From the NCBI RefSeq assembly GCF_013322225.1, contig NZ_JAAMFB010000009.1, forward strand, positions 124,001 through 188,000: 64,000 nucleotides of DNA, given 5' to 3'. Under the pieces are notes generated by a model that was given only the letters and a program-made list of their open reading frames with translations, was not told where the DNA came from and did no database searches. This document shows, piece after piece, positions 1 to 64,000 of the stretch. Origin of the DNA: Agrobacterium larrymoorei. GTDB taxonomy: Bacteria; Pseudomonadota; Alphaproteobacteria; Rhizobiales; Rhizobiaceae. Every line of letters begins with the position of its first letter. The first letter of the stretch is position 1. A program made the position numbers and the translations under genes.

Positions 1-1
1 T

Positions 2-226
2 ACCCTAGTATCCAAATCCTTTGCCGATAAGGCCGGACAGGATGTCATGGGTTATCTCGATAAACGTTCATGGAGCAACGAAACCGTCAACAAGCTGATG
101 GCGTGGATGACAGACAATCAGGCGACTGGTGAAGACGGTGCCAAGCATTTTCTGAAGGAAAGCCCGGACGTCTGGACGAAGTGGGTTTCCCCTGAAGTTG
201 CAGAAAAGGTCAAGGCTTCACTCTGA
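2..226 (+). CDS. Glycine betaine/choline-type ABC substrate-binding protein, C-terminal end
   Basis: Only the last 74 codons are in the window, in the frame starting at base 2 and stopping with TGA at 224-226. They encode the C-terminal lobe of an OpuAC/ProX-type periplasmic binding protein. The tail reads as amphipathic helices with tryptophans (motifs KLMAWM and VWTKWVSPEVAEKV), typical of this family. The permease and ATPase genes for the same transporter follow directly, so this would be the periplasmic receptor of a quaternary-amine (glycine betaine, proline betaine or choline) importer. The exact substrate cannot be judged because the aromatic binding box lies upstream of the window. 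Confidence 0.75.
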   Translation, partial: TLVSKSFADKAGQDVMGYLDKRSWSNETVNKLMAWMTDNQATGEDGAKHFLKESPDVWTKWVSPEVAEKVKASL

Positions 227-272
227 CGTTTCCCCGGCACCGGATTTTCCAATCTGGCAGCCTGCGAATGGG

Positions 273-300
273 ACATGCGGCACGAGACGTCGCCGCATGT
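273..300 (+). promoter_or_regulatory. Intercistronic hairpin after the binding-protein gene
   Basis: A perfect 9-bp inverted repeat (ACATGCGGC at 273-281, GCCGCATGT at 292-300) with a 10-nt loop lies between the binding-protein stop and the permease start. No U-run follows it. It looks like an RNA 3'-end stabilising or processing hairpin rather than a terminator, which would let the binding protein be made in excess of the membrane parts. Confidence 0.5.
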
Positions 301-340
301 TTACGCACACCTGGCGAAAGCCATGTTGAAGGGGATATAA

Positions 341-1228
341 ATGGACTGGTTTTACACGTTTCCGCACATGGATGACGACGCGCTCCGCAACCTCAAGAAG
401 GTGATTGATGACACCTTCCGCGAATTTACGCGTGCCTGGGGCGGGACAATCGAAAGCTTTTTCTCGCCATTGCAGCATTTTCTGATTTCGGCAGAGCGTT
501 TCATGACGCAAACACCCTGGCCGATCATCATTCTTATTATTCTTGCCATTGCCTGGTTTGCCAGCCGCAGCGTGAAAATCGTAATCGGCTGTCTCGTTAC
601 GCTGCTCGCCATCGGCTACTTCGACATGTGGCTGGATACCATGCGGACGATCTCGATGATTTTTGTCTGTACCGTACTTTCCATCGTCATCGGCCTGCCG
701 ATGGGTATCGCCATGTCTCGGTCCAATCGCTTCCAGCGCGTGGTCAATCCTGTGCTGGACGTGATGCAGACCATGCCCAGCTTCGTCTATCTTATTCCGG
801 TCGTCATGCTGTTGGGCATCGGCAAGGTGCCGGGGCTTATCGCCGTCGTAATTTATGCCATTCCACCCATGATCCGCCTGACTGACCTCGGTATCCGCCT
901 GGTGGATAAGGACGTGCTAGAGGCGGCAGACGCCTTCGGTTCGAACGGCTGGCAGAAGCTCTTCAAGGTCCAGCTTCCGCTGGCGCTGCCGACCATTATG
1001 GCGGGCATCAACCAGACGATCATGATGGCGCTTGCCATGGTCGTTGTCGCCTCCATGATCGGTGTTCAGGGTCTCGGTCAGCCGGTTTTGAAAGCTATTG
1101 CCAACCAGTATTTCACTCTCGGCATATTCAACGGCCTTGCTATCGTCGGCATCGCCATAATTTTTGATCGTATCAGCCAGGCCTACGGCAAACGGCTCCA
1201 GAAACATCAGGAAATTGCCCATGGCTGA
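341..1228 (+). CDS. proW: Quaternary amine (glycine betaine/choline) ABC transporter permease
   Basis: This 295-residue inner-membrane permease belongs to the ProW/ChoW family. A long cytoplasmic N-terminus of about 60 residues precedes the membrane segments, as in ProW. The BPD_transp_1 region covers roughly residues 95-285. The EAA loop that contacts the ATPase is visible at about residues 192-215 (EAADAFGSNGWQKLFKV). The ATG at 341 follows a good ribosome site (AAGGGGA). Its end overlaps the ATPase start by 8 bases, indicating translational coupling. Family and operon are clear. Whether the substrate is choline or betaine cannot be settled from the permease. Confidence 0.88.
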   Translation: MDWFYTFPHMDDDALRNLKKVIDDTFREFTRAWGGTIESFFSPLQHFLISAERFMTQTPWPIIILIILAIAWFASRSVKIVIGCLVTLLAIGYFDMWLDTMRTISMIFVCTVLSIVIGLPMGIAMSRSNRFQRVVNPVLDVMQTMPSFVYLIPVVMLLGIGKVPGLIAVVIYAIPPMIRLTDLGIRLVDKDVLEAADAFGSNGWQKLFKVQLPLALPTIMAGINQTIMMALAMVVVASMIGVQGLGQPVLKAIANQYFTLGIFNGLAIVGIAIIFDRISQAYGKRLQKHQEIAHG

Positions 1229-2309
1229 ACATGCTTTCGGCGGCATCAAAATCCGCAACCTTTACAAAATTTTCGGCGGAAACCCTGAAGCCCATGTAGA
1301 TGCCGTGCGCAATGGACTGACAAAGACCGAACTGAACGATCGGCACGGCCATGTTCTGGGCCTGCGGGATATCAACATCGATATCCCCTCCGGCTGCATT
1401 CAGGTCATCATGGGTCTTTCGGGTTCTGGCAAGTCCACGCTCATCCGGCACATCAACCGCCTGATCGATCCGACTGCGGGCGAGGTTCTGGTTGACGGTG
1501 TGGATGTCGTGAAGATGAACCCGACCGAACTACGCGAATTCCGACGACACCAGACGGCGATGGTGTTCCAGAAATTCGCCTTGCTGCCGCACAGAAACGT
1601 TCTCGACAACACGATTTACGGCCTTGAAGTTCAGGGCATGCCACGGGAAAAAAGTGTCGAAATCGCCATGGGGTGGCTGGCCCGCGTCGGTTTGAAGGGC
1701 TTCGAACAGAAGTATCCGAACCAGCTTTCGGGCGGCATGCAGCAACGCGTCGGTCTTGCGCGGGCTCTCTCCAACGATGCCCCGGTTCTTTTGATGGACG
1801 AAGCTTATTCTGCTCTCGATCCGCTGATCAGAACGGACATGCAAACGGTACTTCTGGATATTCAAAAAGAGATAAAGAAAACCATCGTTTTCATTACGCA
1901 CGATCTCGACGAGGCGTTGCGACTGGGAGATCAGATCGCTATTCTGCGGGACGGTGAGGTTATTCAGCAGGGTACGCGTCAGGATATCGTACTGCGCCCT
2001 GCTGATGAATACATCGCAAACTTCGTCAAGGAAGTGAACAGGGGTCGCGTTATCAATGTCGACGCCGTCATGACGTCCGATCGATCAGGCAGCGCAACGG
2101 GCGGCTGGTCTATCCATGAAGAAACCAACGTCGAGGATGCCGTTCGCGTTGTCACGGCGAGAGGTCTGGAGGAGGCGGTCGTCGTCAATGCTGCCGGCGA
2201 AAAAGTCGGCGTGGTCAGCCTTCGTCAGCTTGCCAGCGCCATGGTCAATGCGCCCGGCGCGTCCGAAGCGCACGTTGAGAGGCCGCAAATAAAGGGTACG
2301 GCTGCCTGA
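1221..2309 (+). CDS. proV: Quaternary amine ABC transporter ATP-binding protein
   Basis: This 362-residue ATPase energises the transporter encoded just upstream. Walker A (GLSGSGKST) lies near residues 65-73, the signature (LSGGMQQRVGLARAL) near 170 and Walker B with catalytic Glu (LLMDEAYSALDP) near 190. The N-terminal extension before Walker A (NLYKIFGG) is typical of ProV/OpuAA. The C-terminal 90 residues look like a single CBS-type domain, the osmosensory or regulatory module of this family. I chose the ATG at 1221 because it overlaps the permease stop by 8 bases. Upstream in-frame codons would only extend into the permease gene. Confidence 0.88.
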   Translation: MAEHAFGGIKIRNLYKIFGGNPEAHVDAVRNGLTKTELNDRHGHVLGLRDINIDIPSGCIQVIMGLSGSGKSTLIRHINRLIDPTAGEVLVDGVDVVKMNPTELREFRRHQTAMVFQKFALLPHRNVLDNTIYGLEVQGMPREKSVEIAMGWLARVGLKGFEQKYPNQLSGGMQQRVGLARALSNDAPVLLMDEAYSALDPLIRTDMQTVLLDIQKEIKKTIVFITHDLDEALRLGDQIAILRDGEVIQQGTRQDIVLRPADEYIANFVKEVNRGRVINVDAVMTSDRSGSATGGWSIHEETNVEDAVRVVTARGLEEAVVVNAAGEKVGVVSLRQLASAMVNAPGASEAHVERPQIKGTAA

Positions 2310-2313
2310 TAGC

Positions 2314-2328
2314 TGAACAGAGTGTTCA
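2314..2328. promoter_or_regulatory. 15-bp palindrome, possible operator
   Basis: TGAACA and TGTTCA form a perfect 6-bp inverted repeat with a 3-nt centre (GAG). It sits 4 bases after the ATPase stop and about 75 bases before the flavin oxidoreductase. The short centre makes an RNA hairpin unlikely. A dimeric regulator site for the downstream gene is the more natural reading. No cognate regulator is adjacent. Confidence 0.3.
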
Positions 2329-2402
2329 CCATCTTCACCGGGCATTCTATTGGATTGCGCATTATATGTTCCGGCAACGGACAAGATTGCTCAATCAGGT
2401 AG

Positions 2403-3428
2403 ATGACAATGAAGAAAATTGGTTTTCTCTCCTTCGGTCACTGGGGTCCTGGGCCCCACTCCCACGCACGCTCCGCCAAAGATGTTTTACAGCAGTCCAT
2501 CGAGCTTTCAGTGGCTGCGGAAGATATCGGTCTGGATGGGGCATATTTCCGCGTTCACCATTTTGCACGCCAGCTGGCGTCGCCATTTCCGCTGCTGGCC
2601 GCGGTCGGTGCGCGCACGAGCAAAATCGAAATCGGCACGGCCGTCATCGATATGCGTTACGAAAATCCGCTTTACATGGTGGAAGATGCAGGTGCCGCGG
2701 ATTTGATCTCGAATGGTCGTCTCCAGTTGGGATTGAGCCGCGGCTCGCCCGAACAGGTGATCGATGGGTGGCGCTATTTCGGCTATCGGCCCTCGGACGG
2801 TAAAAGCGACGCGGATATGGGCCGCGACAGCGCGGAGGTGTTTCTCGAAGCGCTGAAAGGCGAAGGCTTTGCCGAACCAAATCCGCGTCCCATGTTTCCA
2901 AATCCGCCTGGACTTTTGCGATTGGAACCGCATTCCGAAGGGTTGAGGGAAAGAATCTGGTGGGGTGCCAGTTCCAACTCCACCGCCATCTGGGCCGCGA
3001 AGCAGGGAATGAACCTGCAAAGTTCGACATTGAAGACTGACGAAACAGGTGAGCCGTTCCATGTCCAGCAGGCAGCGCAGATAAGAGCCTACCGCGATGC
3101 CTGGAAGGAAGCGGGACATACGCGTTCGCCGCGTGTTTCAGTCAGCCGCAGCATTTTTGCGTTGGTGGATGACCGGGACAGGGCGTATTTCGGTGGTAGT
3201 AAGGACCAGGATAGCATCGGCTATATCGAAGCCGACACGCGAGCCATATTCGGCCGATCCTATGCCGCAGAACCCGATGTTCTGATTGAAGAACTGGCGA
3301 AGGATGAGGCAATCGCCGAAGCCGATACCCTATTGTTGACGATTCCGAACCAACTGGGTGTGGAATACAACGTGCATGTGCTTGATGCGATCCTCAAGCA
3401 TGTTGCACCGGCACTCGGCTGGCGTTGA
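2403..3428 (+). CDS. LLM class flavin-dependent oxidoreductase (bacterial luciferase-like)
   Basis: This 341-residue luciferase-like monooxygenase has a TIM-barrel fold and would use reduced flavin (FMN or F420) supplied by a reductase. The family pattern is visible throughout: N-terminal beta strand (KIGFLSFGHWGPG), FRVHHF near residue 45, the conserved RLQLGLSRGSPEQ segment near residue 105, and a C-terminal dimer region. The substrate is unknown. An ATG two codons downstream (2409) is an equally good start because the AGG ribosome site serves both. It looks like a single gene between the amine transporter and the secretion cluster, ended by a hairpin. Confidence 0.85.
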   Translation: MTMKKIGFLSFGHWGPGPHSHARSAKDVLQQSIELSVAAEDIGLDGAYFRVHHFARQLASPFPLLAAVGARTSKIEIGTAVIDMRYENPLYMVEDAGAADLISNGRLQLGLSRGSPEQVIDGWRYFGYRPSDGKSDADMGRDSAEVFLEALKGEGFAEPNPRPMFPNPPGLLRLEPHSEGLRERIWWGASSNSTAIWAAKQGMNLQSSTLKTDETGEPFHVQQAAQIRAYRDAWKEAGHTRSPRVSVSRSIFALVDDRDRAYFGGSKDQDSIGYIEADTRAIFGRSYAAEPDVLIEELAKDEAIAEADTLLLTIPNQLGVEYNVHVLDAILKHVAPALGWR

Positions 3429-3446
3429 TCTTGGAATAAAATATTG

Positions 3447-3476
3447 AAGCCGGAGCCGCGTTGGCGGCACCGGCTT
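3447..3476 (+). terminator. Terminator-like hairpin after the LLM oxidoreductase
   Basis: AAGCCGG-A-GCCGC pairs with GCGGC-A-CCGGCTT at 12 of 13 positions around a short loop, 19 bases after the stop codon. The U-run is weak (TTATAC), so termination may be partial. It also marks the left edge of the type III secretion region. Confidence 0.45.
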
Positions 3477-3759
3477 ATACCGGTTCGCGCTTATAGAGCC
3501 GCCGCTTGTCGCTTTCTGTGCTGTTACATTACGAGACACAATAAGAGGCGAACTTCCATTTTGTACTTGAGCGTCGCCGCTGTGTACTCCGCTGTCTCCC
3601 ATTTCCGTGCAGTTTATGTATTGTTCTAGAAAGAGAAGCATTTGTTCTATCGTAATTTTAGAAAGCGTAAATTAGATAATTAGAAGTATATAAATGAATA
3701 TATTTTAGAATATTATATTATTTACATTATAATTTCGGTTAAACATCGATTAAAGAATG

Positions 3760-3774
3760 TATATTGACAATATA
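3760..3774. promoter_or_regulatory. AT-rich 15-bp palindrome before the type III operon
   Basis: TATATTG-A-CAATATA is a perfect 7+1+7 inverted repeat ending 52 bases before the first gene of the secretion operon, in the AT-rich tract. Position and symmetry suggest a regulator operator or the core of the main promoter. Confidence 0.35.
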
Positions 3775-3826
3775 AATGCTCAAAACTACCAATTTCACAT
3801 TCAATTTTCTTTGGGAAGGAAATGAC

Positions 3827-4057
3827 ATGGCGGTGGAATCGATCAGTTCAAGCCTTGGAAATGTCGGTTTAGATGCCGTCGATGCGGACAAGAAGGCGTC
3901 AAGTCTCTCCAAGGACGCGTCGGGGAAAATTTCCCCCGAAATGGAAAGCGAGATCATAGACTCGTTTTTGCCGGGCATGATTACCAATCAGCTGATGCTC
4001 AATGGCCAACTTTTTGATTTCGCCAAAGAAGCGATCAACGAAGCGGATTCTGAATAA
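3827..4057 (+). CDS. Small protein heading the T3SS operon, possible needle/pilin subunit (SctF/NopA-like)
   Basis: This 76-residue protein has no signal peptide, starts at an ATG with a strong GGAAGGAAATGAC ribosome site, and is Ser/Asp-rich at its N-terminus. The C-terminal half is predicted helical (MITNQLMLNGQLFDFAKEAI). Size, lack of cysteine and position as first gene before the NopB/SctI-like gene fit a type III needle or pilin subunit. I cannot recognise a family from sequence alone, so the assignment rests on context. An in-frame codon 51 bases upstream would extend it without a ribosome site. It could instead be a small secreted or regulatory protein. Confidence 0.5.
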   Translation: MAVESISSSLGNVGLDAVDADKKASSLSKDASGKISPEMESEIIDSFLPGMITNQLMLNGQLFDFAKEAINEADSE

Positions 4058-4101
4058 GCTGCATCGGCATGGGCCCCGCGAGTATCGAGTAGGAGTTGCC
4101 G

Positions 4102-4578
4102 GTGAGCGATGGATATCTTCCGCAAGGCATTGCGCCTGTTTCAGGTGGTTTCGATACGAAGCCGAACGTTGCTGCTCAGTTTGATGATGCCTTCATCTCT
4201 TCTCCTACCGCGGAGTCGGCGTCCAAAGCCGATGTTGCCAGTATCGGTGATACGCAGCAGCGACGGATTTCTCCTTTCGATACGACAAGCGTCGTGACGA
4301 ATGATCGCTCAAACCACAGCGTGAGCGGTTTGAGTTCCGGCGAGCATCCAGGTTCGTTTCCGATTTTTCAGCGATTGACCTCGCTGTTTTCTTTGCCGGA
4401 GAGCAAGCGCTCAAGTGAGATGTCCAGCGGTGCCGACGATGGCGAAGTGTCGCCGAAAACGGGCAGGGCTATGCTGGAATTCGAGAAAATGCAGCAGGTC
4501 TCAGTGGGTTACGCACTCCTCTCCTCGCTCACCCAATCGGTCCTGTCTTCCATGAAACGTCTGACTCAGGGGCAGTAG
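4102..4578 (+). CDS. NopB/SctI-like T3SS inner-rod or pilus-associated protein
   Basis: This 158-residue protein lies directly upstream of sctJ, the position of nopB in rhizobial type III clusters. The first 110 residues are Ser/Asp-rich and low-complexity. The last 40 form a helix-rich module (MLEFEKMQQVSVGYALL...LTQSVLSSMKRL) that resembles the conserved C-terminus of SctI inner-rod proteins. I prefer GTG at 4102, six bases after AGGAG, over TTG at 4096, which abuts the ribosome site. It is longer than typical SctI (about 100 residues) and close to NopB length. The function is inferred from order plus the C-terminal pattern. Confidence 0.55.
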   Translation: MSDGYLPQGIAPVSGGFDTKPNVAAQFDDAFISSPTAESASKADVASIGDTQQRRISPFDTTSVVTNDRSNHSVSGLSSGEHPGSFPIFQRLTSLFSLPESKRSSEMSSGADDGEVSPKTGRAMLEFEKMQQVSVGYALLSSLTQSVLSSMKRLTQGQ

Positions 4579-4579
4579 A

Positions 4580-5347
4580 ATGGGGGTCGGGGGATTATCG
4601 CGGGCAATTTGCGCTCTGGGACTGACGCTTTCGCTCGCAGGCTGTTCGGAAGACTTCATCGGAAACTTAAGCCAGCGCGACATGCTGGATGCGCAGGTGT
4701 TGCTGGAGCGGTCGGGTATCGACGTTGTTGCAACCAAGGGGGAAGACAATCGCTACAGCCTATCCGGAGATGCCGCTGATCGTGTGAAGGCTCTGGAAAT
4801 TCTGACCAGCCAGGGTTTGCCGCGCAGTGAATTTCCCTCTGTCGCGGAAGTCTTCCCCGGTAGCGGCTTTCTGGTGACGCCATTCGAGCAGAAGATCCGA
4901 ATGCGCTACGCAATCGAGCAGCAACTTTCAGAAACCCTTATGGCTCTGGAAGGCGTGTCGGACGCTCGTGTCCATGTGGTCCTGCCGGAAGACAACGGTC
5001 GCGGACTGATCAAGGAAAAAGCGCGTGCTTCAGTCCTTTTGACATATCGGGATGGGGCGGATGTTGCCGCCATCGAGACACGCAGCAGGGCTTTGGTCGT
5101 AAATGGTGTTCAGGGCCTTTCCTACGAAGACATTTCGGTCGTTGCCAGCCCGCGTCAAATTGGAATGGACCCGATCCGGTCAACGCCTGCCACGCCGGCT
5201 CAGCCTTCTGAGGTGGTTGATGGAGAAGGCTGGTTTACGTGGGCCAGCGGATTCAGCAAGCAGGGATTGTTGATCACTTTCGCTCTTTTGCTGGCTATCG
5301 GCGCTGGTTTTCTGCTGCTCATGCCGCGCCGTGAGGAAAACCCGTGA
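4580..5347 (+). CDS. sctJ: Type III secretion inner-membrane ring lipoprotein SctJ (RhcJ)
   Basis: This 255-residue lipoprotein forms the inner MS-ring-like component of the secretion basal body. A lipoprotein signal with lipobox LAGC puts the acylated cysteine at residue 21. The YscJ/FliF ring-building domains follow (SQRDMLDAQVLLERSGI; GVSDARVHVVLPE), then a C-terminal membrane helix near residues 228-248 and a basic tail (MPRREENP). It starts 1 base after the previous stop and its end overlaps sctK by 4 bases (GTGA), so it is translationally coupled. Length and domain order are normal. Confidence 0.92.
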   Translation: MGVGGLSRAICALGLTLSLAGCSEDFIGNLSQRDMLDAQVLLERSGIDVVATKGEDNRYSLSGDAADRVKALEILTSQGLPRSEFPSVAEVFPGSGFLVTPFEQKIRMRYAIEQQLSETLMALEGVSDARVHVVLPEDNGRGLIKEKARASVLLTYRDGADVAAIETRSRALVVNGVQGLSYEDISVVASPRQIGMDPIRSTPATPAQPSEVVDGEGWFTWASGFSKQGLLITFALLLAIGAGFLLLMPRREENP

Positions 5348-5976
5348 CGGAGAAAGCCCAGCATGATTTTTCACGATTGCCTTCGCCGGTCGCTCTTGCC
5401 CGAGAGAAGCGGAGACTGGTGGCGTGTGCCAAGCTTCGCAATGTATCCCTCTTTCAAAGCGTTCCTGAAACGCTACGCCACAGAATTAAAAGTTCACCAC
5501 GTCTGTCTCATCGCCTCTACGGCATTCTTGTCGCGGAACTTGGCCAGCCAACGCTTTCCTCGGTAGGAGCCAGAAATTTTCATCTGATGCCGGAGCTGGA
5601 GCTGGAGAGAGTTTCGCTCTTGCTAGGCCTTTCATATGATTTCGCACTGCGCGGCGGTGCGATAAGGGGCGCTGTCCTGGAAAGCGTCGGCACATTCTGC
5701 AGCGCTGAAACGGTCGCCAAGGCCCTGCATTACGCCGCAGGTTTTCCATTATCGTTCCCTCCAACTGATTTGGAGCCGATTACCGAAACGGCGCTTTTGT
5801 GCAACGGCTGGAGCCTGCTGCGCCTTTGGGCTGGCGCGGAGAGGATAAATCCCGCTTGGCGCATCTGCGATGCAAAAACGGTCGGAGCGACGTTGGGCTC
5901 AGTCCATCGTAACCTAGCCTGCGAACTCGCAACAGTAATTCTAGCTGATGCGACGCTCCATGGGCAGGAGGCGTAA
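5344..5976 (+). CDS. sctK: Type III secretion sorting-platform protein SctK (NolU-like)
   Basis: This 210-residue cytoplasmic protein occupies the nolU position between sctJ and sctL. SctK links the inner-membrane ring to the SctQ-SctL-SctN sorting platform. The sequence is poorly conserved, as usual for the family; identification rests on gene order, length and an acidic/hydrophobic all-helical profile without membrane segments. The GTG start at 5344 overlaps the sctJ stop and follows a GAGGAAAA ribosome site. Confidence 0.75.
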   Translation: MTEKAQHDFSRLPSPVALAREKRRLVACAKLRNVSLFQSVPETLRHRIKSSPRLSHRLYGILVAELGQPTLSSVGARNFHLMPELELERVSLLLGLSYDFALRGGAIRGAVLESVGTFCSAETVAKALHYAAGFPLSFPPTDLEPITETALLCNGWSLLRLWAGAERINPAWRICDAKTVGATLGSVHRNLACELATVILADATLHGQEA

Positions 5977-6518
5977 TGTCCAGGATCATTCGCGCGGAAG
6001 ATTTCGCTCATGTCTACGAGGCGGAGCGGCTCGTTGCGGCGCTGGAAAAGCGAGCCGCCGGTTTGGAGGAAGAGCGCAGGTCTGTTCTCGAAGTTGCGCG
6101 CGCAGAGGGTTTCGCCGCAGGGCGTCGGGATGGCTTTGAATTTCTAGCCGCTCATCTCGGCGAAGCGCTCGGAAAGGCCGAGCGTGAGCTTAAAGATATG
6201 GAAGAGCGGATTGCTACGGTTGTTTTCCAGGCAATCGGACTAATCCTTGCGGATTTTACGCCGCAGGAGCGCTATCGCCAAATGGTAACGCAGGCTGTTC
6301 GGGATGAGGCGGCATCTTCGAGTATAGTTGTAAAAGTCTGCGTCGAGGATCATGACATCGTCAGCGAAGCGCTGAAAGACGTACATCCCAACATCTCTGT
6401 GCTGACGGACCAGTATATGGCGCCGGGCGAAGTTGTTCTGGAAGCCGAAGGCACGCGCAAGCACATCGGTCTTGCAGATCAGCTTGCGCGTCTTGTGGAA
6501 GCCATCAATCGTGGCTGA
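5976..6518 (+). CDS. sctL: Type III secretion stator protein SctL (NolV-like)
   Basis: This 180-residue FliH/SctL family regulator tethers the ATPase SctN to the sorting platform. Residues about 10-80 are a charged, Ala/Glu-rich coiled coil (AERLVAALEKRAAGLEEER). The C-terminal half carries the conserved FliH-like fold (IGLILADFTPQERY... APGEVVLEAEGT). The ATG overlaps the sctK stop by one base. Its last codons overlap the sctN GTG start by 8 bases. Confidence 0.85.
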   Translation: MSRIIRAEDFAHVYEAERLVAALEKRAAGLEEERRSVLEVARAEGFAAGRRDGFEFLAAHLGEALGKAERELKDMEERIATVVFQAIGLILADFTPQERYRQMVTQAVRDEAASSSIVVKVCVEDHDIVSEALKDVHPNISVLTDQYMAPGEVVLEAEGTRKHIGLADQLARLVEAINRG

Positions 6519-7830
6519 CCTTCTCGCGAAGCTCGAACAGGCAGTAAGCGCCGTCGACACGCGACGAAGCGGCGGGAGGATCAGCAGCATTTCCGGCTTG
6601 TTGGTGCGCGCAGAACTCCCTTTGGTCCGTGTGGGTGAGCTTTGTGAGTTGTACGAGCCTGGCAAAGGCACGATCGGCTTCGCTGAGGTGGTCGGAATAG
6701 ACGGCGACGTGGCGTTGCTGTCGTTGCACGGAGAAACGCGCGGTCTATCAATGCGGACCGAGGTCGTTCCTTCGGGGCGTGAACCGAGCATTGAAGTGGG
6801 GGACTTTCTGATCGGCGCTATCATCGATGCGCATGGTCACATCGTTCGCCGTGCTTTCGGAACCTCAGGGCTGTCCAGCAGATCATTCCGCTCACTATAT
6901 GGTAGTCCGGTCGATCCGCTATCGCGTAAGCCCATTTCCCGCACCTTTGTGACGGGCGTCACAGCAATCGATGCGATGTTGACCTGCGGCGAGGGCCAGC
7001 GCGTCGGAATATTCGGTCCTCCCGGTGCGGGCAAATCAACGCTTATTTCCGAAATCATCCAAAACACCCAAGCCGATGTCATCGTCTGCGCGCTGGTGGG
7101 GGAGCGCGGGCGGGAAGTTGGTGAATTCGTGCAGCACAATATGCCCGATGCTCAGCCATCGAAAATGGTGCTGGTTTCGGCAACCTCCGACCGGCCCGCT
7201 CTGGAGCGATACAAGGCGGTTCTGACGGCAACGGCTATTGCCGAGCATTTTCGAGATGAGGGAAAAAGCGTTCTGCTGGTTATCGACAGTGTAACCCGCG
7301 TTGCGCGCGCCATGCGCGAAATAGGACTGGCATCTGGCGAGCCGCCTGTTAGGCGCGGATTTCCGCCCTCCGTATTTGCGGCCCTACCGCAAATCTTTGA
7401 GCGAACCGGTAACGGCGTGTCGGGCTCGATAACCGCATTTTATTCAGTTCTGGTCGAGGGTGCAGACAACGAAGATCCGATAGCGGAAGAGTCGCGGTCG
7501 CTTCTCGACGGCCATATTGTGCTGTCGGAACGCATCGCCAGATCGGGCCAGTTTCCTGCAATCGATATTCTGCAAAGCAGAAGCCGCCTGATGAGTGCTG
7601 TCACTTCAACCCGACACCAGACGGCAGCCAACCGGATACGTTCGCTCATGTCTACCTATAGCGATGTCGAGCTGCTGATACGTGTCGGCGAATACAGGCA
7701 GGGTAACGATCCTGACGTCGATGAAGCGGTCGCAAAAAGGGACGCGATTAACGCCATGCTATATGACGGCAAAGGCGGCACCCGTTCCTTTGAACAGATC
7801 GTGGACGCGGTCGAGGGTCTGGCGCAATGA
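6511..7830 (+). CDS. sctN: Type III secretion ATPase SctN (RhcN)
   Basis: This 439-residue hexameric ATPase unfolds and delivers substrates to the export gate. It has the F1-beta-like layout: N-terminal barrel, Walker A GPPGAGKST near residue 170, the catalytic-glutamate block LVGERGREV near 193, Walker B VLLVIDSVTR near 253, and the conserved LASGEPPVRRGFPPSVF segment near 272. The correct start is GTG at 6511, which gives the family N-terminus (VADLLAKLEQAV) and overlaps sctL. Upstream in-frame starts lie inside sctL. All catalytic motifs are intact. The next gene begins at the stop codon (ATGA), so there is no room for sctO or sctP. Confidence 0.95.
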   Translation: MADLLAKLEQAVSAVDTRRSGGRISSISGLLVRAELPLVRVGELCELYEPGKGTIGFAEVVGIDGDVALLSLHGETRGLSMRTEVVPSGREPSIEVGDFLIGAIIDAHGHIVRRAFGTSGLSSRSFRSLYGSPVDPLSRKPISRTFVTGVTAIDAMLTCGEGQRVGIFGPPGAGKSTLISEIIQNTQADVIVCALVGERGREVGEFVQHNMPDAQPSKMVLVSATSDRPALERYKAVLTATAIAEHFRDEGKSVLLVIDSVTRVARAMREIGLASGEPPVRRGFPPSVFAALPQIFERTGNGVSGSITAFYSVLVEGADNEDPIAEESRSLLDGHIVLSERIARSGQFPAIDILQSRSRLMSAVTSTRHQTAANRIRSLMSTYSDVELLIRVGEYRQGNDPDVDEAVAKRDAINAMLYDGKGGTRSFEQIVDAVEGLAQ

Positions 7831-8837
7831 CGGCAAGGATCGCACTGAGTTTCGAAGATGCCGGGCTGCCGCTGGACCGTCGATTTGCCGAGAAAAAGCC
7901 GTGGCCGCTTCTGACGGGAGCGGAATGGATTTCAATTCGCCCGATGCGTATCGAGCTTGCCGCGGAGAGCATCACCGATCCAGTCTACATAAGGGCTCGC
8001 ATTGGTGATGACGACATAGTGGTGAAGCTGTCGCATAATAGCCTGACTTTATTGTGCAATCGGCGCGAACCGGGGCTGGATTGGCGCAATGTCCATTCAC
8101 AGATCAAGCCTCTGGTTCTTGAATGCATTTTGCAGAACGCCTTCACGAAGCTGGAGGAAATCTGCGGCTGCACAATCGAGATAACCGACGTTCAGGACGA
8201 CGATCCTTCAGGTTTTGCTACCAATTTTGCCTGTGAAATCGAAGTGGATGGTATCGCTGTTCCGGCGGGTCTGCTGGTTTCGCCCGCGCAACTCGGCAAG
8301 CTTCAAAGATGGCAACACAGTCTACCCGGGGTCATGCCCTCGGTACTCCATATTCCCATTAATATACGCCACGGTAGCGCAACGATTTCCAGTGCAGAAC
8401 TACGTTCGTTGCGCATCGGAGATGCGATCGTGCTGGGTGTTGCCTATGAGGCAGCGCCCGTTTGGGCCGTCACCGGCGAGCGTTTCCTGGCAGAGGTGAC
8501 CGAGCAGGACGATGGCTTGCGCCTTTTGACCCCACTTCTCTCAATTCCCCCCAGTTCGATGAGGCATTTGATGGCGACGTCTGACGATCAGGAACATCAT
8601 ATTCACCCGGTGCAGGGTGCGGTTGGCGACATTCCGATCAGACTTGTTTTCGACGCCGGCCGCATCGAGGTCCCCCTCTCTGAACTGGAGGGTATCGGCG
8701 TAGGGCACGTCTTCGACATCGGTCGCCATCCATCCCGCAGCGTCGATATCGTCGCTCAAGGCCGTATTATCGGACATGGCGAAGTCGTTTCCGTAGAGGG
8801 CCTCACCGCCGTCCGCATCACGGCGCTCAACCCCTGA
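7827..8837 (+). CDS. sctQ: Type III secretion C-ring protein SctQ (RhcQ)
   Basis: This 336-residue SctQ/FliN-family protein forms the cytosolic sorting platform pods. The N-terminal 250 residues are variable. The C-terminal SpoA domain is recognisable at about residues 262-335 (IPIRLVFDAGRIEVPLSELE...GRIIGHGEVV). Its ATG overlaps the sctN stop (ATGA) and its TGA overlaps the sctR ATG by one base. A second, internal SpoA (260-320 region) is not separately visible. Confidence 0.9.
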   Translation: MTARIALSFEDAGLPLDRRFAEKKPWPLLTGAEWISIRPMRIELAAESITDPVYIRARIGDDDIVVKLSHNSLTLLCNRREPGLDWRNVHSQIKPLVLECILQNAFTKLEEICGCTIEITDVQDDDPSGFATNFACEIEVDGIAVPAGLLVSPAQLGKLQRWQHSLPGVMPSVLHIPINIRHGSATISSAELRSLRIGDAIVLGVAYEAAPVWAVTGERFLAEVTEQDDGLRLLTPLLSIPPSSMRHLMATSDDQEHHIHPVQGAVGDIPIRLVFDAGRIEVPLSELEGIGVGHVFDIGRHPSRSVDIVAQGRIIGHGEVVSVEGLTAVRITALNP

Positions 8838-9490
8838 TGGACTCTGGATTTCCCATTAGCCAAAGCCTTGCCGCGTTGTCGATCATTTCGATATTGCCCG
8901 TCATCGCTGTCATAGCCACGTCTTTCACGAAGATTTCCGTCGTTTTGCTGATCGTTCGGAACGCTATCGGTATACAGCAGACACCGCCAAACCTGCTGGT
9001 ATTCGCCATCGCAATCGTCCTGACGGTCTTCGTCATGGATCCGGTGTTGCGCGAAAGCTGGCGGCTGCTTCTGGTTCACTCCGCAGATTTCTCTGCTGCT
9101 GGCACGATGGCCGAGGGTTTTTCCAAGGTTTCGGAACCGCTCAAATCCTTCATGCTCAGATATTCCGATCAGGAGGTCCGCGATTTTTTCGCCCAGGCAT
9201 CGAAACAGGTTTGGCAGGGTGCGGAAGCAAATGCGGCCGGGCCAGACGATCTGACGGTACTTGCACCTAGTTTTCTGGTCTCAGAACTAACCCGCGCCTT
9301 CGAAATCGGCTTTCTGATCTATTTGCCGTTCCTGATGATCGATTTCGCCATTTCCGCAATTCTGGTGTCTCTGGGTATGCAGATGATGTCGCCCACCGTG
9401 GTCTCCACGCCTGTCAAATTGCTGCTGTTCGTATCCATCGATGGATGGCGCAGGCTGCTAGAAGGTCTGGTACTGACCTATGCGACTTGA
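8837..9490 (+). CDS. sctR: Type III secretion export-gate protein SctR (RhcR)
   Basis: This 217-residue FliP/SctR family protein is five subunits of the helical export-gate cone. Hallmarks are the N-terminal hydrophobic pair with TSFTKISVVLLIVRNAIG near residues 29-46, a polar stretch with SFMLRYSDQEVRDFF, and the C-terminal signature FEIGFLIYLPFLMIDFAISA followed by LGMQMMSPTVVSTPVKLLLF. No Sec-type signal peptide, unlike FliP, which favours the secretion rather than the flagellar branch. Length and motifs are complete. Confidence 0.95.
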   Translation: MDSGFPISQSLAALSIISILPVIAVIATSFTKISVVLLIVRNAIGIQQTPPNLLVFAIAIVLTVFVMDPVLRESWRLLLVHSADFSAAGTMAEGFSKVSEPLKSFMLRYSDQEVRDFFAQASKQVWQGAEANAAGPDDLTVLAPSFLVSELTRAFEIGFLIYLPFLMIDFAISAILVSLGMQMMSPTVVSTPVKLLLFVSIDGWRRLLEGLVLTYAT

Positions 9491-9502
9491 GGGAATGCGC
9501 AT

Positions 9503-9772
9503 ATGAACAGCGACCAGATGGTGGCAGAAATCAGCATGTCTGCCATGGCCACTTTCGCGCTGGCTGGGCCGCTGTTGATACTCGCGGCGGTCATTGGCCT
9601 GTTGATAGCGGTGTTTCAGGCTGCGACTCAGATTCAAGAGCAGACCATCGCGCAAATCATCAAGATCGGACTGATCTCGGCGGCTTTGCTGTTTTTCGGA
9701 CGGGCGCTTGCAACCCCTTTGATCGAGCATTCCATTCACATTCTCAACGACTTTCCTAACATGGTTCGTTGA
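9503..9772 (+). CDS. sctS: Type III secretion export-gate protein SctS (RhcS)
   Basis: This 89-residue FliQ/SctS protein forms two transmembrane hairpin helices of the export gate. The conserved QAATQIQEQTIAQIIKI loop lies between the two hydrophobic segments. It starts 12 bases after sctR and ends 3 bases before sctT. Normal family length. Confidence 0.94.
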   Translation: MNSDQMVAEISMSAMATFALAGPLLILAAVIGLLIAVFQAATQIQEQTIAQIIKIGLISAALLFFGRALATPLIEHSIHILNDFPNMVR

Positions 9773-9775
9773 GCG

Positions 9776-10579
9776 ATGGGGGCGGGGCAGGCTGTCGATG
9801 TCAATATCGCCGTGCCCGCGGCCCTCATGCTGGGCGCCGCCAGAGCGCTTGGCATCATGGTCATCTTCCCGATTTTTTCGCTCTTCAATATCGCTGGAAT
9901 ATTAAGGTTTGGTCTTGCCATCGGCCTGTCGGCGCCTTCGTTGATGGTGGCTTACACCTTCATCATGAAAGGGCAGGTGACGTATTTCGACCTGTCGTTT
10001 CTGTCCGTAAAGGAATTCGTTTTCGGCTTTGTGCTCGGCATCGGGCTTGGAGTGCCTTTCTGGGCCGCGCAGGCAACAGGTGATATGACCGATGTCTATC
10101 GCGGGGCGAATGCCGCGAACCTGTTCGATCAGGTCAACGCACTAGAGACCGCACCATTAGGTTCGTTGCTGATGTCGATTGCTCTGATGCTCTTTATCGG
10201 AGCAGGTGGCTTGGTCGATCTTATCTCTATCTTCTATATGTCTTTCAGCTTCTGGCCTCTGTTGGCCGCCTTCCCTCGATTGCCTGAAGCGCCACTCGTT
10301 CCGATGATCCAGATTTTCGCCAGTATCTTCAAAGCCGGTGCAGTCCTCGCTTCGCCTTTCATTATCGTGGCAATGACAATCGAACTTTCATTCAGTTATA
10401 CGGCTAGATCGGCGAGGCAATTGCAATTGAATGATGCCTTGCCGGTCTTCAAGAATCTCGCGGTTTTGGTTGTCCTTGTCGTTTACACCATGTTCATCGG
10501 CAGTTACTTCCACGAGACATGGACGAGTGGATTTACGCAGGTAAGATCCATGCTGGAGGTCGATCTTGGCAAAGAATGA
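9776..10579 (+). CDS. sctT: Type III secretion export-gate protein SctT (RhcT)
   Basis: This 267-residue multi-spanning FliR/SctT protein is the single-copy subunit closing the export-gate helix. Hydrophobic segments are spread along its length. The family blocks ARALGIMVIFPIF (N-terminal), GIGLGVPFWAAQATGDMTDVYRG (centre) and a DLISIFYMSFSFWP stretch are visible. It ends 14 bases inside the sctU coding frame. Confidence 0.93.
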   Translation: MGAGQAVDVNIAVPAALMLGAARALGIMVIFPIFSLFNIAGILRFGLAIGLSAPSLMVAYTFIMKGQVTYFDLSFLSVKEFVFGFVLGIGLGVPFWAAQATGDMTDVYRGANAANLFDQVNALETAPLGSLLMSIALMLFIGAGGLVDLISIFYMSFSFWPLLAAFPRLPEAPLVPMIQIFASIFKAGAVLASPFIIVAMTIELSFSYTARSARQLQLNDALPVFKNLAVLVVLVVYTMFIGSYFHETWTSGFTQVRSMLEVDLGKE

Positions 10580-11342
10580 CGACACGGAAGAAAAGTCACT
10601 ACCGCCCAGCCAGATCAAGCTCAATAAATTGCGCCGTGATGGGCAGGTCGCCCGCTCGAAGGATTTGCCAGCAGCCGTCTCGGTACTCGCCATCACATGC
10701 TATCTCGTCTGGATGAGCCAGTCGATCCTGCAGAGCTTCGCTCATTTCTTCGAAGCTCCACTGTCAGTTTTGCCGCAAACTGGGCGAGAGTTCGATATCG
10801 GTTACTTCGGTGCCCTGGTCCGATCTTCGGCAGTTGAGCTGTTGTTGATGGTCGCCGTTCCTGCGGCCCTCGGTGTCGTTGCGGTCATCGTTACCGCTAT
10901 CATCGATGGGCAGGGTCTGTTGATGTCTATGAAGCATATGAAACTGGACTTCAATCGGATGAACCCCGCCGAGGGTTTCAAGAAAATGTTCTCTTTTTCC
11001 AGCATCATAGAGTTCGTGAAAAGCATGGTGAAGTTTGCCGTATTGACGACTGCCGGTGCCGCGACGCTCATCTATTTTCTCAACGCCGTTTTCTGGTCGC
11101 CACTTTGCGGTGCCGAATGCAGCCTTGCCGTCTCCAGCTATCTTATTGCGACGATGGTGGTTATCGTTTCCATCATCATCGTCATTGCGGCTGCTTTCGA
11201 TATCCGCATCTCCAGAGGCCTGTTCCAGCGCGAACACCGGATGACGAAAACAGAATCCAAGCGAGAGCAGAAGGAAACCTACGGCGACCCGCACGTCCGC
11301 TCGGCACGCAGGCGAATTGGCAACGAAATCCGGCGGGGATGA
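10566..11342 (+). CDS. sctU: Type III secretion export switch SctU (RhcU), truncated before the autocleavage domain
   Basis: The TTG start at 10566 gives the family N-terminus (SQIKLNKLRRDGQVARSKD), then four hydrophobic segments and the linker FQREHRMTKTESKREQKE, GDPHVRSARRRI. The frame then stops at TGA 11340-11342 after NEIRRG, giving 258 residues where the family has about 345-360. The missing part is the cytoplasmic domain with the self-cleaving NPTH motif that controls substrate switching. None of the other frames continues it. Fifteen bases later begins the terminator of the convergent glp operon. This is a 3' truncation at the junction with the host region. The protein may insert in the gate but should not switch normally. 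Confidence 0.88.
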   Translation: MAKNDDTEEKSLPPSQIKLNKLRRDGQVARSKDLPAAVSVLAITCYLVWMSQSILQSFAHFFEAPLSVLPQTGREFDIGYFGALVRSSAVELLLMVAVPAALGVVAVIVTAIIDGQGLLMSMKHMKLDFNRMNPAEGFKKMFSFSSIIEFVKSMVKFAVLTTAGAATLIYFLNAVFWSPLCGAECSLAVSSYLIATMVVIVSIIIVIAAAFDIRISRGLFQREHRMTKTESKREQKETYGDPHVRSARRRIGNEIRRG

Positions 11343-11350
11343 GCTTGCGC

Positions 11351-11381
11351 ATAAAAAATCGGGGCGGAAAACCGCCCCGAT
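11351..11381 (-). terminator. Rho-independent terminator of the glp operon
   Basis: A perfect 10-bp stem (ATCGGGGCGG at 11358-11367, CCGCCCCGAT at 11372-11381) with an AAAA loop is followed, on the minus strand, by a run of Ts (11352-11358 read as A on plus). It lies 24 bases beyond the glpV stop. On the plus strand no U-run follows, so it would not terminate the sctU transcript well. Confidence 0.85.
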
Positions 11382-11404
11382 GAATGTTATTAAGAGTCAA
11401 AGGC

Positions 11405-13126
11405 TTATTTCTGCCAGCTCTTCACCAGTTCATCGTAATTAACGGTAACTGGCTTTTCCTTCTCGTTCTGGATCTTTAGCTGCGGTGCAAGGTGGCCCTT
11501 GGATACGGCATCCTTGTTCCAGTATTCGAGATCGTGCTCTTCAGCCAGCTTCGGACCCTTGTCGCCCTGAACGCCTGCGCGTTCCAGACGCTGCATGACC
11601 TTTTCCTGTTCTGCGCAAAGCGAGTCCATGGCTTCCTGTGCGGTCTTTGCGCCGGAAGAGGCATCACCCACGGCCTGCCACCACAGCTGCGCGAGCTTCG
11701 GATAGTCAGGAACGTTGGTGCCGGTCGGAGACCACTGAACGCGGGCAGGTGAACGATAGAACTCGATCAGACCGCCGAGATCTTTGGCGCGCTTGGTGAA
11801 GCTCTCGTGGTTGATGGTCGATTCACGGATGAGCGTCAGGCCGACATGAGCCTTCTTCACGTCCACGGTTTTGGAAGTGACGAACTGCGCATAGAGCCAT
11901 GCAGCCTTGGCGCGGTCAGTCGGGGTGGACTTCATCAGCGTCCATGAACCCACGTCCTGATAGCCGAGCTTCATGCCGTCCTTCCAGTAAACGCCGTGCG
12001 GGGAGGGTGCCATGCGCCATTTCGGCGTGCCATCCTCGTTGACGACGGGCAGACCTTTCTTGACCGCATCTGCGGTAAAGGCGGTGTACCAGAAGATCTG
12101 CTGCGCGACTTCACCCTGCGCCGGAACCGGGCCGGACTCGGAGAAGTTCATGCCCTGTGCTGCCGGAGGAGCGTATGCCTTCAACCAGTCGAGATATTTT
12201 TGGATGGCGTAAACGGAGGCAGGGCCGTTTGTATCACCGCCGCGTGCAACGCAGGAGCCGACCGGCTGGGACTTTTCGTTGACCTTGATGCCCCATTCAT
12301 CGACGGGTAGACCGTTTGGCAGGCCTTTGTCGCCGTTACCGGCCATGGAAAGCCATGCATCGGTGAAGCGCCAGCCGAGAGATGGGTCCTTCTTGCCATA
12401 ATCCATATGGCCGTAGACCTTCTTGCCGTTGATTTCACGGCCGGTGAAGAATTCGGCAATGTCTTCGTAAGCAGACCAGTTGACCGGAACGCCAAGATCG
12501 TAGCCGTACTTGGCCTTGAAGTCGGCCTTGTTCTTGGCATCGTTGAACCAGTCATAACGGAACCAGTAAAGGTTCGCGAACTGCTGGTCGGGAAGCTGAT
12601 AGAGCTTACCATCCGGTGCCGTGGTGAACTTGGTGCCGATGAAGTCCTTCAGATCGAGACCGGGGTTGGTCACGTCCTTGCCTTCGCCTGCCATCCAGTC
12701 GGTGAGGTTGCGCACCTGCTGGTAGCGCCAATGGGTACCGATCAAGTCACTGTCGTTGACGAAAGCGTCGTAGATGTTTTCGCCGGACTGCATCTGCGTC
12801 TGCAGCTTTTCAACGACGTCACCTTCACCGATCAGGTCGTGGGTGATCTTGATACCGGTGATTTCCGAGAATGCCTTGGCCAGCACCTTCGATTCATATT
12901 CATGCGTCGTCAGCGTTTCCGAGACGACCTTGATATCCATGCCGGCGAAAGGCTTCGCGGCATCGATGAACCATTGCATTTCCTTTTCCTGGTCCGCACG
13001 GGAAAGGGAGGAGAGGTCGCCCACTTCCTTGTCGAGGAAGGATTTCGCCTCGTTCATGCCAGCGTGAGCCACGCCGGTAATTGCCAGCAGCGCCGCTGCT
13101 GTCGTTGTCAGAAGATGCATTCGCAT
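11405..13126 (-). CDS. glpV: Glycerol/glycerol-3-phosphate ABC transporter substrate-binding protein GlpV
   Basis: This 573-residue family-1 extracellular binding protein is the periplasmic receptor of the rhizobial Glp transporter. A Sec signal peptide (LLTTTAAALLAITGVAHA) ends near residue 22. I chose the ATG at 13126 because it has an excellent GGAGGAC ribosome site. An in-frame ATG 36 bases upstream has none. The large size, compared with 400-450 residues for typical sugar-binding proteins, matches the GlpV family. It is the last gene of the glpD-S-T-P-Q-U-V order and ends at a strong terminator. Confidence 0.88.
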   Translation of the reverse strand: MRMHLLTTTAAALLAITGVAHAGMNEAKSFLDKEVGDLSSLSRADQEKEMQWFIDAAKPFAGMDIKVVSETLTTHEYESKVLAKAFSEITGIKITHDLIGEGDVVEKLQTQMQSGENIYDAFVNDSDLIGTHWRYQQVRNLTDWMAGEGKDVTNPGLDLKDFIGTKFTTAPDGKLYQLPDQQFANLYWFRYDWFNDAKNKADFKAKYGYDLGVPVNWSAYEDIAEFFTGREINGKKVYGHMDYGKKDPSLGWRFTDAWLSMAGNGDKGLPNGLPVDEWGIKVNEKSQPVGSCVARGGDTNGPASVYAIQKYLDWLKAYAPPAAQGMNFSESGPVPAQGEVAQQIFWYTAFTADAVKKGLPVVNEDGTPKWRMAPSPHGVYWKDGMKLGYQDVGSWTLMKSTPTDRAKAAWLYAQFVTSKTVDVKKAHVGLTLIRESTINHESFTKRAKDLGGLIEFYRSPARVQWSPTGTNVPDYPKLAQLWWQAVGDASSGAKTAQEAMDSLCAEQEKVMQRLERAGVQGDKGPKLAEEHDLEYWNKDAVSKGHLAPQLKIQNEKEKPVTVNYDELVKSWQK

Positions 13127-13201
13127 TTTAGTCCTCCAATTTTGCGATTGCTTCAGATGCATTTCGCCGGGTCGTCCTCCGTCCCGGTATGTCGTCGGCA
13201 G

Positions 13202-13483
13202 CTATACGAAGCGGAACACGCCAATCGCATAGACCACCGAAAGAGCGAGCGCCCACCACAGGCCGGGGCCGACAAAGCCGAGCCAGGCAAGATTGATGAA
13301 GGCGGAGCCGAGCAGCGAAACGAAGAGCCTGTCTCCCCTCGTCGTTTCGAACCGAAGAATGCCGACGCGCGGATTGCCGCCGGGCGAGAAATACTCCCAC
13401 ACCGCCATTCCAATTAGCAGGGCAAGGATCGTCAGGAAAAACAGCGCCGTAGGCAGCGTCCATGCCATCCAGGAAAAATTCAT
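13202..13483 (-). CDS. glpU: DUF2160 small membrane protein GlpU
   Basis: This 93-residue protein has three hydrophobic segments (about residues 10-28, 53-70 and 74-92) and a polar middle (FSPGGNPRVG...TRGDRLF). It belongs to the DUF2160 family, which is found almost only next to glycerol ABC transporter genes. Its role is unknown. A helper of the permease or a cofactor of GlpV localisation is conceivable. It lies between glpQ and glpV, as in Rhizobium leguminosarum. Confidence 0.82.
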   Translation of the reverse strand: MNFSWMAWTLPTALFFLTILALLIGMAVWEYFSPGGNPRVGILRFETTRGDRLFVSLLGSAFINLAWLGFVGPGLWWALALSVVYAIGVFRFV

Positions 13484-13498
13484 CGAAGCTTCTCCTTG

Positions 13499-14314
<816 letters not shown>

Positions 14315-14328
14315 AACGTTCTCCTTTC

Positions 14329-15195
<867 letters not shown>

Positions 15196-15198
15196 GGC

Positions 15199-16269
15199 TC
15201 AGGCTCCTGTGCCGACGCGCCAGCTATCGGCATAGATGCCGATGGCTTTTGGATCGAAGGTGACGCGCGGCTCGGCTGGAATTTCTCCGTCTTCAGGAAC
15301 GACGATGGTCAGCGGATGGCCAGCGAAGCTGGAGCGCACGACCTTCTGACGCCCGATATCCTCAACCTTGTTGATGGATACCGGCATGCCTTCGCGCCCA
15401 AGCGAGATGAATTCGGGTCTGATGCCGAGTTCCGTTTTCGCGCCCGACTCGAAAGCCGGTGCCGAGGTAAGCGCGATATTCTGATCGCCAATCTTTGCCT
15501 GTGCGCCGTCAAGCGAAACCGGCAGCACATTCATGCCCGGTGAGCCGATGAAGTAACCGACGAAGGTGTGGCTGGGGCGTTCGAAAAGCTCGGCCGGCGT
15601 GCCGATTTGCACGATCTGGCCGTCATACATGACGACCACCTTGTCGGCGAAGGTCAACGCTTCCGTCTGGTCATGCGTCACATAAACCATGGTGAAGCCG
15701 AACTGGCGGTGCAGGCGCTTCAACTGCGAGCGCAGGACCCACTTCATATGCGGATCGATGACGGTCAGCGGTTCATCGAAGAGAATGGCGTTCACGTCGT
15801 TGCGAACCAGTCCGCGACCGAGTGAAATCTTCTGTTTCTGATCGGCGGTCAGTCGGCGCGCGCGGCGCTTCGCCATCGAGCCGAGGTCGATCATCTCCAG
15901 AATTTCGTTGACGCGACGGTCGACTTCCGTTTCCGCCACACCGCGATTGCGCAAGGGAAAAGCCAGATTGTCATAGACCGTCATCGTGTCGTAGATGACG
16001 GGGAACTGGAAAACCTGCGCAATATTGCGCTGCTCCGTCGGCAGGTTCGTTACATCCTTGCCATCGAACAGAATGCGCCCGTCGGATGGATTGATAAGCC
16101 CGGAAATGATGTTCAGCAGGGTCGTCTTGCCGCAGCCGGAAGGGCCGAGCAGGGCATAGGCACCGCCATCGCTCCACTCGTGGTTCACTTCCTTCAGGGC
16201 GTAATCATTGGCCGCTTTCGCTTTGGCATTATAGGCGTGGCGGATGTGGTCGAGACTGATACGTGCCAT
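15199..16269 (-). CDS. glpT: Glycerol ABC transporter ATPase GlpT, non-consensus signature motif
   Basis: This 356-residue MalK/UgpC-like ATPase has an intact Walker A (GPSGCGKT, residues 42-49), Walker B with Glu (AILFDEPLTVIDP), switch histidine (YVTHDQTEAL, about 197) and a C-terminal TOBE-type domain. The signature motif is not LSGGQ but LTADQ (RRLTADQKQKISLGRGL, about 140). It would therefore supply a working Walker/His half-site but a degenerate signature to its partner. Sits directly downstream of glpS (12-base gap). The name follows rhizobial usage, not the E. coli GlpT antiporter. Confidence 0.87.
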   Translation of the reverse strand: MARISLDHIRHAYNAKAKAANDYALKEVNHEWSDGGAYALLGPSGCGKTTLLNIISGLINPSDGRILFDGKDVTNLPTEQRNIAQVFQFPVIYDTMTVYDNLAFPLRNRGVAETEVDRRVNEILEMIDLGSMAKRRARRLTADQKQKISLGRGLVRNDVNAILFDEPLTVIDPHMKWVLRSQLKRLHRQFGFTMVYVTHDQTEALTFADKVVVMYDGQIVQIGTPAELFERPSHTFVGYFIGSPGMNVLPVSLDGAQAKIGDQNIALTSAPAFESGAKTELGIRPEFISLGREGMPVSINKVEDIGRQKVVRSSFAGHPLTIVVPEDGEIPAEPRVTFDPKAIGIYADSWRVGTGA

Positions 16270-16281
16270 GTCTCTGTCTCC

Positions 16282-17364
16282 TCACGCGGCAGCTTGTTGC
16301 GGGGTGGCAAGGGAACGGCCATTCACATCGAAGGCCATCAGGTGACGGGTGTCGAGATAGATGTCGATCTGCCGGTCCGGCTCGATATCGAGAATGCCGC
16401 GCGTCAGCATGACCCAGCGGTGGCCGGCAAAATTCAGATGGATGAAGCTTTCCGAACCCGCAATTTCAGAGACCAACGTCTTTGCTTCGAGCTTTACCGC
16501 AGCACCGTGGGTCGGCGTTGGATAGAGATGGTGAGGATGAAACGCCACTGTGACCGGACCGTCCGCGATGCTTGCAAGATGCGGCGGTACCGCAAAGACC
16601 TGAGCGCCATTATGTAGGAAAGAACCGCCATTCTTCGTCAGTTCTACGATATTCAGCGGCGGGTCGGCAAATGTTCTGGCGGAAACGAGATCGACCGGGT
16701 TGCGATACATGTCGATGGTCGGGCCATATTGTGTGATGCGGCCCTGATGCATGGTCGCGGTATTGCCGCCGAGTAGAAGAGCTTCTGATGGCTCCGTGGT
16801 TGCGTAAACGAAAATCGCGCCAGACGAAGCGAAAATCTTCGGAAGTTCTTCGCGCAATTCCTCACGCAGCTTGTAGTCGAGGTTGGCGAGCGGCTCGTCC
16901 AGAAGAACGAGGCTTGCATTCTTGACAATGGCGCGCGCCAGCGCGGTACGCTGTTGCTGACCACCGGATAGATTAAGTGGTGTGCGCTCCAGATAGGGCG
17001 TCAGCTTTAACAGATCGGCAGCTTTCCGCACCTCACGATCGATCGTCGCGCTATCCTTCTTCGCAATCCGCATGGGGGAGGCGATGTTTTCATAAACGCT
17101 GAGTGCAGGATAGTTGATGAACTGCTGGTACACCATCGCAACGCTGCGGTCCTGCACGCGTTTGCCGGTGACATCTGTTCCGTCGAAATGGAGCGAACCT
17201 TCGGTCGGCTTGTCCAAGCCAGCCATCAGCCGCATCAGAGAGGTTTTGCCGGACAATGTCGGGCCAAGCAGGACGTTGAGCGTGCCCCGCTTGAGTGTGA
17301 GACTGGTGGGGTAAATATGGTATTCACCACCCACCATCTTCGCGATGTTGCGCAATTCAAGCAT
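16282..17364 (-). CDS. glpS: Glycerol ABC transporter ATPase GlpS, switch histidine replaced
   Basis: This 360-residue MalK-like ATPase has Walker A GPTLSGKT at residues 34-41, a canonical LSGGQQQRTALARA signature near 133 and Walker B LVLLDEPLANLD. In the H-loop, where the family has VTHDQ.EA, it reads YATTEPSEA: the switch histidine is Thr. A TOBE-like C-terminal domain covers roughly residues 235-345. It pairs with GlpT, whose signature is degenerate, which predicts one canonical and one non-canonical ATP site in the heterodimer. First transporter gene after glpD. Confidence 0.87.
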   Translation of the reverse strand: MLELRNIAKMVGGEYHIYPTSLTLKRGTLNVLLGPTLSGKTSLMRLMAGLDKPTEGSLHFDGTDVTGKRVQDRSVAMVYQQFINYPALSVYENIASPMRIAKKDSATIDREVRKAADLLKLTPYLERTPLNLSGGQQQRTALARAIVKNASLVLLDEPLANLDYKLREELREELPKIFASSGAIFVYATTEPSEALLLGGNTATMHQGRITQYGPTIDMYRNPVDLVSARTFADPPLNIVELTKNGGSFLHNGAQVFAVPPHLASIADGPVTVAFHPHHLYPTPTHGAAVKLEAKTLVSEIAGSESFIHLNFAGHRWVMLTRGILDIEPDRQIDIYLDTRHLMAFDVNGRSLATPQQAAA

Positions 17365-17441
17365 TCTGTCCTGTGGCCTCCTCCAACCAGCAAGATGTCT
17401 GCGTCAATTTTCAGTATGCGGTGCCCGTCAGGGCGGTATTA

Positions 17442-18959
17442 TCAGGCAGCTTTTGCCGTCAGGTAGTTTTCAAGTGCGGCAGCTTCCTGCTTGGAAAAAT
17501 GCAGGCCCTGCTTCGTTCTACGCCATAAAATATCGTCGCTCGTTCTGGCCCATTCTTGCTGGATGAGCCATTCCACTTCCCGTTCATAAAGATCGCCGCC
17601 GAAATGCTGTCCAAGTGCCTCCACACTCTTTGCGTCACCCAGAAACACAGTAGCTTTTGTGCCATAGAGCCGCACGAAACGGCGCGCATGACGGTCGGAA
17701 AGAAAGCCATAGCGGGCCTTCAACTTACTGACTTCGGCGTCATATCCAGTCGGCGCAAAATCGCCGCCGGGCAGCGAGCTTTTGGCAGTCCAGGGTGAAC
17801 CCTTTTCGCCTATGCCTTCGCCAATCTTTTCCAGTGCATGCTCGGCAAGTCGGCGATAGGTCGTCAACTTGCCGCCGAAGACGTTCAGAAGCGGAGCGTC
17901 ACCGGACGCATTTTCGAGCTTCAGCACGTAATCGCGGGTTGCTTCCTGAGCCTTGGAAGCGCCGTCATCATAAAGAGGCCGAACGGCAGAGTAGGTCCAG
18001 ACGATATCGTCTTTCGTCACCGGTTCTGCGAAATATTCGCTTGCGGCTTTGCAGAGATAATCCGTTTCCTCGTCGCTGATCTTCACCTGCGACGGGTCAC
18101 CAAGATAATCCCTGTCCGTGGTACCGATCAGGGTGAAATCCGTCTCGTAAGGAATTGCGAAGATGATGCGGTTGTCTGGATTTTGGAAGAAGTACGCACG
18201 CGGATCGTTGAACTTCTTTTTCACGATGATGTGGCTGCCTTGAACCAGACGCACATTGTGCACCTGATTGCGCCCCGCCGCGTTGGAAAGAACATTATCG
18301 ACCCACGGGCCGGAGGCGTTGACTAGCATGCGGGCCTGCACGCTTTTCACCGCGCCACTTGCCATGTCTTTCACGTCGATATTCCAGAGCCCGTTTTCAC
18401 GGCGAACGGACGTTACCTTTGCGCGGCTCATGATGTCTGCGCCACGATCTGCGGCATCGCGGGCGTTCAACACCACCATCCGGGCATCGTCCACCCAGCC
18501 ATCGGAATATTCGAAGGCTTTGGTGAAGAGTGGTTTTAGCGGCTTGCCAGCAGGATCGCGCCGCATGTCGAGCGACTTCGTTGCTGGCAGAAGCTTGCGA
18601 CCGCCGAGGTGATCGTAAAGGAACAGTCCAAGACGGATAAGCCAGGCAGGACGAATACCGCCCTTGTGGAACGGCAGGACAAAGCGCATTGGCCAGATGA
18701 TGTGCGGCGCCATTGCCCAAAGCACTTCCCGCTCCATCAGTGCTTCACGCACGAGGCGGAATTCATAGTGCTCGAGATAACGAAGGCCACCATGGATAAG
18801 CTTGGTCGCGCCGGAGGAGGTGCCGGAAGCAAAGTCGTTCATTTCGGCCAGCGTCACGGAATATCCACGGCCTGCCGCGTCACGCGCAATGCCGCAGCCG
18901 TTGATTCCACCACCGATCACGAAAATATCGCGAACTTCCTGCCCCGACACGCTTTCCAC
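17442..18959 (-). CDS. glpD: FAD-dependent glycerol-3-phosphate dehydrogenase
   Basis: This 505-residue enzyme oxidises sn-glycerol-3-phosphate to dihydroxyacetone phosphate at the inner membrane and passes electrons to quinone. The N-terminal FAD fold (DIFVIGGGINGCGIARDAAG, residues 11-30) and the GlpD-specific block SGTSSGATKLIHGGLRYLE (about 46-64) are clear. A DAO-type domain follows and the C-terminal domain has the usual GlpD length. It heads the minus-strand cluster, 77 bases before glpS, and is preceded by a phased CGAA array likely bound by GlpR. No glpK is present in the window. Confidence 0.95.
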   Translation of the reverse strand: MESVSGQEVRDIFVIGGGINGCGIARDAAGRGYSVTLAEMNDFASGTSSGATKLIHGGLRYLEHYEFRLVREALMEREVLWAMAPHIIWPMRFVLPFHKGGIRPAWLIRLGLFLYDHLGGRKLLPATKSLDMRRDPAGKPLKPLFTKAFEYSDGWVDDARMVVLNARDAADRGADIMSRAKVTSVRRENGLWNIDVKDMASGAVKSVQARMLVNASGPWVDNVLSNAAGRNQVHNVRLVQGSHIIVKKKFNDPRAYFFQNPDNRIIFAIPYETDFTLIGTTDRDYLGDPSQVKISDEETDYLCKAASEYFAEPVTKDDIVWTYSAVRPLYDDGASKAQEATRDYVLKLENASGDAPLLNVFGGKLTTYRRLAEHALEKIGEGIGEKGSPWTAKSSLPGGDFAPTGYDAEVSKLKARYGFLSDRHARRFVRLYGTKATVFLGDAKSVEALGQHFGGDLYEREVEWLIQQEWARTSDDILWRRTKQGLHFSKQEAAALENYLTAKAA

Positions 18960-19001
18960 TCCCTGATGCCTGCTGCTTGAGCGGCTTCTTATTCTTCAAT
19001 T

Positions 19002-19070
19002 CGAAAGTTGAATGCAGTTAAAGCGAAAATAAATCGAATGTCAAACGAATGCTTAACACATCTTCACGAA
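19002..19070. promoter_or_regulatory. Helically phased CGAA (TTCG) array in the glpR-glpD spacer
   Basis: CGAA occurs at 19002, 19024, 19035, 19046 and 19067, giving spacings of 22, 11, 11 and 21 bases, so all copies lie on nearly the same face of the helix. The first copy is inside TTCAA-N8-TTGAA. On the transcribed strand these are TTCG repeats, the core of many DeoR-family (including GlpR) operators. It ends 43 bases upstream of the glpD start codon. Reading it as the GlpR operator of glpD is inference. Confidence 0.55.
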
Positions 19071-19076
19071 AAGGTG

Positions 19077-19841
19077 TCACGGGTCGGTTTCAATGAGATT
19101 CACCTCGTTTTCACGGCATATCGCTTTGATCGCCGGGACCGGACAGTGATCGGTTATGAAGGTGTGAACCTGTGAAAGATGGCCGATGCGCACCGGTGCT
19201 GTGCGGTCGAATTTGCTCGAGTCGGTGACAAGTATGACGTGGCGTGCATTGGCGATAATGGCCTGCGCAACCTTCACTTCACGAAAATCATAGTCCAGCA
19301 AGGCGCCGTCATTATCGATTGCGGAAACGCCGATTACAGCGAAATCGACCTTGAACTGGCGAATGAAATCAACTGCCGCTTCACCGACGATGCCGCCATC
19401 GGTGCCGCGCACCACGCCGCCCGTGATCACAACTTCGATGGAAGGAAATATCCTTAACCTGTTGGCAACATTTATATTATTTGTGATAACCATCAGCTCG
19501 TGATGATCGAGTAACGCTTCCCCTACGGCTTCTGTCGTGGTCCCGATGTTGATGAAAAGCGACGACTTGTCCGGAATGAGTTCGGCGGCCGCGCGCCCTA
19601 TCGCCTGTTTCTCCGATGCTGCAATCGAACGCCTCGCCTCGTATCTGACGTTTTCGGTACCACTCGGGAAAATAGCGCCTCCGTGTATTCGATTGAGTGC
19701 CTTTGCTTCACAAAGGTCGTTGAGATCTTTTCTGATTGTCTGTGGCGTAACCGAAAAACGTGCCGCAAGTTCTTCGACCAGCACGCGACCCTCGGATTTG
19801 GCAAGATCGATGATCTCGATCTGCCGTGGCGAGAAAAACAT
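19077..19841 (-). CDS. glpR: DeoR-family glycerol-3-phosphate regulon repressor
   Basis: This 254-residue repressor has an N-terminal DeoR winged helix (RQIEIIDLAKSEGRVLVEEL, FSVTPQTIRKDLNDL, RIHGGA) and a C-terminal sugar-phosphate-binding DeoRC domain from about residue 75 (KSSLFINIGTTTEAV; VDFAVIGVSAID). Glycerol-3-phosphate would relieve repression. It is upstream of, and co-oriented with, glpD, with a 117-base spacer carrying the phased CGAA array, so separate autoregulated transcription is likely. The divergent gene is the peptide-binding protein gene. Confidence 0.9.
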   Translation of the reverse strand: MFFSPRQIEIIDLAKSEGRVLVEELAARFSVTPQTIRKDLNDLCEAKALNRIHGGAIFPSGTENVRYEARRSIAASEKQAIGRAAAELIPDKSSLFINIGTTTEAVGEALLDHHELMVITNNINVANRLRIFPSIEVVITGGVVRGTDGGIVGEAAVDFIRQFKVDFAVIGVSAIDNDGALLDYDFREVKVAQAIIANARHVILVTDSSKFDRTAPVRIGHLSQVHTFITDHCPVPAIKAICRENEVNLIETDP

Positions 19842-20243
19842 CGATGATCCTCCGCTGCGACCGATCCGCCTCGGCCGGTTTCGTTTTCTTTCACTTTTGC
19901 AGAAAAGCGAAAGTGTAACAAGTCAGTTTCCTTGCGGTGATGGGATGGAACCTTCGGAACGGACGATACCTATAAATTTCGCGCTTGTTTCTGTCTCATT
20001 CGCGCCATTTTCCACAGCTTCGAACAGATAGTTGAGCACGGATCTGTCTGTCAGCCGGACTGGATTGCAGACTTTCTATCGTTATAATTTCGTTGGTCTT
20101 TTCGCGGCTCCGCTTCCGGAAAATCGCTCTTCGCTTGACGTTCTTAGAATCCCCGAATTTGACCGGGCGGAAAATATTGGGGTTGCGCCTTTCGCTAATT
20201 TATCCTTGTCTGCGGTCTCTCAAAACGATTGGGGAATAAAAAA
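19842..20243. other. Divergent promoter region, glpR / oppA
   Basis: No reliable coding frame. A weak 74-codon frame (20032-20256) overlaps the oppA start and has no ribosome site. The glpR-proximal part holds a TTTCG-containing inverted repeat (19892-19915) that is likely a regulator site. The oppA ribosome site is GGGGA at 20231-20235. I could not place a convincing -35/-10 pair. Confidence 0.55.
19892..19915. promoter_or_regulatory. Inverted repeat upstream of glpR, possible autoregulatory operator
   Basis: CACTTTTGC (19892-19900) and GCGAAAGTG (19907-19915) are inverted with one mismatch around a 6-base centre, 51 bases upstream of the glpR start. A further TTTCG lies at 19879-19883. The shared CGAAA core links it to the array upstream of glpD. 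Confidence 0.4.
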
Positions 20244-21842
20244 ATGCTTTCTATAAAAACAACAACGCGCGCCGCACTCCTGCTAGGCTCGCTTCTGATT
20301 GGCGCAAGTTCAGCACTCGCAGAAACCGTTCTGCATCGAGGCAATTCCGGCGAGCCGCAGACGCTCGATCAGGCGCAGACCTCGATCAACATCGAAGCTT
20401 TCATCCTGAAAGACCTTTATGAAGGTCTCACCATCTATGACGCTGCGGGCAAGATCGTTCCCGGTACGGCGGAAAGCTGGACGCTCTCTGATGACGGCAC
20501 CGTCTACACATTCAAGCTGCGCGCAGACGCGAAGTGGTCTGATGGTACGCCGGTAACGGCTGGAGACTTCGTCTTCTCATACCAGCGCGTCGAAGACCCC
20601 AAGACGGCGGCGAAATATGCCAACATTCTCTACCCGATCAAAAATGCGGAAAAGATCAACAAGGGTGAAGCCAAGGTTGAAGAACTCGGCGTAAAGGCCG
20701 TGGACGACAAGACGCTTGAAGTTACGCTCGAGCGACCGACCCCCTTTTTTCTTGAGCTTCTCGCCCACCAGACCGCACTTCCTGTTTCAAAGGCAAGCGT
20801 CGAAAAGAACGGCACGGATTTCGTCAAGCCGGGCACTATGGTGTCTAACGGCGCTTACAAGCTCGAAGCCCATGTCCCGAATGACAGCCTGACGGTCGTC
20901 AAGAACACCAATTTCTGGGACGCTGCAAACACGAAGATCGATAAGGTGATCTTTTATCCGATCGATGATCAGGCTGCGTCCGTTCGTCGCTTCGAAGCGA
21001 AGGAAATGGACCTCGCCTATAACTTCTCCGCAGACCAGATCGACCGACTGAAGAAGTCCTACGGTGAACAGGTTCACGTCTCACCGACGCTGGCGACTTA
21101 CTATTACACCTTCGACACGCGCGAAGCGCCTTACAACGACGTTCGCGTTCGCCGCGCCCTTTCCATGGCCGTCGACCGCGACTTCCTGGCCAAGGAAATC
21201 TACAGCGGTTCGCAGGTTGCTGCTTACTCCATGGTTCCTCCAGGTATGGATTCCTATGGCGATCCTGCAAAAGCAGATTTCGCAACGCTGTCCCAGCTGG
21301 ATCGTGAAGACGAAGCTTTGAAGCTGATGAAGGAAGCCGGTTACGGTGAAGGCGGTAAGCCGCTCTCTATCGAAATCCGTTACAACACGAACCCGAACCA
21401 TGAACGTGTTGCCACCGCCGTTGCTGATATGTGGAAGAACACCTTCGGCGCCAAGGTCTCGTTGGTGAACCTCGACGTTGCCTCGCACTACGGTTACCTG
21501 CAGGAAGGTGGCAAGTACAATGTCGCGCGTGCCGGCTGGGTTGCTGACTATGCGGATGCGGAAAACTTCCTCGCGCTCTCTGTCTCTTCCAACAAGACCT
21601 TCAACTATTCCAAGTTCAACAACGCGGAATTCGATACGCTGATGCAGAAGTCTTATGAGGAGAAGGATCCGGCAGCTCGCTCCAAGTTGCTGCATGACGC
21701 CGAAACCATCCTCATGAAGGAACAGCCGGTTGCTCCGCTGCTGACGCAGGCAGACCTTTGGCTGGTTTCCAACCGCGTTAAGGGTTGGGAAGATAACGCT
21801 GCGAACGAACACCTCAGCCGCTTCCTGAGCGTTTCCGAATAA
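20244..21842 (+). CDS. oppA: Oligopeptide ABC transporter substrate-binding protein OppA
   Basis: This 532-residue family-5 extracellular binding protein (SBP_bac_5) captures peptides in the periplasm. Signal peptide ends near residue 26 (LLLGSLLIGASSALA). Family segments include HRGNSGEPQTLDQAQ, VPGTAESWTLSDDGTVYTF, PVTAGDFVFSYQRVEDPKTA and VRRALSMAVDRDFLA. The ATG at 20244 sits 9 bases after GGGGA. An in-frame TTG five codons upstream overlaps that ribosome site and is unlikely. First gene of the opp operon. A strong hairpin follows. Confidence 0.93.
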   Translation: MLSIKTTTRAALLLGSLLIGASSALAETVLHRGNSGEPQTLDQAQTSINIEAFILKDLYEGLTIYDAAGKIVPGTAESWTLSDDGTVYTFKLRADAKWSDGTPVTAGDFVFSYQRVEDPKTAAKYANILYPIKNAEKINKGEAKVEELGVKAVDDKTLEVTLERPTPFFLELLAHQTALPVSKASVEKNGTDFVKPGTMVSNGAYKLEAHVPNDSLTVVKNTNFWDAANTKIDKVIFYPIDDQAASVRRFEAKEMDLAYNFSADQIDRLKKSYGEQVHVSPTLATYYYTFDTREAPYNDVRVRRALSMAVDRDFLAKEIYSGSQVAAYSMVPPGMDSYGDPAKADFATLSQLDREDEALKLMKEAGYGEGGKPLSIEIRYNTNPNHERVATAVADMWKNTFGAKVSLVNLDVASHYGYLQEGGKYNVARAGWVADYADAENFLALSVSSNKTFNYSKFNNAEFDTLMQKSYEEKDPAARSKLLHDAETILMKEQPVAPLLTQADLWLVSNRVKGWEDNAANEHLSRFLSVSE

Positions 21843-21852
21843 GCAGCAGTAT

Positions 21853-21880
21853 TGGCACGGTGGGCAAAACCACCGTGCCA
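21853..21880 (+). promoter_or_regulatory. Intercistronic hairpin oppA-oppB
   Basis: A perfect 11-bp stem (TGGCACGGTGG / CCACCGTGCCA) with loop GCAAAA lies 11 bases after the oppA stop and 21 before oppB. No U-run follows. It probably stabilises the oppA 3' end or attenuates read-through. Confidence 0.6.
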
Positions 21881-21900
21881 TGCCGGAGCCCTGAAAAACT

Positions 21901-22824
21901 ATGATCTCATTTATTCTGCGCCGTTTGGCGAGCGCCGTGCCGACGTTGTTTATCGTCGTCACGATTTCGTTTTTCCTGATGCGTTTTGCGCCGGGCGGTC
22001 CGTTCAACCTTGAACGCCCCCTGCCACCGCAGACCATGGAAAACCTGATGAGAACCTATCATCTGGACGAACCATTATGGCGCCAGTACCTCATCTATAT
22101 AGGCAACGCCGTCAGCGGCGATTTTGGCCCGAGCTATATCTATAAGGATAATACGGTTGCCGAGTTGATCGGCAAGGGACTGCCATACTCACTGGAACTC
22201 GGCTCATATGCCCTGCTTCTGGCGCTCGTTGGCGGCATTCTGACCGGAACGCTGGCAGCGCTTCGACAGAACAGCGTCTTCGATTTTTCAATCATGTCGA
22301 TCTCGACGGTTGGTATAACCGTGCCGAACTTCGTGGTTGCGCCGGTTCTCACACTGATTTTCGCGGTCATTCTCGGACTTCTGCCAGCGGGTAGCTGGGG
22401 CGACGGTTCTGTGCGCTATCTCATTTTGCCGATGATCGCTCTCTCACTGCCACAGCTTGCGGTGATTGCCCGCCTTACGCGTGGCGCAATGATCGAAGCT
22501 CTGCGCATGGATCATATTCGTACCGCAAAGGCTTATGGTCTACCCGCGCGCAGCGTGGTTGTCCTCCATGCCATGCGCGCTGCCATGCTGCCAGTCGTGT
22601 CGTATCTTGCACCCTGCGCCGCAGCGCTTTTGACAGGTTCAGCCGTTATAGAAACCATCTTCACCATTCCAGGTGTCGGCCGCTATTTCGTGCTGGGCGC
22701 CATTAATCGTGACTATACGCTGGTCATGGGAACCGTCGTTCTCATCGCCATCTTCGTCATTGTTTTCAATCTTGTGGTCGATATTCTTTACGGCCTTCTT
22801 GATCCGAGGGTCAGACATGACTGA
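21901..22824 (+). CDS. oppB: Oligopeptide ABC transporter permease OppB
   Basis: This 307-residue inner-membrane permease has the DppB/OppB N-terminus (MISFILRRLASAVPTLFIVV), six hydrophobic segments and an EAA loop (MDHIRTAKAYGLPARSVV) near residues 205-222. The C-terminus (LVVDILYGLLDPRVRHD) is typical. Its last 8 bases overlap oppC. Confidence 0.93.
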   Translation: MISFILRRLASAVPTLFIVVTISFFLMRFAPGGPFNLERPLPPQTMENLMRTYHLDEPLWRQYLIYIGNAVSGDFGPSYIYKDNTVAELIGKGLPYSLELGSYALLLALVGGILTGTLAALRQNSVFDFSIMSISTVGITVPNFVVAPVLTLIFAVILGLLPAGSWGDGSVRYLILPMIALSLPQLAVIARLTRGAMIEALRMDHIRTAKAYGLPARSVVVLHAMRAAMLPVVSYLAPCAAALLTGSAVIETIFTIPGVGRYFVLGAINRDYTLVMGTVVLIAIFVIVFNLVVDILYGLLDPRVRHD

Positions 22825-23947
22825 TATCCCCGGCACCATTGCACCTGCCGCTACGGTCAAAAGCCGAAGCCTCTTCCAGCTCGCAGCCCTGCGCTTCCGC
22901 CGCAACAAGGCGGCGATGGCCGGTTCCATCATGCTGGTGCTGATCACCCTGTTTTCGTTTATGGGACCGCATTTTCTCACCCATACTTACGATCAGGTGT
23001 TTTCGTCCTATGTGTCCGTTTCTCCGAGCCTTGAGCCCCGGCCGGACGTGAACAACCTCCAAGACGTCATGGAGGATGTTGCAGCACGAGCGCGGGTTGA
23101 ATTGAAGGAATTTGCCGTTGAAGGCCAAACCTTCACCGCAACCGTGACATCCTCCAACGAGATCGACCCGCGCACCACCCGTTATTTCGACCGTGCCAAC
23201 GAATTCGAAAATACCAAGGTCGTTGCCACGGAAGATGAAGGGCGCACGCTAAAGCTCGAAGGCGATGTGAACCGCGAATACTTCTTCTTCGGCACCGACA
23301 GCAACGGGCGCGACCTTCTCGCGCGCGTCATGCTCGGCGGCCAGATTTCCATCGCGGTCGGCGTACTCGCCAGCCTCGTTTCGCTCGGCATCGGCGTCGT
23401 TTATGGCGCGACTGCGGGCTACATCGGCGGTCGTGTCGACAACGTCATGATGCGTTTCGTGGAAATCCTCTATTCGCTGCCCTTCGTGTTCCTCGTCGTC
23501 GTCCTCGTCGTGTTCTTCGGGCGCAGTTTCATTCTCATCTTTCTGGTGATAGGTGCGGTGGAATGGCTGGACATGGCGCGTATCGTGCGTGGCCAGACGC
23601 TTGCACTGAAACGGCGCGAGTTCGTGGGTGCGGCTCAAGCCCTGGGTCTTACCGACTGGCAGATCATTCGCCGCCACATCATCCCAAACACCATCGGCCC
23701 CGTTGTGGTGTTCGTTACGGTTGTCGTGCCGAAGGTCATTCTTCTGGAAAGCTTCCTCTCCTTCCTCGGTCTCGGTGTTCAGGCACCGTTGACGAGCTGG
23801 GGGGCGTTGATTTCGGAAGGCGCGCAGAATATCCAGTCTGCGCCGTGGCTGCTGATATTCCCGGCGACCTTCTTCGTACTGACGCTGTTTTCGCTGAATT
23901 TCGTGGGTGACGGGTTGCGCGATGCGCTCGATCCAAAGGATCGCTGA
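22817..23947 (+). CDS. oppC: Oligopeptide ABC transporter permease OppC with periplasmic insertion
   Basis: This 376-residue permease starts at the ATG at 22817, overlapping oppB by 8 bases. TM1 (AGSIMLVLITLFSFMGP) is near residues 35-52. A polar, charged stretch of about 100 residues (55-155) separates it from the GTDSNGRDLLARVMLGG block, making the protein 70-80 residues longer than a standard DppC/OppC. The EAA loop (FVGAAQALGLTDWQIIRRH) is near 270-290. The insertion should lie in the periplasm and may contact OppA. Confidence 0.9.
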   Translation: MTDIPGTIAPAATVKSRSLFQLAALRFRRNKAAMAGSIMLVLITLFSFMGPHFLTHTYDQVFSSYVSVSPSLEPRPDVNNLQDVMEDVAARARVELKEFAVEGQTFTATVTSSNEIDPRTTRYFDRANEFENTKVVATEDEGRTLKLEGDVNREYFFFGTDSNGRDLLARVMLGGQISIAVGVLASLVSLGIGVVYGATAGYIGGRVDNVMMRFVEILYSLPFVFLVVVLVVFFGRSFILIFLVIGAVEWLDMARIVRGQTLALKRREFVGAAQALGLTDWQIIRRHIIPNTIGPVVVFVTVVVPKVILLESFLSFLGLGVQAPLTSWGALISEGAQNIQSAPWLLIFPATFFVLTLFSLNFVGDGLRDALDPKDR

Positions 23948-23948
23948 C

Positions 23949-25559
23949 ATGGACAAGACATCTGAAACAATCCTGACAGTTCGCAATCTCAAGGTCGATT
24001 TCACCACGCCCGATGGCACGGTGAATGCCGTGAAAGGCATCGATCTTGATGTGAAACAGGGCGAAACCCTTGCCGTCGTCGGTGAGTCCGGGTCCGGCAA
24101 AAGTCAGACGATGATGGGTATCATGGGGCTGCTCGCCTCCAATGGTCAGATTCATGGCTCGGCGAAATATCGCGGACGTGAACTCGTCGGTCTGCCGGTG
24201 AAAGCACTCAACGACATTCGCGGCGCAAAGATCACCATGATCTTTCAGGAGCCGATGACGTCGCTCGATCCACTTTACCGTATCGGTGCGCAGATCGCCG
24301 AGCCGATCATCCATCATCGCGGAAGCGGCAAGAAGGAAGCGCGCGCTCGTGTTCTGGAACTTCTCAAGCTGGTCGGAATTCCTGACCCTGAACGTCGTAT
24401 CGACAGCTATCCCCATGAGCTTTCCGGCGGTCAGCGTCAGCGCGTCATGATCGCAATGGCGTTGGCGAATGAGCCGGACATCCTGATTGCCGACGAGCCG
24501 ACCACGGCGCTTGACGTGACCATTCAGGCACAAATCCTCGATTTGCTGAAGTCGTTGCAGCAGCGCTTCGGCATGGCGGTTGTGCTGATCACCCACGACC
24601 TCGGCGTCGTCAGGCATTTTGCTGACCGGGTTGCCGTGATGCGCCGTGGCGAAATCGTCGAGAAAGGCACGACCGAAGATATCTTCGAGCGCCCGCAGGC
24701 GGATTACACGAAGATGCTTCTTGATGCCGAGCCGAGCGGTCACAAGCCGCCGGTTGGCAGCGAGGCTCCTGTCGTTCTTTCCGGTCAACGCGTCACAGTG
24801 GATTACGAAATCCCCGGGGGGCTCTTTTCCAAGGCCAGCGCCTTTCGCGCGGTAGATGGCGTTAATGTCAATCTGCGCCAGGGCCAAACGATCGGCATCG
24901 TCGGGGAGTCGGGATCTGGAAAATCCACGCTTGGACGTGCGCTTTTGCGTCTCGCCCCCGCAAGCGGTCGCATCCTGTTCGGAAAGCAGGACATTTCGCG
25001 ACTGGACAGAAAAGCCATGCGTCCGCTACGGCGTCAGTTGCAACTTGTGTTTCAGGACCCTTATGGCTCGCTCTCACCGCGCCAGACAGTGGGCGAAATC
25101 ATCACTGAAGGCCTCTTCGTGCATGAGCCACAGCTGAGCCGCGCCGAACGCGACAAGCGGGCGATCGAGGCGTTGACGGAAGTCGGCCTCGACCCCGCGG
25201 CGCGCAACCGTTATCCGCACGAGTTTTCCGGCGGCCAGCGCCAGCGCATCGCTATTGCCCGCGCGATCATTCTCAAGCCTGATGTCGTTATTCTCGATGA
25301 GCCGACGTCGGCCCTCGACCGTTCCGTGCAGGGGCAGGTGATCGACCTGTTGCGTGAGCTGCAGAAGACGCACGGCCTATCCTACATCTTTATCAGTCAC
25401 GATCTTTCCGTCATCAAGGCTATTTCGGACTATGTGATCGTGATGAAGGACGGAAAGATCGTAGAGGAGGGCGAAACCGACGCGATCTTTAACGATCCGG
25501 CGGCAGAGTATACCAAGACGCTCATCAAATCGGCCTTCACTGCGGATGCCGCAGCCTGA
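23949..25559 (+). CDS. Fused OppD-OppF ABC ATPase
   Basis: This 536-residue protein joins both ATPase halves. The first half has Walker [11 protein letters not shown] near residue 46, signature [15 protein letters not shown] near 158 and Walker [15 protein letters not shown]. The second has Walker [10 protein letters not shown] near 320, signature [15 protein letters not shown] near 426 and Walker B VVILDEPTSALDRS. Both signatures and both switch histidines (LITHDLG, FISHDLS) are canonical. ATG 23949 is the family start and overlaps nothing but the 1-base gap after oppC. Such yejF-type fusions are common in rhizobia. Confidence 0.93.
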   Translation: MDKTSETILTVRNLKVDFTTPDGTVNAVKGIDLDVKQGETLAVVGESGSGKSQTMMGIMGLLASNGQIHGSAKYRGRELVGLPVKALNDIRGAKITMIFQEPMTSLDPLYRIGAQIAEPIIHHRGSGKKEARARVLELLKLVGIPDPERRIDSYPHELSGGQRQRVMIAMALANEPDILIADEPTTALDVTIQAQILDLLKSLQQRFGMAVVLITHDLGVVRHFADRVAVMRRGEIVEKGTTEDIFERPQADYTKMLLDAEPSGHKPPVGSEAPVVLSGQRVTVDYEIPGGLFSKASAFRAVDGVNVNLRQGQTIGIVGESGSGKSTLGRALLRLAPASGRILFGKQDISRLDRKAMRPLRRQLQLVFQDPYGSLSPRQTVGEIITEGLFVHEPQLSRAERDKRAIEALTEVGLDPAARNRYPHEFSGGQRQRIAIARAIILKPDVVILDEPTSALDRSVQGQVIDLLRELQKTHGLSYIFISHDLSVIKAISDYVIVMKDGKIVEEGETDAIFNDPAAEYTKTLIKSAFTADAAA

Positions 25560-25567
25560 GAAGCAAT

Positions 25568-25592
25568 GGGCCTTGCTGATTTTGCAAGGCCC
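25568..25592 (+). terminator. Hairpin at the end of the opp operon
   Basis: A perfect 9-bp stem (GGGCCTTGC / GCAAGGCCC) with a 7-base loop lies 8 bases after the stop. Only a weak AT stretch follows (CCTTTAAAAA), so it may terminate inefficiently or stabilise the 3' end. Confidence 0.5.
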
Positions 25593-25612
25593 TAACAGGC
25601 CCTTTAAAAATA

Positions 25613-25627
25613 TGATATTCTAACTCA
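25613..25627. promoter_or_regulatory. TGA-N9-TCA iron box (RirA/IRO type) upstream of the sigma gene
   Basis: The sequence TGA-TATTCTAAC-TCA matches the rhizobial iron-responsive operator core TGA-N9-TCA, 117 bases upstream of the ECF sigma start. A partly overlapping AT-rich imperfect palindrome (TAAAAATAT-G-ATATTCTAA) could alternatively be an Irr-type element. The core alone has moderate chance probability. Its pairing with a second, better box before the receptor raises confidence. Confidence 0.45.
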
Positions 25628-25743
25628 AGTAATTGTAGATCGGTATAACCGCTGCTATAGCGTATGCAACTCTGCACCTTATGCAGGTATAAGTCGCATT
25701 TGAAATTTTGCCGGTTCAGGCAACGGTAGTCGGTATTCACCAG

Positions 25744-26244
25744 ATGGGCATACGGGAAGACGATAAGCGTTATTCGGTTTACGCCGCGCACCGCCTTGAC
25801 CTCATCCGCTATGCCACGCCTATTCTGGGGTCGCGCGAAGATGCAGAGGAAATTGTTCAGGAAGCCTTCCTGAAGTTCGTGCCGCAACAGGCCGAGACGC
25901 CGCATTCTCTGAAAGCCTATCTCTTTCGCATTGTCCGCAATCTGGCGCTCGATGTGCGCAAGCGGCGGCGTTACGATCTGCGCGAGAGGCCGGACGACAC
26001 GCCTTTCTGGGGATTGCCGCAGGACCACCGCACACCGGAAGATCATGCGCTTTTCTGTGATGAGGTGAGACAGGTCACCAGCATTTTAGCGACTCTGCCG
26101 GAAAACGTGCGGGTGGCGCTAGAGATGCATCGTTTCGGTGGCTACGGGCTTGAAGAGATTGCCAAGCATCTCGGCACATCCGTTGCCAGCGTTCACAGGC
26201 TGATAAGAACCGGGCTTGCGGAAATAGCGAGACAATTGACATGA
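25744..26244 (+). CDS. hasI: FecI-type ECF sigma factor of the hemophore system
   Basis: This 166-residue ECF sigma factor shows region 2 near residues 10-45 (LDLIRYATPILGSREDAEEIVQEAFLKF) and region 4 near 110-160 (LPENVRVALEMHRFGGYGLEEIAKHLG, SVASVHRLIRTGL). It would direct RNA polymerase to the receptor/hemophore promoter when heme-loaded HasA binds HasR. I chose ATG 25744; an upstream in-frame TTG (25708) has no ribosome site. It is followed by the FecR-type gene and the TonB receptor, the classical cell-surface signalling arrangement. Confidence 0.85.
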   Translation: MGIREDDKRYSVYAAHRLDLIRYATPILGSREDAEEIVQEAFLKFVPQQAETPHSLKAYLFRIVRNLALDVRKRRRYDLRERPDDTPFWGLPQDHRTPEDHALFCDEVRQVTSILATLPENVRVALEMHRFGGYGLEEIAKHLGTSVASVHRLIRTGLAEIARQLT

Positions 26245-26370
26245 AAATGCAGCGTCTTCGTAAATCCGTGAAAAATTACCCAGCCCAAATCGTCTCTTTC
26301 ATCAAAGGCTTTAGAATGCAGGCAATTCGGGCAGAAGCGAGCTTCCATGTTGGTTGAGGGTGACAAACAT

Positions 26371-27360
26371 ATGCGGGATGGAAAGCGCGTCGATCTCTTC
26401 GATGAGGCTGCCGACTGGTTCATGCGTCTGGAAAACAATGATCAGGATGCGCTACTGCTCGCGGATTTCGCTTTATGGCTGGACACAAGCTCTGACCATC
26501 GCCTTGCATGGGAAAAGACCTGTCGCGTGTGGAGTGCGCTAGGATCGTTCGAAGTCACCGAGCCGGTGAGGGATCATCCTGCCATCAGTCCATCGGCCAT
26601 GCCGCGCCGTCGAAGCGGCGTTGTTCGCCGCAGATTTTCACGGGCTGCAAAGGGCGTCGCCGTTCTTACTGTACTCTGTCTTGGCATCTTGGTTTGGCCA
26701 GATGCAAGCCTGCGTCTGTGGGCCGACTATGTGACTGCAAATATGGAAACCCGGACGATAGCGCTTCAGGACGGCACCCAGGTCACGCTCGCACCGGAAA
26801 GCGCAATCGCCATCGATTATCAACCTGGCAGGCGCGGGGTCACGCTGCTGGCCGGCGAGGCCTATTTCGATGTGAAAAAGGATGAAGACCAACCCTTCAC
26901 CGTTCAAGCCCGGGACATGAAAGTCGAGGTTCTCGGTACTGCTTTCGATATTCAAATGTCAGAGCAAAAAACGAGTGTTGCTTTGGAGCGTGGCTCAGTG
27001 CGGGCAACTGTCGGTGATGGAACATCCATGCCGCCCCAATTACTGGCACCCGGAGAAAGAGTGGTGCTGGACGAGGTTTCAGGGGGGATTCAGCGGCAGA
27101 ATATCGATGTCGCTGAGATCGCGGCATGGCGGCAGGGCCAGCTTTATGTCGTCGATGAAACTGTCGGGAGCGTTATCGATATGATCCGTCCATACCATCC
27201 GGCCTGGATTTCCATTCCTGATTCAACCTTGGCAAACAGCCGCGTCACAGGCTTTTACAATCTGGCCAAGCCCGATGAAGCAATTGAGGCACTTGTCAGT
27301 CCATATGGCGGCAAAATTCGTGCCGTGGCGAATACTGCACGCATTGTCTCCCGCTTCTGA
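26371..27360 (+). CDS. hasS: FecR-type anti-sigma regulator
   Basis: This 329-residue inner-membrane protein holds the sigma factor at its cytoplasmic N-terminus (DEAADWFMRLENNDQD, FALWLDTSSDHRLAW), crosses the membrane near residues 85-107 (GVAVLTVLCLGILVW), and has a periplasmic FecR domain (LQDGTQVTLAPESAIAIDY, LLAGEAYFDVKKD, VEVLGTAFDIQ) plus a C-terminal STN-like module (VTGFYNLAKPDEAIEAL). ATG 26371 follows GAGGGTG. An ATG 24 bases upstream is possible. It receives the signal from the N-terminal STN domain of the receptor. Confidence 0.85.
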   Translation: MRDGKRVDLFDEAADWFMRLENNDQDALLLADFALWLDTSSDHRLAWEKTCRVWSALGSFEVTEPVRDHPAISPSAMPRRRSGVVRRRFSRAAKGVAVLTVLCLGILVWPDASLRLWADYVTANMETRTIALQDGTQVTLAPESAIAIDYQPGRRGVTLLAGEAYFDVKKDEDQPFTVQARDMKVEVLGTAFDIQMSEQKTSVALERGSVRATVGDGTSMPPQLLAPGERVVLDEVSGGIQRQNIDVAEIAAWRQGQLYVVDETVGSVIDMIRPYHPAWISIPDSTLANSRVTGFYNLAKPDEAIEALVSPYGGKIRAVANTARIVSRF

Positions 27361-27442
27361 TCTAAATAAAATCATTTATTTTCAAGTGTTTATGATTTAT
27401 CCGACTTTTCTCTGAAAAAAACTCACGCCCCGCTCGTCTTTT

Positions 27443-27463
27443 TGTTGAATGTAAAAATCAACA
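27443..27463. promoter_or_regulatory. Palindromic TGA-N9-TCA iron box before the heme receptor
   Basis: TGTTGA-N9-TCAACA is a perfect 6-bp inverted repeat containing the TGA-N9-TCA core of the RirA iron-responsive operator. It lies 30 bases upstream of the preferred start of the receptor, where repression by iron-loaded RirA would be expected. RirA regulation is inference from the motif. Confidence 0.6.
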
Positions 27464-27493
27464 TTTGTTATGATGGCATTGGGACGGGGTATT

Positions 27494-30130
27494 ATGGGGT
27501 ACGGGTACGCAGCGCAGACGAAAAGGCGGGCTTCACTAAAAGCAGGCCGTCGCTTTTTCCTCTTGGCTGGAACGGCAGTGGCCGTAATTTTAGGAAGTGT
27601 CGACACTCAGGCGCAAACCAATGCATCGGCAGAAGCGTCACAGCCGCAGAGACGTGCATTCAACATTCCGGCGCAGCCGCTTTCAGCAGCCGTCGGTACA
27701 TTCGGACGTCAGTCCGGCTTGCAGATCACTCTGGCTGCTGCAAATGCAGGAAGCGTGCGCACGAACGCGATCACGGGTAGCTTCACGGCAAGGGAAGCAC
27801 TTTCCCGTCTGCTGGACGGCACCGGCGTCGCTTACCGCCTGTCCGGAAGCAGCGTCATAATCGGCAGCACCGCAACAAGCTCTTCCGAAGTATCCGCGGA
27901 TGGCTCGACCGTTCTGGAAACCATTGTCGTCAGCGGCAAGACGGACCGCAATGCGGCAACGGGTTCTGGCTTTCAGGGAACTCCGGACTGGGTTTATGAA
28001 ACGCCAGCGAGTGTGAGCGTGGTTTCGCAGGAGGCGATACAGAATTCAGGAGCACGCAGCGCGCGCGACGTTCTTGATCATGTTGCTGGCGTTCAGGTCA
28101 ACCGCTCTGAATCACAGAAACCCGGCGTCCAGGTAAATATTCGTGGTCTCCAAGACAATAATCGCGTCGTTTCGATGATCGATGGTGCGCGGCAGAATTT
28201 TCAGCGAGCGGGCCACGGTGGCTCCCAACAGGTGTTCGTCGACTCGTCCTTTATCCGCTCCGTAGAGATTGAAAAGACATCCGGCTCAGGTGTCGGTGGC
28301 GCAGGGTCTCTCGGAGGTTCTGTCAATTTTCGCTCAGTCAGCGCAGATGACGTTATAATGCCCGGCGAAAAGTGGGGCGGTACCGTAGCCGCTGGTAGCG
28401 GCACAAATGCCTTCAATTTCGACGGAAATGCCATCGCTGGCATCCGTTTTTCGGAAGACTTCTCGATCATAGGCGGCGTAAGCCATAAACGGCTGGGAGA
28501 GTACAAGGTTGGCTCGCGAAACAGCGAAAGGCTGACGAGCTGGGCGACCATCGTCGGTGACGAGGTCCTCTCAACCGGTTTCGACAGTGTCGGCACCCTG
28601 CTTAAGATTGAGGCCACGCCGATAGACGATGTGAAAATCGATGTGAGCTGGATGCGTTACGATATTGATTCTTCGTTGAGCGAAGGCACGCGCATCGACG
28701 ACGAGGATTATCTCAACAACACGATTTCCTCTTCCCTTTCGTGGGACCCGGAATCGGAACTCATCGATCTCAAGGCGAAACTCTGGCTTTCCGACACGAA
28801 GAACGATGAGGTGCGCAATTACCTCGTGCCCGATTCCGTCTCTTACGGGATGAAGAGCTGGGGCGGTAGCATTGAAAATACGAGTCGTTTCGAGCTCCCG
28901 GTTGGAGCGCTTTCGCTGAATTATGGCGCGGAGGCATTCCGGGATGATGGTGAGACGGATGCAATATCACGCATCAATAGCTCGGGCATCGATGAAGCCT
29001 ACGGCTACAAGGGCATGAACCCCTCTGGTCGCGCAGATATGGCAAGTGGCTTCTTTAACGCAACCTTGGAACATGACGAATGGCTCACGGTGCAGGGTGG
29101 CCTGCGATATGACCATTATAGTCTTAAGGGTTCGACACAGATCGCTGCCCCGGGCAGGTTGATCGTCGTGAGTCCAGGCGGATGTGACCTGTGGGACGAT
29201 TTTGATCCAACATTTTGTATCATTCCAATCGACCCGGTTCTGGGGCAGGGCCCTGCGCAGATAAGTAATTTCAATGCCGACAAATCTGGCGGCGCTCTAC
29301 TCCCTTCGGCGTCGGTCTCGATCAAGCCATTCGATTGGCTCCAACCCTTCGCAACATACAAGGAGAGCTACCGTCCACCGTCCATAATGGAAACGCTAAT
29401 TTCTGGCGGACATCCAAATACGGATGCAACGGAAAACATGCCGAACCCGAATTTGAGAGCCGAGCAGGGCAAGACATGGGAGGTCGGCGCCAATATCAAG
29501 ACTGACGGGTTATTGTCGGCAGACGATAGTTTCCGCCTGAAGGCCGTCTGGTTCCGCCGCGATATTAAAGATTACATCGCAATGGCGCGTATCCACTACG
29601 AGCCATTCGAGCAAAATTATACCACCAACGTCAATCTCGACGGGACCACGCGGATGCGGGGCCTGGAGCTTGAGGCAAATTATGATGTCGGGTTTGCCTA
29701 TGGTGGTTTGTCCTATACGCGGACAGATACGGACCTCGCCAGCACGTACACTTATAATGGTCCGCCTGAACTCAATGCGGTCCCGGGTGGTGGCAACATC
29801 ACTCGCGCGCCCATCATCTTCGTCGCGCCGAAGGAACGCTTTTCGCTGGACGCTGGCGTGCGCATGTTTGACGAGCGCTTCCTGCTCGGTGGACGCATGA
29901 CCTATGTCCAGCAGACCATACCGACAGTTGGTGTTCTTGCCGGTACCTACACGTCTCCATACAGCTACAGAATCTACGACATTTACGGCTCTTACGCATT
30001 CAACGAGAACGCGAAACTGCGTTTTGCGGTGAACAACGTCACCGATGAAGCCTATTGGCCGTCGCTGGGAACAAGTGCGCTTCCTGCGCCGGGCAGAACG
30101 TTCACTGCCTCGCTGAATGTGAAATTCTAG
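27494..30130 (+). CDS. hasR: TonB-dependent heme/hemophore receptor HasR with signalling domain
   Basis: This 878-residue outer-membrane receptor has a basic N-terminus and signal peptide (RRFFLLAGTAVAVILGS), an STN signalling domain near residues 55-130 (FNIPAQPLSAAVGTFGRQSG), a plug from about 145 (LETIVVSGKTD; VYETPASVSVVSQEAI) and a 22-strand barrel to the terminal Phe (ASLNVKF). Heme-receptor boxes are visible: YRPPS near 630 (FRAP-like), a His in GGHP near 640 and NPNL near 651. ATG 27494 follows GGACGGGG. An ATG at 27470 is weaker. The STN domain fits the adjacent sigma/anti-sigma pair. No tonB is present. Confidence 0.9.
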   Translation: MGYGYAAQTKRRASLKAGRRFFLLAGTAVAVILGSVDTQAQTNASAEASQPQRRAFNIPAQPLSAAVGTFGRQSGLQITLAAANAGSVRTNAITGSFTAREALSRLLDGTGVAYRLSGSSVIIGSTATSSSEVSADGSTVLETIVVSGKTDRNAATGSGFQGTPDWVYETPASVSVVSQEAIQNSGARSARDVLDHVAGVQVNRSESQKPGVQVNIRGLQDNNRVVSMIDGARQNFQRAGHGGSQQVFVDSSFIRSVEIEKTSGSGVGGAGSLGGSVNFRSVSADDVIMPGEKWGGTVAAGSGTNAFNFDGNAIAGIRFSEDFSIIGGVSHKRLGEYKVGSRNSERLTSWATIVGDEVLSTGFDSVGTLLKIEATPIDDVKIDVSWMRYDIDSSLSEGTRIDDEDYLNNTISSSLSWDPESELIDLKAKLWLSDTKNDEVRNYLVPDSVSYGMKSWGGSIENTSRFELPVGALSLNYGAEAFRDDGETDAISRINSSGIDEAYGYKGMNPSGRADMASGFFNATLEHDEWLTVQGGLRYDHYSLKGSTQIAAPGRLIVVSPGGCDLWDDFDPTFCIIPIDPVLGQGPAQISNFNADKSGGALLPSASVSIKPFDWLQPFATYKESYRPPSIMETLISGGHPNTDATENMPNPNLRAEQGKTWEVGANIKTDGLLSADDSFRLKAVWFRRDIKDYIAMARIHYEPFEQNYTTNVNLDGTTRMRGLELEANYDVGFAYGGLSYTRTDTDLASTYTYNGPPELNAVPGGGNITRAPIIFVAPKERFSLDAGVRMFDERFLLGGRMTYVQQTIPTVGVLAGTYTSPYSYRIYDIYGSYAFNENAKLRFAVNNVTDEAYWPSLGTSALPAPGRTFTASLNVKF

Positions 30131-30143
30131 CGCCGTTTTCTTG

Positions 30144-30157
30144 GGGTTTGAAAACCC
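30144..30157 (+). promoter_or_regulatory. Short hairpin between hasR and hasA
   Basis: GGGTTT-GA-AAACCC is a perfect 6-bp inverted repeat 13 bases after the receptor stop. The two-base centre is too tight for a full stem, and no U-run follows. It may mark partial termination or 3'-end processing between receptor and hemophore, whose levels differ in known systems. Confidence 0.3.
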
Positions 30158-30256
30158 GACGCCATCGTTACGGTAGCAATATCGTGACCCGGAGGTTCGC
30201 TTTGGAAGCGGACAATTAAGCAAAGTGCGAAAGCACAGAACGAAAAGGATCAGGAA

Positions 30257-31111
30257 ATGCCTGTCGTTACAATCAATGCTGCTGCGGGTGCAACCAGCTT
30301 CAACCTCGTGCAGAGCCTCACCTCATGGGCCCAAGGGCTTGGAACCTATGTTGGAAATGGTAATCTCGTTACAGCTCCCGCCGGTTCGGGTTATGCCTAT
30401 ACACAATGGGCTGAGGGCGTAGCGGGCGGAAGTGGTGCTATCTTCGACGGCGAGTTCAGTTACGGTGTCGGTGGCGCATTTACCGGTAGCGTCGACAACC
30501 TCTACTTTGGCAGCGGCCTTTCTGGTTCCGCAAGCGCCGGCTACAGCCTCGCTAATGTAGGCGTCAGCATCGATCTCGGTGGCGGTGTGCCGGACGCATC
30601 TTTCCGTGGCGCCATTTATTCGCTGACGCACAACGCTAATCAAGCCTCCAATCCGCTCTCGAACTTTACCGGCATCACCGCTGCAAGCGGCAATCAGCAG
30701 CCGGGTCTGTTTGATTTCTTCGGCAACAGCGGGACAGTTCAAAACGGTACAGCTGGAAATGATGTATTATATAGCTTCGATGGCAACGACACCCTAAACG
30801 GCGGTGCTGGGCGTGATCGTTTCGTATTCGATTGGGATATTGACGGCGCTCTTTCAAGCACCATTGGACATGACACGGTTACGGGCTTTACAGCCGGTGC
30901 AGGGGGGGACTGGATCGATTTCCGTGGCATTGAAAGCGCTGCATTCGATACGTTTGCAGAAGTTTACGCCGCTTCTTCACAGGTCGGAGCCAACACGGTT
31001 ATCGATCTGGGTAGCCTCGGTTCTGTAACGCTCGAAGGCGTGACGAAGACTGCTCTCGCAGCAGGTAACTTCTTGTTCACGCCAGCTGCTGCCTTGGCAG
31101 AAGCCGCCTGA
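30257..31111 (+). CDS. hasA: HasA-type hemophore with C-terminal RTX-like secretion module
   Basis: This 284-residue secreted protein has no Sec signal. Residues 1-155 follow the HasA fold pattern (SLTSWAQGLGTYVGNGNLV; FTGSVDNLYFGSGLSG), with Tyr69 at the position of the heme-ligating Tyr75 of Serratia HasA. No His is found at the His32 position and the His83 loop is shortened, so Tyr may be the only ligand. Residues 164-192 carry RTX-type nonapeptides (GTAGNDVLYSFDGNDTLNGG). The C-terminus (PAAALAEAA) suits type I export by the adjacent HasD/HasE. Classical HasA is about 188 residues without RTX repeats. Ribosome site GGATCAGGAA. Confidence 0.85.
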   Translation: MPVVTINAAAGATSFNLVQSLTSWAQGLGTYVGNGNLVTAPAGSGYAYTQWAEGVAGGSGAIFDGEFSYGVGGAFTGSVDNLYFGSGLSGSASAGYSLANVGVSIDLGGGVPDASFRGAIYSLTHNANQASNPLSNFTGITAASGNQQPGLFDFFGNSGTVQNGTAGNDVLYSFDGNDTLNGGAGRDRFVFDWDIDGALSSTIGHDTVTGFTAGAGGDWIDFRGIESAAFDTFAEVYAASSQVGANTVIDLGSLGSVTLEGVTKTALAAGNFLFTPAAALAEAA

Positions 31112-31122
31112 GGAACGCTGTA

Positions 31123-32967
31123 GTGTCGCAAGCGCCACAGCAAACGCCGTCGCAGCCTTTGGCTGCGACGGTCGTTTCACCCCTCAGACGAGCGTCTTTT
31201 GGAATAGCTCTCATCAGCGGTCTGGTCAATCTGCTCGCATTGACCTCCCCCGTCTTCATGTTGCAGGTTTATGATCGCGTTCTGGCCAGCGGTAGCGTGC
31301 CTACGCTGGTCGGCCTGTCTATTCTCGCCGCTGGCATGTTTCTCATTCAGGCCGCGCTTGAAATCATTCGCGCGCGTGTGCTGCTGCGTATCGGCGAACA
31401 GTTCGACAACCAATTATCCGGTAATGTCCATAACGCCGTGGTGCGATTACCGCTGTTGACGCGGATGCCGGGCGACGGGCTTCAGCCGTTGCGGGATCTC
31501 GATAATGTTCGAGGTTTTCTTTCGAGCCAGGGTCCGACCGCGTTTTTTGATCTGCCGTGGATGCCGCTTTATCTTGGCATATGTTTTCTATTCCATTTCT
31601 GGATCGGTATGACGGCGCTTGTCGGCGCCATCGTGCTTGTCGCGCTCACGCTGCTGACGAATGCGATGTCTCAGAAGCCGATCCGCGATACCATCACTCA
31701 CAACATGACGCGCAATGCTTTGCTTGAAGGCTCACGGCGCAATGCCGAAGTGGTGCAGTCCATGGGCATGGGTCGTCGTATCGCATCCCGCTGGAGCATC
31801 ACAAATAGCGACTATCTCGCAGCCAACCGTGTCATGGGGGATGTGACCGGCGTTCTTGGCGGTATCTCGAAGTCCCTGCGTGTCATGTTGCAATCTGCCA
31901 TTCTGGGTGTCGGTGCGTATCTCGTCATTAGGCAAGAGGTTAGCGGCGGTGTGATGATTGCCAGTTCAATCATGATGGGTCGCGCGCTTGCCCCGGTCGA
32001 TTTGGCAATCGCCAGCTGGAAGCCCTTTCTTATGGCCCGACAAAGCTGGACACGGCTCAAGGATCTGCTTTCCAAAATCCCCGAGGATGCGCCAGTCACC
32101 GCCTTGCCTGCGCCGCAAAAAGAATTGCGGGTCGAAAACGCGGTTATTATTCCACCTGGAGAAAAGAAGCCCACTGTCTTGGGTTTGAATTTTGCGGTTA
32201 AAGCTGGCAGCGCGTTGGGGGTGATCGGGCCTTCAGGCTCTGGAAAATCAACGCTTTCGCGCATTCTCGTTAACGCCTGGACCCCAGCCTCCGGTAAGGT
32301 GCGGCTGGATGGTGCAAGCCTCGATCAGTGGGATCGTGAAGCGCTTGGACACCACATAGGCTATCTTCCGCAGGGCGTGGAGCTGTTCGACGGCACAATT
32401 GCCGAAAACATAGCGCGTTTCGAAGAAGAGGCCGATCCTGCGAACATCGTCATTGCAGCACAGGCGGCGGGTGCGCATGAGCTTATCCTGCGTTTCGAGA
32501 AGGGTTATGAAACACGCATCGGTGAGGCGGGTTCGGCGCTGTCAGCAGGTCAACGCCAGCGTATCGGGCTGGCGCGGGCACTGTATCGCGAGCCTTTTCT
32601 CGTGGTGCTGGATGAGCCGAATGCCAACCTCGATGCAGAGGGTGAAACAGCTGTGGTCAACGCCATCGCCTCCGTTCGCGGTCGGGGCGGAATTGCTGTG
32701 GTGATTGCACATCGCCCAAGTGCGATCGGGGTCGTCGATCTGGTGTTGATGATGGATAGCGGGCAGCAAAAGGCTTTCGGTCCGCGCGATGATGTTCTCT
32801 CCAAAGTGCTGAAAGGCGGCGCTGCCACGCCGTCTGCGGCTAAGGGTTTTCCCGTTACAGGATATGGGATGAGACCGCTCCGCGCAGTCGCTCAGGTAGC
32901 GACAGAGAAGCCTGCCGAAGAGAACGTGGCCACACAGAAGCGGGAGGCAGAGGATGTCAAACACTAA
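31123..32967 (+). CDS. hasD: Type I secretion ABC transporter HasD
   Basis: This 614-residue PrtD-family exporter has membrane segments in residues 25-330 and an ATPase domain from about 335: Walker A GPSGSGKST near 369, signature LSAGQRQRIGLARAL near 470, Walker B FLVVLDEPNANLD and switch His (VVIAHRPSA). The GTG start at 31123 lies 12 bases after the hemophore stop with an AGGA site. It would export HasA across both membranes together with HasE and a TolC-like channel encoded elsewhere. Its end overlaps hasE by 14 bases. Confidence 0.93.
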   Translation: MSQAPQQTPSQPLAATVVSPLRRASFGIALISGLVNLLALTSPVFMLQVYDRVLASGSVPTLVGLSILAAGMFLIQAALEIIRARVLLRIGEQFDNQLSGNVHNAVVRLPLLTRMPGDGLQPLRDLDNVRGFLSSQGPTAFFDLPWMPLYLGICFLFHFWIGMTALVGAIVLVALTLLTNAMSQKPIRDTITHNMTRNALLEGSRRNAEVVQSMGMGRRIASRWSITNSDYLAANRVMGDVTGVLGGISKSLRVMLQSAILGVGAYLVIRQEVSGGVMIASSIMMGRALAPVDLAIASWKPFLMARQSWTRLKDLLSKIPEDAPVTALPAPQKELRVENAVIIPPGEKKPTVLGLNFAVKAGSALGVIGPSGSGKSTLSRILVNAWTPASGKVRLDGASLDQWDREALGHHIGYLPQGVELFDGTIAENIARFEEEADPANIVIAAQAAGAHELILRFEKGYETRIGEAGSALSAGQRQRIGLARALYREPFLVVLDEPNANLDAEGETAVVNAIASVRGRGGIAVVIAHRPSAIGVVDLVLMMDSGQQKAFGPRDDVLSKVLKGGAATPSAAKGFPVTGYGMRPLRAVAQVATEKPAEENVATQKREAEDVKH

Positions 32968-34264
32968 GCCTTACGATGTTTCGAGATCGATCCGCCGCCA
33001 CCTCATAGCCGGTGTGGTCGTGGGTGTTGCGCTTGTGGGAGGCGCTGGCGCCTGGGCTTCCGTTACCACGCTGTCGGGCGCAGTTGTCGCGCCGGGGCAT
33101 TTCGTGGTCGATACCTATGTTAAAACCGTGCAACATCCCACCGGGGGCGTCGTCGGCGAAATTCTCGTACGTGACGGGGATGTGGTCAAGGCCGGTGATG
33201 TCGTCATGCGGCTGGATGCAACGCAAACGAGGGCCAATCTGGCCATCGTAACAAAGCGGTTGGATGAACTGACTGCGCGACTTGCGCGGCTGGAGGCCGA
33301 GCGGGACGATCTGCAGCAGATCACCTTTCCCGAATGGCTTGTTGCGCGCCAGAACGAACCTGACGTTGCTTCTGCCATTCACAGCGAAACGCGACTTTTC
33401 GAGTTCCGCAAGGATTCCCGGCAGGGAAAGAAGGCGCAGCTTTCAGAACGGATTGCACAGTTCGAGCATGAGATCGAAGGACTGAAGGCGCAGGAAACAG
33501 CGTACCGGGATGGCATAGAGGTCCTCAACAAGGAAATCTCGTCCTTGAGCGGGTTGAGAGAGCAGGGCGTCGTCTCCGATCAACGGCTGAATGGGTTGAA
33601 GACCCAAGTTGCGACCTTTGGCGGAGAGCGAGGCGAAAAGATCGCCTATCAGGCGCAGGTCGCGGGCCGCATCTCTGAAACGAAGCTGCAAATTCTCCAG
33701 ATCGAGCAGGATCTGAAAACCGAAGTGGGCCTCGAGCTGCGAGAAGTTCAGGCGCAGATCGGTGAGTATGTCGAGCGCAAGGTTGCTGCTGAGGACAATC
33801 TTAGGCGGATTGATATCGTGGCACCGCAATCCGGCACCGTGCATCAGCTTTCCGTTCACACCGTGGGCGGTGTGGTTACGCCCGCGGAAGCAATCATGTC
33901 CATCGTGCCGGAGGGCGATGACCTGGCGCTCGAAGTGCAGATAGCACCGAAAGACATAGATCAGATCACACTCGGGCATAAGGCCGTCTTGCGCATGTCA
34001 GCCTTCAGTCAGAGGACGACGCCAGAACTGAACGCAGACGTCACGCGGATCGCAGCGGACCTCACGACGAATGAACGGAGTGGACTATCTTACTATCTCG
34101 TCCGCTTGACCGTATCCAAAGATGAACTGGCGAAGCTGAGGGATTTGAGGCTCGTTCCCGGAATGCCAGCCGAAGCAATGATCGAAACCGGGGAACGGAC
34201 CGCATTATCCTACCTTGCCAAGCCACTGTCGGATCAGATCAATCGCGCCTTTCGCGAGGAATAG
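32954..34264 (+). CDS. hasE: Type I secretion membrane fusion protein HasE
   Basis: This 436-residue HlyD-family periplasmic adaptor has one membrane helix near residues 16-38 (LIAGVVVGVALVGGAGAWA), a biotinyl-lipoyl-like half-motif (VVAPGHFVVDTYVKTVQHPTGGVV), a long alpha-hairpin coiled coil (about 95-270) and a beta-barrel C-terminal domain (VAPQSGTVHQLSVHTVGGVV; IAPKDIDQITLGHKAVLR). It couples HasD to the outer-membrane channel. It overlaps hasD by 14 bases and closes the operon. Confidence 0.92.
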   Translation: MSNTKPYDVSRSIRRHLIAGVVVGVALVGGAGAWASVTTLSGAVVAPGHFVVDTYVKTVQHPTGGVVGEILVRDGDVVKAGDVVMRLDATQTRANLAIVTKRLDELTARLARLEAERDDLQQITFPEWLVARQNEPDVASAIHSETRLFEFRKDSRQGKKAQLSERIAQFEHEIEGLKAQETAYRDGIEVLNKEISSLSGLREQGVVSDQRLNGLKTQVATFGGERGEKIAYQAQVAGRISETKLQILQIEQDLKTEVGLELREVQAQIGEYVERKVAAEDNLRRIDIVAPQSGTVHQLSVHTVGGVVTPAEAIMSIVPEGDDLALEVQIAPKDIDQITLGHKAVLRMSAFSQRTTPELNADVTRIAADLTTNERSGLSYYLVRLTVSKDELAKLRDLRLVPGMPAEAMIETGERTALSYLAKPLSDQINRAFREE

Positions 34265-34327
34265 GTGGGCGTCGTAGCCTGCCCACTCATTATAGGCACC
34301 CGGCTGAACCGTCTCGCGCGCTGCGCT

Positions 34328-35398
34328 TCAATATCCGGTCATTTCCAGATACCCTTCGCCGGAAACACTTCCTTCAAACTGTATCGGGCCTTCCCAATAC
34401 GGCGTGGAAGTGGACATCCACGACTGTTCGTTAAGTGGCTTCGTTCGTATATCGAGACCGCGACTTTGGACCTTTACGCTCCACTCAACTGGCACGGATC
34501 TGCCCTGCACCTCTGCGCTGCGCAACGGCTCAAGAACCACGTCGTCAGGCGCAAGCGCCGTCGTGCTGCCATCGGGCGAAATCCAATTGCCGGAGATGTA
34601 GCCATCGCCTCCGTCCCGAAGGCGAAAGGCCATCAATTTTTCGCCAGTCGCAAGGTGAAGCGAGAACCAGTCCCACCCTGTCTGGTCGGCATTGAGGGGT
34701 TGGGAGGACCATTCCCTGTCCAGCCAGGCTTGTCCGCTGACATTCACAGGAAAACCGTTAAGAGTTACGCTTCCGCTGACGGTATAGAACGGCTGAGAGT
34801 AATAATAGCTCGCTTGCCCGGCCAGTGATTTTAACGAGTATCCTCTGTCTCCCTGTAAAATAAGGGGGCGCTGCGCCTCGAGATTGAGTTGGTATGAAAA
34901 GCTTTCGCCATTGGCGCTCAATGCCAGTCGTTCGATCTGGTCTTGGCTGTCTCCCGTACTTTTCATCCACCAATCATCGATTGTTGCCTCGAATGGCTGA
35001 ACCTTCACGCCGGCCTGTCCGATACCGCCTCGAGCCAGCCGCTCTGCCACATAATGCTCGTTGACGGTGGTTACGGCTGCATGTCCGATCCATATTTGCG
35101 GGTCGGACCAACCCTGTTTTTCGCCCGGTGCGAGAGCCGAACGAAAAAGCGTCCACTGGGCCCCCAGACGCTGGCCGGTTGTCGTCTGGAGATTGGCGGT
35201 GACGTACCACCATTCGATCCTGAAGTCGGGATGCGCCCCATGATCGCGAGGAAACTCCAGCACCGTTCCGCGTTGTGGAATGGCAAATCCATCGGCACTT
35301 GAGCCAAGCCCCGCGAACCCTTGGGAAAAGCTTGCTATCGGAGTAAGCAGGCAGGCCAGCAGTGTTACTGCGAGCCTGAAAGCGCGGCTATCTCTCAT
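34328..35398 (-). CDS. Secreted AttH/CrtC-like lipocalin-domain protein
   Basis: This 356-residue exported protein has a signal peptide (AVTLLACLLTPIASFSQG, residues about 10-27) and two lipocalin-like barrels of the AttH/CrtC family. Signature blocks are IEWWYVTANLQTTTGQRLG near 60 and GQAWLDREWSSQPL near 235, including GWDWFSLHLATGEKLMAFRLR. It probably binds or modifies a lipid or hydrophobic ligand in the periplasm. Its start overlaps the permease end by 11 bases, so it belongs to an operon with the ABC ATPase and FtsX-type permease. That set resembles the attEFGH arrangement of Agrobacterium. Confidence 0.8.
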   Translation of the reverse strand: MRDSRAFRLAVTLLACLLTPIASFSQGFAGLGSSADGFAIPQRGTVLEFPRDHGAHPDFRIEWWYVTANLQTTTGQRLGAQWTLFRSALAPGEKQGWSDPQIWIGHAAVTTVNEHYVAERLARGGIGQAGVKVQPFEATIDDWWMKSTGDSQDQIERLALSANGESFSYQLNLEAQRPLILQGDRGYSLKSLAGQASYYYSQPFYTVSGSVTLNGFPVNVSGQAWLDREWSSQPLNADQTGWDWFSLHLATGEKLMAFRLRDGGDGYISGNWISPDGSTTALAPDDVVLEPLRSAEVQGRSVPVEWSVKVQSRGLDIRTKPLNEQSWMSTSTPYWEGPIQFEGSVSGEGYLEMTGY

Positions 35399-37796
35399 TG
35401 GTGAACACCCTCAGCAACTCTGCGGGATCGATCGTCGCGAGCTTCCTGACTGGAATGAGCGCCGAAAGAAGTGCCGCGATAAGTGCCGCGCCGCCTAGCT
35501 TCAGCCAATCGACGGGAAACAGAAGCATTGGAAGACGCCAGCCGAAAGCTTCCATGTTGACGACTGCGAGCAATATCCAGGCGAGCAGAAGTCCGACGGG
35601 AATGGAAAGAATGAAGGTTGCAAACCATAAGCCCAAAGTCCGTACCATCTCGAGGACTGCAAGATTGCGACGTCTAAGACCCATCGCCCAAAGCGGCGCC
35701 AGTTGCGGCAAGCGAAGAGAAGAGAGGGTCAAGAGGCTCGAAAACATGGCAAACCCTGCGATGGCAAGCGTCAGCACGTTCAAAGCACCGGTAACCGCAA
35801 ATGTTTGTTCGAAAATCGCAGTGGATTGGCGCTTCAGAGTTGCCTGATTGACGATGTTTGCCTCCGGCAGTCCAAAGTCCTCGACGAGATGCTGCCTTAG
35901 TTTGGGGAGCCTGCCCGGATCGATCCTCACCCCATAGCGAAGTTTTGGCGCATCGGGGTAAAGTTTCTTAAACGCCGAAAGGCCGATCATGATTTGACCA
36001 TTTGGATTGCCATAGTCGGAGAAAACACCGACAACATGGGCCTTTAAGCCACCCGGCAACGCCAGTGTTTGGCCCATTGCCGCCTTACCGGCACGCCAAA
36101 GCTGTTCGTTGACCAAGGCTCCGGTGCCAGCTGCAACCTCATCCCATACGTTTGGAGAACCGGCGATCAAAGGCCAGTGATCGCGATAGGTGGCGTCGTC
36201 GGCGATGCCGAATATCTGTGTGCGCTGGCCCGAGATCTCCGTTTCAATATTCCAGATCGGTAGCACCGCATCGACGCGATTTGGCAGCCAGGCCCGCAAG
36301 CGCGTAGCTTCTTCCTCGTTGCGTGCCGTTATATAGACCTCTGCGGCCAGACGCTGATCGAGCCAACCGAGGAAAGTCTCACGAAAACTGGAGACCATGG
36401 TCGTGACGCCGATATTGGTGGAGAGAGCAAGCAGCAGCGCCATCAATGCCAAAGATAATCCCGGTAGTTGTTGTCGGGTATCGGCCCAGAACCAGCTGCC
36501 AATTACGGACTTCGAAACATTCGCACAAACTTTTATCGTAAGGGCAAGCAGCGCGGGCAGCACCAGCGCTGCACCGAGAAGCAAACCTCCGAGAACTGCA
36601 AAGCCGGAGTAGAGACCGCTACCAATCAACCCGAAAGCCGCCGAGCAACACAGTAGAAGCTCACCTGTTATAAGCTGAAGCTGAAGCCATCTGGCGGAGG
36701 CCAGTTGCCACGCGCGTGGCTGTGCTGACGCAAGAATTGGCATCTTCCATAGTTGCAGTAGGCTTTGGGCGGAAGCGAGAAGGGTTCCGATCAGGGCCAT
36801 GCCGAGACCGGCAAGCCACCACTCCCAGCGCACCGATATGGCATCGGGCAGGCTCGCTCCATAAAGGCCTTGCAGGGTGATGGCGACACCCGGCAACAGG
36901 GTAGATGCGATGAGATACCCAATGATGATGCCGATCAGGCCCGAGATTAAAGCAAAGAGCATTATCTCGGTCAGTAGTATGACGGTCAGTGAGGATAATG
37001 ACACGCCAAGCGATCTCAATGTCCTGAACGTGCCGCGACGCTGCTCAAAGGAAAAGCCCGTCGCGGAATACACGATGAAGAGCCCGACGACGAAAGACAA
37101 AAAGCCAAATGCCGTGAGGTTCAAGTGAAAGCTATCCGTCAGCTTCGCAATACCCGGTTCGCTGCCAGCATCCAGCACCGCCAGTTCCGGGGTTAATGTT
37201 CCGATCGGGGTCAATCCGAACCTCTGTTTCGGTGCGATTATCAACCTGCTTATCGCACCACCTTTTTTAAGCAGGCGGTCCGCAAGCGCGATATCGACGA
37301 AGGCGGAGTCGTCCGGGATATCCCTGTCGATCTTGATTGGGATATCTGTGAGTCCTTCGAGCTTCGCGGACGTGGCTGGCGACAGGATCAGAAGGCCGGA
37401 AGGTTTCATGAAGGCGATAAGATCCGAAGCACTTGAAATCTTTGGTCCCATGTTGCCGTATGGAATAGTCAACGGGTCTATTCCGATAAGCCGGATACGG
37501 GCTTGGCCAAATCTGTAACTTCCCTCGATGACCGGCGAAACGTTCCAACCTGACCGCCGGAGCAACGCGTAGGACGCAACCGAAATTTCACCCCCATCTT
37601 TCGAAACGAGCTGCTCAAACGTGTTCTGTTCCAGCACTTTCGCTGCGCGTGCATAACTTGCCCGTGCCTCCGCGTTGATGGCTTGAACCCCGGTCCAGAG
37701 CGCGGTCGCAAGCGCAACACCGAGTATGAGTGTCACAAACTGGAGCGGCTTGTGACGCCAATGGGAGAGGGGTGCAGCAAGAACGGTCAGATGCAT
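35388..37796 (-). CDS. FtsX-family ABC permease (type VII ABC, lipoprotein/lipid-type)
   Basis: This 802-residue permease has two tandem FtsX units: an N-terminal helix near residues 20-38, helices in 230-400, a central membrane region near 400-475, a large periplasmic domain (about 480-640) and four C-terminal helices (660-795). The halves correspond to the two separate permeases AttF/AttG in related systems, so the protein looks like their fusion. Its stop overlaps the lipocalin start and its start overlaps the ATPase stop by 10 bases. The substrate may be a lipid handed to the secreted lipocalin (inference). Confidence 0.85.
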   Translation of the reverse strand: MHLTVLAAPLSHWRHKPLQFVTLILGVALATALWTGVQAINAEARASYARAAKVLEQNTFEQLVSKDGGEISVASYALLRRSGWNVSPVIEGSYRFGQARIRLIGIDPLTIPYGNMGPKISSASDLIAFMKPSGLLILSPATSAKLEGLTDIPIKIDRDIPDDSAFVDIALADRLLKKGGAISRLIIAPKQRFGLTPIGTLTPELAVLDAGSEPGIAKLTDSFHLNLTAFGFLSFVVGLFIVYSATGFSFEQRRGTFRTLRSLGVSLSSLTVILLTEIMLFALISGLIGIIIGYLIASTLLPGVAITLQGLYGASLPDAISVRWEWWLAGLGMALIGTLLASAQSLLQLWKMPILASAQPRAWQLASARWLQLQLITGELLLCCSAAFGLIGSGLYSGFAVLGGLLLGAALVLPALLALTIKVCANVSKSVIGSWFWADTRQQLPGLSLALMALLLALSTNIGVTTMVSSFRETFLGWLDQRLAAEVYITARNEEEATRLRAWLPNRVDAVLPIWNIETEISGQRTQIFGIADDATYRDHWPLIAGSPNVWDEVAAGTGALVNEQLWRAGKAAMGQTLALPGGLKAHVVGVFSDYGNPNGQIMIGLSAFKKLYPDAPKLRYGVRIDPGRLPKLRQHLVEDFGLPEANIVNQATLKRQSTAIFEQTFAVTGALNVLTLAIAGFAMFSSLLTLSSLRLPQLAPLWAMGLRRRNLAVLEMVRTLGLWFATFILSIPVGLLLAWILLAVVNMEAFGWRLPMLLFPVDWLKLGGAALIAALLSALIPVRKLATIDPAELLRVFTNER

Positions 37797-38452
37797 CCTG
37801 AAACCCTGCCGCCGGTCAAGACGACACGACGATCCAGCTTTGCGGCAAGTCTTGCTGAATGGGTGACAAGCAAAAGCGCCATTTTCGCCGATCTCGTAAG
37901 CTCGAGCATGATGTCCAGCACATTGTCGGCGGTGGTCTCATCGAGATTTCCTGTCGGTTCGTCGGCAAGAACCAGCGGCGGTCTTGCCGCCAGCGTTCTG
38001 CCGATGGCGACACGTTGTTGTTGCCCGCCTGAAAGCTGCTCCGGATAACGCTGTAAAAGACTGGCAAGGCCGAGCGCTTCTACAAGCTGTCGTTCCCAGG
38101 CAGTATCCACGCGTCCCGCAAGTCTGGCGTGGAAAGATATGTTTGCAGCAACGTCCATGCTCGGTATCAGGTTGAACTGCTGAAAAACCAGTCCCACGCC
38201 ATGGCGGCGATAGTTGGCCAAACCCTTGTCATCGAGATTTCCGATTTCGAGGCCATCGACCGTGATGGTCCCGCTGTCGGGCTTATCCAGTCCTGCTGCC
38301 AGGTGAAGAAGCGTGCTCTTGCCGCTGCCGGATTCGCCAGTCAGTGCGAGGCTTTGTCCCGCGTCCAGAGAGAGGCTGACACCCCGCAGGACAGGGACGG
38401 TGCCTTCTGTTGTCTGATAAGACTTGGTGATTTCCGCCAGTGTCAGGATCAT
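37787..38452 (-). CDS. LolD/MacB-type ABC ATP-binding protein
   Basis: This 221-residue ATPase of the MacB/LolD class has Walker [10 protein letters not shown] near residue 43, signature LSGGQQQRVAIGRTLA near 140 and Walker B LVLADEPTGNLDE near 163, with the GNLD of this family and switch His (LLLVTHSARLA). I took ATG 38452. A TTG 36 bases upstream (38488) would add MALQPLISFENA without a ribosome site. It drives the adjacent FtsX-type permease and is the first gene of the three-gene operon. Confidence 0.88.
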   Translation of the reverse strand: MILTLAEITKSYQTTEGTVPVLRGVSLSLDAGQSLALTGESGSGKSTLLHLAAGLDKPDSGTITVDGLEIGNLDDKGLANYRRHGVGLVFQQFNLIPSMDVAANISFHARLAGRVDTAWERQLVEALGLASLLQRYPEQLSGGQQQRVAIGRTLAARPPLVLADEPTGNLDETTADNVLDIMLELTRSAKMALLLVTHSARLAAKLDRRVVLTGGRVSGCI

Positions 38453-38642
38453 CGCATTCTCGAAGGAAATAAGGGGCTGAAGGGCCAACCCTCTTATTGT
38501 AGCCTAGTGGCTTCGACCGGATAAGAGTAGCACGAAGTTTCGGGACGATCCGATCCAAAACGCTACGTTGGCATTACAAGAACAGGTCGCAGCTTCAAGC
38601 CACCGCTGCTCGATAATAAAAGGCGCGTGCACGTTCGCATAA

Positions 38643-38667
38643 GGAACCGTGGAGTAAAAAATACGTT
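38643..38667 (+). promoter_or_regulatory. EcfG-type general stress promoter
   Basis: GGAAC (38643-38647), 16 bases, CGTT (38664-38667) is an exact match to the alphaproteobacterial EcfG consensus GGAAC-N16/17-CGTT. It is 52 bases upstream of the ATG at 38720, with the expected start about 8 bases after CGTT. This predicts control by the PhyR-NepR-EcfG cascade. Confidence 0.7.
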
Positions 38668-38719
38668 ATTGCAGCGTGAAACAACGATGTGCCCAGTCAA
38701 GGGTACCTTAGGAGGCAAC

Positions 38720-39055
38720 ATGCTGAAGGTCATTCAAGTCGCGGGACTTGCCGTTACTATGGCAGTTTCAAGTGTCGCTATGTCGGGCTTTGCGCAAGCG
38801 CAGGATGTGGAGCTTCGGCTTGGGCCAGATGGCGTGCGTCCGGTGATCCGCGACCGAGACCGTGACGACCGGAGAGGCCCACCGCGTATGCGCGGCTGCA
38901 GCGAGCGCGAAGCGAGAGCAGCAGCTCGTGATTCTGGCCTTCGGGACCCCGAAGTTGTCCGCGTCACGCCCCGCCGTGTGGTTGTCCAAGGCTATACACG
39001 TCGTGGCTCGGACACGATTACATTCGCAAATGAGCGCGGTTGCCCTGAAATCTGA
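38720..39055 (+). CDS. Small exported basic/acidic protein, probable stress-induced
   Basis: This 111-residue protein has a signal peptide (AGLAVTMAVSSVAMSGFAQA) cleaved near residue 26. The mature part has a charged RDRDRDDRRGPPRMRG stretch, then a conserved-looking GCSEREARAAARDSGLRDPEVVRVTPRR...GYTRRGSDTITFANERGCPEI module with two Cys that could form a disulfide. I do not recognise a named family beyond small rhizobial periplasmic proteins with a C-terminal CP-ending motif. ATG 38720 follows TTAGGAGG. Single gene between an EcfG-type promoter and a strong terminator. Confidence 0.8.
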   Translation: MLKVIQVAGLAVTMAVSSVAMSGFAQAQDVELRLGPDGVRPVIRDRDRDDRRGPPRMRGCSEREARAAARDSGLRDPEVVRVTPRRVVVQGYTRRGSDTITFANERGCPEI

Positions 39056-39072
39056 AGGTTGAACATGTACGT

Positions 39073-39099
39073 AAAAACCCGCCATTGGCGGGTTTTTTT
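39073..39099. terminator. Bidirectional rho-independent terminator
   Basis: AAAAACCCGCC (39073-39083), loop ATT, GGCGGGTTTTT (39087-39097), followed by more Ts. The perfect 11-bp stem with A/T flanks terminates both the small stress gene (plus) and the converging peptidase operon (minus), whose stop is at 39109. Confidence 0.9.
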
Positions 39100-39108
39100 G
39101 TTGCGGCA

Positions 39109-40833
39109 TTAGGCTACGCGCATGATCCTTTGCCACGCATCATAAGCAGAAAGAACGGTTTCCATCTGCGCCGTATGGCCTGAAATGAAGTCTGCGCCGT
39201 AAATGGTTTCGTCCGGATATTCCGTGATCAGCGTCATGGGAACATCATGACGATCGTCAACCGAAGCAAGGCAGGGAAAACCATTGATGATCCGGAATCC
39301 GGTTTCCCCGGCGTGGATCTCATAGAGCGCAATCTGTCTGTTGTTATAGTCCAGCAAACCCGGAATTGCGCCGAGGTGCCTCGTGACGGCATTCAGTAAA
39401 TCCTCAGCTCGAGACTCCCATTCGGCATGGTAACGAGCGATCAGGAAAAAGCCTTTTGGCACCGTCCACATCGCAAAATTGCGAGGGATGTAGCCTGAAA
39501 GGGGACGCGTCCATTCATGCGATGGATAGCCGTGCAAATTAACGTGAAGCTGTGCGCCGCTTAAGTTTTGCGCCTGAAAACGGATTTGCTTTTCGTTAAT
39601 GAAACCGGACGCGGTTGCTTCCGTGCGATACTCCAGATCGTCACCAAGCGCTGTGTAGCGAGCGGCATGGTGCATGTGGCGGGGATTTTCCGCGCACAGT
39701 CGCTGATGCAGCGCGTAACCGTCCGGGTTTTCGAGCGGCGAGATGGTGAAATGCGCTTGATTGCGTGCAGCGACAGTTTTGGCGGCGCGCAATGCCCCCG
39801 TAACACCAGTCGTCTCATTGGCGTGCTGACCACCGCTGATCATCACGGCGGCATCCGTTCCCTTTCGGTAACGGCCTAATACGGGCCGCCCGGCGCGCGA
39901 TTTAGCTTCGAATGAAAGGCCTTCGATGGATGCAAGCTCCTCGAAAATCTGGGTGGACGAGAGACGAGATTCTGCGCCGTTAATTTCCTGTGCGGCGCCA
40001 TCCGTAAAGCCCGTCGAAAGCGGCTTCAATTCGACACGCACCGAAATCTCTCCGTTCGACTGAACGATCTCCGGCACGATCTGACCCGGTTTCAAACCAC
40101 GGTCGCCAAGCGGCCTACCTGATTTCTTCTGGAAGAACTCGAGCAGCGAGAAGTAGAAATCTTCATGCAGGGCTTCGCGAAGGCTCGTCCGCTCGTCACC
40201 AACGGGCAGAGTTTCATCGCCTGCTGGATGGGTTACGCGGATATTCAGCTCTTCAAAGTAAGGTTCATCGTTGCCCCAATCGTAACGCGTGATCGCTTCC
40301 ATGGTCTGCGCGAAGAGAGCCTCGTAATCTGTTTCCAGCCGTTGGCCTTCGTTCCCATCAATCGCCAGCCAGCCGGTTGGCGACACGCTGGTTTCTCCGG
40401 CGAAGTCCGGGTGGACGCGATTCGGCGCGGGAACGACGATCTTGCGTTCACCATCAGCGGATTTCAGCAGAACATCGTAGTAAAATGCATCATCGCTACG
40501 GGCGACGAAGTGGATCTTGCGCTCTCCGACCATCGCAGCCAGAGGGTAGGCCTCCAGACGGAAGCGGTTTTCCGGTGCATTCGCGTGGACCGGATAGAAG
40601 ACTTCGATAGCTTCGACACCTGAAAGATCGATGTGTTCGATAAATGCGTGAAGAAGCGGCTTGTAGGCGCTGAAAAGGCAGCATTTTATGCCTTTTTGAG
40701 CCAAGCGGTTCTCGGTCGCGGTACGGCTTGCCCGGTCATCGAATGTCCATGCCTGTAAGCTTTTGCGATTTATGGCCTCAGCCTCGAGCTTATCCAGAGT
40801 CCGCTCGAACCGCTTTTCGAAAATCACTGTCAT
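39109..40833 (-). CDS. M14-family zinc carboxypeptidase-like protein in a peptide ABC operon
   Basis: This 574-residue cytosolic protein has no signal peptide. Residues 1-290 are a family-specific N-terminal region. The M14 fold starts near residue 300, with zinc motif HxxE in GGQHANETTG (near 327), the Arg/Asn block near 370 (NPDGYALHQRL) and third zinc His in NLHGYPSHEW (near 430). It would trim peptides or amides taken up by the transporter. Start ATG 40833, 5 bases after the dppC stop. Upstream in-frame codons overlap the permease gene. Last gene of the operon. Confidence 0.85.
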   Translation of the reverse strand: MTVIFEKRFERTLDKLEAEAINRKSLQAWTFDDRASRTATENRLAQKGIKCCLFSAYKPLLHAFIEHIDLSGVEAIEVFYPVHANAPENRFRLEAYPLAAMVGERKIHFVARSDDAFYYDVLLKSADGERKIVVPAPNRVHPDFAGETSVSPTGWLAIDGNEGQRLETDYEALFAQTMEAITRYDWGNDEPYFEELNIRVTHPAGDETLPVGDERTSLREALHEDFYFSLLEFFQKKSGRPLGDRGLKPGQIVPEIVQSNGEISVRVELKPLSTGFTDGAAQEINGAESRLSSTQIFEELASIEGLSFEAKSRAGRPVLGRYRKGTDAAVMISGGQHANETTGVTGALRAAKTVAARNQAHFTISPLENPDGYALHQRLCAENPRHMHHAARYTALGDDLEYRTEATASGFINEKQIRFQAQNLSGAQLHVNLHGYPSHEWTRPLSGYIPRNFAMWTVPKGFFLIARYHAEWESRAEDLLNAVTRHLGAIPGLLDYNNRQIALYEIHAGETGFRIINGFPCLASVDDRHDVPMTLITEYPDETIYGADFISGHTAQMETVLSAYDAWQRIMRVA

Positions 40834-40837
40834 TTGC

Positions 40838-41686
40838 TTATCTCGATGTCCTGCCGGTGGGGTCCAGGCTGTCGCGCAGCCAGTCGCCGAGGAGGTTAAG
40901 GCCAAGCACGGTCAAAAGGATGGCAAGGCCTGGGAAAACGCTGACCCACCACGCGGTTTGCAGATAGGTACGGCCATCGGCCAGCATTCCACCCCAGCTG
41001 GGGATGGTGGGGTCCACGCCCATGCCGAGGAAGGTCAGGCTGCTTTCCAGAAGAATGTTGTTGGCGACATTCAGCGTCATCAGCACGATCACCGGGCCGA
41101 TCAGGTTCGGCAGCAGGTGCTGGAAGATGATGCGCCAGTCTTTCACGCCAATGGCGCGGGCGGAGAGGATGAATTCGCGTTCGCGAAGGCTCAAGACCGA
41201 GCCGCGAACGAGACGCGCATATTGCACCCACTGCGAAACGATCAGAAGAATGATCGTGTTCGTCAGGCTGCCGCCGACAATGGCGATGAAGGTTATGGCG
41301 AGCAGGATGAATGGCATGGCGAGCTGGATATCGGCAAAGCGCATGACCAGCATGTCCCAGAAGCCGCGATAATAACCCGCGACCAGACCGACGACCACGC
41401 CGAAGACGACACCGCCGATAACGGATGTGAAGCCGACGAGAAGCGAAATCTTGCCGCCTGCAACGACGCGCGCCAGCACGTCACGGCCCAGCGGATCGGT
41501 GCCGAAAGGGTGGGCGGCATTGGTGAAGGGCTTCGCCAAGCGGGCCATAAGATCGATTTTTTCGGCACCGCCTGGGAAGAGGATGTCCGAAAACAGCACG
41601 GCAAGGCAGATAATCGTCGTCAGCGACGCGCCGACGATGAATTCGAAGCTGGAGAAACGCGAAAGGCGAGAGGTTCGGGCAGCCAT
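40838..41686 (-). CDS. Peptide ABC transporter permease DppC-like
   Basis: This 282-residue permease has six hydrophobic segments (TM1 VGASLTTIICLAVLFSDILF) and the DppC blocks HPFGTDPLGRDVLARVVAGG and EFILSARAIGVKDWRIIFQHL (EAA loop, near 175). It ends 5 bases before the peptidase start and begins 5 bases after dppB. Confidence 0.92.
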   Translation of the reverse strand: MAARTSRLSRFSSFEFIVGASLTTIICLAVLFSDILFPGGAEKIDLMARLAKPFTNAAHPFGTDPLGRDVLARVVAGGKISLLVGFTSVIGGVVFGVVVGLVAGYYRGFWDMLVMRFADIQLAMPFILLAITFIAIVGGSLTNTIILLIVSQWVQYARLVRGSVLSLREREFILSARAIGVKDWRIIFQHLLPNLIGPVIVLMTLNVANNILLESSLTFLGMGVDPTIPSWGGMLADGRTYLQTAWWVSVFPGLAILLTVLGLNLLGDWLRDSLDPTGRTSR

Positions 41687-41691
41687 GGCGA

Positions 41692-42615
41692 TTACTCCGT
41701 GCGAATGCGGGGATCGATCAGGCCATAGGCTATATCGATCAGAAGATTGATGCCGACGATCATCAGCGAGAGGACGGTGATGACGCCCTGAAGGACCGGA
41801 TAGTCGCGCGCACCGACCGCATCGAAGGCCAATGTGCCGAGGCCCGGCCAGTTGAACACGCGCTCGATGACGACGATGCCGCCGAGAAGTCCGCCGAACT
41901 GGATGCCGAAATAGGTGATGAGCGGAATGGCGCAGTTGCGCAGCGCGTGCTTGTAGAGAACCTTGTTCTCGCTCAGGCCCTTGGCGCGCGCGACCATGAT
42001 ATATTGCGACCGCAGCGTATCGAGCATGGCGGTGCGCACGAGGCGGACATTCGTTGCGGTCAGAATGACGCCCATCGTTACCGCTGGCATGATGTAGCTC
42101 GCGTAACCGACCATGCCGCTTGGCGGCAACCAGCCGAGCGTGATCGAGAACAAGAGCACCAGCATGATGGCGAGCCAGAAGTTCGGGAAGGACAGGCCGA
42201 GCAGGGAGAGAACGCGGATCACTTGATCTGCCGTCTTGCCGCGCGATGTTGCCGCCTTGATGCCGAGCGGGATAGAAAGCGCGATGGATACGACCATGGA
42301 AATGAAGGCGAGAAGCAGCGTGGCGGGCAGGGCATCTGCGATCAGGCGCGATACCGGCGTACTGCCCGTGAAGCTGCGGCCAAAGTCCAGCGTCACCAGA
42401 CCTTTCAGGAAGTTGAGATACTGGACGAAGAACGGCTGGTCGGTGCCAAGGGCCGTGCGAATGCGCACCAGATCCTCTTCCGTCATGCTGCCGCCGCCCT
42501 GAAACATGGTGACTGCGGGGTCACCCGTCAGGCGGATGGCGAATGAAACGAGAAGTGTGATGGCGATAACGACGAAAATCGCCTGCAACAATCTCTTGAT
42601 AAGGAAACCGGCCAC
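41692..42615 (-). CDS. Peptide ABC transporter permease DppB-like
   Basis: This 307-residue permease starts at GTG 42615, preceded by AAGGACAG, and gives the family N-terminus VAGFLIKRLLQAIFVVIAITL. The upstream ATG adds 25 residues coded by a repeat element and has no ribosome site. Six hydrophobic segments and an EAA loop (SQYIMVARAKGLSENKVL) near residue 205 are present, ending LIDIAYGLIDPRIRTE. Confidence 0.9.
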   Translation of the reverse strand: MAGFLIKRLLQAIFVVIAITLLVSFAIRLTGDPAVTMFQGGGSMTEEDLVRIRTALGTDQPFFVQYLNFLKGLVTLDFGRSFTGSTPVSRLIADALPATLLLAFISMVVSIALSIPLGIKAATSRGKTADQVIRVLSLLGLSFPNFWLAIMLVLLFSITLGWLPPSGMVGYASYIMPAVTMGVILTATNVRLVRTAMLDTLRSQYIMVARAKGLSENKVLYKHALRNCAIPLITYFGIQFGGLLGGIVVIERVFNWPGLGTLAFDAVGARDYPVLQGVITVLSLMIVGINLLIDIAYGLIDPRIRTE

Positions 42616-42636
42616 GTATCTGTCCTTGGTACGAAA

Positions 42637-42734
42637 GCAATTCCAGTAAAAGTGTAACGCGGTTTTGCGTGCGGAATTGCGTAAAAACAAAGAGCTAGAG
42701 AGGTTTGCTTTTCAAAGAAATGCGGAACAGCTCT
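42637..42734. repeat. Rhizobiaceae-type intergenic palindromic repeat
   Basis: Outer arms GCAATTCC (42637-42644) and GGAATTGC (42673-42680) flank an AAAGTGTAACGCGGTTTTGCG core. A second inverted pair AGAGCT / AGCTCT (42691-42696, 42729-42734) closes the unit. The core closely resembles the dispersed short palindromes found in intergenic DNA of Agrobacterium and Rhizobium. This identification is from memory, and only one copy is in the window. Part of it is read as the false N-terminal extension of dppB. Confidence 0.55.
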
Positions 42735-42741
42735 AGTGGTA

Positions 42742-42770
42742 TGACGCCGCAGCGTATTGCCACGGCGTCA
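42742..42770 (-). promoter_or_regulatory. Intercistronic hairpin after the peptide-binding protein gene
   Basis: TGACGCCG (42742-42749) and CGGCGTCA (42763-42770) form a perfect 8-bp stem with a 13-base loop, 11 bases after the binding-protein stop on the minus strand. No U-run follows. Same position and type as the hairpins after the other binding-protein genes in this window. Confidence 0.55.
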
Positions 42771-42780
42771 GCATTGGCAA

Positions 42781-44316
42781 TTACTCGACGGTGACGTCGG
42801 TCAGCTTCAGGCGGTTGTCTGGCGCAGGTACGAAGCCCTTGACCCTTTTGCTGATGCCGTAGATCGCGTTGGTGTTGTAAAGCGGAAGCTCAAGCGCCTT
42901 CTCGGCGGTATACTTGCCGATTTCCTTGAGGATCTTCTCACGCTCGGAACGGTCCGTCAGTGGGCGCTGGGATTCCAGCAGCTTGTCCAGCGTCTCGTCC
43001 TTTTCGTATGGGTTCCACTTTTCACCGGAGTGGTACATGGAATAGGCCGTGTTGTCGTAATCGAACGTCCAGCCGCCCCACTTCTGCTGGAACATCGCGC
43101 CGGTCTTACCCTGCGGGATGATGTCGTTCAGCAGTACGTTGGTTTCGTAAGGCTTGATGGTGGCGGTGATGCCGACCATCTGGAGGTAGCTGGCAACGAC
43201 CTGCGCCACTTCGTTCATCGTCGCGTCATTGCCGCGAATGTCGATCTGCAATGTCGCACCCGACTTTACGCCAGCTTCCGCTAGAAGCTTCTTTGCGCCT
43301 TCCGGATCATAAGCAACGGGCTTCAGGTCTGGATCGTAGCCGAAGGACAGGGCACTCTGGAAGCTTGCGATTTCCGAGCCCTGACCGGCAAGGATAGACT
43401 TGACGATCGTGCCGCGATCCACTGCCATGATGATGGCCTGGCGAACCTTCGGGTCCTTGGTGATGCCGTCGCGCGTGTTGAAGCGCAGCGCATCGACAGT
43501 CGGGCCGGGAACGCTGACGATTTCGAGGTTGGAATCGCCCTGCACGACCGGGATCATGCCGATTGGAATGGTCGGCGGAATGACGAGATCGACGCGGCCT
43601 GCCTGAAGCTCGGCAACGGCAGTCGCAGGCTCTGCGATGAAACGGTATTCGAGTTCGGAAAGCTTCGGCGCACCGCCCCAGTAATCCGGGTTGGCTTCCA
43701 GCTTGATGTTGACCTTCGGTGCATAGGACACGAACTTGAACGCACCGGTGCCGACAGGGTTGAGGTTGAAGTTGTCTTCGCCCTTTTCCTTGATGTATTT
43801 CGGCGGAACGATCATTGCGCCGTAACCGGCAAGCTTCGTCAGAAGAACCGGATCGGGCGACTTGAGCTTCATGTCTACCGTGTTTTCGTCCACGATATCG
43901 ACGCTGGCAATGGCCGTATAGTTGGAACGCTGCGGACCCTTGGCGCCTTCTTCGCCGAGTAGACGGTCGAAGGTAAACTTCACGGCTTCCGCGTTGAAGG
44001 GCTCGCCATTGTGGAACTTCACGTTCTGGCGAAGCTTGAAGCGGATACGCTTGCCTTCGTCCAATTCTTCCCAGGATTCAGCAAGGCCGGGAACCAGCTT
44101 CAGGTCTGGTCCGCGGTAGGTCAGGCCATCGAAGATATTGGTGGAGACGGCAGCCCACTGCACCAGAAACGTATCTATGGGATCCCAGCTGCCCGGGTCC
44201 TGTGGGCTGGAAATCGTCATCTTGCCCGCGGCAAGTGCTGGCGAAGCTGCAAATGCAACGCCGGACAGTGCCAGTGCGGTAAGAGCAGCACTCATTCCCC
44301 TTTTGATTTTTCTCAT
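42781..44316 (-). CDS. Peptide ABC transporter substrate-binding protein (SBP_bac_5)
   Basis: This 511-residue DppA-like receptor has a signal peptide ending near residue 31 (ALALSGVAFAASPALAA). Family blocks include WAAVSTNIFDGLTYRGPDLK, LVPGLAESWEELDEGKRIRF, NGEPFNAEAVKFTFDRLLG and VRQAIIMAVDRGTIVKSIL. A peptide or peptide-like compound is the expected ligand. The M14 peptidase in the same operon supports a peptidic substrate. First gene after the fused ATPase gene, 39 bases apart. Confidence 0.92.
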   Translation of the reverse strand: MRKIKRGMSAALTALALSGVAFAASPALAAGKMTISSPQDPGSWDPIDTFLVQWAAVSTNIFDGLTYRGPDLKLVPGLAESWEELDEGKRIRFKLRQNVKFHNGEPFNAEAVKFTFDRLLGEEGAKGPQRSNYTAIASVDIVDENTVDMKLKSPDPVLLTKLAGYGAMIVPPKYIKEKGEDNFNLNPVGTGAFKFVSYAPKVNIKLEANPDYWGGAPKLSELEYRFIAEPATAVAELQAGRVDLVIPPTIPIGMIPVVQGDSNLEIVSVPGPTVDALRFNTRDGITKDPKVRQAIIMAVDRGTIVKSILAGQGSEIASFQSALSFGYDPDLKPVAYDPEGAKKLLAEAGVKSGATLQIDIRGNDATMNEVAQVVASYLQMVGITATIKPYETNVLLNDIIPQGKTGAMFQQKWGGWTFDYDNTAYSMYHSGEKWNPYEKDETLDKLLESQRPLTDRSEREKILKEIGKYTAEKALELPLYNTNAIYGISKRVKGFVPAPDNRLKLTDVTVE

Positions 44317-44355
44317 CTTCTGTTTCCTCTTCAGATGGTGTGAAAGGTGGTTTGT

Positions 44356-46182
44356 TCAGGCACTTCTGGCGATGAAATGGCCCGGATTGATTTCCTCATG
44401 GTGAAGGATCGGCGGCTCGTCTCCGACCTTTCGAACCGGGTTCGGAATGTCGCCTTCGATGAGTGTGCTCTTGCGCTCAACCGTCGGGTCGGCGACCGGC
44501 ACTGCGGAAAGCAGGCGGCGGGTGTAGTCGTGCATCGGCGTCTCGAACACCTGACGGCGGCTGCCCATTTCCATGATCTGGCCAAGATAAAGCACCGCGA
44601 CCCGGTGGCTCATCTTCTCCACCACGGCCATATCATGGCTAATGAACAGATAGGCGAGACCGCGTTCGGCCTGCAAATCCATGAACAGATTGATGATCTG
44701 TGCCTGAATAGAGACATCGAGCGCTGAAAGCGCTTCGTCCGCAATGATGAGCTTCGGATCGGAAGCCAGTGCGCGAGCGATGCAGACACGCTGGCGCTGC
44801 CCGCCGGAAAACTCATGCGGATAGCGGTCAGCATGTTCGGATGACAGGCCGACGCGCTCCAGCAATTCATCCACGCGGCGACGAACGTTCTTGGAGCCAA
44901 GGATGAGGCCATGCGTGTTGATCGGCTCGGCAATCGAAAATCCGACGGTCTTGCGCGGATCGAGCGAGGCAAACGGGTCTTGGAAGATGTACTGCACTTC
45001 CTGCCGGACGCGAAAACGCTCGGAAGCAGACATCAGCGAATAAATCTTGCCATTGAAGGAAATCTCGCCGGATAGCGACTTCTGCAATTGCTGGATCGTG
45101 CGTCCAATGGTCGATTTTCCAGAGCCGGATTCACCTACTAGAGCCAGCGTTTCCCCCGGATGGATATCGAAGCTGACATTCTGGACCGCGCTCAGGCGAT
45201 GTGTTGCCTTGCCGAAAAGGTTCTTGCGAATGTCGAAGCGCACGAAAAGATCGCGTACCGAAAGCAGCGGCGGATCGTCGTAGCGCGCCGTGTGCTGGAT
45301 ACGCTCTTCACCGACCGTCTTCGGTTCGCCATCTTCCAGAACAGTCAGAGGCATGCGCTTGGGGAAATCTTCACCCCTGAGACTGCCGAGTTTCGGTACG
45401 GCAGAGAGAAGCGCGCGGGTGTAGGGATGCTTCGGATTGGCAAAGATTTCGCGAACTGGGCCTTCCTCGACCTTCTTTCCCTTCCACATAACCACGACAT
45501 CATCGGCCATTTCTGCAACGACGCCCATGTCATGGGTGATGAAGACCATTCCCATGCCGAGATCTTTTTGCAGATCGCGCATGATATTGAGGATTTGCGC
45601 TTGTATGGTTACGTCGAGCGCCGTTGTCGGTTCGTCCGCGATCAGCAGCTTCGGGCGGCAGGCCAGTGCCATGGCGATCATCACACGCTGGCGCATGCCG
45701 CCGGACAGCTGGTGCGGATAGCGCTTTAGAAGTGCCTCCGCATCCGGCAGGCGCACCATTTCCAAAAGGCGCTGCGCTTCCGCCATGGCGGCGGTCTTGG
45801 TCAGCTTTTCGTGCAGTTGCAAAACTTCGCAAATCTGGTCGCCAATGGTGAAGACCGGGTTCAGTGACGTCATCGGCTCCTGGAAGATCATTGCGATCTC
45901 CTTGCCGCGAATGGCGCGCATGTCCTTTTGCGAAACCTGCAGCAAATCCTTGCCGTTGAAGGTGATGCTGCCGCTCTCGAAGTTTGCGCCCATCATGTCC
46001 GCCAGTCGCATGACGGAGAGCGAGGTGACGGATTTGCCGGAGCCGGATTCTCCGACAACAGCAACTGTCCTTCCCGGCGCGACGCTGAAGGAAAGATTTT
46101 CCACCACGCGATTGTCACCGAAACGGACCGTCAAATCCAAGACGGAAAGAAGCGGGCTTGAGATATCTGTTGCGTTCGTCAC
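44356..46182 (-). CDS. Fused DppD-DppF ABC ATPase
   Basis: This 608-residue protein carries two complete ATPase domains. First: Walker [11 protein letters not shown] (44-53), signature [15 protein letters not shown], Walker [13 protein letters not shown]. Second: Walker [10 protein letters not shown] near 352, signature [15 protein letters not shown] and Walker [13 protein letters not shown]. Switch histidines (FITHDMG, FISHDMA) are present. The oligopeptide C-terminal region ([13 protein letters not shown]) follows. Unlike the opp operon, the ATPase gene is first here. Divergent from the GntR regulator. Confidence 0.93.
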
Positions 46183-46500
46183 GGTTTGATCTCTACTTTA
46201 GAAGGGTATGCCGAAGAGACGCGGCAAATATGTCCGAAAAAATTGTCAGGCCCGACTGCGGAATAATGCCCCTAATTATTTCGGTGAGGTCTTTCTAACA
46301 TAAACGACAATGTTATCCATATTGTTGATCAATATTTTTTGTTGCGCTCTACAATAATCTTTTCAAGGCGCAAAGGGATTCGGCATCTACCCGGCAGCTC
46401 TAACATTTTGCTCGTTCAGCTTGTCCTTACGTTGTATGGCGAGGCATGGTGATCCTGTAGGGAATCAAATGCTTTGGCAAAGCCCGAGCGGGGAAATCGA
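46183..46500. other. Divergent control region, peptide ABC operon / GntR gene
   Basis: No coding frame. AT-rich centre with an inverted repeat ATATTG-TTGAT-CAATAT at 46319-46335, which is a plausible operator for the neighbouring GntR-FCD regulator acting on both directions. The regulator's ribosome site is GGGGAAATC at 46489-46497. No exact sigma-70 pair was recognised. Confidence 0.55.
46319..46335. promoter_or_regulatory. Inverted repeat, candidate GntR operator
   Basis: ATATTG and CAATAT are perfect 6-bp arms separated by 5 bases, 137 bases upstream of the dppDF start and 166 upstream of the GntR start, within an AT-rich stretch. Assignment to the adjacent regulator is by position only. 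Confidence 0.35.
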
Positions 46501-47202
46501 ATGAAGCAGGCTAAACTCGCAAAAACCAATGTCGCCCAATCGGCGACCGGTCAGGAAACGACACTGACGCTGGCTGAAGCGACTGCCGCCGGTATTCGTG
46601 AACGCGTCGTTTCCGGTGTTCTGCCGCCCGGTAGTCATTTGTCCGAAGTAGCGTTATGCGAGGAATTGCAGATTTCTCGCAATACTTTGCGAGAAGTCTT
46701 TCGTCTTTTGACGAAAGAGGGTGTTCTGCGACACGAGGCCAATCGCGGCGTATTTGTATCGACGCCGAGCATATCCACGATCATGGATATCTATCGGGTG
46801 CGGCGTGTCATCGAATGTCCAGCCATAGCCGGAGCGCATGCAAGCCATCCCAGCGTCAAAAAGATGCGCGCGGCGGTCGAAGATGCGAACGCATTTCGTA
46901 GCGCCGGAGAATGGCTGCGTGTGGGAAGCGCCGATATCGCCTTCCATTTGGCAATCGTTGAGTTGGCCGATAGCCCCCGTCTATCGGCGTTTTACGCGCA
47001 GGTGTCTTTGGAGTTGCGCCTCGTGTTCGGTCTGCTTCGTGACCCTGAATATTTGCATGGTCCCTTTATAGAGCAGAATGCGGCTATTCTTGCTCATCTG
47101 GAAAATGGGCAGCCATCGGAAGCCGCCCGACTTTTGGAAGATTATTTACTACGTGCAGAACGATTTATTCTCGCTGCCTATTCGCGGGTGACAAAAGCAT
47201 AA
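46501..47202 (+). CDS. GntR-family (FCD) transcriptional regulator
   Basis: This 233-residue regulator has a winged helix near residues 30-90 (IRERVVSGVLPPGSHLSEVAL, ISRNTLREVFRLLTKEGVL) and an all-helical FCD effector domain (YRVRRVIECPAIAGAH; DIAFHLAIVELADSPRL) with the Asp/His ligands that bind metal in this family. ATG 46501 follows GGGGAAATC. A TTG nine codons upstream is less likely. It is divergent from the peptide ABC operon and probably controls it. Confidence 0.88.
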   Translation: MKQAKLAKTNVAQSATGQETTLTLAEATAAGIRERVVSGVLPPGSHLSEVALCEELQISRNTLREVFRLLTKEGVLRHEANRGVFVSTPSISTIMDIYRVRRVIECPAIAGAHASHPSVKKMRAAVEDANAFRSAGEWLRVGSADIAFHLAIVELADSPRLSAFYAQVSLELRLVFGLLRDPEYLHGPFIEQNAAILAHLENGQPSEAARLLEDYLLRAERFILAAYSRVTKA

Positions 47203-47285
47203 CATCCGGTAGAAACCTGTCTGGCAGCTAATCCGCTTTGGTCATCTTGGTGTCTCAAGAAAAAATGACGGATAAGAAGTTGAAT

Positions 47286-47299
47286 TAGTAATTACTAAA
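47286..47299. promoter_or_regulatory. Perfect 14-bp palindrome upstream of the c-di-GMP gene
   Basis: TTAGTAATTACTAA is fully self-complementary and ends 56 bases before the start of the GGDEF-EAL gene. It may be an operator; no regulator can be assigned. Confidence 0.35.
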
Positions 47300-47355
47300 T
47301 TTAAGGATACTAATGGTATTGATCGAAACGTTATTGTTATCGGGGGTGCTTAGCA

Positions 47356-49689
47356 TTGTTCGCCGTGTTTGAATGTGTTGCAGTACAACATGATCGCCGG
47401 ATAGTGGTGCTGGCAGGAGTTATTATTCTGCTGGGGATGCTGTCCTGCTTTAACCTCATGCTGCGGGCCGAGGATAGCCCGCCGAAACGACGGCCATACT
47501 GGCTGGCAATCGGGGCCTTCGCGTCCGGTCTTAGCGTGTGGGGTACACATTTCATCGCGATGCTTGCATACCAGGGCAGCGTGCCGATTGGTTTCGATTT
47601 CCCTTTCACGGCAGTTTCGGCACTTATAGCCGTTCTCGGTTTTTGGATATGCCTTACTGTTCATTCTGAAACGGTCAAATCTCCGGCTGTAGCAGGTGCC
47701 ATTGTTACGCTAACCGTTGCTGCCATGCATTTTATGGGGATGCAGGGCATGCAGGTTGCCGCGACCGTAAGGTATGAGTGGACGCCTATTCTGGTGGGAA
47801 CGGTGGTTGCTGCCGCGCTATTTTCGGCGTCGTTCTGGCAGTTCGGGCGTTCGCAGGGCTGGCGGCGCGTAACGTCGTCATCGTTTTTTGCTATAATAGG
47901 TGTTCTGGCGCTGCATTTCACAGCAATGTCATCAACCATCCTTTTGCCCGATCCCGGCCTGCAAGGCCCCAGCACTGGTGGGTCTGACCGAATGTTACTG
48001 GTCGTGGCAATCAGTGGCGTCACTTTCGCTATTCTTGCGATTACCGCTGCCGCCGCCCTTATCGACCGATATCTCGTCGATCTCAAGGGTTTGGTAGATG
48101 CAACCTTGAACGGTATCGCCGTGGTGCGGGACGGTTATATCGTTGAGGTCAATACTCGCTTTGCGGATCTCTTCGAAGATCAGGACACGAGTTTCATCGG
48201 ACGTAAGGTGGAAGAGTTTCTCCTTGCCGAAGACGGTTTGCCTGCGGACTTGCCGAGAATTGCCGCAGTGGAAGCAATGCCGAAGGTTGGCGACAAAACA
48301 CGGCATTTCGAGCTTGCCGTTCGTACCATCGAGTATCGTGGACGCCCCTCGCAGGTCCTTGCCGTGCGAGATCTAACCGAAAAGCGGCGTGCGCAAAGAC
48401 AAATCGAATATCTTGCGCGCTATGACATCCTGACCGGGCTCGCCAACCGTTCGCTGTTCCATGAGCGCTTGAGCATGCAGATATCCAAGTTGAATGCGGG
48501 GGAGGGGTTTGCGCTACTGGCGCTCGATCTTGACCGGTTCAAAACGGTGAATGACCTTTTCGGCCATGCTGAAGGCGACCGCGTGCTGAAGGATGTCGCC
48601 TGTATTCTCAGGGACTGCGTTCGCCCCGGTGATCTTGTGGCGCGGCTGGGTGGTGATGAATTTGCGATCATGACGTCCAGCGGAACGTCCCGTGACGATG
48701 CCAAGGAGTTGGGTGAGCGCATTCTTTCCGGATTTCGTCTCAAGATGGACGCTGTCAGCGATCCGACCGCTGTGGGCGTGACCATTGGCATCGCCAATTT
48801 TCCAACAGACGGTGACGACAACGAGACACTGATGCACGCCGCAGACATGGCGCTTTATCGCGCAAAGCTGAATGGCCGTGGCGTCGTTGCCTTTTATGAT
48901 CCCGTTATGGATCAGGAAACCCGCGAACGCCGCCGCCTCGAATCTGATTTGCGGCAGGCTATCAGCCGAAACGAACTGGAGCTGCTCTATCAACCCGTCC
49001 ATTCGGTAGAAACAGGGGCTCTGGCAGGTTACGAAGCACTTGTGCGCTGGCGTCACTCCACGCGCGGATCCGTGCCGCCAGACGTTTTCATTCCCATCGC
49101 GGAAGAGACCGGTTTCATCATTGCGCTGGGCGAATGGATACTGAACGAAGCCTGCTCGGCAGCGGTAAATTGGGAGCCGCACCTCAGGATTGCCGTGAAT
49201 ATCTCGCCGGTTCAGTTTTCAGTGAATAGTCTCGTCTACACGATCTGCTCCACGCTTGAAAAAACCGGGCTGTCTCCGAAACGTCTGGAGTTGGAAGTCA
49301 CCGAATCCGCGTTGCTGAAGGATAGAATGTCCACCCTTGCAACGATGCGTCAGCTGAAGGCGCTCGGAATAACGATTGTCATGGACGATTTCGGCACGGG
49401 CTATTCTTCCTTGAGCAATCTGCGAAGCTTCCCCTTCGACAAGATCAAGATCGACCGAAGCTTCATTGCCGCCATGAAAGAGGATGAGAACGCACATTCC
49501 ATCGTCCGCGCCATCATCGGCCTCGGCCGCAGTCTCGACCTTCCTGTCACCGCAGAGGGTATCGAGACTGACAGTCAGTATCGCATGGTCATGGACGAAG
49601 GCTGCACGCAAGCTCAGGGCTACCTGTTCGGAAAGCCTTGCTCGCTCGTTCAGCAAAAGCGTTTGGTGGGGGAAGCGGTCTCTAGCTGA
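47356..49689 (+). CDS. MHYT-PAS-GGDEF-EAL cyclic-di-GMP signalling protein
   Basis: This 777-residue membrane protein begins with an MHYT sensor of seven hydrophobic segments (residues 15-235) containing three repeats: THFIAML, MHFMGMQ and LHFTAMS, thought to bind metal or a diatomic ligand. A PAS domain (about 240-345), a GGDEF domain with intact active site RLGGDEF (near 431) and an EAL domain with YEALVRW (near 560), DDFGTGYSS, KIDRSF and AEGIE follow. All catalytic residues for both cyclase and phosphodiesterase are present, so activity could go either way. The start is TTG 47356, preceded by GGGGGTG. A single gene closed by a terminator. Confidence 0.92.
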   Translation: MFAVFECVAVQHDRRIVVLAGVIILLGMLSCFNLMLRAEDSPPKRRPYWLAIGAFASGLSVWGTHFIAMLAYQGSVPIGFDFPFTAVSALIAVLGFWICLTVHSETVKSPAVAGAIVTLTVAAMHFMGMQGMQVAATVRYEWTPILVGTVVAAALFSASFWQFGRSQGWRRVTSSSFFAIIGVLALHFTAMSSTILLPDPGLQGPSTGGSDRMLLVVAISGVTFAILAITAAAALIDRYLVDLKGLVDATLNGIAVVRDGYIVEVNTRFADLFEDQDTSFIGRKVEEFLLAEDGLPADLPRIAAVEAMPKVGDKTRHFELAVRTIEYRGRPSQVLAVRDLTEKRRAQRQIEYLARYDILTGLANRSLFHERLSMQISKLNAGEGFALLALDLDRFKTVNDLFGHAEGDRVLKDVACILRDCVRPGDLVARLGGDEFAIMTSSGTSRDDAKELGERILSGFRLKMDAVSDPTAVGVTIGIANFPTDGDDNETLMHAADMALYRAKLNGRGVVAFYDPVMDQETRERRRLESDLRQAISRNELELLYQPVHSVETGALAGYEALVRWRHSTRGSVPPDVFIPIAEETGFIIALGEWILNEACSAAVNWEPHLRIAVNISPVQFSVNSLVYTICSTLEKTGLSPKRLELEVTESALLKDRMSTLATMRQLKALGITIVMDDFGTGYSSLSNLRSFPFDKIKIDRSFIAAMKEDENAHSIVRAIIGLGRSLDLPVTAEGIETDSQYRMVMDEGCTQAQGYLFGKPCSLVQQKRLVGEAVSS

Positions 49690-49782
49690 CTTCCTGGTTT
49701 CAAGACTTGTCATCAAGACTGCGCTCGTGTTCCCGCAGTATCGTTGGACATCGTTAAGATGCCATCTAATTAGATCATGTTG

Positions 49783-49804
49783 GCTGCGCCGTGCGCAGCT
49801 TTTT
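49783..49804 (+). terminator. Rho-independent terminator of the c-di-GMP gene
   Basis: GCTGCGC (49783-49789), loop CGT, GCGCAGC (49793-49799), then TTTTT. It lies 94 bases after the stop. Just upstream is a perfect 12-bp palindrome ATCTAATTAGAT (49764-49775) of unknown meaning. Confidence 0.8.
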
Positions 49805-49887
49805 GCTTAATTTTTAGCCCGCGTCGGCAACTGTCGTGAAAATGCAGCGTCATTCGACTTGGCACGCAGATTGCATTTCACGCTTGT

Positions 49888-50597
49888 ATGCAAGACAGAA
49901 ACGCGGAACACGCTCTTCACAACTCTATCGAAACGTCGGTCATCTCGGGCATCCTATCCGCACGAATCAAGCCGGGCGCTCGATTGGCGAGACCGAACTG
50001 GCGGTGCTATTCGGTGTTTCGCGGACTTTGATCCGGGAAGCGATGCTGAAGTTGCAGGGCAGAGGCATCGTCACTGTCAAGCCGAGACGCGGATGGTACG
50101 TGGTCGAGCCTTCGGCAGAGGAGGCTATGAAGGTTTACTCCGCGCGTCGTGTCATCGAATTCGGGCTGTTACGCAACATGTCTGTTCTTTCCGACGCAGG
50201 ACGCGCCATCCTTGAAGAACACCTCGCCGAAGAAAAGCGGTCAATGGCGGAGGGCGACAGGCAGCGCTTGACTGTCTTGATGGGTGATTTTCACATTCGC
50301 ATTGCCGAGATCGCAGGCAACGAGATCATCGTGGAAACACTGCGAAACCTTACCGCCCGCACCGTTCTTATTTCGATGCTCTACCAGTCCGACTTCCACG
50401 CCGCCCAGTCGCATGAAGGTCATTGCCGAATATTCGAGGCAATGGTGGCTGGTGATTTCAAAAGCGCCGCCGAATTCGCGATCCTGCATCTCGACGAGGT
50501 TGAAACCGGCCTTGATCTTTCCCGTCCGCTCGATCCGCTGGCGGACCTTCGTAACTCTCTTTCTCTACCTTCCATCACCTCACTTGAAAGGACGTAA
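49888..50597 (+). pseudogene. GntR-family (FCD) regulator with a -1 frameshift in the DNA-binding domain
   Basis: The frame from ATG 49888 gives a normal GntR N-terminus (HNSIETSVISGILSARIKPGARL), then leaves the family at about 49984 and stops near 50028. From the same point the neighbouring frame continues exactly with GETELAVLFGVSRTLIREAML and the FCD domain to 50597. One missing G in ATTGGCG (expected ATTGGGCG) explains it. With the base restored, a protein of about 236 residues results. It lies 1 base before the amino acid transporter gene, so it would be its regulator. Either a real inactivating mutation or a sequencing error. Confidence 0.8.
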
Positions 50598-50598
50598 T

Positions 50599-51384
50599 AT
50601 GTTGAACAGACGCTTATTTCTGACCATTGCCACGCTTGCGGCGGGCCTCAATTTTTCCGCTCCGTCTTTTGCGGACGCGCTTTCGGATATTTCCAGCCGT
50701 GGAACAATCCGTGTGGCTGTCCCTCAGGACTTTCCACCTTTTGGTAGCGTCAGTGCCGATATGACCCCACAGGGTTACGATATCGATGTTGCGAACCTGA
50801 TCGGTGAAAAGCTTGGCGTGAAGGTCGAGCTTGTGCCCGTGACGAGCGCGAACCGCATCCCCTATCTCCAGACAAACAAGGTCGATCTGGTTATTTCCAG
50901 CCTGGGCAAAAACCCGGATCGTGAAAAGGTGATTGACTTCACGATTGCCTACGCGCCGTTTTTCAACGGCGTGTTCGCTCCTGCAGACGTTGCCGTTACC
51001 AAAGCGGAAGATCTGGCCGGAAAGACCGTCGGCGTCACCAGAGGAGCGGTCGAAGATCTGGAATTGACCAAGGTTGCCCCGACGGACACGACAATCAAGC
51101 GGTATGAAGACAATAACGGAACGATCTCGGCTTTCCTGTCGGGGCAGGTAGAGGCCGTTGCCACAGGTAACGTCGTCGCCGCCGCTATTCTTGAGAGAAA
51201 CCCGCCGAAGCGGCCTGAAATGAAGTTCCTGATCAAGAACTCCCCTTGCTACATTGGCCTCAACAAAAACGAGCCTGCTTTGCTGAAGAAAGTCGACGAT
51301 ATCATCGAAGCGGCGAAAGCCGATGGTTCGCTGAACCAGATCGCCCAAAAGTGGTTGAAGACCGATCTTCCTAAGGACCTTTAA
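50599..51384 (+). CDS. Polar amino acid ABC transporter substrate-binding protein
   Basis: This 261-residue family-3 binding protein (SBP_bac_3) has a signal peptide ending near residue 26 (LFLTIATLAAGLNFSAPSFA). Lobe signatures are GTIRVAVPQDFPPFG (36-50), GYDIDVANLIGEKLGVKVEL, TSANRIPYLQTNKVDLVI (ligand Arg) and LAGKTVGVTRGAVED. ATG 50599 follows AAAGGACG, just behind the regulator stop. The exact amino acid is not predictable. Confidence 0.9.
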   Translation: MLNRRLFLTIATLAAGLNFSAPSFADALSDISSRGTIRVAVPQDFPPFGSVSADMTPQGYDIDVANLIGEKLGVKVELVPVTSANRIPYLQTNKVDLVISSLGKNPDREKVIDFTIAYAPFFNGVFAPADVAVTKAEDLAGKTVGVTRGAVEDLELTKVAPTDTTIKRYEDNNGTISAFLSGQVEAVATGNVVAAAILERNPPKRPEMKFLIKNSPCYIGLNKNEPALLKKVDDIIEAAKADGSLNQIAQKWLKTDLPKDL

Positions 51385-51400
51385 ACCAGTTCGCCGTGCC

Positions 51401-51425
51401 TTGCCGCATTCCCTTGATGCGGCAG
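51401..51425 (+). promoter_or_regulatory. Intercistronic hairpin after the amino acid-binding protein gene
   Basis: TTGCCGCAT (51401-51409) pairs with ATGCGGCAG (51417-51425) with one G-U pair and a 7-base loop. It is 17 bases after the stop and no U-run follows. Confidence 0.5.
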
Positions 51426-51453
51426 GGTAAAGGTCGTCAGGGGAGAATTTGTT

Positions 51454-52125
51454 TTGAATTACACCTTTGAATTCGGATGGCTTGCCGAATATTACCCGCA
51501 AATTTTAAAAGGCATTGTGATCACGCTTCAGTTGATCGCAGTCGGCGGCGTTATCGGCATCGCTCTTGGTACGGTATGCGCCTGGACCCGAGCGCTCGGC
51601 CCCCGCTGGGCAAAGCCCATCGTCGCAACTTATGTCGAGCTTATTCGCAACACACCGTTTTTGATCCAGCTATTTTTCATATTTTTCGGATTGCCATCGC
51701 TTGGTTTGCAAATGTCGGAACTAACCGCAGCGAACATAGCGATGATCATAAATCTCGGTGCCTACAGTTGTGAGATCATCCGAGCCGGTATCCAGGCAAC
51801 GCCGAAAGGACAATTCGAAGCAGGTGCAAGCCTGGCGATGAGCCGTTTCGAAACTTTTCGGCACGTGGTCCTTGTGCCGTCGCTTCAGCGCATCTGGCCA
51901 GCCCTATCGTCTCAGGTCGTCATCGTCATGCTGGGATCTTCAGTCGTATCGCAAATTGCGGCCGAAGACCTGACGTTTGCCGCTAATTTCATTCAGTCGC
52001 GAACGTTCCGGGCTTTCGAGGCCTATGCCGTGTCGACTGTTATCTACCTGTTTCTGGCGGTCCTGCTGCGCTGGGTTCTTACTCAGGTCGGTAACATGAT
52101 TTTTCCACGGAGGGCGTCGCGATGA
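51454..52125 (+). CDS. Amino acid ABC transporter permease 1
   Basis: This 223-residue HisM/GlnP-type permease has five to six hydrophobic segments. The family hallmark ELIRNTPFLIQLFFIFFG (about 66-83) and the EAA loop (QATPKGQFEAGASLAMSRFE) near 110-130 are present. TTG start 51454 has a strong GGGGAGAA site. Its stop overlaps the next ATG (ATGA). Confidence 0.9.
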   Translation: MNYTFEFGWLAEYYPQILKGIVITLQLIAVGGVIGIALGTVCAWTRALGPRWAKPIVATYVELIRNTPFLIQLFFIFFGLPSLGLQMSELTAANIAMIINLGAYSCEIIRAGIQATPKGQFEAGASLAMSRFETFRHVVLVPSLQRIWPALSSQVVIVMLGSSVVSQIAAEDLTFAANFIQSRTFRAFEAYAVSTVIYLFLAVLLRWVLTQVGNMIFPRRASR

Positions 52126-52781
52126 TCGAGTTTACCACTTGGGATATCCTCAGAAATCTTCTGCTGGCGGCGCGGTGGACTATCCTTCTGTCGCTCGTCT
52201 CCTTTGTGGGCGGTGCGATCATTGCTCTCGGCCTTTTGTTTTTGCGCATTTCAAAGAAAAAGTCGCTTCGCGTATTCGTCAAATACTATGTCGAGGTGTT
52301 TCAGGGTACGCCGCTGCTGATGCAGCTCTTCATGGTGTTCTTCGGCCTTGGTCTCTTCGGGGTAAACGTTGCAGCCTGGTTAGCTGCCGGGTTCACGCTG
52401 ATCCTCTGGGCGGCTGCGTTTCTGACTGAAATCTGGCGCGGTTGCGTGGAGTCGATTGCGAAGGGCCAGTGGGAAGCGTCCTCCAGTCTCGCTATGGGTC
52501 GTTTCCAGCAAATGCGCCACATCATCCTTCCGCAAGCGCTGCGTGTCGCCGTTCCGCCCACGGTTGGGTTTTCGGTCCAGGTGATAAAAGGCACTGCCGT
52601 CACCTCCATCATCGGATTTGTAGAGCTATCGAAGGCCGGGACGGTCGTGACCAATGCCACCTTCCAACCATTCACTGTCTACGGGCTCGTCGCCCTGATC
52701 TACTTTGCGCTGTGCTGGCCTCTCTCGAAAAGCAGCCAGATGCTTGAAAGGAAACTCAATGTCGCTCATCGAAATCACTGA
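52122..52781 (+). CDS. Amino acid ABC transporter permease 2
   Basis: This 219-residue partner permease of the same family has VEVFQGTPLLMQLFMVFFG near residues 57-75 and an EAA loop ESIAKGQWEASSSLAMGRFQ near 108-127. It overlaps the first permease by 4 bases and the ATPase gene by 23 bases. The two permeases probably form a heterodimer. Confidence 0.9.
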   Translation: MIEFTTWDILRNLLLAARWTILLSLVSFVGGAIIALGLLFLRISKKKSLRVFVKYYVEVFQGTPLLMQLFMVFFGLGLFGVNVAAWLAAGFTLILWAAAFLTEIWRGCVESIAKGQWEASSSLAMGRFQQMRHIILPQALRVAVPPTVGFSVQVIKGTAVTSIIGFVELSKAGTVVTNATFQPFTVYGLVALIYFALCWPLSKSSQMLERKLNVAHRNH

Positions 52782-53484
52782 AGTTCGCAAGAGCTACGGC
52801 GCCAACGAAGTGTTGAAGGGCATCAATCTCGATATCGAGCCGGGCGAAGTCATTGCGATCATCGGCAAGAGCGGTTCGGGAAAATCCACTCTGCTCCGCT
52901 GCATCAACGGCCTCGAACAGATTTCGGACGGCAGCATCTCGGTCGCCGGTGCGCAACTGCTCGATGACGACCTTCACCTCAAGGCACTTCGCCTGAAGGT
53001 CGGAATGATTTTCCAGCAATTCAATCTGTTTCCGCATCTCACCGTGGGCGGAAATGTAATCGTGTCTCAAACGGTCGTGAAAAAGACGCCGAAGGCAGAA
53101 GCGGAAGTCGTGGCCCGCAAGATGCTTGAGCGTGTCGGGCTCGCTCACAAATTCGATGCTTATCCCGACGAACTTTCCGGAGGTCAACAGCAGCGTGTGG
53201 CAATCGCCCGCGCTCTGGCCATGCAACCCATGGCGCTGTTGTGTGATGAGATCACCTCGGCACTTGATCCCGAACTGGTGGCAGAGGTGCTATCGGTTGT
53301 GAGGGAATTGGCGTCAGAGGGAATGACCTTGGTCATGGTCACCCACGAAATGAAGTTTGCGCGCGATGTATGCTCGCGAGTGGTCTTCATGCACGAGGGA
53401 AAAGTCCATGAAATCGGGCCGCCCGGGAGTGTTTTCGCTAATCCGCAGACCCAGGAGTTGAAACAGTTTCTGGGTGTTCTTTAA
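52759..53484 (+). CDS. Amino acid ABC transporter ATP-binding protein
   Basis: This 241-residue GlnQ/HisP-class ATPase has Walker A GKSGSGKST near 35, signature LSGGQQQRVAIARAL near 138, Walker B ALLCDEITSALDPE near 158 and switch His (MVTHEMKFA). ATG 52759, after GAAAGGAAAC, overlaps the permease end. The upstream in-frame start lies in the permease frame. Last gene of the operon. Confidence 0.92.
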   Translation: MSLIEITEVRKSYGANEVLKGINLDIEPGEVIAIIGKSGSGKSTLLRCINGLEQISDGSISVAGAQLLDDDLHLKALRLKVGMIFQQFNLFPHLTVGGNVIVSQTVVKKTPKAEAEVVARKMLERVGLAHKFDAYPDELSGGQQQRVAIARALAMQPMALLCDEITSALDPELVAEVLSVVRELASEGMTLVMVTHEMKFARDVCSRVVFMHEGKVHEIGPPGSVFANPQTQELKQFLGVL

Positions 53485-53494
53485 TCGACAATGA

Positions 53495-53520
53495 ACTGGC
53501 CCTCATTTTTAGGGGCCAGT
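53495..53520. terminator. Bidirectional terminator-like hairpin
   Basis: ACTGGCCC (53495-53502) and GGGCCAGT (53513-53520) form a perfect 8-bp stem around CTCATTTTTA-type loop sequence, between the converging ATPase stop (53484) and UPF0303 stop (53530). No long U-run on either side. Confidence 0.6.
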
Positions 53521-53529
53521 ATTGCAGCG

Positions 53530-54000
53530 TCAGTTATACATCTCGGAAAGAACGGTGGTAATCAGCCTGTGGTCTTCGACGTCAGGCACGCCGCTGACGC
53601 CAATTGTGTCGATGAGTGTGCCGCCTTTTAAGATGATCGGAAAGCCGCCTCCGCTTGCGACATAATCTTCTGCAGGAATACGGAAGCGAGCATTGAGATC
53701 GTAGCCGTCGCGTTCCGACTCCAGGCGGATAAGCAGCGAGCTTTTGTGAAAGCGGTGCGCCACGGCGCATTTGCGGCGGGTCCAGTCAAAATTATCGATC
53801 GTCGAACCCGAAATCAGGCTGGCGAACACGACATCCGTGCCGTGACGAACTTCGATTGCGACGGGCATGGCTTTCGAGGCCGCGACTTGCCGGATACGGC
53901 TACCGATCTCCCACGCAACATCGTAGTTGAACTTCGTCAACCGCAGCCGCTCCTGTTCCGCGACCAGCTCGGCAATCGTTGGTTCGACTATGGTCATCAA
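53530..54000 (-). CDS. UPF0303 / HbpS-like heme-degrading-domain family protein
   Basis: This 156-residue cytosolic protein belongs to the UPF0303 branch of the HbpS/GlcG fold. Blocks include FNYDVAWEIGSRIRQVA, AIEVRHGTDVVFASLISG and the conserved C-terminal GGGFPIILKGGTLIDTIGVSG. The family is widespread and mostly uncharacterised. Relatives bind heme or cobalamin, but no heme ligand can be assigned here. Convergent with the amino acid operon. An ATG one codon in is equally possible. Confidence 0.85.
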   Translation of the reverse strand: MMTIVEPTIAELVAEQERLRLTKFNYDVAWEIGSRIRQVAASKAMPVAIEVRHGTDVVFASLISGSTIDNFDWTRRKCAVAHRFHKSSLLIRLESERDGYDLNARFRIPAEDYVASGGGFPIILKGGTLIDTIGVSGVPDVEDHRLITTVLSEMYN

Positions 54001-54052
54001 TCAGTTCCCTACTGGCTCGGACCAACTGCTGGATACAGTCCAGCCAAGCCAG

Positions 54053-56629
54053 TTACCCGATTGAAGCGTCGTTGTCAGCTACCCGCATGGTAGTGCTTGC
54101 TGTTCGTAGTTTCCGCAGCAGCGCGAGATAGGGCGTCTTCACAACACTGGAAAGTGAAATAGCGTCTTCCAGTGCCCACTCAGCACCCGTCAGAACATCG
54201 ACGTATTTTTGATTGGCGAGCTCTCTGGGCAGGGCAATGCTGGTCTCATCGAACGGAGACGTCCCGCGCTGAAGTGAATCCAGAACCAGACGAGGTGCGA
54301 TGACGATTACAGCGTCGTCCGATGTCTGCCTTGCAAACGATACCACGTGGCTTGTTCCTCTTCCTGTCGCAGACAAAGGCAGATAGTCGCCCTTTCTGAA
54401 AAGGTCGGGTGCGGCTTTGCGCAGATTAAGCACCAAGGCGATGAGGTGCTGCTTGATCGCAGGGTCGATCTTTTCACCGGTGAGACTAATTTTCGCCGGC
54501 TGTGCGTCAAGACGCTTCGATAAGGCGTCGAAATCTGGCATGCGCCTGTTATCGGGATCGACCAGACTGAAATCCAGCCCGTCGCACCCCTGATAAATGT
54601 CGGCTACACCCGGTGCCGTCAGTTTGATCAGGGTTTGTGAAAGGCTGTTTGAAAGCCCGGCCTCCATGAAGACAGCGCTTGTCTCCTGAAAGTCCTTTAG
54701 AAAGGCGATGTTTTCTGGTGCTAGAAGCTTCTCCACATAGGCCAGTACCGCCTGCTCATAAGCGTCGCTGCTGTCACCCCAGTTCGTGCGTAGCTTCGCT
54801 TCGCGGAGTGCTTTCTCGACATAGGCAATGAAGCGCTCCTCAAGCGCTTCGAGGCCCTGTATATCGTTCGGCACGAGATTATGCGGCCAGACGCCGAGAA
54901 GAGCCTGATAAAGCATCCACTCGACCGACGCTTCAGGTGCTACACCGTCATCGAGGTACGTGCGTAACGATGCATTCATGCTTTGCCAGCGTTGAAATGC
55001 CCGCTGCCATTCCGTTGGAGCTTCTGTGACCGTGTAGAGCCGCGCCCGCGCATCCTCTCCGCGTTTGGTGTCATGTGTCGAGGTGGTGGAAAGCCCATCC
55101 GGCTGGCTTTGCAGTCTTTCGACCATCTCGTCATGGAAGCGATTGACTGAGTAGGTGCTTGGAAGTGGCTCCGCTCCTACCTCATTTAGGGCCAAGGCGG
55201 CATTCTGACGATAAAATAGCGTGTCCTCGACCGATTTCGCCATCAACGGGCCTGTCAGCTGCTGGAAACGAATCCGGAATTCACTTGCCAGTTGCTCTGT
55301 TTCAGACCTTGTTTCTCCACGCAAGAGGCGTTGAAAAGCTTTCAAAATCGTCTGATCCTGGGCATGCGCGCCGCTGTTGATCGTCTCGATCACCTCGGTC
55401 AGCACTCTATCGCTTTCAAGTGGTAAGCCTTCCGTTGTGCCGTAGGTCCGGTAGACGGGAAACGAGACGACCAGTTCTCGTAATGCCGCCGAGATATTAT
55501 CCTCGCTCCACTGCTGAGCATGGGGTTCCGCTCGCAATATCTCCGTCGCCAACGATAGAAGCCTCAAAAACTCCCCCTTGAAATTATGGTCGGCCATCAA
55601 GACTTTTGCGTTGCGCAATTCCTCGCGCATGTCGATGTTCCGGCCCTTTGTTTCCGCATATGCGGCACGCAATTGATCCAGCTTTTCATCGTCTGTGAAG
55701 AGATTGCTGAGCGCGGCAATGAACTCATAACCCGTGGTGCCGGAGACCGGCCAGTCGGAGGGTAGCTGCTCCTCTTCGCCAAGAATCTTCTCGACTGTTA
55801 TGTAGCAATCTGGGCCTACTTCTCGGCGGAGCCTTTCGAGGTAGCCTTTGGGATCAGCCAAACCATCGATGTGGTCGATGCGCAGGCCGGTAACAGAACC
55901 ATTGCGAACGAGTTCCAATATAAGCCTGTGGCTATCGTTGAAGACCTTCTCGTCTTCCACGCGAATGCCCGCCAGACCGGTGACTTCAAAAAAGCGTCGA
56001 TAGGAAAGATCGCGCTTCGCATCCCGCCAGCACATCAGACGATAAGCTTGCCGGTCGTGAATCTCGGAAATCTTCGACGTGTCAGCGGCCACGAGCAGTT
56101 CGCCTTCCTGATCAGCGATACTAACCGGATCGATAGGATAATAGGCGTTAAAGTAACGCAAGGCAGGCTTCCCATTCGATGGGTCCTGTTCGATGGTAAT
56201 CTCGCCCATAGCCAGAGCTTCTTCGAAATCCTCTCCAAGCACGGGCAGCGTCAAGCGGCGGGACCAGTCGATATCGAAGTGGCCCGCGTATTCGCTATTC
56301 TTTCCATGCTCCAGCACATCCCGCCACCAGGAGTTCTCCAGCGATGCGGCCATGTGGTTCGGAACGATATCGAGGATGAGCTCTAATCCCTCCTCCTTCA
56401 GTTTTTTTACCAATCTCTCAAAGCCGTCTCGACCACCGATTGCGGGGTCGATTTCATTGGCATCGGTCACGTCATATCCATGGGTCGATCCGCTGGTGGC
56501 GGTGAAGATCGGCGACGCATATAAGTGGCTGATACCCAGCTTTTTCAGATAGGGGATGATTGCTGTCGCACGATCAAACGTCATGCCGTCGCGAAACTGA
56601 AGTCGGTACGTTGCTGTCGGAATGCTCAT
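54053..56629 (-). CDS. treY: Malto-oligosyltrehalose synthase TreY
   Basis: This 858-residue GH13 enzyme isomerises the reducing-end bond of maltodextrins to the alpha,alpha-1,1 trehalose linkage. Family blocks are present: N-terminal TATYRLQFRDGMTFDRA, YASPIFTATSGSTHGYDVTD (TreY-specific), VPNHMA, nucleophile region GLRIDHIDGLADP near residue 250 and acid/base VEKILGEEE near 277. The true start is ATG 56629. The frame stays open upstream to 57412 but that stretch overlaps treZ on the other strand. TreZ, the next enzyme, is divergently encoded 162 bases away. No treX debranching gene is seen. Confidence 0.92.
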   Translation of the reverse strand: MSIPTATYRLQFRDGMTFDRATAIIPYLKKLGISHLYASPIFTATSGSTHGYDVTDANEIDPAIGGRDGFERLVKKLKEEGLELILDIVPNHMAASLENSWWRDVLEHGKNSEYAGHFDIDWSRRLTLPVLGEDFEEALAMGEITIEQDPSNGKPALRYFNAYYPIDPVSIADQEGELLVAADTSKISEIHDRQAYRLMCWRDAKRDLSYRRFFEVTGLAGIRVEDEKVFNDSHRLILELVRNGSVTGLRIDHIDGLADPKGYLERLRREVGPDCYITVEKILGEEEQLPSDWPVSGTTGYEFIAALSNLFTDDEKLDQLRAAYAETKGRNIDMREELRNAKVLMADHNFKGEFLRLLSLATEILRAEPHAQQWSEDNISAALRELVVSFPVYRTYGTTEGLPLESDRVLTEVIETINSGAHAQDQTILKAFQRLLRGETRSETEQLASEFRIRFQQLTGPLMAKSVEDTLFYRQNAALALNEVGAEPLPSTYSVNRFHDEMVERLQSQPDGLSTTSTHDTKRGEDARARLYTVTEAPTEWQRAFQRWQSMNASLRTYLDDGVAPEASVEWMLYQALLGVWPHNLVPNDIQGLEALEERFIAYVEKALREAKLRTNWGDSSDAYEQAVLAYVEKLLAPENIAFLKDFQETSAVFMEAGLSNSLSQTLIKLTAPGVADIYQGCDGLDFSLVDPDNRRMPDFDALSKRLDAQPAKISLTGEKIDPAIKQHLIALVLNLRKAAPDLFRKGDYLPLSATGRGTSHVVSFARQTSDDAVIVIAPRLVLDSLQRGTSPFDETSIALPRELANQKYVDVLTGAEWALEDAISLSSVVKTPYLALLRKLRTASTTMRVADNDASIG

Positions 56630-56657
56630 GGAAGGGTTCCAGTGGGAGATGACGCGA

Positions 56658-56682
56658 AACTTGATGCACGCGATCTTGTTCC
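56658..56682 (-). promoter_or_regulatory. EcfG-like promoter of treY (one mismatch)
   Basis: On the minus strand GGAAC (56682-56678), 16 bases, AGTT (56661-56658) differs from GGAAC-N16-CGTT at one -10 position. The -10 is 29 bases upstream of the treY ATG. Trehalose synthesis is a known stress function in rhizobia, so EcfG control is plausible but unproven. Confidence 0.35.
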
Positions 56683-56791
56683 ATCTCGTGTCTGAGAAAA
56701 CCCCTCTCTGGATATTGGTCATATTGTCGAAGCATTTGATTTCTTGAGCGCGAAACCATTTCAGAAGAGAGAAGTTAGACAGGCTCCTCTC

Positions 56792-58579
56792 ATGTATCGG
56801 AAAGGCTTGTCTTTGTTCATGGATTTCGATTTTGGGCCAGTGGTCAGGAACGACGGGACGCTTTTTCGCATATGGGCGCCACTTCACAAAAGCATCTTGC
56901 TCAAGCTGGAGGATGGGCCCGAATATGAGATGCGGGCGGTTGGGGATGGCTGGTTCGAACGCCGTGCTGCGGAGGCAAAACCCGGTAGCCTCTATCGTTT
57001 CCAATTGCCGGACGGCCTTGAGATTCCAGACCCCGCATCCCGGTTTCAGCCCCGCGATGTCCATGGCCCCAGCGAGGTCATCGACCTTAACGCTTACCGC
57101 TGGAAGACCACTGGTTGGAAGGGGCGGCCCTTCGAGGAGATGGTCATCTATGAGCTTCATCCCGGCGCGTTCACGGAGCAGGGCGGTTTTCTGTCGATCA
57201 TCCAGAAGCTGGAGCATCTTCAGCAGCTTGGCGTCACCGCAATTCAGCTTATGCCCATCAGCGATTTTCCCGGGCGTTACAATTGGGGTTACGATGGCGT
57301 TCTGCCCTACGCGCCTGAAAGCAGCTACGGGCGACCGGAACATCTGATGGCATTGGTGGATGAAGCCCACGCCCGTGGCATCTGCGTGTTTCTGGACGTG
57401 GTTTACAACCACTTCGGCTCAGATGGGAATTACATGCCTAGTTACGCTCCCATCTTCACCGATAATCATCACACGCCTTGGGGTGCAGGCGTGAACTATG
57501 ACGGCGAAGGGTCACGCCACGTCCGCGAATTCATCATCCAGAATGCGATTTACTGGGTAAGTGCATACCAGTTGGATGGCCTTAGGCTAGACGCCGTCCA
57601 TGCTGTCCAGGATGACAGCGAAGAGCATTTGCTCCACGAGCTTGCACGGCGGGTCCGTGAGGCAGCCGGCGATCGCCATGTTCATCTCATCGTGGAAAAC
57701 GAGGATAATGACAGCGACTTGATAGGCAGAGCGGAGGATGGATCGCCAGAATTTTATACAGCACAGTGGAACGACGATATCCACCATGTGCTCCATATCG
57801 CGGCCACCGGCGAAACTTTTGGTTATTACCAGGACTATGCGGATGATAAGGAAAATCTCGGTTGGGCTCTGGCTGAAGGGTTTGTCTTTCAGGGAGAGCA
57901 TATGCCCTACCGGGGAGACGAGCGGGGAAAGCCATCGCGGCATCTTCCACCAACCTCTTTCATCTCCTTCATTCAGAACCATGACCAGATTGGCAATCGT
58001 GCCATGGGTGATCGCATGTCGACGTATCGCCCTGAGCAGCCGTTGAAGGCAATCGCAGCGATTTACCTTCTGGCTCCGCAAATTCCCATGCTTTTCATGG
58101 GAGAGGAATGGGGTGCCGAGGAGCCCTTTCCCTTCTTTTGCGAGCTGAACGAGGATTTAAACGACAAGGTGCGAAAGGGACGACGAGAGGAATTATCTCG
58201 TCTCCCAGGCTTTGATGGCGACGATCTGCCAGACCCGATTGCCTACGAGACGTTTGCCTCTGCAAAGCTGGACTGGTCGAAAGCAGAGTTGCCATCATCG
58301 TTAGATATGCTTTCCTTCTACCGGTCGCTTATCGAAACCCGCCATCGCCATATCGTTCCACTCCTGAAAGGTGTAGAGGCGGGGCGTTTCGAGATGATCG
58401 GAGCGGCCGTGACCGTGACGTGGAAAACGGCAGACGATAAAGAATTACGCCTCTTGGCCAATCTTACGGATGAAGTGGTTACGATATCTGGCCTACAGGA
58501 GACTGAGCACATCTTTGCATATGGAAGTCTTGTGGCGGGGCAGCTTCAGCCGTGGACGGTTATCTGGAGCCTCGTGTGA
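56792..58579 (+). CDS. treZ: Malto-oligosyltrehalose trehalohydrolase TreZ
   Basis: This 595-residue GH13 enzyme releases trehalose from the TreY product. An N-terminal E-set domain (FDFGPVVRNDGTLFRIWAP) is followed by the barrel with FLDVVYNHFGSDGN, nucleophile region YQLDGLRLDAVHAVQD (Asp near residue 265), acid/base VENEDND (Glu near 302) and IQNHDQIGNRA. The start is uncertain: ATG 56792 and ATG 56819 both lack a strong ribosome site, and the frame is open to TTG 56744. Head-to-head with treY. Confidence 0.9.
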   Translation: MYRKGLSLFMDFDFGPVVRNDGTLFRIWAPLHKSILLKLEDGPEYEMRAVGDGWFERRAAEAKPGSLYRFQLPDGLEIPDPASRFQPRDVHGPSEVIDLNAYRWKTTGWKGRPFEEMVIYELHPGAFTEQGGFLSIIQKLEHLQQLGVTAIQLMPISDFPGRYNWGYDGVLPYAPESSYGRPEHLMALVDEAHARGICVFLDVVYNHFGSDGNYMPSYAPIFTDNHHTPWGAGVNYDGEGSRHVREFIIQNAIYWVSAYQLDGLRLDAVHAVQDDSEEHLLHELARRVREAAGDRHVHLIVENEDNDSDLIGRAEDGSPEFYTAQWNDDIHHVLHIAATGETFGYYQDYADDKENLGWALAEGFVFQGEHMPYRGDERGKPSRHLPPTSFISFIQNHDQIGNRAMGDRMSTYRPEQPLKAIAAIYLLAPQIPMLFMGEEWGAEEPFPFFCELNEDLNDKVRKGRREELSRLPGFDGDDLPDPIAYETFASAKLDWSKAELPSSLDMLSFYRSLIETRHRHIVPLLKGVEAGRFEMIGAAVTVTWKTADDKELRLLANLTDEVVTISGLQETEHIFAYGSLVAGQLQPWTVIWSLV

Positions 58580-58735
58580 CGTCGCACTGTCCAAGATGAT
58601 CGGTGTCTTGGCGGGTCCCCGGATTTTTGTGTCTTCGTACCACCAAGCACCATTAATCATTTAAGTGAATTCGTATATACGCATCCGTCAGAACATGTAA
58701 TCTGTTGAAATCGTTCATGGCTATCGGATGCGGAT

Positions 58736-59731
58736 TTGAAGATTTCTGTCATTTTGAAAACGCTTAATGAAGAAAAGCGTATCGCTGCGGCGATCGAAAG
58801 CGTGGTCACGGCATTGGAAGGGCTCGACGGTGAGATCATCGTTGCCGACAGCGGTTCGCGCGATAAAACAGTGGAGATTGCGTCGCGCTATCCGGTCGTG
58901 ATCGCGCAGATCGAAGCTCCTGCGAAGCCGAGTTGCGGGATTGGGCCTCAGCTTGGGTTCCAGTACAGCAAGGGTGAGTTCATATGCCTGATGGACGGGG
59001 ATATGCTGCTTGATCCTACGTTTTTAACCGCTGCGCTCGCCTATCTCGATGATAACCCCAAGGTGGCGGGTGTCAGTGGGCATGTGAATGAGGTCAATCT
59101 CGACAATCTCGAATTTACCCGCCGGGTGCAGCGAAATGCGCCGGAAAATCGAAGCGGAGAGCTTGATAGGCTAAACGGAGGCGGGCTTTATCGACGCTCG
59201 GCCATCGAAGAGGCGGGCTATTTTTCCGACCGTAATCTTCATGGTTATGAGGAATTCGATCTCGGTCAGCGCTTGCGGCTAAAGGGCTGGACGCTCTATC
59301 GGCTCGACAGGCGGTTCGTGGATCACTTTGGGCACAGCATCAACTCCTATGTGCTTTTGACGCGGCGCTGGTCGTCCAAATACCTAAGAGGCGTGGGCGA
59401 GTTGCTAAGGGCGGGAACGGAGCAGCGACGGGTAGATGTACTGACGAAGGAGCTCCCGGAAGTCCGGCTCTGGATAGGCGTCTATGCGTGGTGGATAGTA
59501 CTGTTGCTGTGCTTCGTCGCGGGGTTCTTCAATGGTCTGGTTTTCCTCGCATTTCTGATCACGATTCTACTCCCTGTCATTTTGATGAGCATCAAGCAGC
59601 GAAGCGTTTCGCTCGGCATTTACGCCGTCGTGGCGTGGTGTTTCCATGCGGCGGCATTGCCGCTGGGGTTCTTTTGTCCCCGCCAAAAGCCGGATGCGTG
59701 GATCGAAAGCAGGCTGTTGAAATCGCGATGA
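58736..59731 (+). CDS. Family 2 glycosyltransferase with C-terminal membrane helices
   Basis: This 331-residue GT2 enzyme has the family start KISVILKTLNEEKRI, first Asp in IIVADSGSRDKT, metal motif DGDM near residue 85 and the acceptor-side signature EEFDLGQRLRLKGW near 180. Two or three hydrophobic segments (about 245-310) anchor it to the inner membrane. The donor and acceptor sugars are unknown. TTG 58736 is the only start compatible with the family N-terminus. Its stop overlaps the next start (ATGA), so it is coupled to the glycosidase gene. Confidence 0.87.
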   Translation: MKISVILKTLNEEKRIAAAIESVVTALEGLDGEIIVADSGSRDKTVEIASRYPVVIAQIEAPAKPSCGIGPQLGFQYSKGEFICLMDGDMLLDPTFLTAALAYLDDNPKVAGVSGHVNEVNLDNLEFTRRVQRNAPENRSGELDRLNGGGLYRRSAIEEAGYFSDRNLHGYEEFDLGQRLRLKGWTLYRLDRRFVDHFGHSINSYVLLTRRWSSKYLRGVGELLRAGTEQRRVDVLTKELPEVRLWIGVYAWWIVLLLCFVAGFFNGLVFLAFLITILLPVILMSIKQRSVSLGIYAVVAWCFHAAALPLGFFCPRQKPDAWIESRLLKSR

Positions 59732-61887
59732 GAAAAGCCTTTCTTGCGTGCCTTCTTTTTTGCCTGTCCATGAGCCCTGCCTCGTTTGCCGATGAATGGC
59801 TACCGATCAGGGTGCAGTCCCTGGAGCTACAAAGCGGCAGTCCGCTCGATTTCTCCGCACTTCTTCCAAACGAACCGATTGATGAGCAATCCCGCATCGT
59901 CGTTAATTCCGCCGGAAATCTGGCACGGGTTTCAGCCAGCGAAACGTCTCAGCGTTTCCTGTGCGCTTCGCTGGCCTGGAGCCCCGCCTCGGGCGGCTTC
60001 CCGGATCATGCGACGGCGGATCGCTATGCCGCTCAATTGAAGATGCACGGCTATAACATTGCCCGCTTCCACTACGTCGATGCTGCTTTGATGGAAGGCC
60101 GGGCGAACGATTTCGATTTCAACCCGGAGGTTCTCGACCGCATCCACTATCTGATGGCAGCGCTGAAGCGGAATGGGATCTACTGGATCATCGATGGCCT
60201 GAGTTCCTCGCGGGGGGCTTATGGCGGCTTTGATGATCGTTGGGAGGTGAAGGGCGATTCAAAGCTCGGCGCGCAGATCGATGATGTGGATTTCGATCAC
60301 TGGCTTCGGTTCCAGCAACTGTTTCTCGCCAAGGTCAATCCCCATACGGGCATTGCGCCCATTCGCGATCCGGCGCTGGTGGCCATAGTGCCGTTCAACG
60401 AAAACGGCGTGGAATTCGATTCCATGATGCAGGAAGGCGTTCGCGGTTCCGTATTTTCCGAAAGATTGAAGCCGTTGTTCAACGACTGGCTTTTGGAAAA
60501 ATACCGCACTGATCAAGCACTGTCGGCACATTGGGGCTGGTGGAAGGATGGCAATCTTTCGGATCGCTCCGTCGCTTTGCCAACGAACCGCTATGAGCGT
60601 AGCGAGCGTATGCGCGATCTTCAGTCGTTCTTCATCGACGTCGAGCAGCGCTCCGCCAGCCGCATGACGACAGCTCTCCGCGATCTAGGTTTCCGCGGCA
60701 TCTTCCTTCCTTATAACAACTGGCCGACGATCCAGACGGGTGTAACTCGCCGTGCTCAGGAAGCGGTGGCGATGAATACCTATCAGGACTGGGTGGACGG
60801 CTACACGCCCGGCACCGGCATTCAGGGCAAAAGCTCGCTGGAGGATGGGCTTCTGTACCTGCGAACCATCGGTGCAGCGCGGTGGCTGGGTAAACCGTTT
60901 TTCGTCACGGAGTATGACCACCTGTTCTGGAACCCATACCGTTACGAAGCGGGGCTCGCCGCGCCAGCTTTTGCTGCTTTGCAGGGTTGGGATGGGCTGT
61001 GCAGACACGCACATGGCCCCATCATCTTGTCCTATGGTGAGGATTTCCCCCATAAGAAACAGATGCTCCCCTACGCGATTGCACTCGACCCGGTTGCCCG
61101 TGCCGGAGAAACGCTCGCCGCACTGATCTTTCGTAGGGGTGACGCCGCGCCCGCATCGCTTCAAATTCCGTTTCTGGTTGATGGTCGCTCCAACCTGTTA
61201 ACGGGCGTCAACGATATGGAACCGGAAGTGCTGACGCGGCTTGGCCTGCTCGGTGCCATCGGGCTTCAGGGTCCAGAGAATCATTCGGAGGGTGAGGTAG
61301 CGGTTTCGCCGGTGCGGGATGGACAAACGCCGATGGGCATCGTTGCACGGCTCAAAAACGAAGGGAAACTCGGGGCTTCTCATCCATCTGATTTGGATAG
61401 CGGTCTTGTCCATAGCCAGACGGACGAACTTCAACTGAATGTGCCCGCGAAAAGCCTCGCTCTGCGCACTTCGATGACCCAGGCACTGGCCTTCAACGCG
61501 ATCGACGCTTCGATTAACCTCGGTTCTGTGAGCTTGCAAGCGGCAGATGGGCGTGGCCTTTTTGCACTGTCTTCACTGGATGGATTGCCGCTTGGAGAGA
61601 GCAGAAAGCAGCTACTGATACTGGCTTCCGATGCGCGCAATACGGATATGGCATTCCGCGATCAGGACCAGACAATCATCGAAAACTTCGGTCGCCTTCC
61701 GGTATTGATCCGGCGTTTGCAAATCGGCGTCCGGCTTGAAGGCGACGGAGATTTCACCGTTTCGCCCGTAGGCCTCGACGGCCACGTCTACCCTGCAATC
61801 GTCACCACCGCCGGACGTGTGCCATTCACTCTGACCAACGATGCGCCCAACGGTCCAACCACGTACTTTTTGGTCGAGAAGAGATAA
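59728..61887 (+). CDS. Exported glycoside hydrolase-like protein (clan GH-A type)
   Basis: This 719-residue protein has a signal peptide ending near residue 22 (FLACLLFCLSMSPASFA). Residues about 70-480 look like a TIM-barrel retaining glycosidase: LKMHGYNIARFHYVD, a candidate acid/base in VPFNENG (Asn-Glu, near 224) and a nucleophile-like Glu in PFFVTEYDHLFWNP (near 395). The C-terminal 220 residues are a beta-rich region. I cannot name the family or substrate. Its position after a glycosyltransferase suggests trimming or processing of a surface polysaccharide. ATG 59728 overlaps the previous stop. Upstream in-frame codons lie in that gene. Confidence 0.82.
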   Translation: MRKAFLACLLFCLSMSPASFADEWLPIRVQSLELQSGSPLDFSALLPNEPIDEQSRIVVNSAGNLARVSASETSQRFLCASLAWSPASGGFPDHATADRYAAQLKMHGYNIARFHYVDAALMEGRANDFDFNPEVLDRIHYLMAALKRNGIYWIIDGLSSSRGAYGGFDDRWEVKGDSKLGAQIDDVDFDHWLRFQQLFLAKVNPHTGIAPIRDPALVAIVPFNENGVEFDSMMQEGVRGSVFSERLKPLFNDWLLEKYRTDQALSAHWGWWKDGNLSDRSVALPTNRYERSERMRDLQSFFIDVEQRSASRMTTALRDLGFRGIFLPYNNWPTIQTGVTRRAQEAVAMNTYQDWVDGYTPGTGIQGKSSLEDGLLYLRTIGAARWLGKPFFVTEYDHLFWNPYRYEAGLAAPAFAALQGWDGLCRHAHGPIILSYGEDFPHKKQMLPYAIALDPVARAGETLAALIFRRGDAAPASLQIPFLVDGRSNLLTGVNDMEPEVLTRLGLLGAIGLQGPENHSEGEVAVSPVRDGQTPMGIVARLKNEGKLGASHPSDLDSGLVHSQTDELQLNVPAKSLALRTSMTQALAFNAIDASINLGSVSLQAADGRGLFALSSLDGLPLGESRKQLLILASDARNTDMAFRDQDQTIIENFGRLPVLIRRLQIGVRLEGDGDFTVSPVGLDGHVYPAIVTTAGRVPFTLTNDAPNGPTTYFLVEKR

Positions 61888-61896
61888 CATCTTCTG

Positions 61897-62985
61897 TCAA
61901 TAAAAATCCCGAACCAATCGGCTCCAGCTTTCACCGGCTATGCCGCCGATGTAGGCTTGTCCATTCGTCATTGCCTGCTTGAAGTTAGCGGATCTGGATG
62001 TTGCCGCAACCCCAGTGACATGTCTGTACCAGATATCCTTATGCGTGGAGAGTGAGGAGATCATCTCCGGTCGCAATTGTGCTGACGCGAAGGCAAAGCC
62101 TGACTTTTCCAGCGCTGCAAAGGCAGCGTCCAGCACACTGTCAGCTTTCCCGTCTTCGGCAAGGAAATCGAGAAACTGAGCCTCTCCGCCGTATCCACCG
62201 ACAAACGAGAACACACCCACAATATCGCCATGCTCATCAAGGACTTGGGCGAGGGTCAATCTGCCTCGTCCGTCATCGCCGCTCGATGCATCGACAGTCC
62301 ATTCCAGAACCTCAGCGCTATAAACGGGTGCGACGATGTTTTTGCTGAGGTAACGGTTGGCGTATTCCGCGTAAAGTGCCGGGGTTGCCTCGAAGACACT
62401 ATGATCCGACGTCGATTTCGCCCCAAGCGACAGGGTCGTTTCAGCGAGCTTCCCGATGCCGACAAGCGACGATATCCGGTTTGCCAGCTTGCGCCTGACG
62501 AAGCCGATAGCGGAGGGCAGGGGTTTGAAAACTTTGTACCAGCGCAGCCCCTGTGCGTGGAGTTCAACACCGCCAATGGCTTTCAGGTGAGAAATGCTGA
62601 CTGGTGCCGCACTGTCCGAGAAGCTGATCTGATTTCCTCTGGGACGTAGCTGAAATATGAGCGCTGCGATACTGCGCGGACTGGCATCCTCGGCGGCCAT
62701 GAAGGCGCAGGCGAGCCGTGCGGTTACGGGCTCCTCGTCGATCCTGTAGCTCATCGGCAAAATTACCAGCGCGCTTTTCACGCTGCCGGCATTGTCCACC
62801 GATACCATGCTGCCATTCTCAGGCGAATAGTTCGGGTGGGTGAATAGAAGACGGGAGAGATAAGCATCGACGTCTTCCCGGACTGGCTTCGCATTTTTGC
62901 GGAATACCCATGTGAACAGCTCACCAATCTGCGAAACATCGGCGGGTTCTGCCGGTCTTATCCGGGTCGTTTGATCATCTGTCAT
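61897..62985 (-). CDS. GNAT-like acyltransferase domain protein
   Basis: This 362-residue cytosolic protein starts with a GNAT-type N-terminus (IRPAEPADVSQIGELFTWVF), has a central acyl-CoA-fold-like region (ALVILPMSYRIDEEPVTARLACAFMAAEDASPRSI split around residue 95) and a C-terminal second half that may be a degenerate repeat of the fold (GVFSFVGGYGGEAQFLDFLAED). Similar proteins occur in polysaccharide clusters and may acylate sugar precursors. Starts 4 bases inside the flippase end, so they are co-transcribed. Confidence 0.65.
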   Translation of the reverse strand: MTDDQTTRIRPAEPADVSQIGELFTWVFRKNAKPVREDVDAYLSRLLFTHPNYSPENGSMVSVDNAGSVKSALVILPMSYRIDEEPVTARLACAFMAAEDASPRSIAALIFQLRPRGNQISFSDSAAPVSISHLKAIGGVELHAQGLRWYKVFKPLPSAIGFVRRKLANRISSLVGIGKLAETTLSLGAKSTSDHSVFEATPALYAEYANRYLSKNIVAPVYSAEVLEWTVDASSGDDGRGRLTLAQVLDEHGDIVGVFSFVGGYGGEAQFLDFLAEDGKADSVLDAAFAALEKSGFAFASAQLRPEMISSLSTHKDIWYRHVTGVAATSRSANFKQAMTNGQAYIGGIAGESWSRLVRDFY

Positions 62986-64000
62986 ACGCGGACCTCATGA
63001 CTTTTTGACAGTGAGCGGGCAACATGGGCTTTCACGACCAGCCATGCAGCAATGACGATGCTGAGTTCGATGGCGTAAGCGGCAATGAATATCCCGTAGG
63101 GCGGCCAGACCCATGCGGCTATGCCGATCAGTATAGCGCCAATGCCGTTGGAAAGGTTCAAAACCCAAGCCCGCGATGAGTGTCTCCCAGCCGCACCCAA
63201 AAGATCGACGGCGATTGACCATATGGCGATCAAAACGATCAGCCACGCCATGATCTGGAGGAAGTGTGGCAGCGACACATATTCCGGACCGAAAATCAGT
63301 GGCATGAAAGACGCGGAGGCAAAGATCACGATGGCGGCGACGAGGCCCAGCCCAACGGCAACGCCCAACAGGCGGATGGTGAGGCGGAAAGCGTTATGGA
63401 TGCCGGACATGCTGGCCACCGCAAGCCGGGGGTAGACGAGGCGGTTCAACGCATCGATAGCCATGTAGCTGCTATCCGTTATCCGCCTCGCCACACCATA
63501 GCTGCCAACCGTTTCGGCCCCAGCCACGAAACCCAGCACGAGCAGGTCGACGTTCTGACGAACGGCTCGGAAGATGAATGGCGTTGCGAATAGCAGTCCT
63601 AGCCTGATCTCATCACGGTCGACGTTATATTGAGGGCGACCAATTCGGAACGCGAAAAACGAATAAAGCGCAAGCGTGGAGAGGTGAGCGCCAAGTTGCC
63701 ATGTCGCCCAGCTTTCCACGGTCGAAACTTGAAAGACGATGCATGCCGACACTGCAGCGATTGTGCGGATAAAAGCAAATCCCACCACAGAAGCGTTGGC
63801 CGCGCCGTATCTTGAATGCGCGAGAAAGATGCTTTCGCCGAGCATGATCAGCCGGACGAGGACGACATTGGTCAGCAGCAGTTGAAATGTAGTGGAAACA
63901 TTTTCCCCCTGCGTCTGACCAAAGGAGAGAAACTCGGGCAGGATGAGCGTGCCGAGCGCGACGAGGACCGCACCGCTTGCAAATGTCAGAATAAGGTTAT
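62982..64000 (-). CDS. Wzx-type polysaccharide flippase, N-terminus beyond the window
   Basis: At least 339 residues of a MOP-superfamily lipid-linked oligosaccharide flippase are visible; the frame is open through the window edge, so the N-terminus is missing. The first internal ATG is at 63845, but the sequence above it (LPEFLSFGQTQGENVSTTFQ) is typical of the first to third helices of Wzx, so 63845 is not the start. About eight to nine hydrophobic segments remain. It would flip undecaprenyl-linked repeat units to the periplasm. Confidence 0.85.
   Translation of the reverse strand, partial: NLILTFASGAVLVALGTLILPEFLSFGQTQGENVSTTFQLLLTNVVLVRLIMLGESIFLAHSRYGAANASVVGFAFIRTIAAVSACIVFQVSTVESWATWQLGAHLSTLALYSFFAFRIGRPQYNVDRDEIRLGLLFATPFIFRAVRQNVDLLVLGFVAGAETVGSYGVARRITDSSYMAIDALNRLVYPRLAVASMSGIHNAFRLTIRLLGVAVGLGLVAAIVIFASASFMPLIFGPEYVSLPHFLQIMAWLIVLIAIWSIAVDLLGAAGRHSSRAWVLNLSNGIGAILIGIAAWVWPPYGIFIAAYAIELSIVIAAWLVVKAHVARSLSKSHEVRV

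What the first reader, a model, noticed from the sequence alone, without database searches (positions are those of the whole stretch)
10566..11381. SctU lacks its autocleavage domain at the junction between the T3SS cluster and the glp operon
The sequence shows a normal SctU membrane half ending at codon 258, where the family linker continues to the NPTH domain. The stop is 15 bases from the perfect glp terminator. Established knowledge: SctU/FlhB autocleavage at NPTH is needed for the switch from early to late substrates. Inference: a recombination or deletion fixed the right edge of the island here and removed the 3' part of sctU and anything downstream such as sctV.
Basis: partly seen in the sequence, partly recalled or inferred. 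Interest (0 to 1): 0.7.

Follow-up and report, generated by a model that had tools for sequence, protein, structure and literature searches.

The report
Type III secretion without its switch
The short SctU protein is not a local accident: a whole branch of type III secretion systems in rhizobia-like bacteria lacks the domain thought to switch such machines from building themselves to delivering cargo, together with one subdomain of the partner gate protein SctV.

Summary
In detail: sctU (10566-11342, 258 aa) keeps the membrane part and lacks the NPTH autocleavage domain; a perfect glp terminator begins 15 bases later. The explanation, a deletion at the island edge, is wrong in its main part. 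The edge is real (four same-genus empty sites), but the nearest SctU relatives found are all short: 27 of 80 named loci (254-279 aa; the Rhc-III group of Rhizobium etli), one clade with the window, and no separate C-domain was found. sctV is not lost; it lies on another contig. Beyond this: (1) none of the other 53 full-length relatives has NPTH, nor have the two SctU of Sinorhizobium fredii NGR234; (2) the only ruler-type domain in nine genomes lies near flagellar genes; (3) 35 of 35 Rhc-III SctV rows lack about 47 residues at the place of FlhA subdomain D2, kept in 36 of 36 others; (4) truncated sctU evolves under purifying selection (dN/dS 0.06-0.23, 15 chosen pairs). Best reading: Rhc-III is a conserved T3SS that dropped the substrate-specificity switch. 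A Salmonella FlhB stop at a similar place, in a special mutant background, permits late secretion. Whether Rhc-III secretes at all is untested.

The parts
10566..11342 (+). sctU, 258 aa: four-helix export-gate part plus first cytoplasmic helices, no NPTH/autocleavage domain
11358..11381 (-). intrinsic terminator facing the glp operon, perfect 10-bp stem, T run on minus strand
3430..11401 (.). inserted T3SS block (first half of the island); absent at the same place in four same-genus genomes
   Evidence: homology of G400 stops at 3426 and resumes at 11405
3827..4057 (+). small conserved Rhc-III ORF (76 aa from the second Met; frame open from 3776), function unknown
4096..4578 (+). conserved Rhc-III ORF, 160 aa, conserved C-terminus, in the position of nopB/sctI; homology to NopB not found
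4580..5347 (+). sctJ (inner ring lipoprotein)
   Evidence: TIGR02544 above cut-off
5344..5976 (+). gene in the sctK/nolU position (tblastn to Rhc-III loci; no family match)
5976..6518 (+). sctL (stator)
   Evidence: TIGR02499 above cut-off
6433..7830 (+). sctN (ATPase); open frame from 6433, true start not determined
7827..8837 (+). sctQ (cytoplasmic ring)
   Evidence: TIGR02551 just above cut-off
8837..9490 (+). sctR
   Evidence: TIGR01102 above cut-off
9503..9772 (+). sctS
   Evidence: PF01313
9776..10579 (+). sctT
   Evidence: best match TIGR01401, below its cut-off
2403..3428 (+). left flank: luciferase-like monooxygenase-type gene (named from recall), conserved in same-genus genomes
11405..13162 (-). 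right flank: glp substrate-binding protein gene (name from the finding and recall); its 3' kilobase matches in 38 of 39 genomes of the genus

Best explanation
The 258-aa SctU is the normal, inherited form of the Rhc-III group of type III secretion systems. Shown on the sampled sequences: Rhc-III SctU proteins form one clade without the C-domain; they sit in a larger clade in which no NPTH site was found; the same systems lack the stretch of SctV that matches FlhA subdomain D2; and no SctP-type ruler was found. Inferred from the tree: the cleavage site was lost first, in an ancestor of the wider Rhc group, and the SctU C-domain and SctV D2 later, on the stem of Rhc-III. Inferred for function: the protein still serves as the clamp and loop of the SctRST export gate, but cannot cleave, cannot dock early substrates at SctU-C and cannot be switched. 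Such a gate would run in one fixed mode, most like the late mode of FlhB without its cleaved C-domain, or without canonical sorting because SctV D2 is gone too. In the window genome the system lies in separated pieces, one of which ends at the glp terminator.
Against: No experiment shows that an Rhc-III system secretes anything; a 2014 review says only Rhc-I clusters were shown functional. In Salmonella, Fluke alone still held the mutant in early mode and raised expression was needed, so transfer to this system is by analogy. Rhc-III keeps ORFs in the position of early substrates; a gate that cannot export early substrates should not need them. Absence of SctP rests on one domain model in nine genomes and on two papers. 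The root and first forks of the clade of 69 are uncertain and several rows are long, so the number and order of losses are not certain. Loss of SctV D2 rests on alignment only; the structure job never ran, and D2 is a less clear docking site in injectisome SctV than in FlhA. The window's own sctU could not be tested for selection because dS is saturated.
Confidence: 0.72

Rival explanations
1. A recombination or deletion at the glp junction removed the 3' part of sctU and the downstream genes of this one island.
For: The stop is 15 bases from the terminator and the island edge is there. The second operon, with sctV within 10 kb of sctU in 25 of 27 named loci, is elsewhere in this genome.
Against: The same end of SctU occurs in all sampled Rhc-III members in other neighbourhoods. 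The downstream genes lie on contig C8.
Confidence: 0.03
2. Rhc-III is a decaying relic: SctU C-domain, SctV D2, RhcC2 and SctP are stages of loss in a system that no longer secretes.
For: Only one secretin match in the own genome, on a contig without T3SS genes found here; no ruler found; the system is scattered over three contigs in this genome; no function reported for this group in the review passages read.
Against: Low dN/dS in 15 of 15 measurable pairs; SctU frames open in all 27 named loci and SctV frames open where a SctV was found, at 47-56 per cent SctU identity to the window; the losses are clean, shared domain removals rather than scattered stops.
Confidence: 0.17
3. The C-domain is supplied in trans, by a diverged fragment or by the cleaved C-domain of the flagellar FlhB.
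For: All nine genomes searched encode at least one full-length FlhB-type protein with a C-domain; the own one has NPTH.
Against: No separate fragment in 9 genomes or 38 loci. Sharing with FlhB would not explain loss of NPTH in relatives or of SctV D2.
Confidence: 0.06

Closest known systems
Rhc-III T3SS of Rhizobium etli CFN42 p42d and CIAT 652 pB
   Same: Gene order sctJ to sctU; HrcU of 265 aa with a similar end; HrpW-like gene, SctV without D2, RhcC1; rhcC2 reported absent
   Different: In R. etli both halves lie together; in the window genome they are on contigs C57 and C8, with a HrpK-like frame on C27
Rhc-I T3SS of Sinorhizobium fredii NGR234 (pNGR234a)
   Same: SctU without NPTH; SctP not known from any rhizobium (review)
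   Different: Keeps the C-domain of SctU and D2 of SctV
Salmonella FlhB without the cleaved C-terminal domain (laboratory mutant, PMC13344023)
   Same: Stop at codon 258, about 12 residues before the cleavage Asn (269, recalled; the paper removes 270-383); the window protein ends about 15 before its place
   Different: Mutant state in a flagellum, needs loss of Fluke and raised expression
FlhB in the FliPQR-FlhB export gate (PDB 6s3l)
   Same: Transmembrane fold and loop
   Different: The solved protein has the cytoplasmic domain in sequence, though not visible in the map

Membership tests
Rhc-III T3SS group | SctU branches with R. etli | tested here: met
   window inside a clade of 19 rows, 100/100; the R. 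etli CFN42 protein was left out of the tree but is identical to row L054 in it
Rhc-III T3SS group | gene order J-K-L-N-Q-R-S-T-U on one strand | tested here: met
Rhc-III T3SS group | second operon with sctV, sctD, rhcC1 and HrpW-like genes | tested here: met
   present, but on another contig; HrpW-like is not in all members
Rhc-III T3SS group | no rhcC2 | tested here: inconclusive
   one secretin match in the genome, on C55, away from the three T3SS contigs; its role was not examined
FlhB/SctU autocleaving switch proteins | transmembrane export-gate domain | tested here: met
FlhB/SctU autocleaving switch proteins | NPTH site and C-domain | tested here: not met
FlhB/SctU autocleaving switch proteins | TIGR01404 SctU equivalog score | tested here: not met
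   170 bits, cut-off 358
Functional injectisome | secretion of substrates | not testable with these tools
   needs experiment

The most novel reading that the evidence does not exclude
Rhc-III is a working type III secretion lineage that shed all three parts of the substrate-specificity switch (ruler, autocleaving SctU domain, SctV subdomain D2) after the wider Rhc group had already given up autocleavage. It would be a natural minimal export gate that sorts its cargo by another rule, or not at all, and perhaps does not cross the outer membrane through a dedicated secretin.
Probability: 0.45. Interest if true: 0.85.

Novelty: new variant of a known kind. Interest (0 to 1): 0.7.

Why it matters
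Autocleavage of SctU/FlhB and its C-domain are usually treated as general for ordered type III secretion. Here are about thirty natural systems, with sctU under purifying selection in the pairs tested, without the domain, and NGR234 proteins without the cleavage site. They make it directly testable whether the domain is an inhibitor to be removed, as proposed in 2026 for flagella, and show which parts of the SctU-SctV pair are lost together. It also corrects annotation: these short genes are not fragments.

Tried and rejected
Local deletion, trans-encoded fragment and assembly break were tested and set aside (both T3SS pieces lie well inside contigs of 210539 and 120724 bases). Homology of the 160-aa ORF to NopB: hhalign probability 0.1 per cent; family scans of it (NCBIfam) and of the small ORF (Pfam) gave nothing useful. 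Border repeats marking an insertion mechanism: none convincing; base composition of the island is like its flanks apart from an AT-rich kilobase at 3001-4000. One search is void: I gave a wrong reading frame. The first translation script read some loci on the wrong strand; one search replaced it. In one search the ORF finder gave useless frames for L072 and L073 of the small ORF; these were not used.

Literature: ten searches. No listed title or abstract beginning, and no passage that I read, reports a natural loss of the SctU C-domain or of NPTH in rhizobia; I did not search for loss of SctV D2, and most subscription papers are not held. Read: PMC3973906, passages and section 9; PMC3574062, PMC3040844, PMC2427183, PMC1084347, PMC10970691, PMC9569860, PMC7064499, PMC3459982, PMC9431611, PMC5932034, passages; PMC13344023, abstract, sections 6 and 7, passages.

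Rows dropped: 27 of 117 proteins were left out of the tree. In one search, 23 of them are 89 per cent or more identical to a kept row; L112 and L104 are 83 and 80 per cent, and the truncated L007 and L009 are 69 and 75 per cent, so those four were thinned, not copies. L199 is a short, probably frameshifted SctU of another family and was counted as truncated in the tree table. The 80 named loci are the best 80 of 101 that encode a relative. The 35 Rhc-III SctV rows include four pairs of loci from the same contig; 21 of 90 loci held no SctV; L080 among the others is cut. The 17 dN/dS pairs were chosen by me; two with the window were saturated. The four proteins checked for NPTH (two of NGR234, Mycetohabitans, Microvirga) were not in the tree.

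Full report

The junction. In four of six same-genus genomes whose region I fetched (G400, G396, G419, G401) the gene left of the island and the glp gene right of it are 55-161 bases apart; in G400 the homology stops at window 3426 and resumes at 11405, with 59 bases between. In the other two (G367, G424) the flanks lie in another arrangement. The window therefore carries an inserted block of about 8 kb whose right edge lies between the sctU stop and the glp gene. The terminator at 11358-11381 has its T run on the minus strand and faces glp.

The truncation is older than the junction. A search of 394 genomes of the family with the window protein gave, after the own gene, eight matches at 49-55 per cent identity and then a step down to 36 per cent; all eight proteins are 261-268 aa and end alike. 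R. etli CFN42 and CIAT 652 HrcU have 265 aa. Of the 80 named loci kept from 101 that encode a relative, 27 are truncated (254-279 aa; Rhizobium, Sinorhizobium, Ensifer, Allorhizobium) and 53 are full-length (336-392 aa). A Sinorhizobium meliloti plasmid copy has 273 aa. On a tree of membrane halves (90 of 117 proteins) the Rhc-III truncated proteins are one clade of 19 rows with support 100/100: the window, 16 named loci, L008 and L153. The R. etli CFN42 protein is identical to row L054. One further short protein, L199, lies among NPTH-bearing proteins and looks frameshifted.

No C-domain elsewhere. A profile of nine C-domains, with and without NPTH, found in nine Rhc-III genomes only parts of full-length FlhB or SctU frames; the next hit had E 0.139 and three stops. 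In six frames of 38 loci (37 around truncated sctU genes, and the own C8 locus) it found none at E below 0.001, against 53 of 53 control loci, and none in the window. The own genome has two FlhB-type genes by Pfam, one full-length on C3 with NPTH and this one.

The rest of the system is present. An open sctV frame lies on contig C8 with genes like sctD, sctO, RhcC1 and a HrpW-like pectate lyase. A HrpK-like frame of 1003 codons lies on C27. In 25 of 27 named Rhc-III loci sctV is within 10 kb of sctU; the other two stretches end early. In Sinorhizobium sojae (L037) no sctV was found in the 20 kb fetched. The window genome has one secretin match, on C55; papers report that rhcC2 is absent from Rhc-III.

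Wider loss of autocleavage. None of the 53 full-length relatives has NPTH at the site; one has NPSH at residue 70, far from it. In all, of 117 proteins examined 18 have NPTH, 63 are full-length without it and 36 are short. On the tree, 50 rows without NPTH and the 19 Rhc-III rows form a clade of 69, support 100/97, with no NPTH row; three further rows without NPTH (L196-L198) stand apart, next to an NPTH row on a long branch. Both SctU proteins of S. fredii NGR234 lack it, while Mycetohabitans has it. That the pNGR234a system is functional is from recall and from a statement on Rhc-I in a review. The simplest reading is that the site was lost before the domain.

Co-losses. The Flg_hook domain of FliK/SctP occurs once in each of nine genomes, 20-26 kb from a full-length FlhB-type gene on the same contig; in the own genome it lies between flhB and flhA on C3. 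Two papers state that SctP is unknown in Rhc systems. In SctV, the stretch matching own FlhA 434-483 has 3 residues in 35 of 35 Rhc-III rows and 48-53 in 36 of 36 rows from other Rhc-like systems; own FlhA has 50. I estimate that this is about residues 430-480 of Salmonella FlhA, where residues 446, 459 and 477 are assigned to D2. D2 forms one side of the chaperone cleft and of the D2-D4 opening in FlhA; in injectisome SctV the D1-D2 cleft is reported not to be conserved, so the functional loss there is less certain. Full-length relatives that lie next to Rhc-III on the tree and have a SctV in their locus (L074, L094, L122) keep D2.

Selection. dN/dS of truncated sctU is 0.06-0.23 in the 15 chosen pairs that could be measured; from residue 214 on, too, replacement changes per site are fewer than silent ones in all 17 pairs. 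Two pairs with the window were saturated. This argues against decay for the clade.

Mechanism. Shown by others: FlhB wraps the export gate with its membrane part and loop. In Salmonella lacking Fluke and rod-hook genes, with raised expression, a stop at FlhB codon 258 permitted late secretion; deletion of residues 270-383 did so too, without need of FliK, and stopped export of an early hook-protein fusion; with Fluke present the late secretion was lost. Inferred here: Rhc-III SctU acts as such a clamp and is permanently in the unlocked state; with D2 of SctV also gone, classical early and late docking may both be missing. Against a simple locked-late reading: Rhc-III keeps a conserved 160-aa ORF in the nopB/sctI position and a small ORF before it, possible early substrates, though no homology was found.

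Standing. Membership in Rhc-III is well supported; the protein is not a member of the autocleaving SctU type. The group is known; the absence of the domain as a conserved trait did not appear in the searches named, and its coupling to SctV D2 was not searched for in print.

Noticed in passing
L036:10321-12270 (own contig C8) and Rhc-III loci: SctV of all 35 Rhc-III rows examined lacks a stretch of about 47 residues at the place of FlhA subdomain D2.
   Followed up: partly
L208, L209 and 53 named loci: Full-length SctU of Rhc-I, Rhc-II and related systems lack NPTH, including both NGR234 copies.
   Followed up: partly
L196, L197, L198: A separate group of full-length SctU/FlhB-like proteins in the family also lacks NPTH.
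   Followed up: no
L199 (G165:C1:716446-717171): SctU of an NPTH-bearing family that ends at 257 aa, probably by a frameshift.
   Followed up: no
L036:9298-10197 (minus): 299-aa protein of repeated amphipathic-looking segments next to sctV; looks like a secreted harpin-type or helper protein (recall; only a weak Pfam match).
   Followed up: no
L097, L108: Brucella endophytica and Ochrobactrum chromiisoli records carry an Rhc-related SctU without NPTH.
   Followed up: no
window 3600-3760: AT-rich stretch before the T3SS block with a promoter-like site at 3704-3733; 9 such sites were found in the region against 5.4 expected by shuffling.
   Followed up: no
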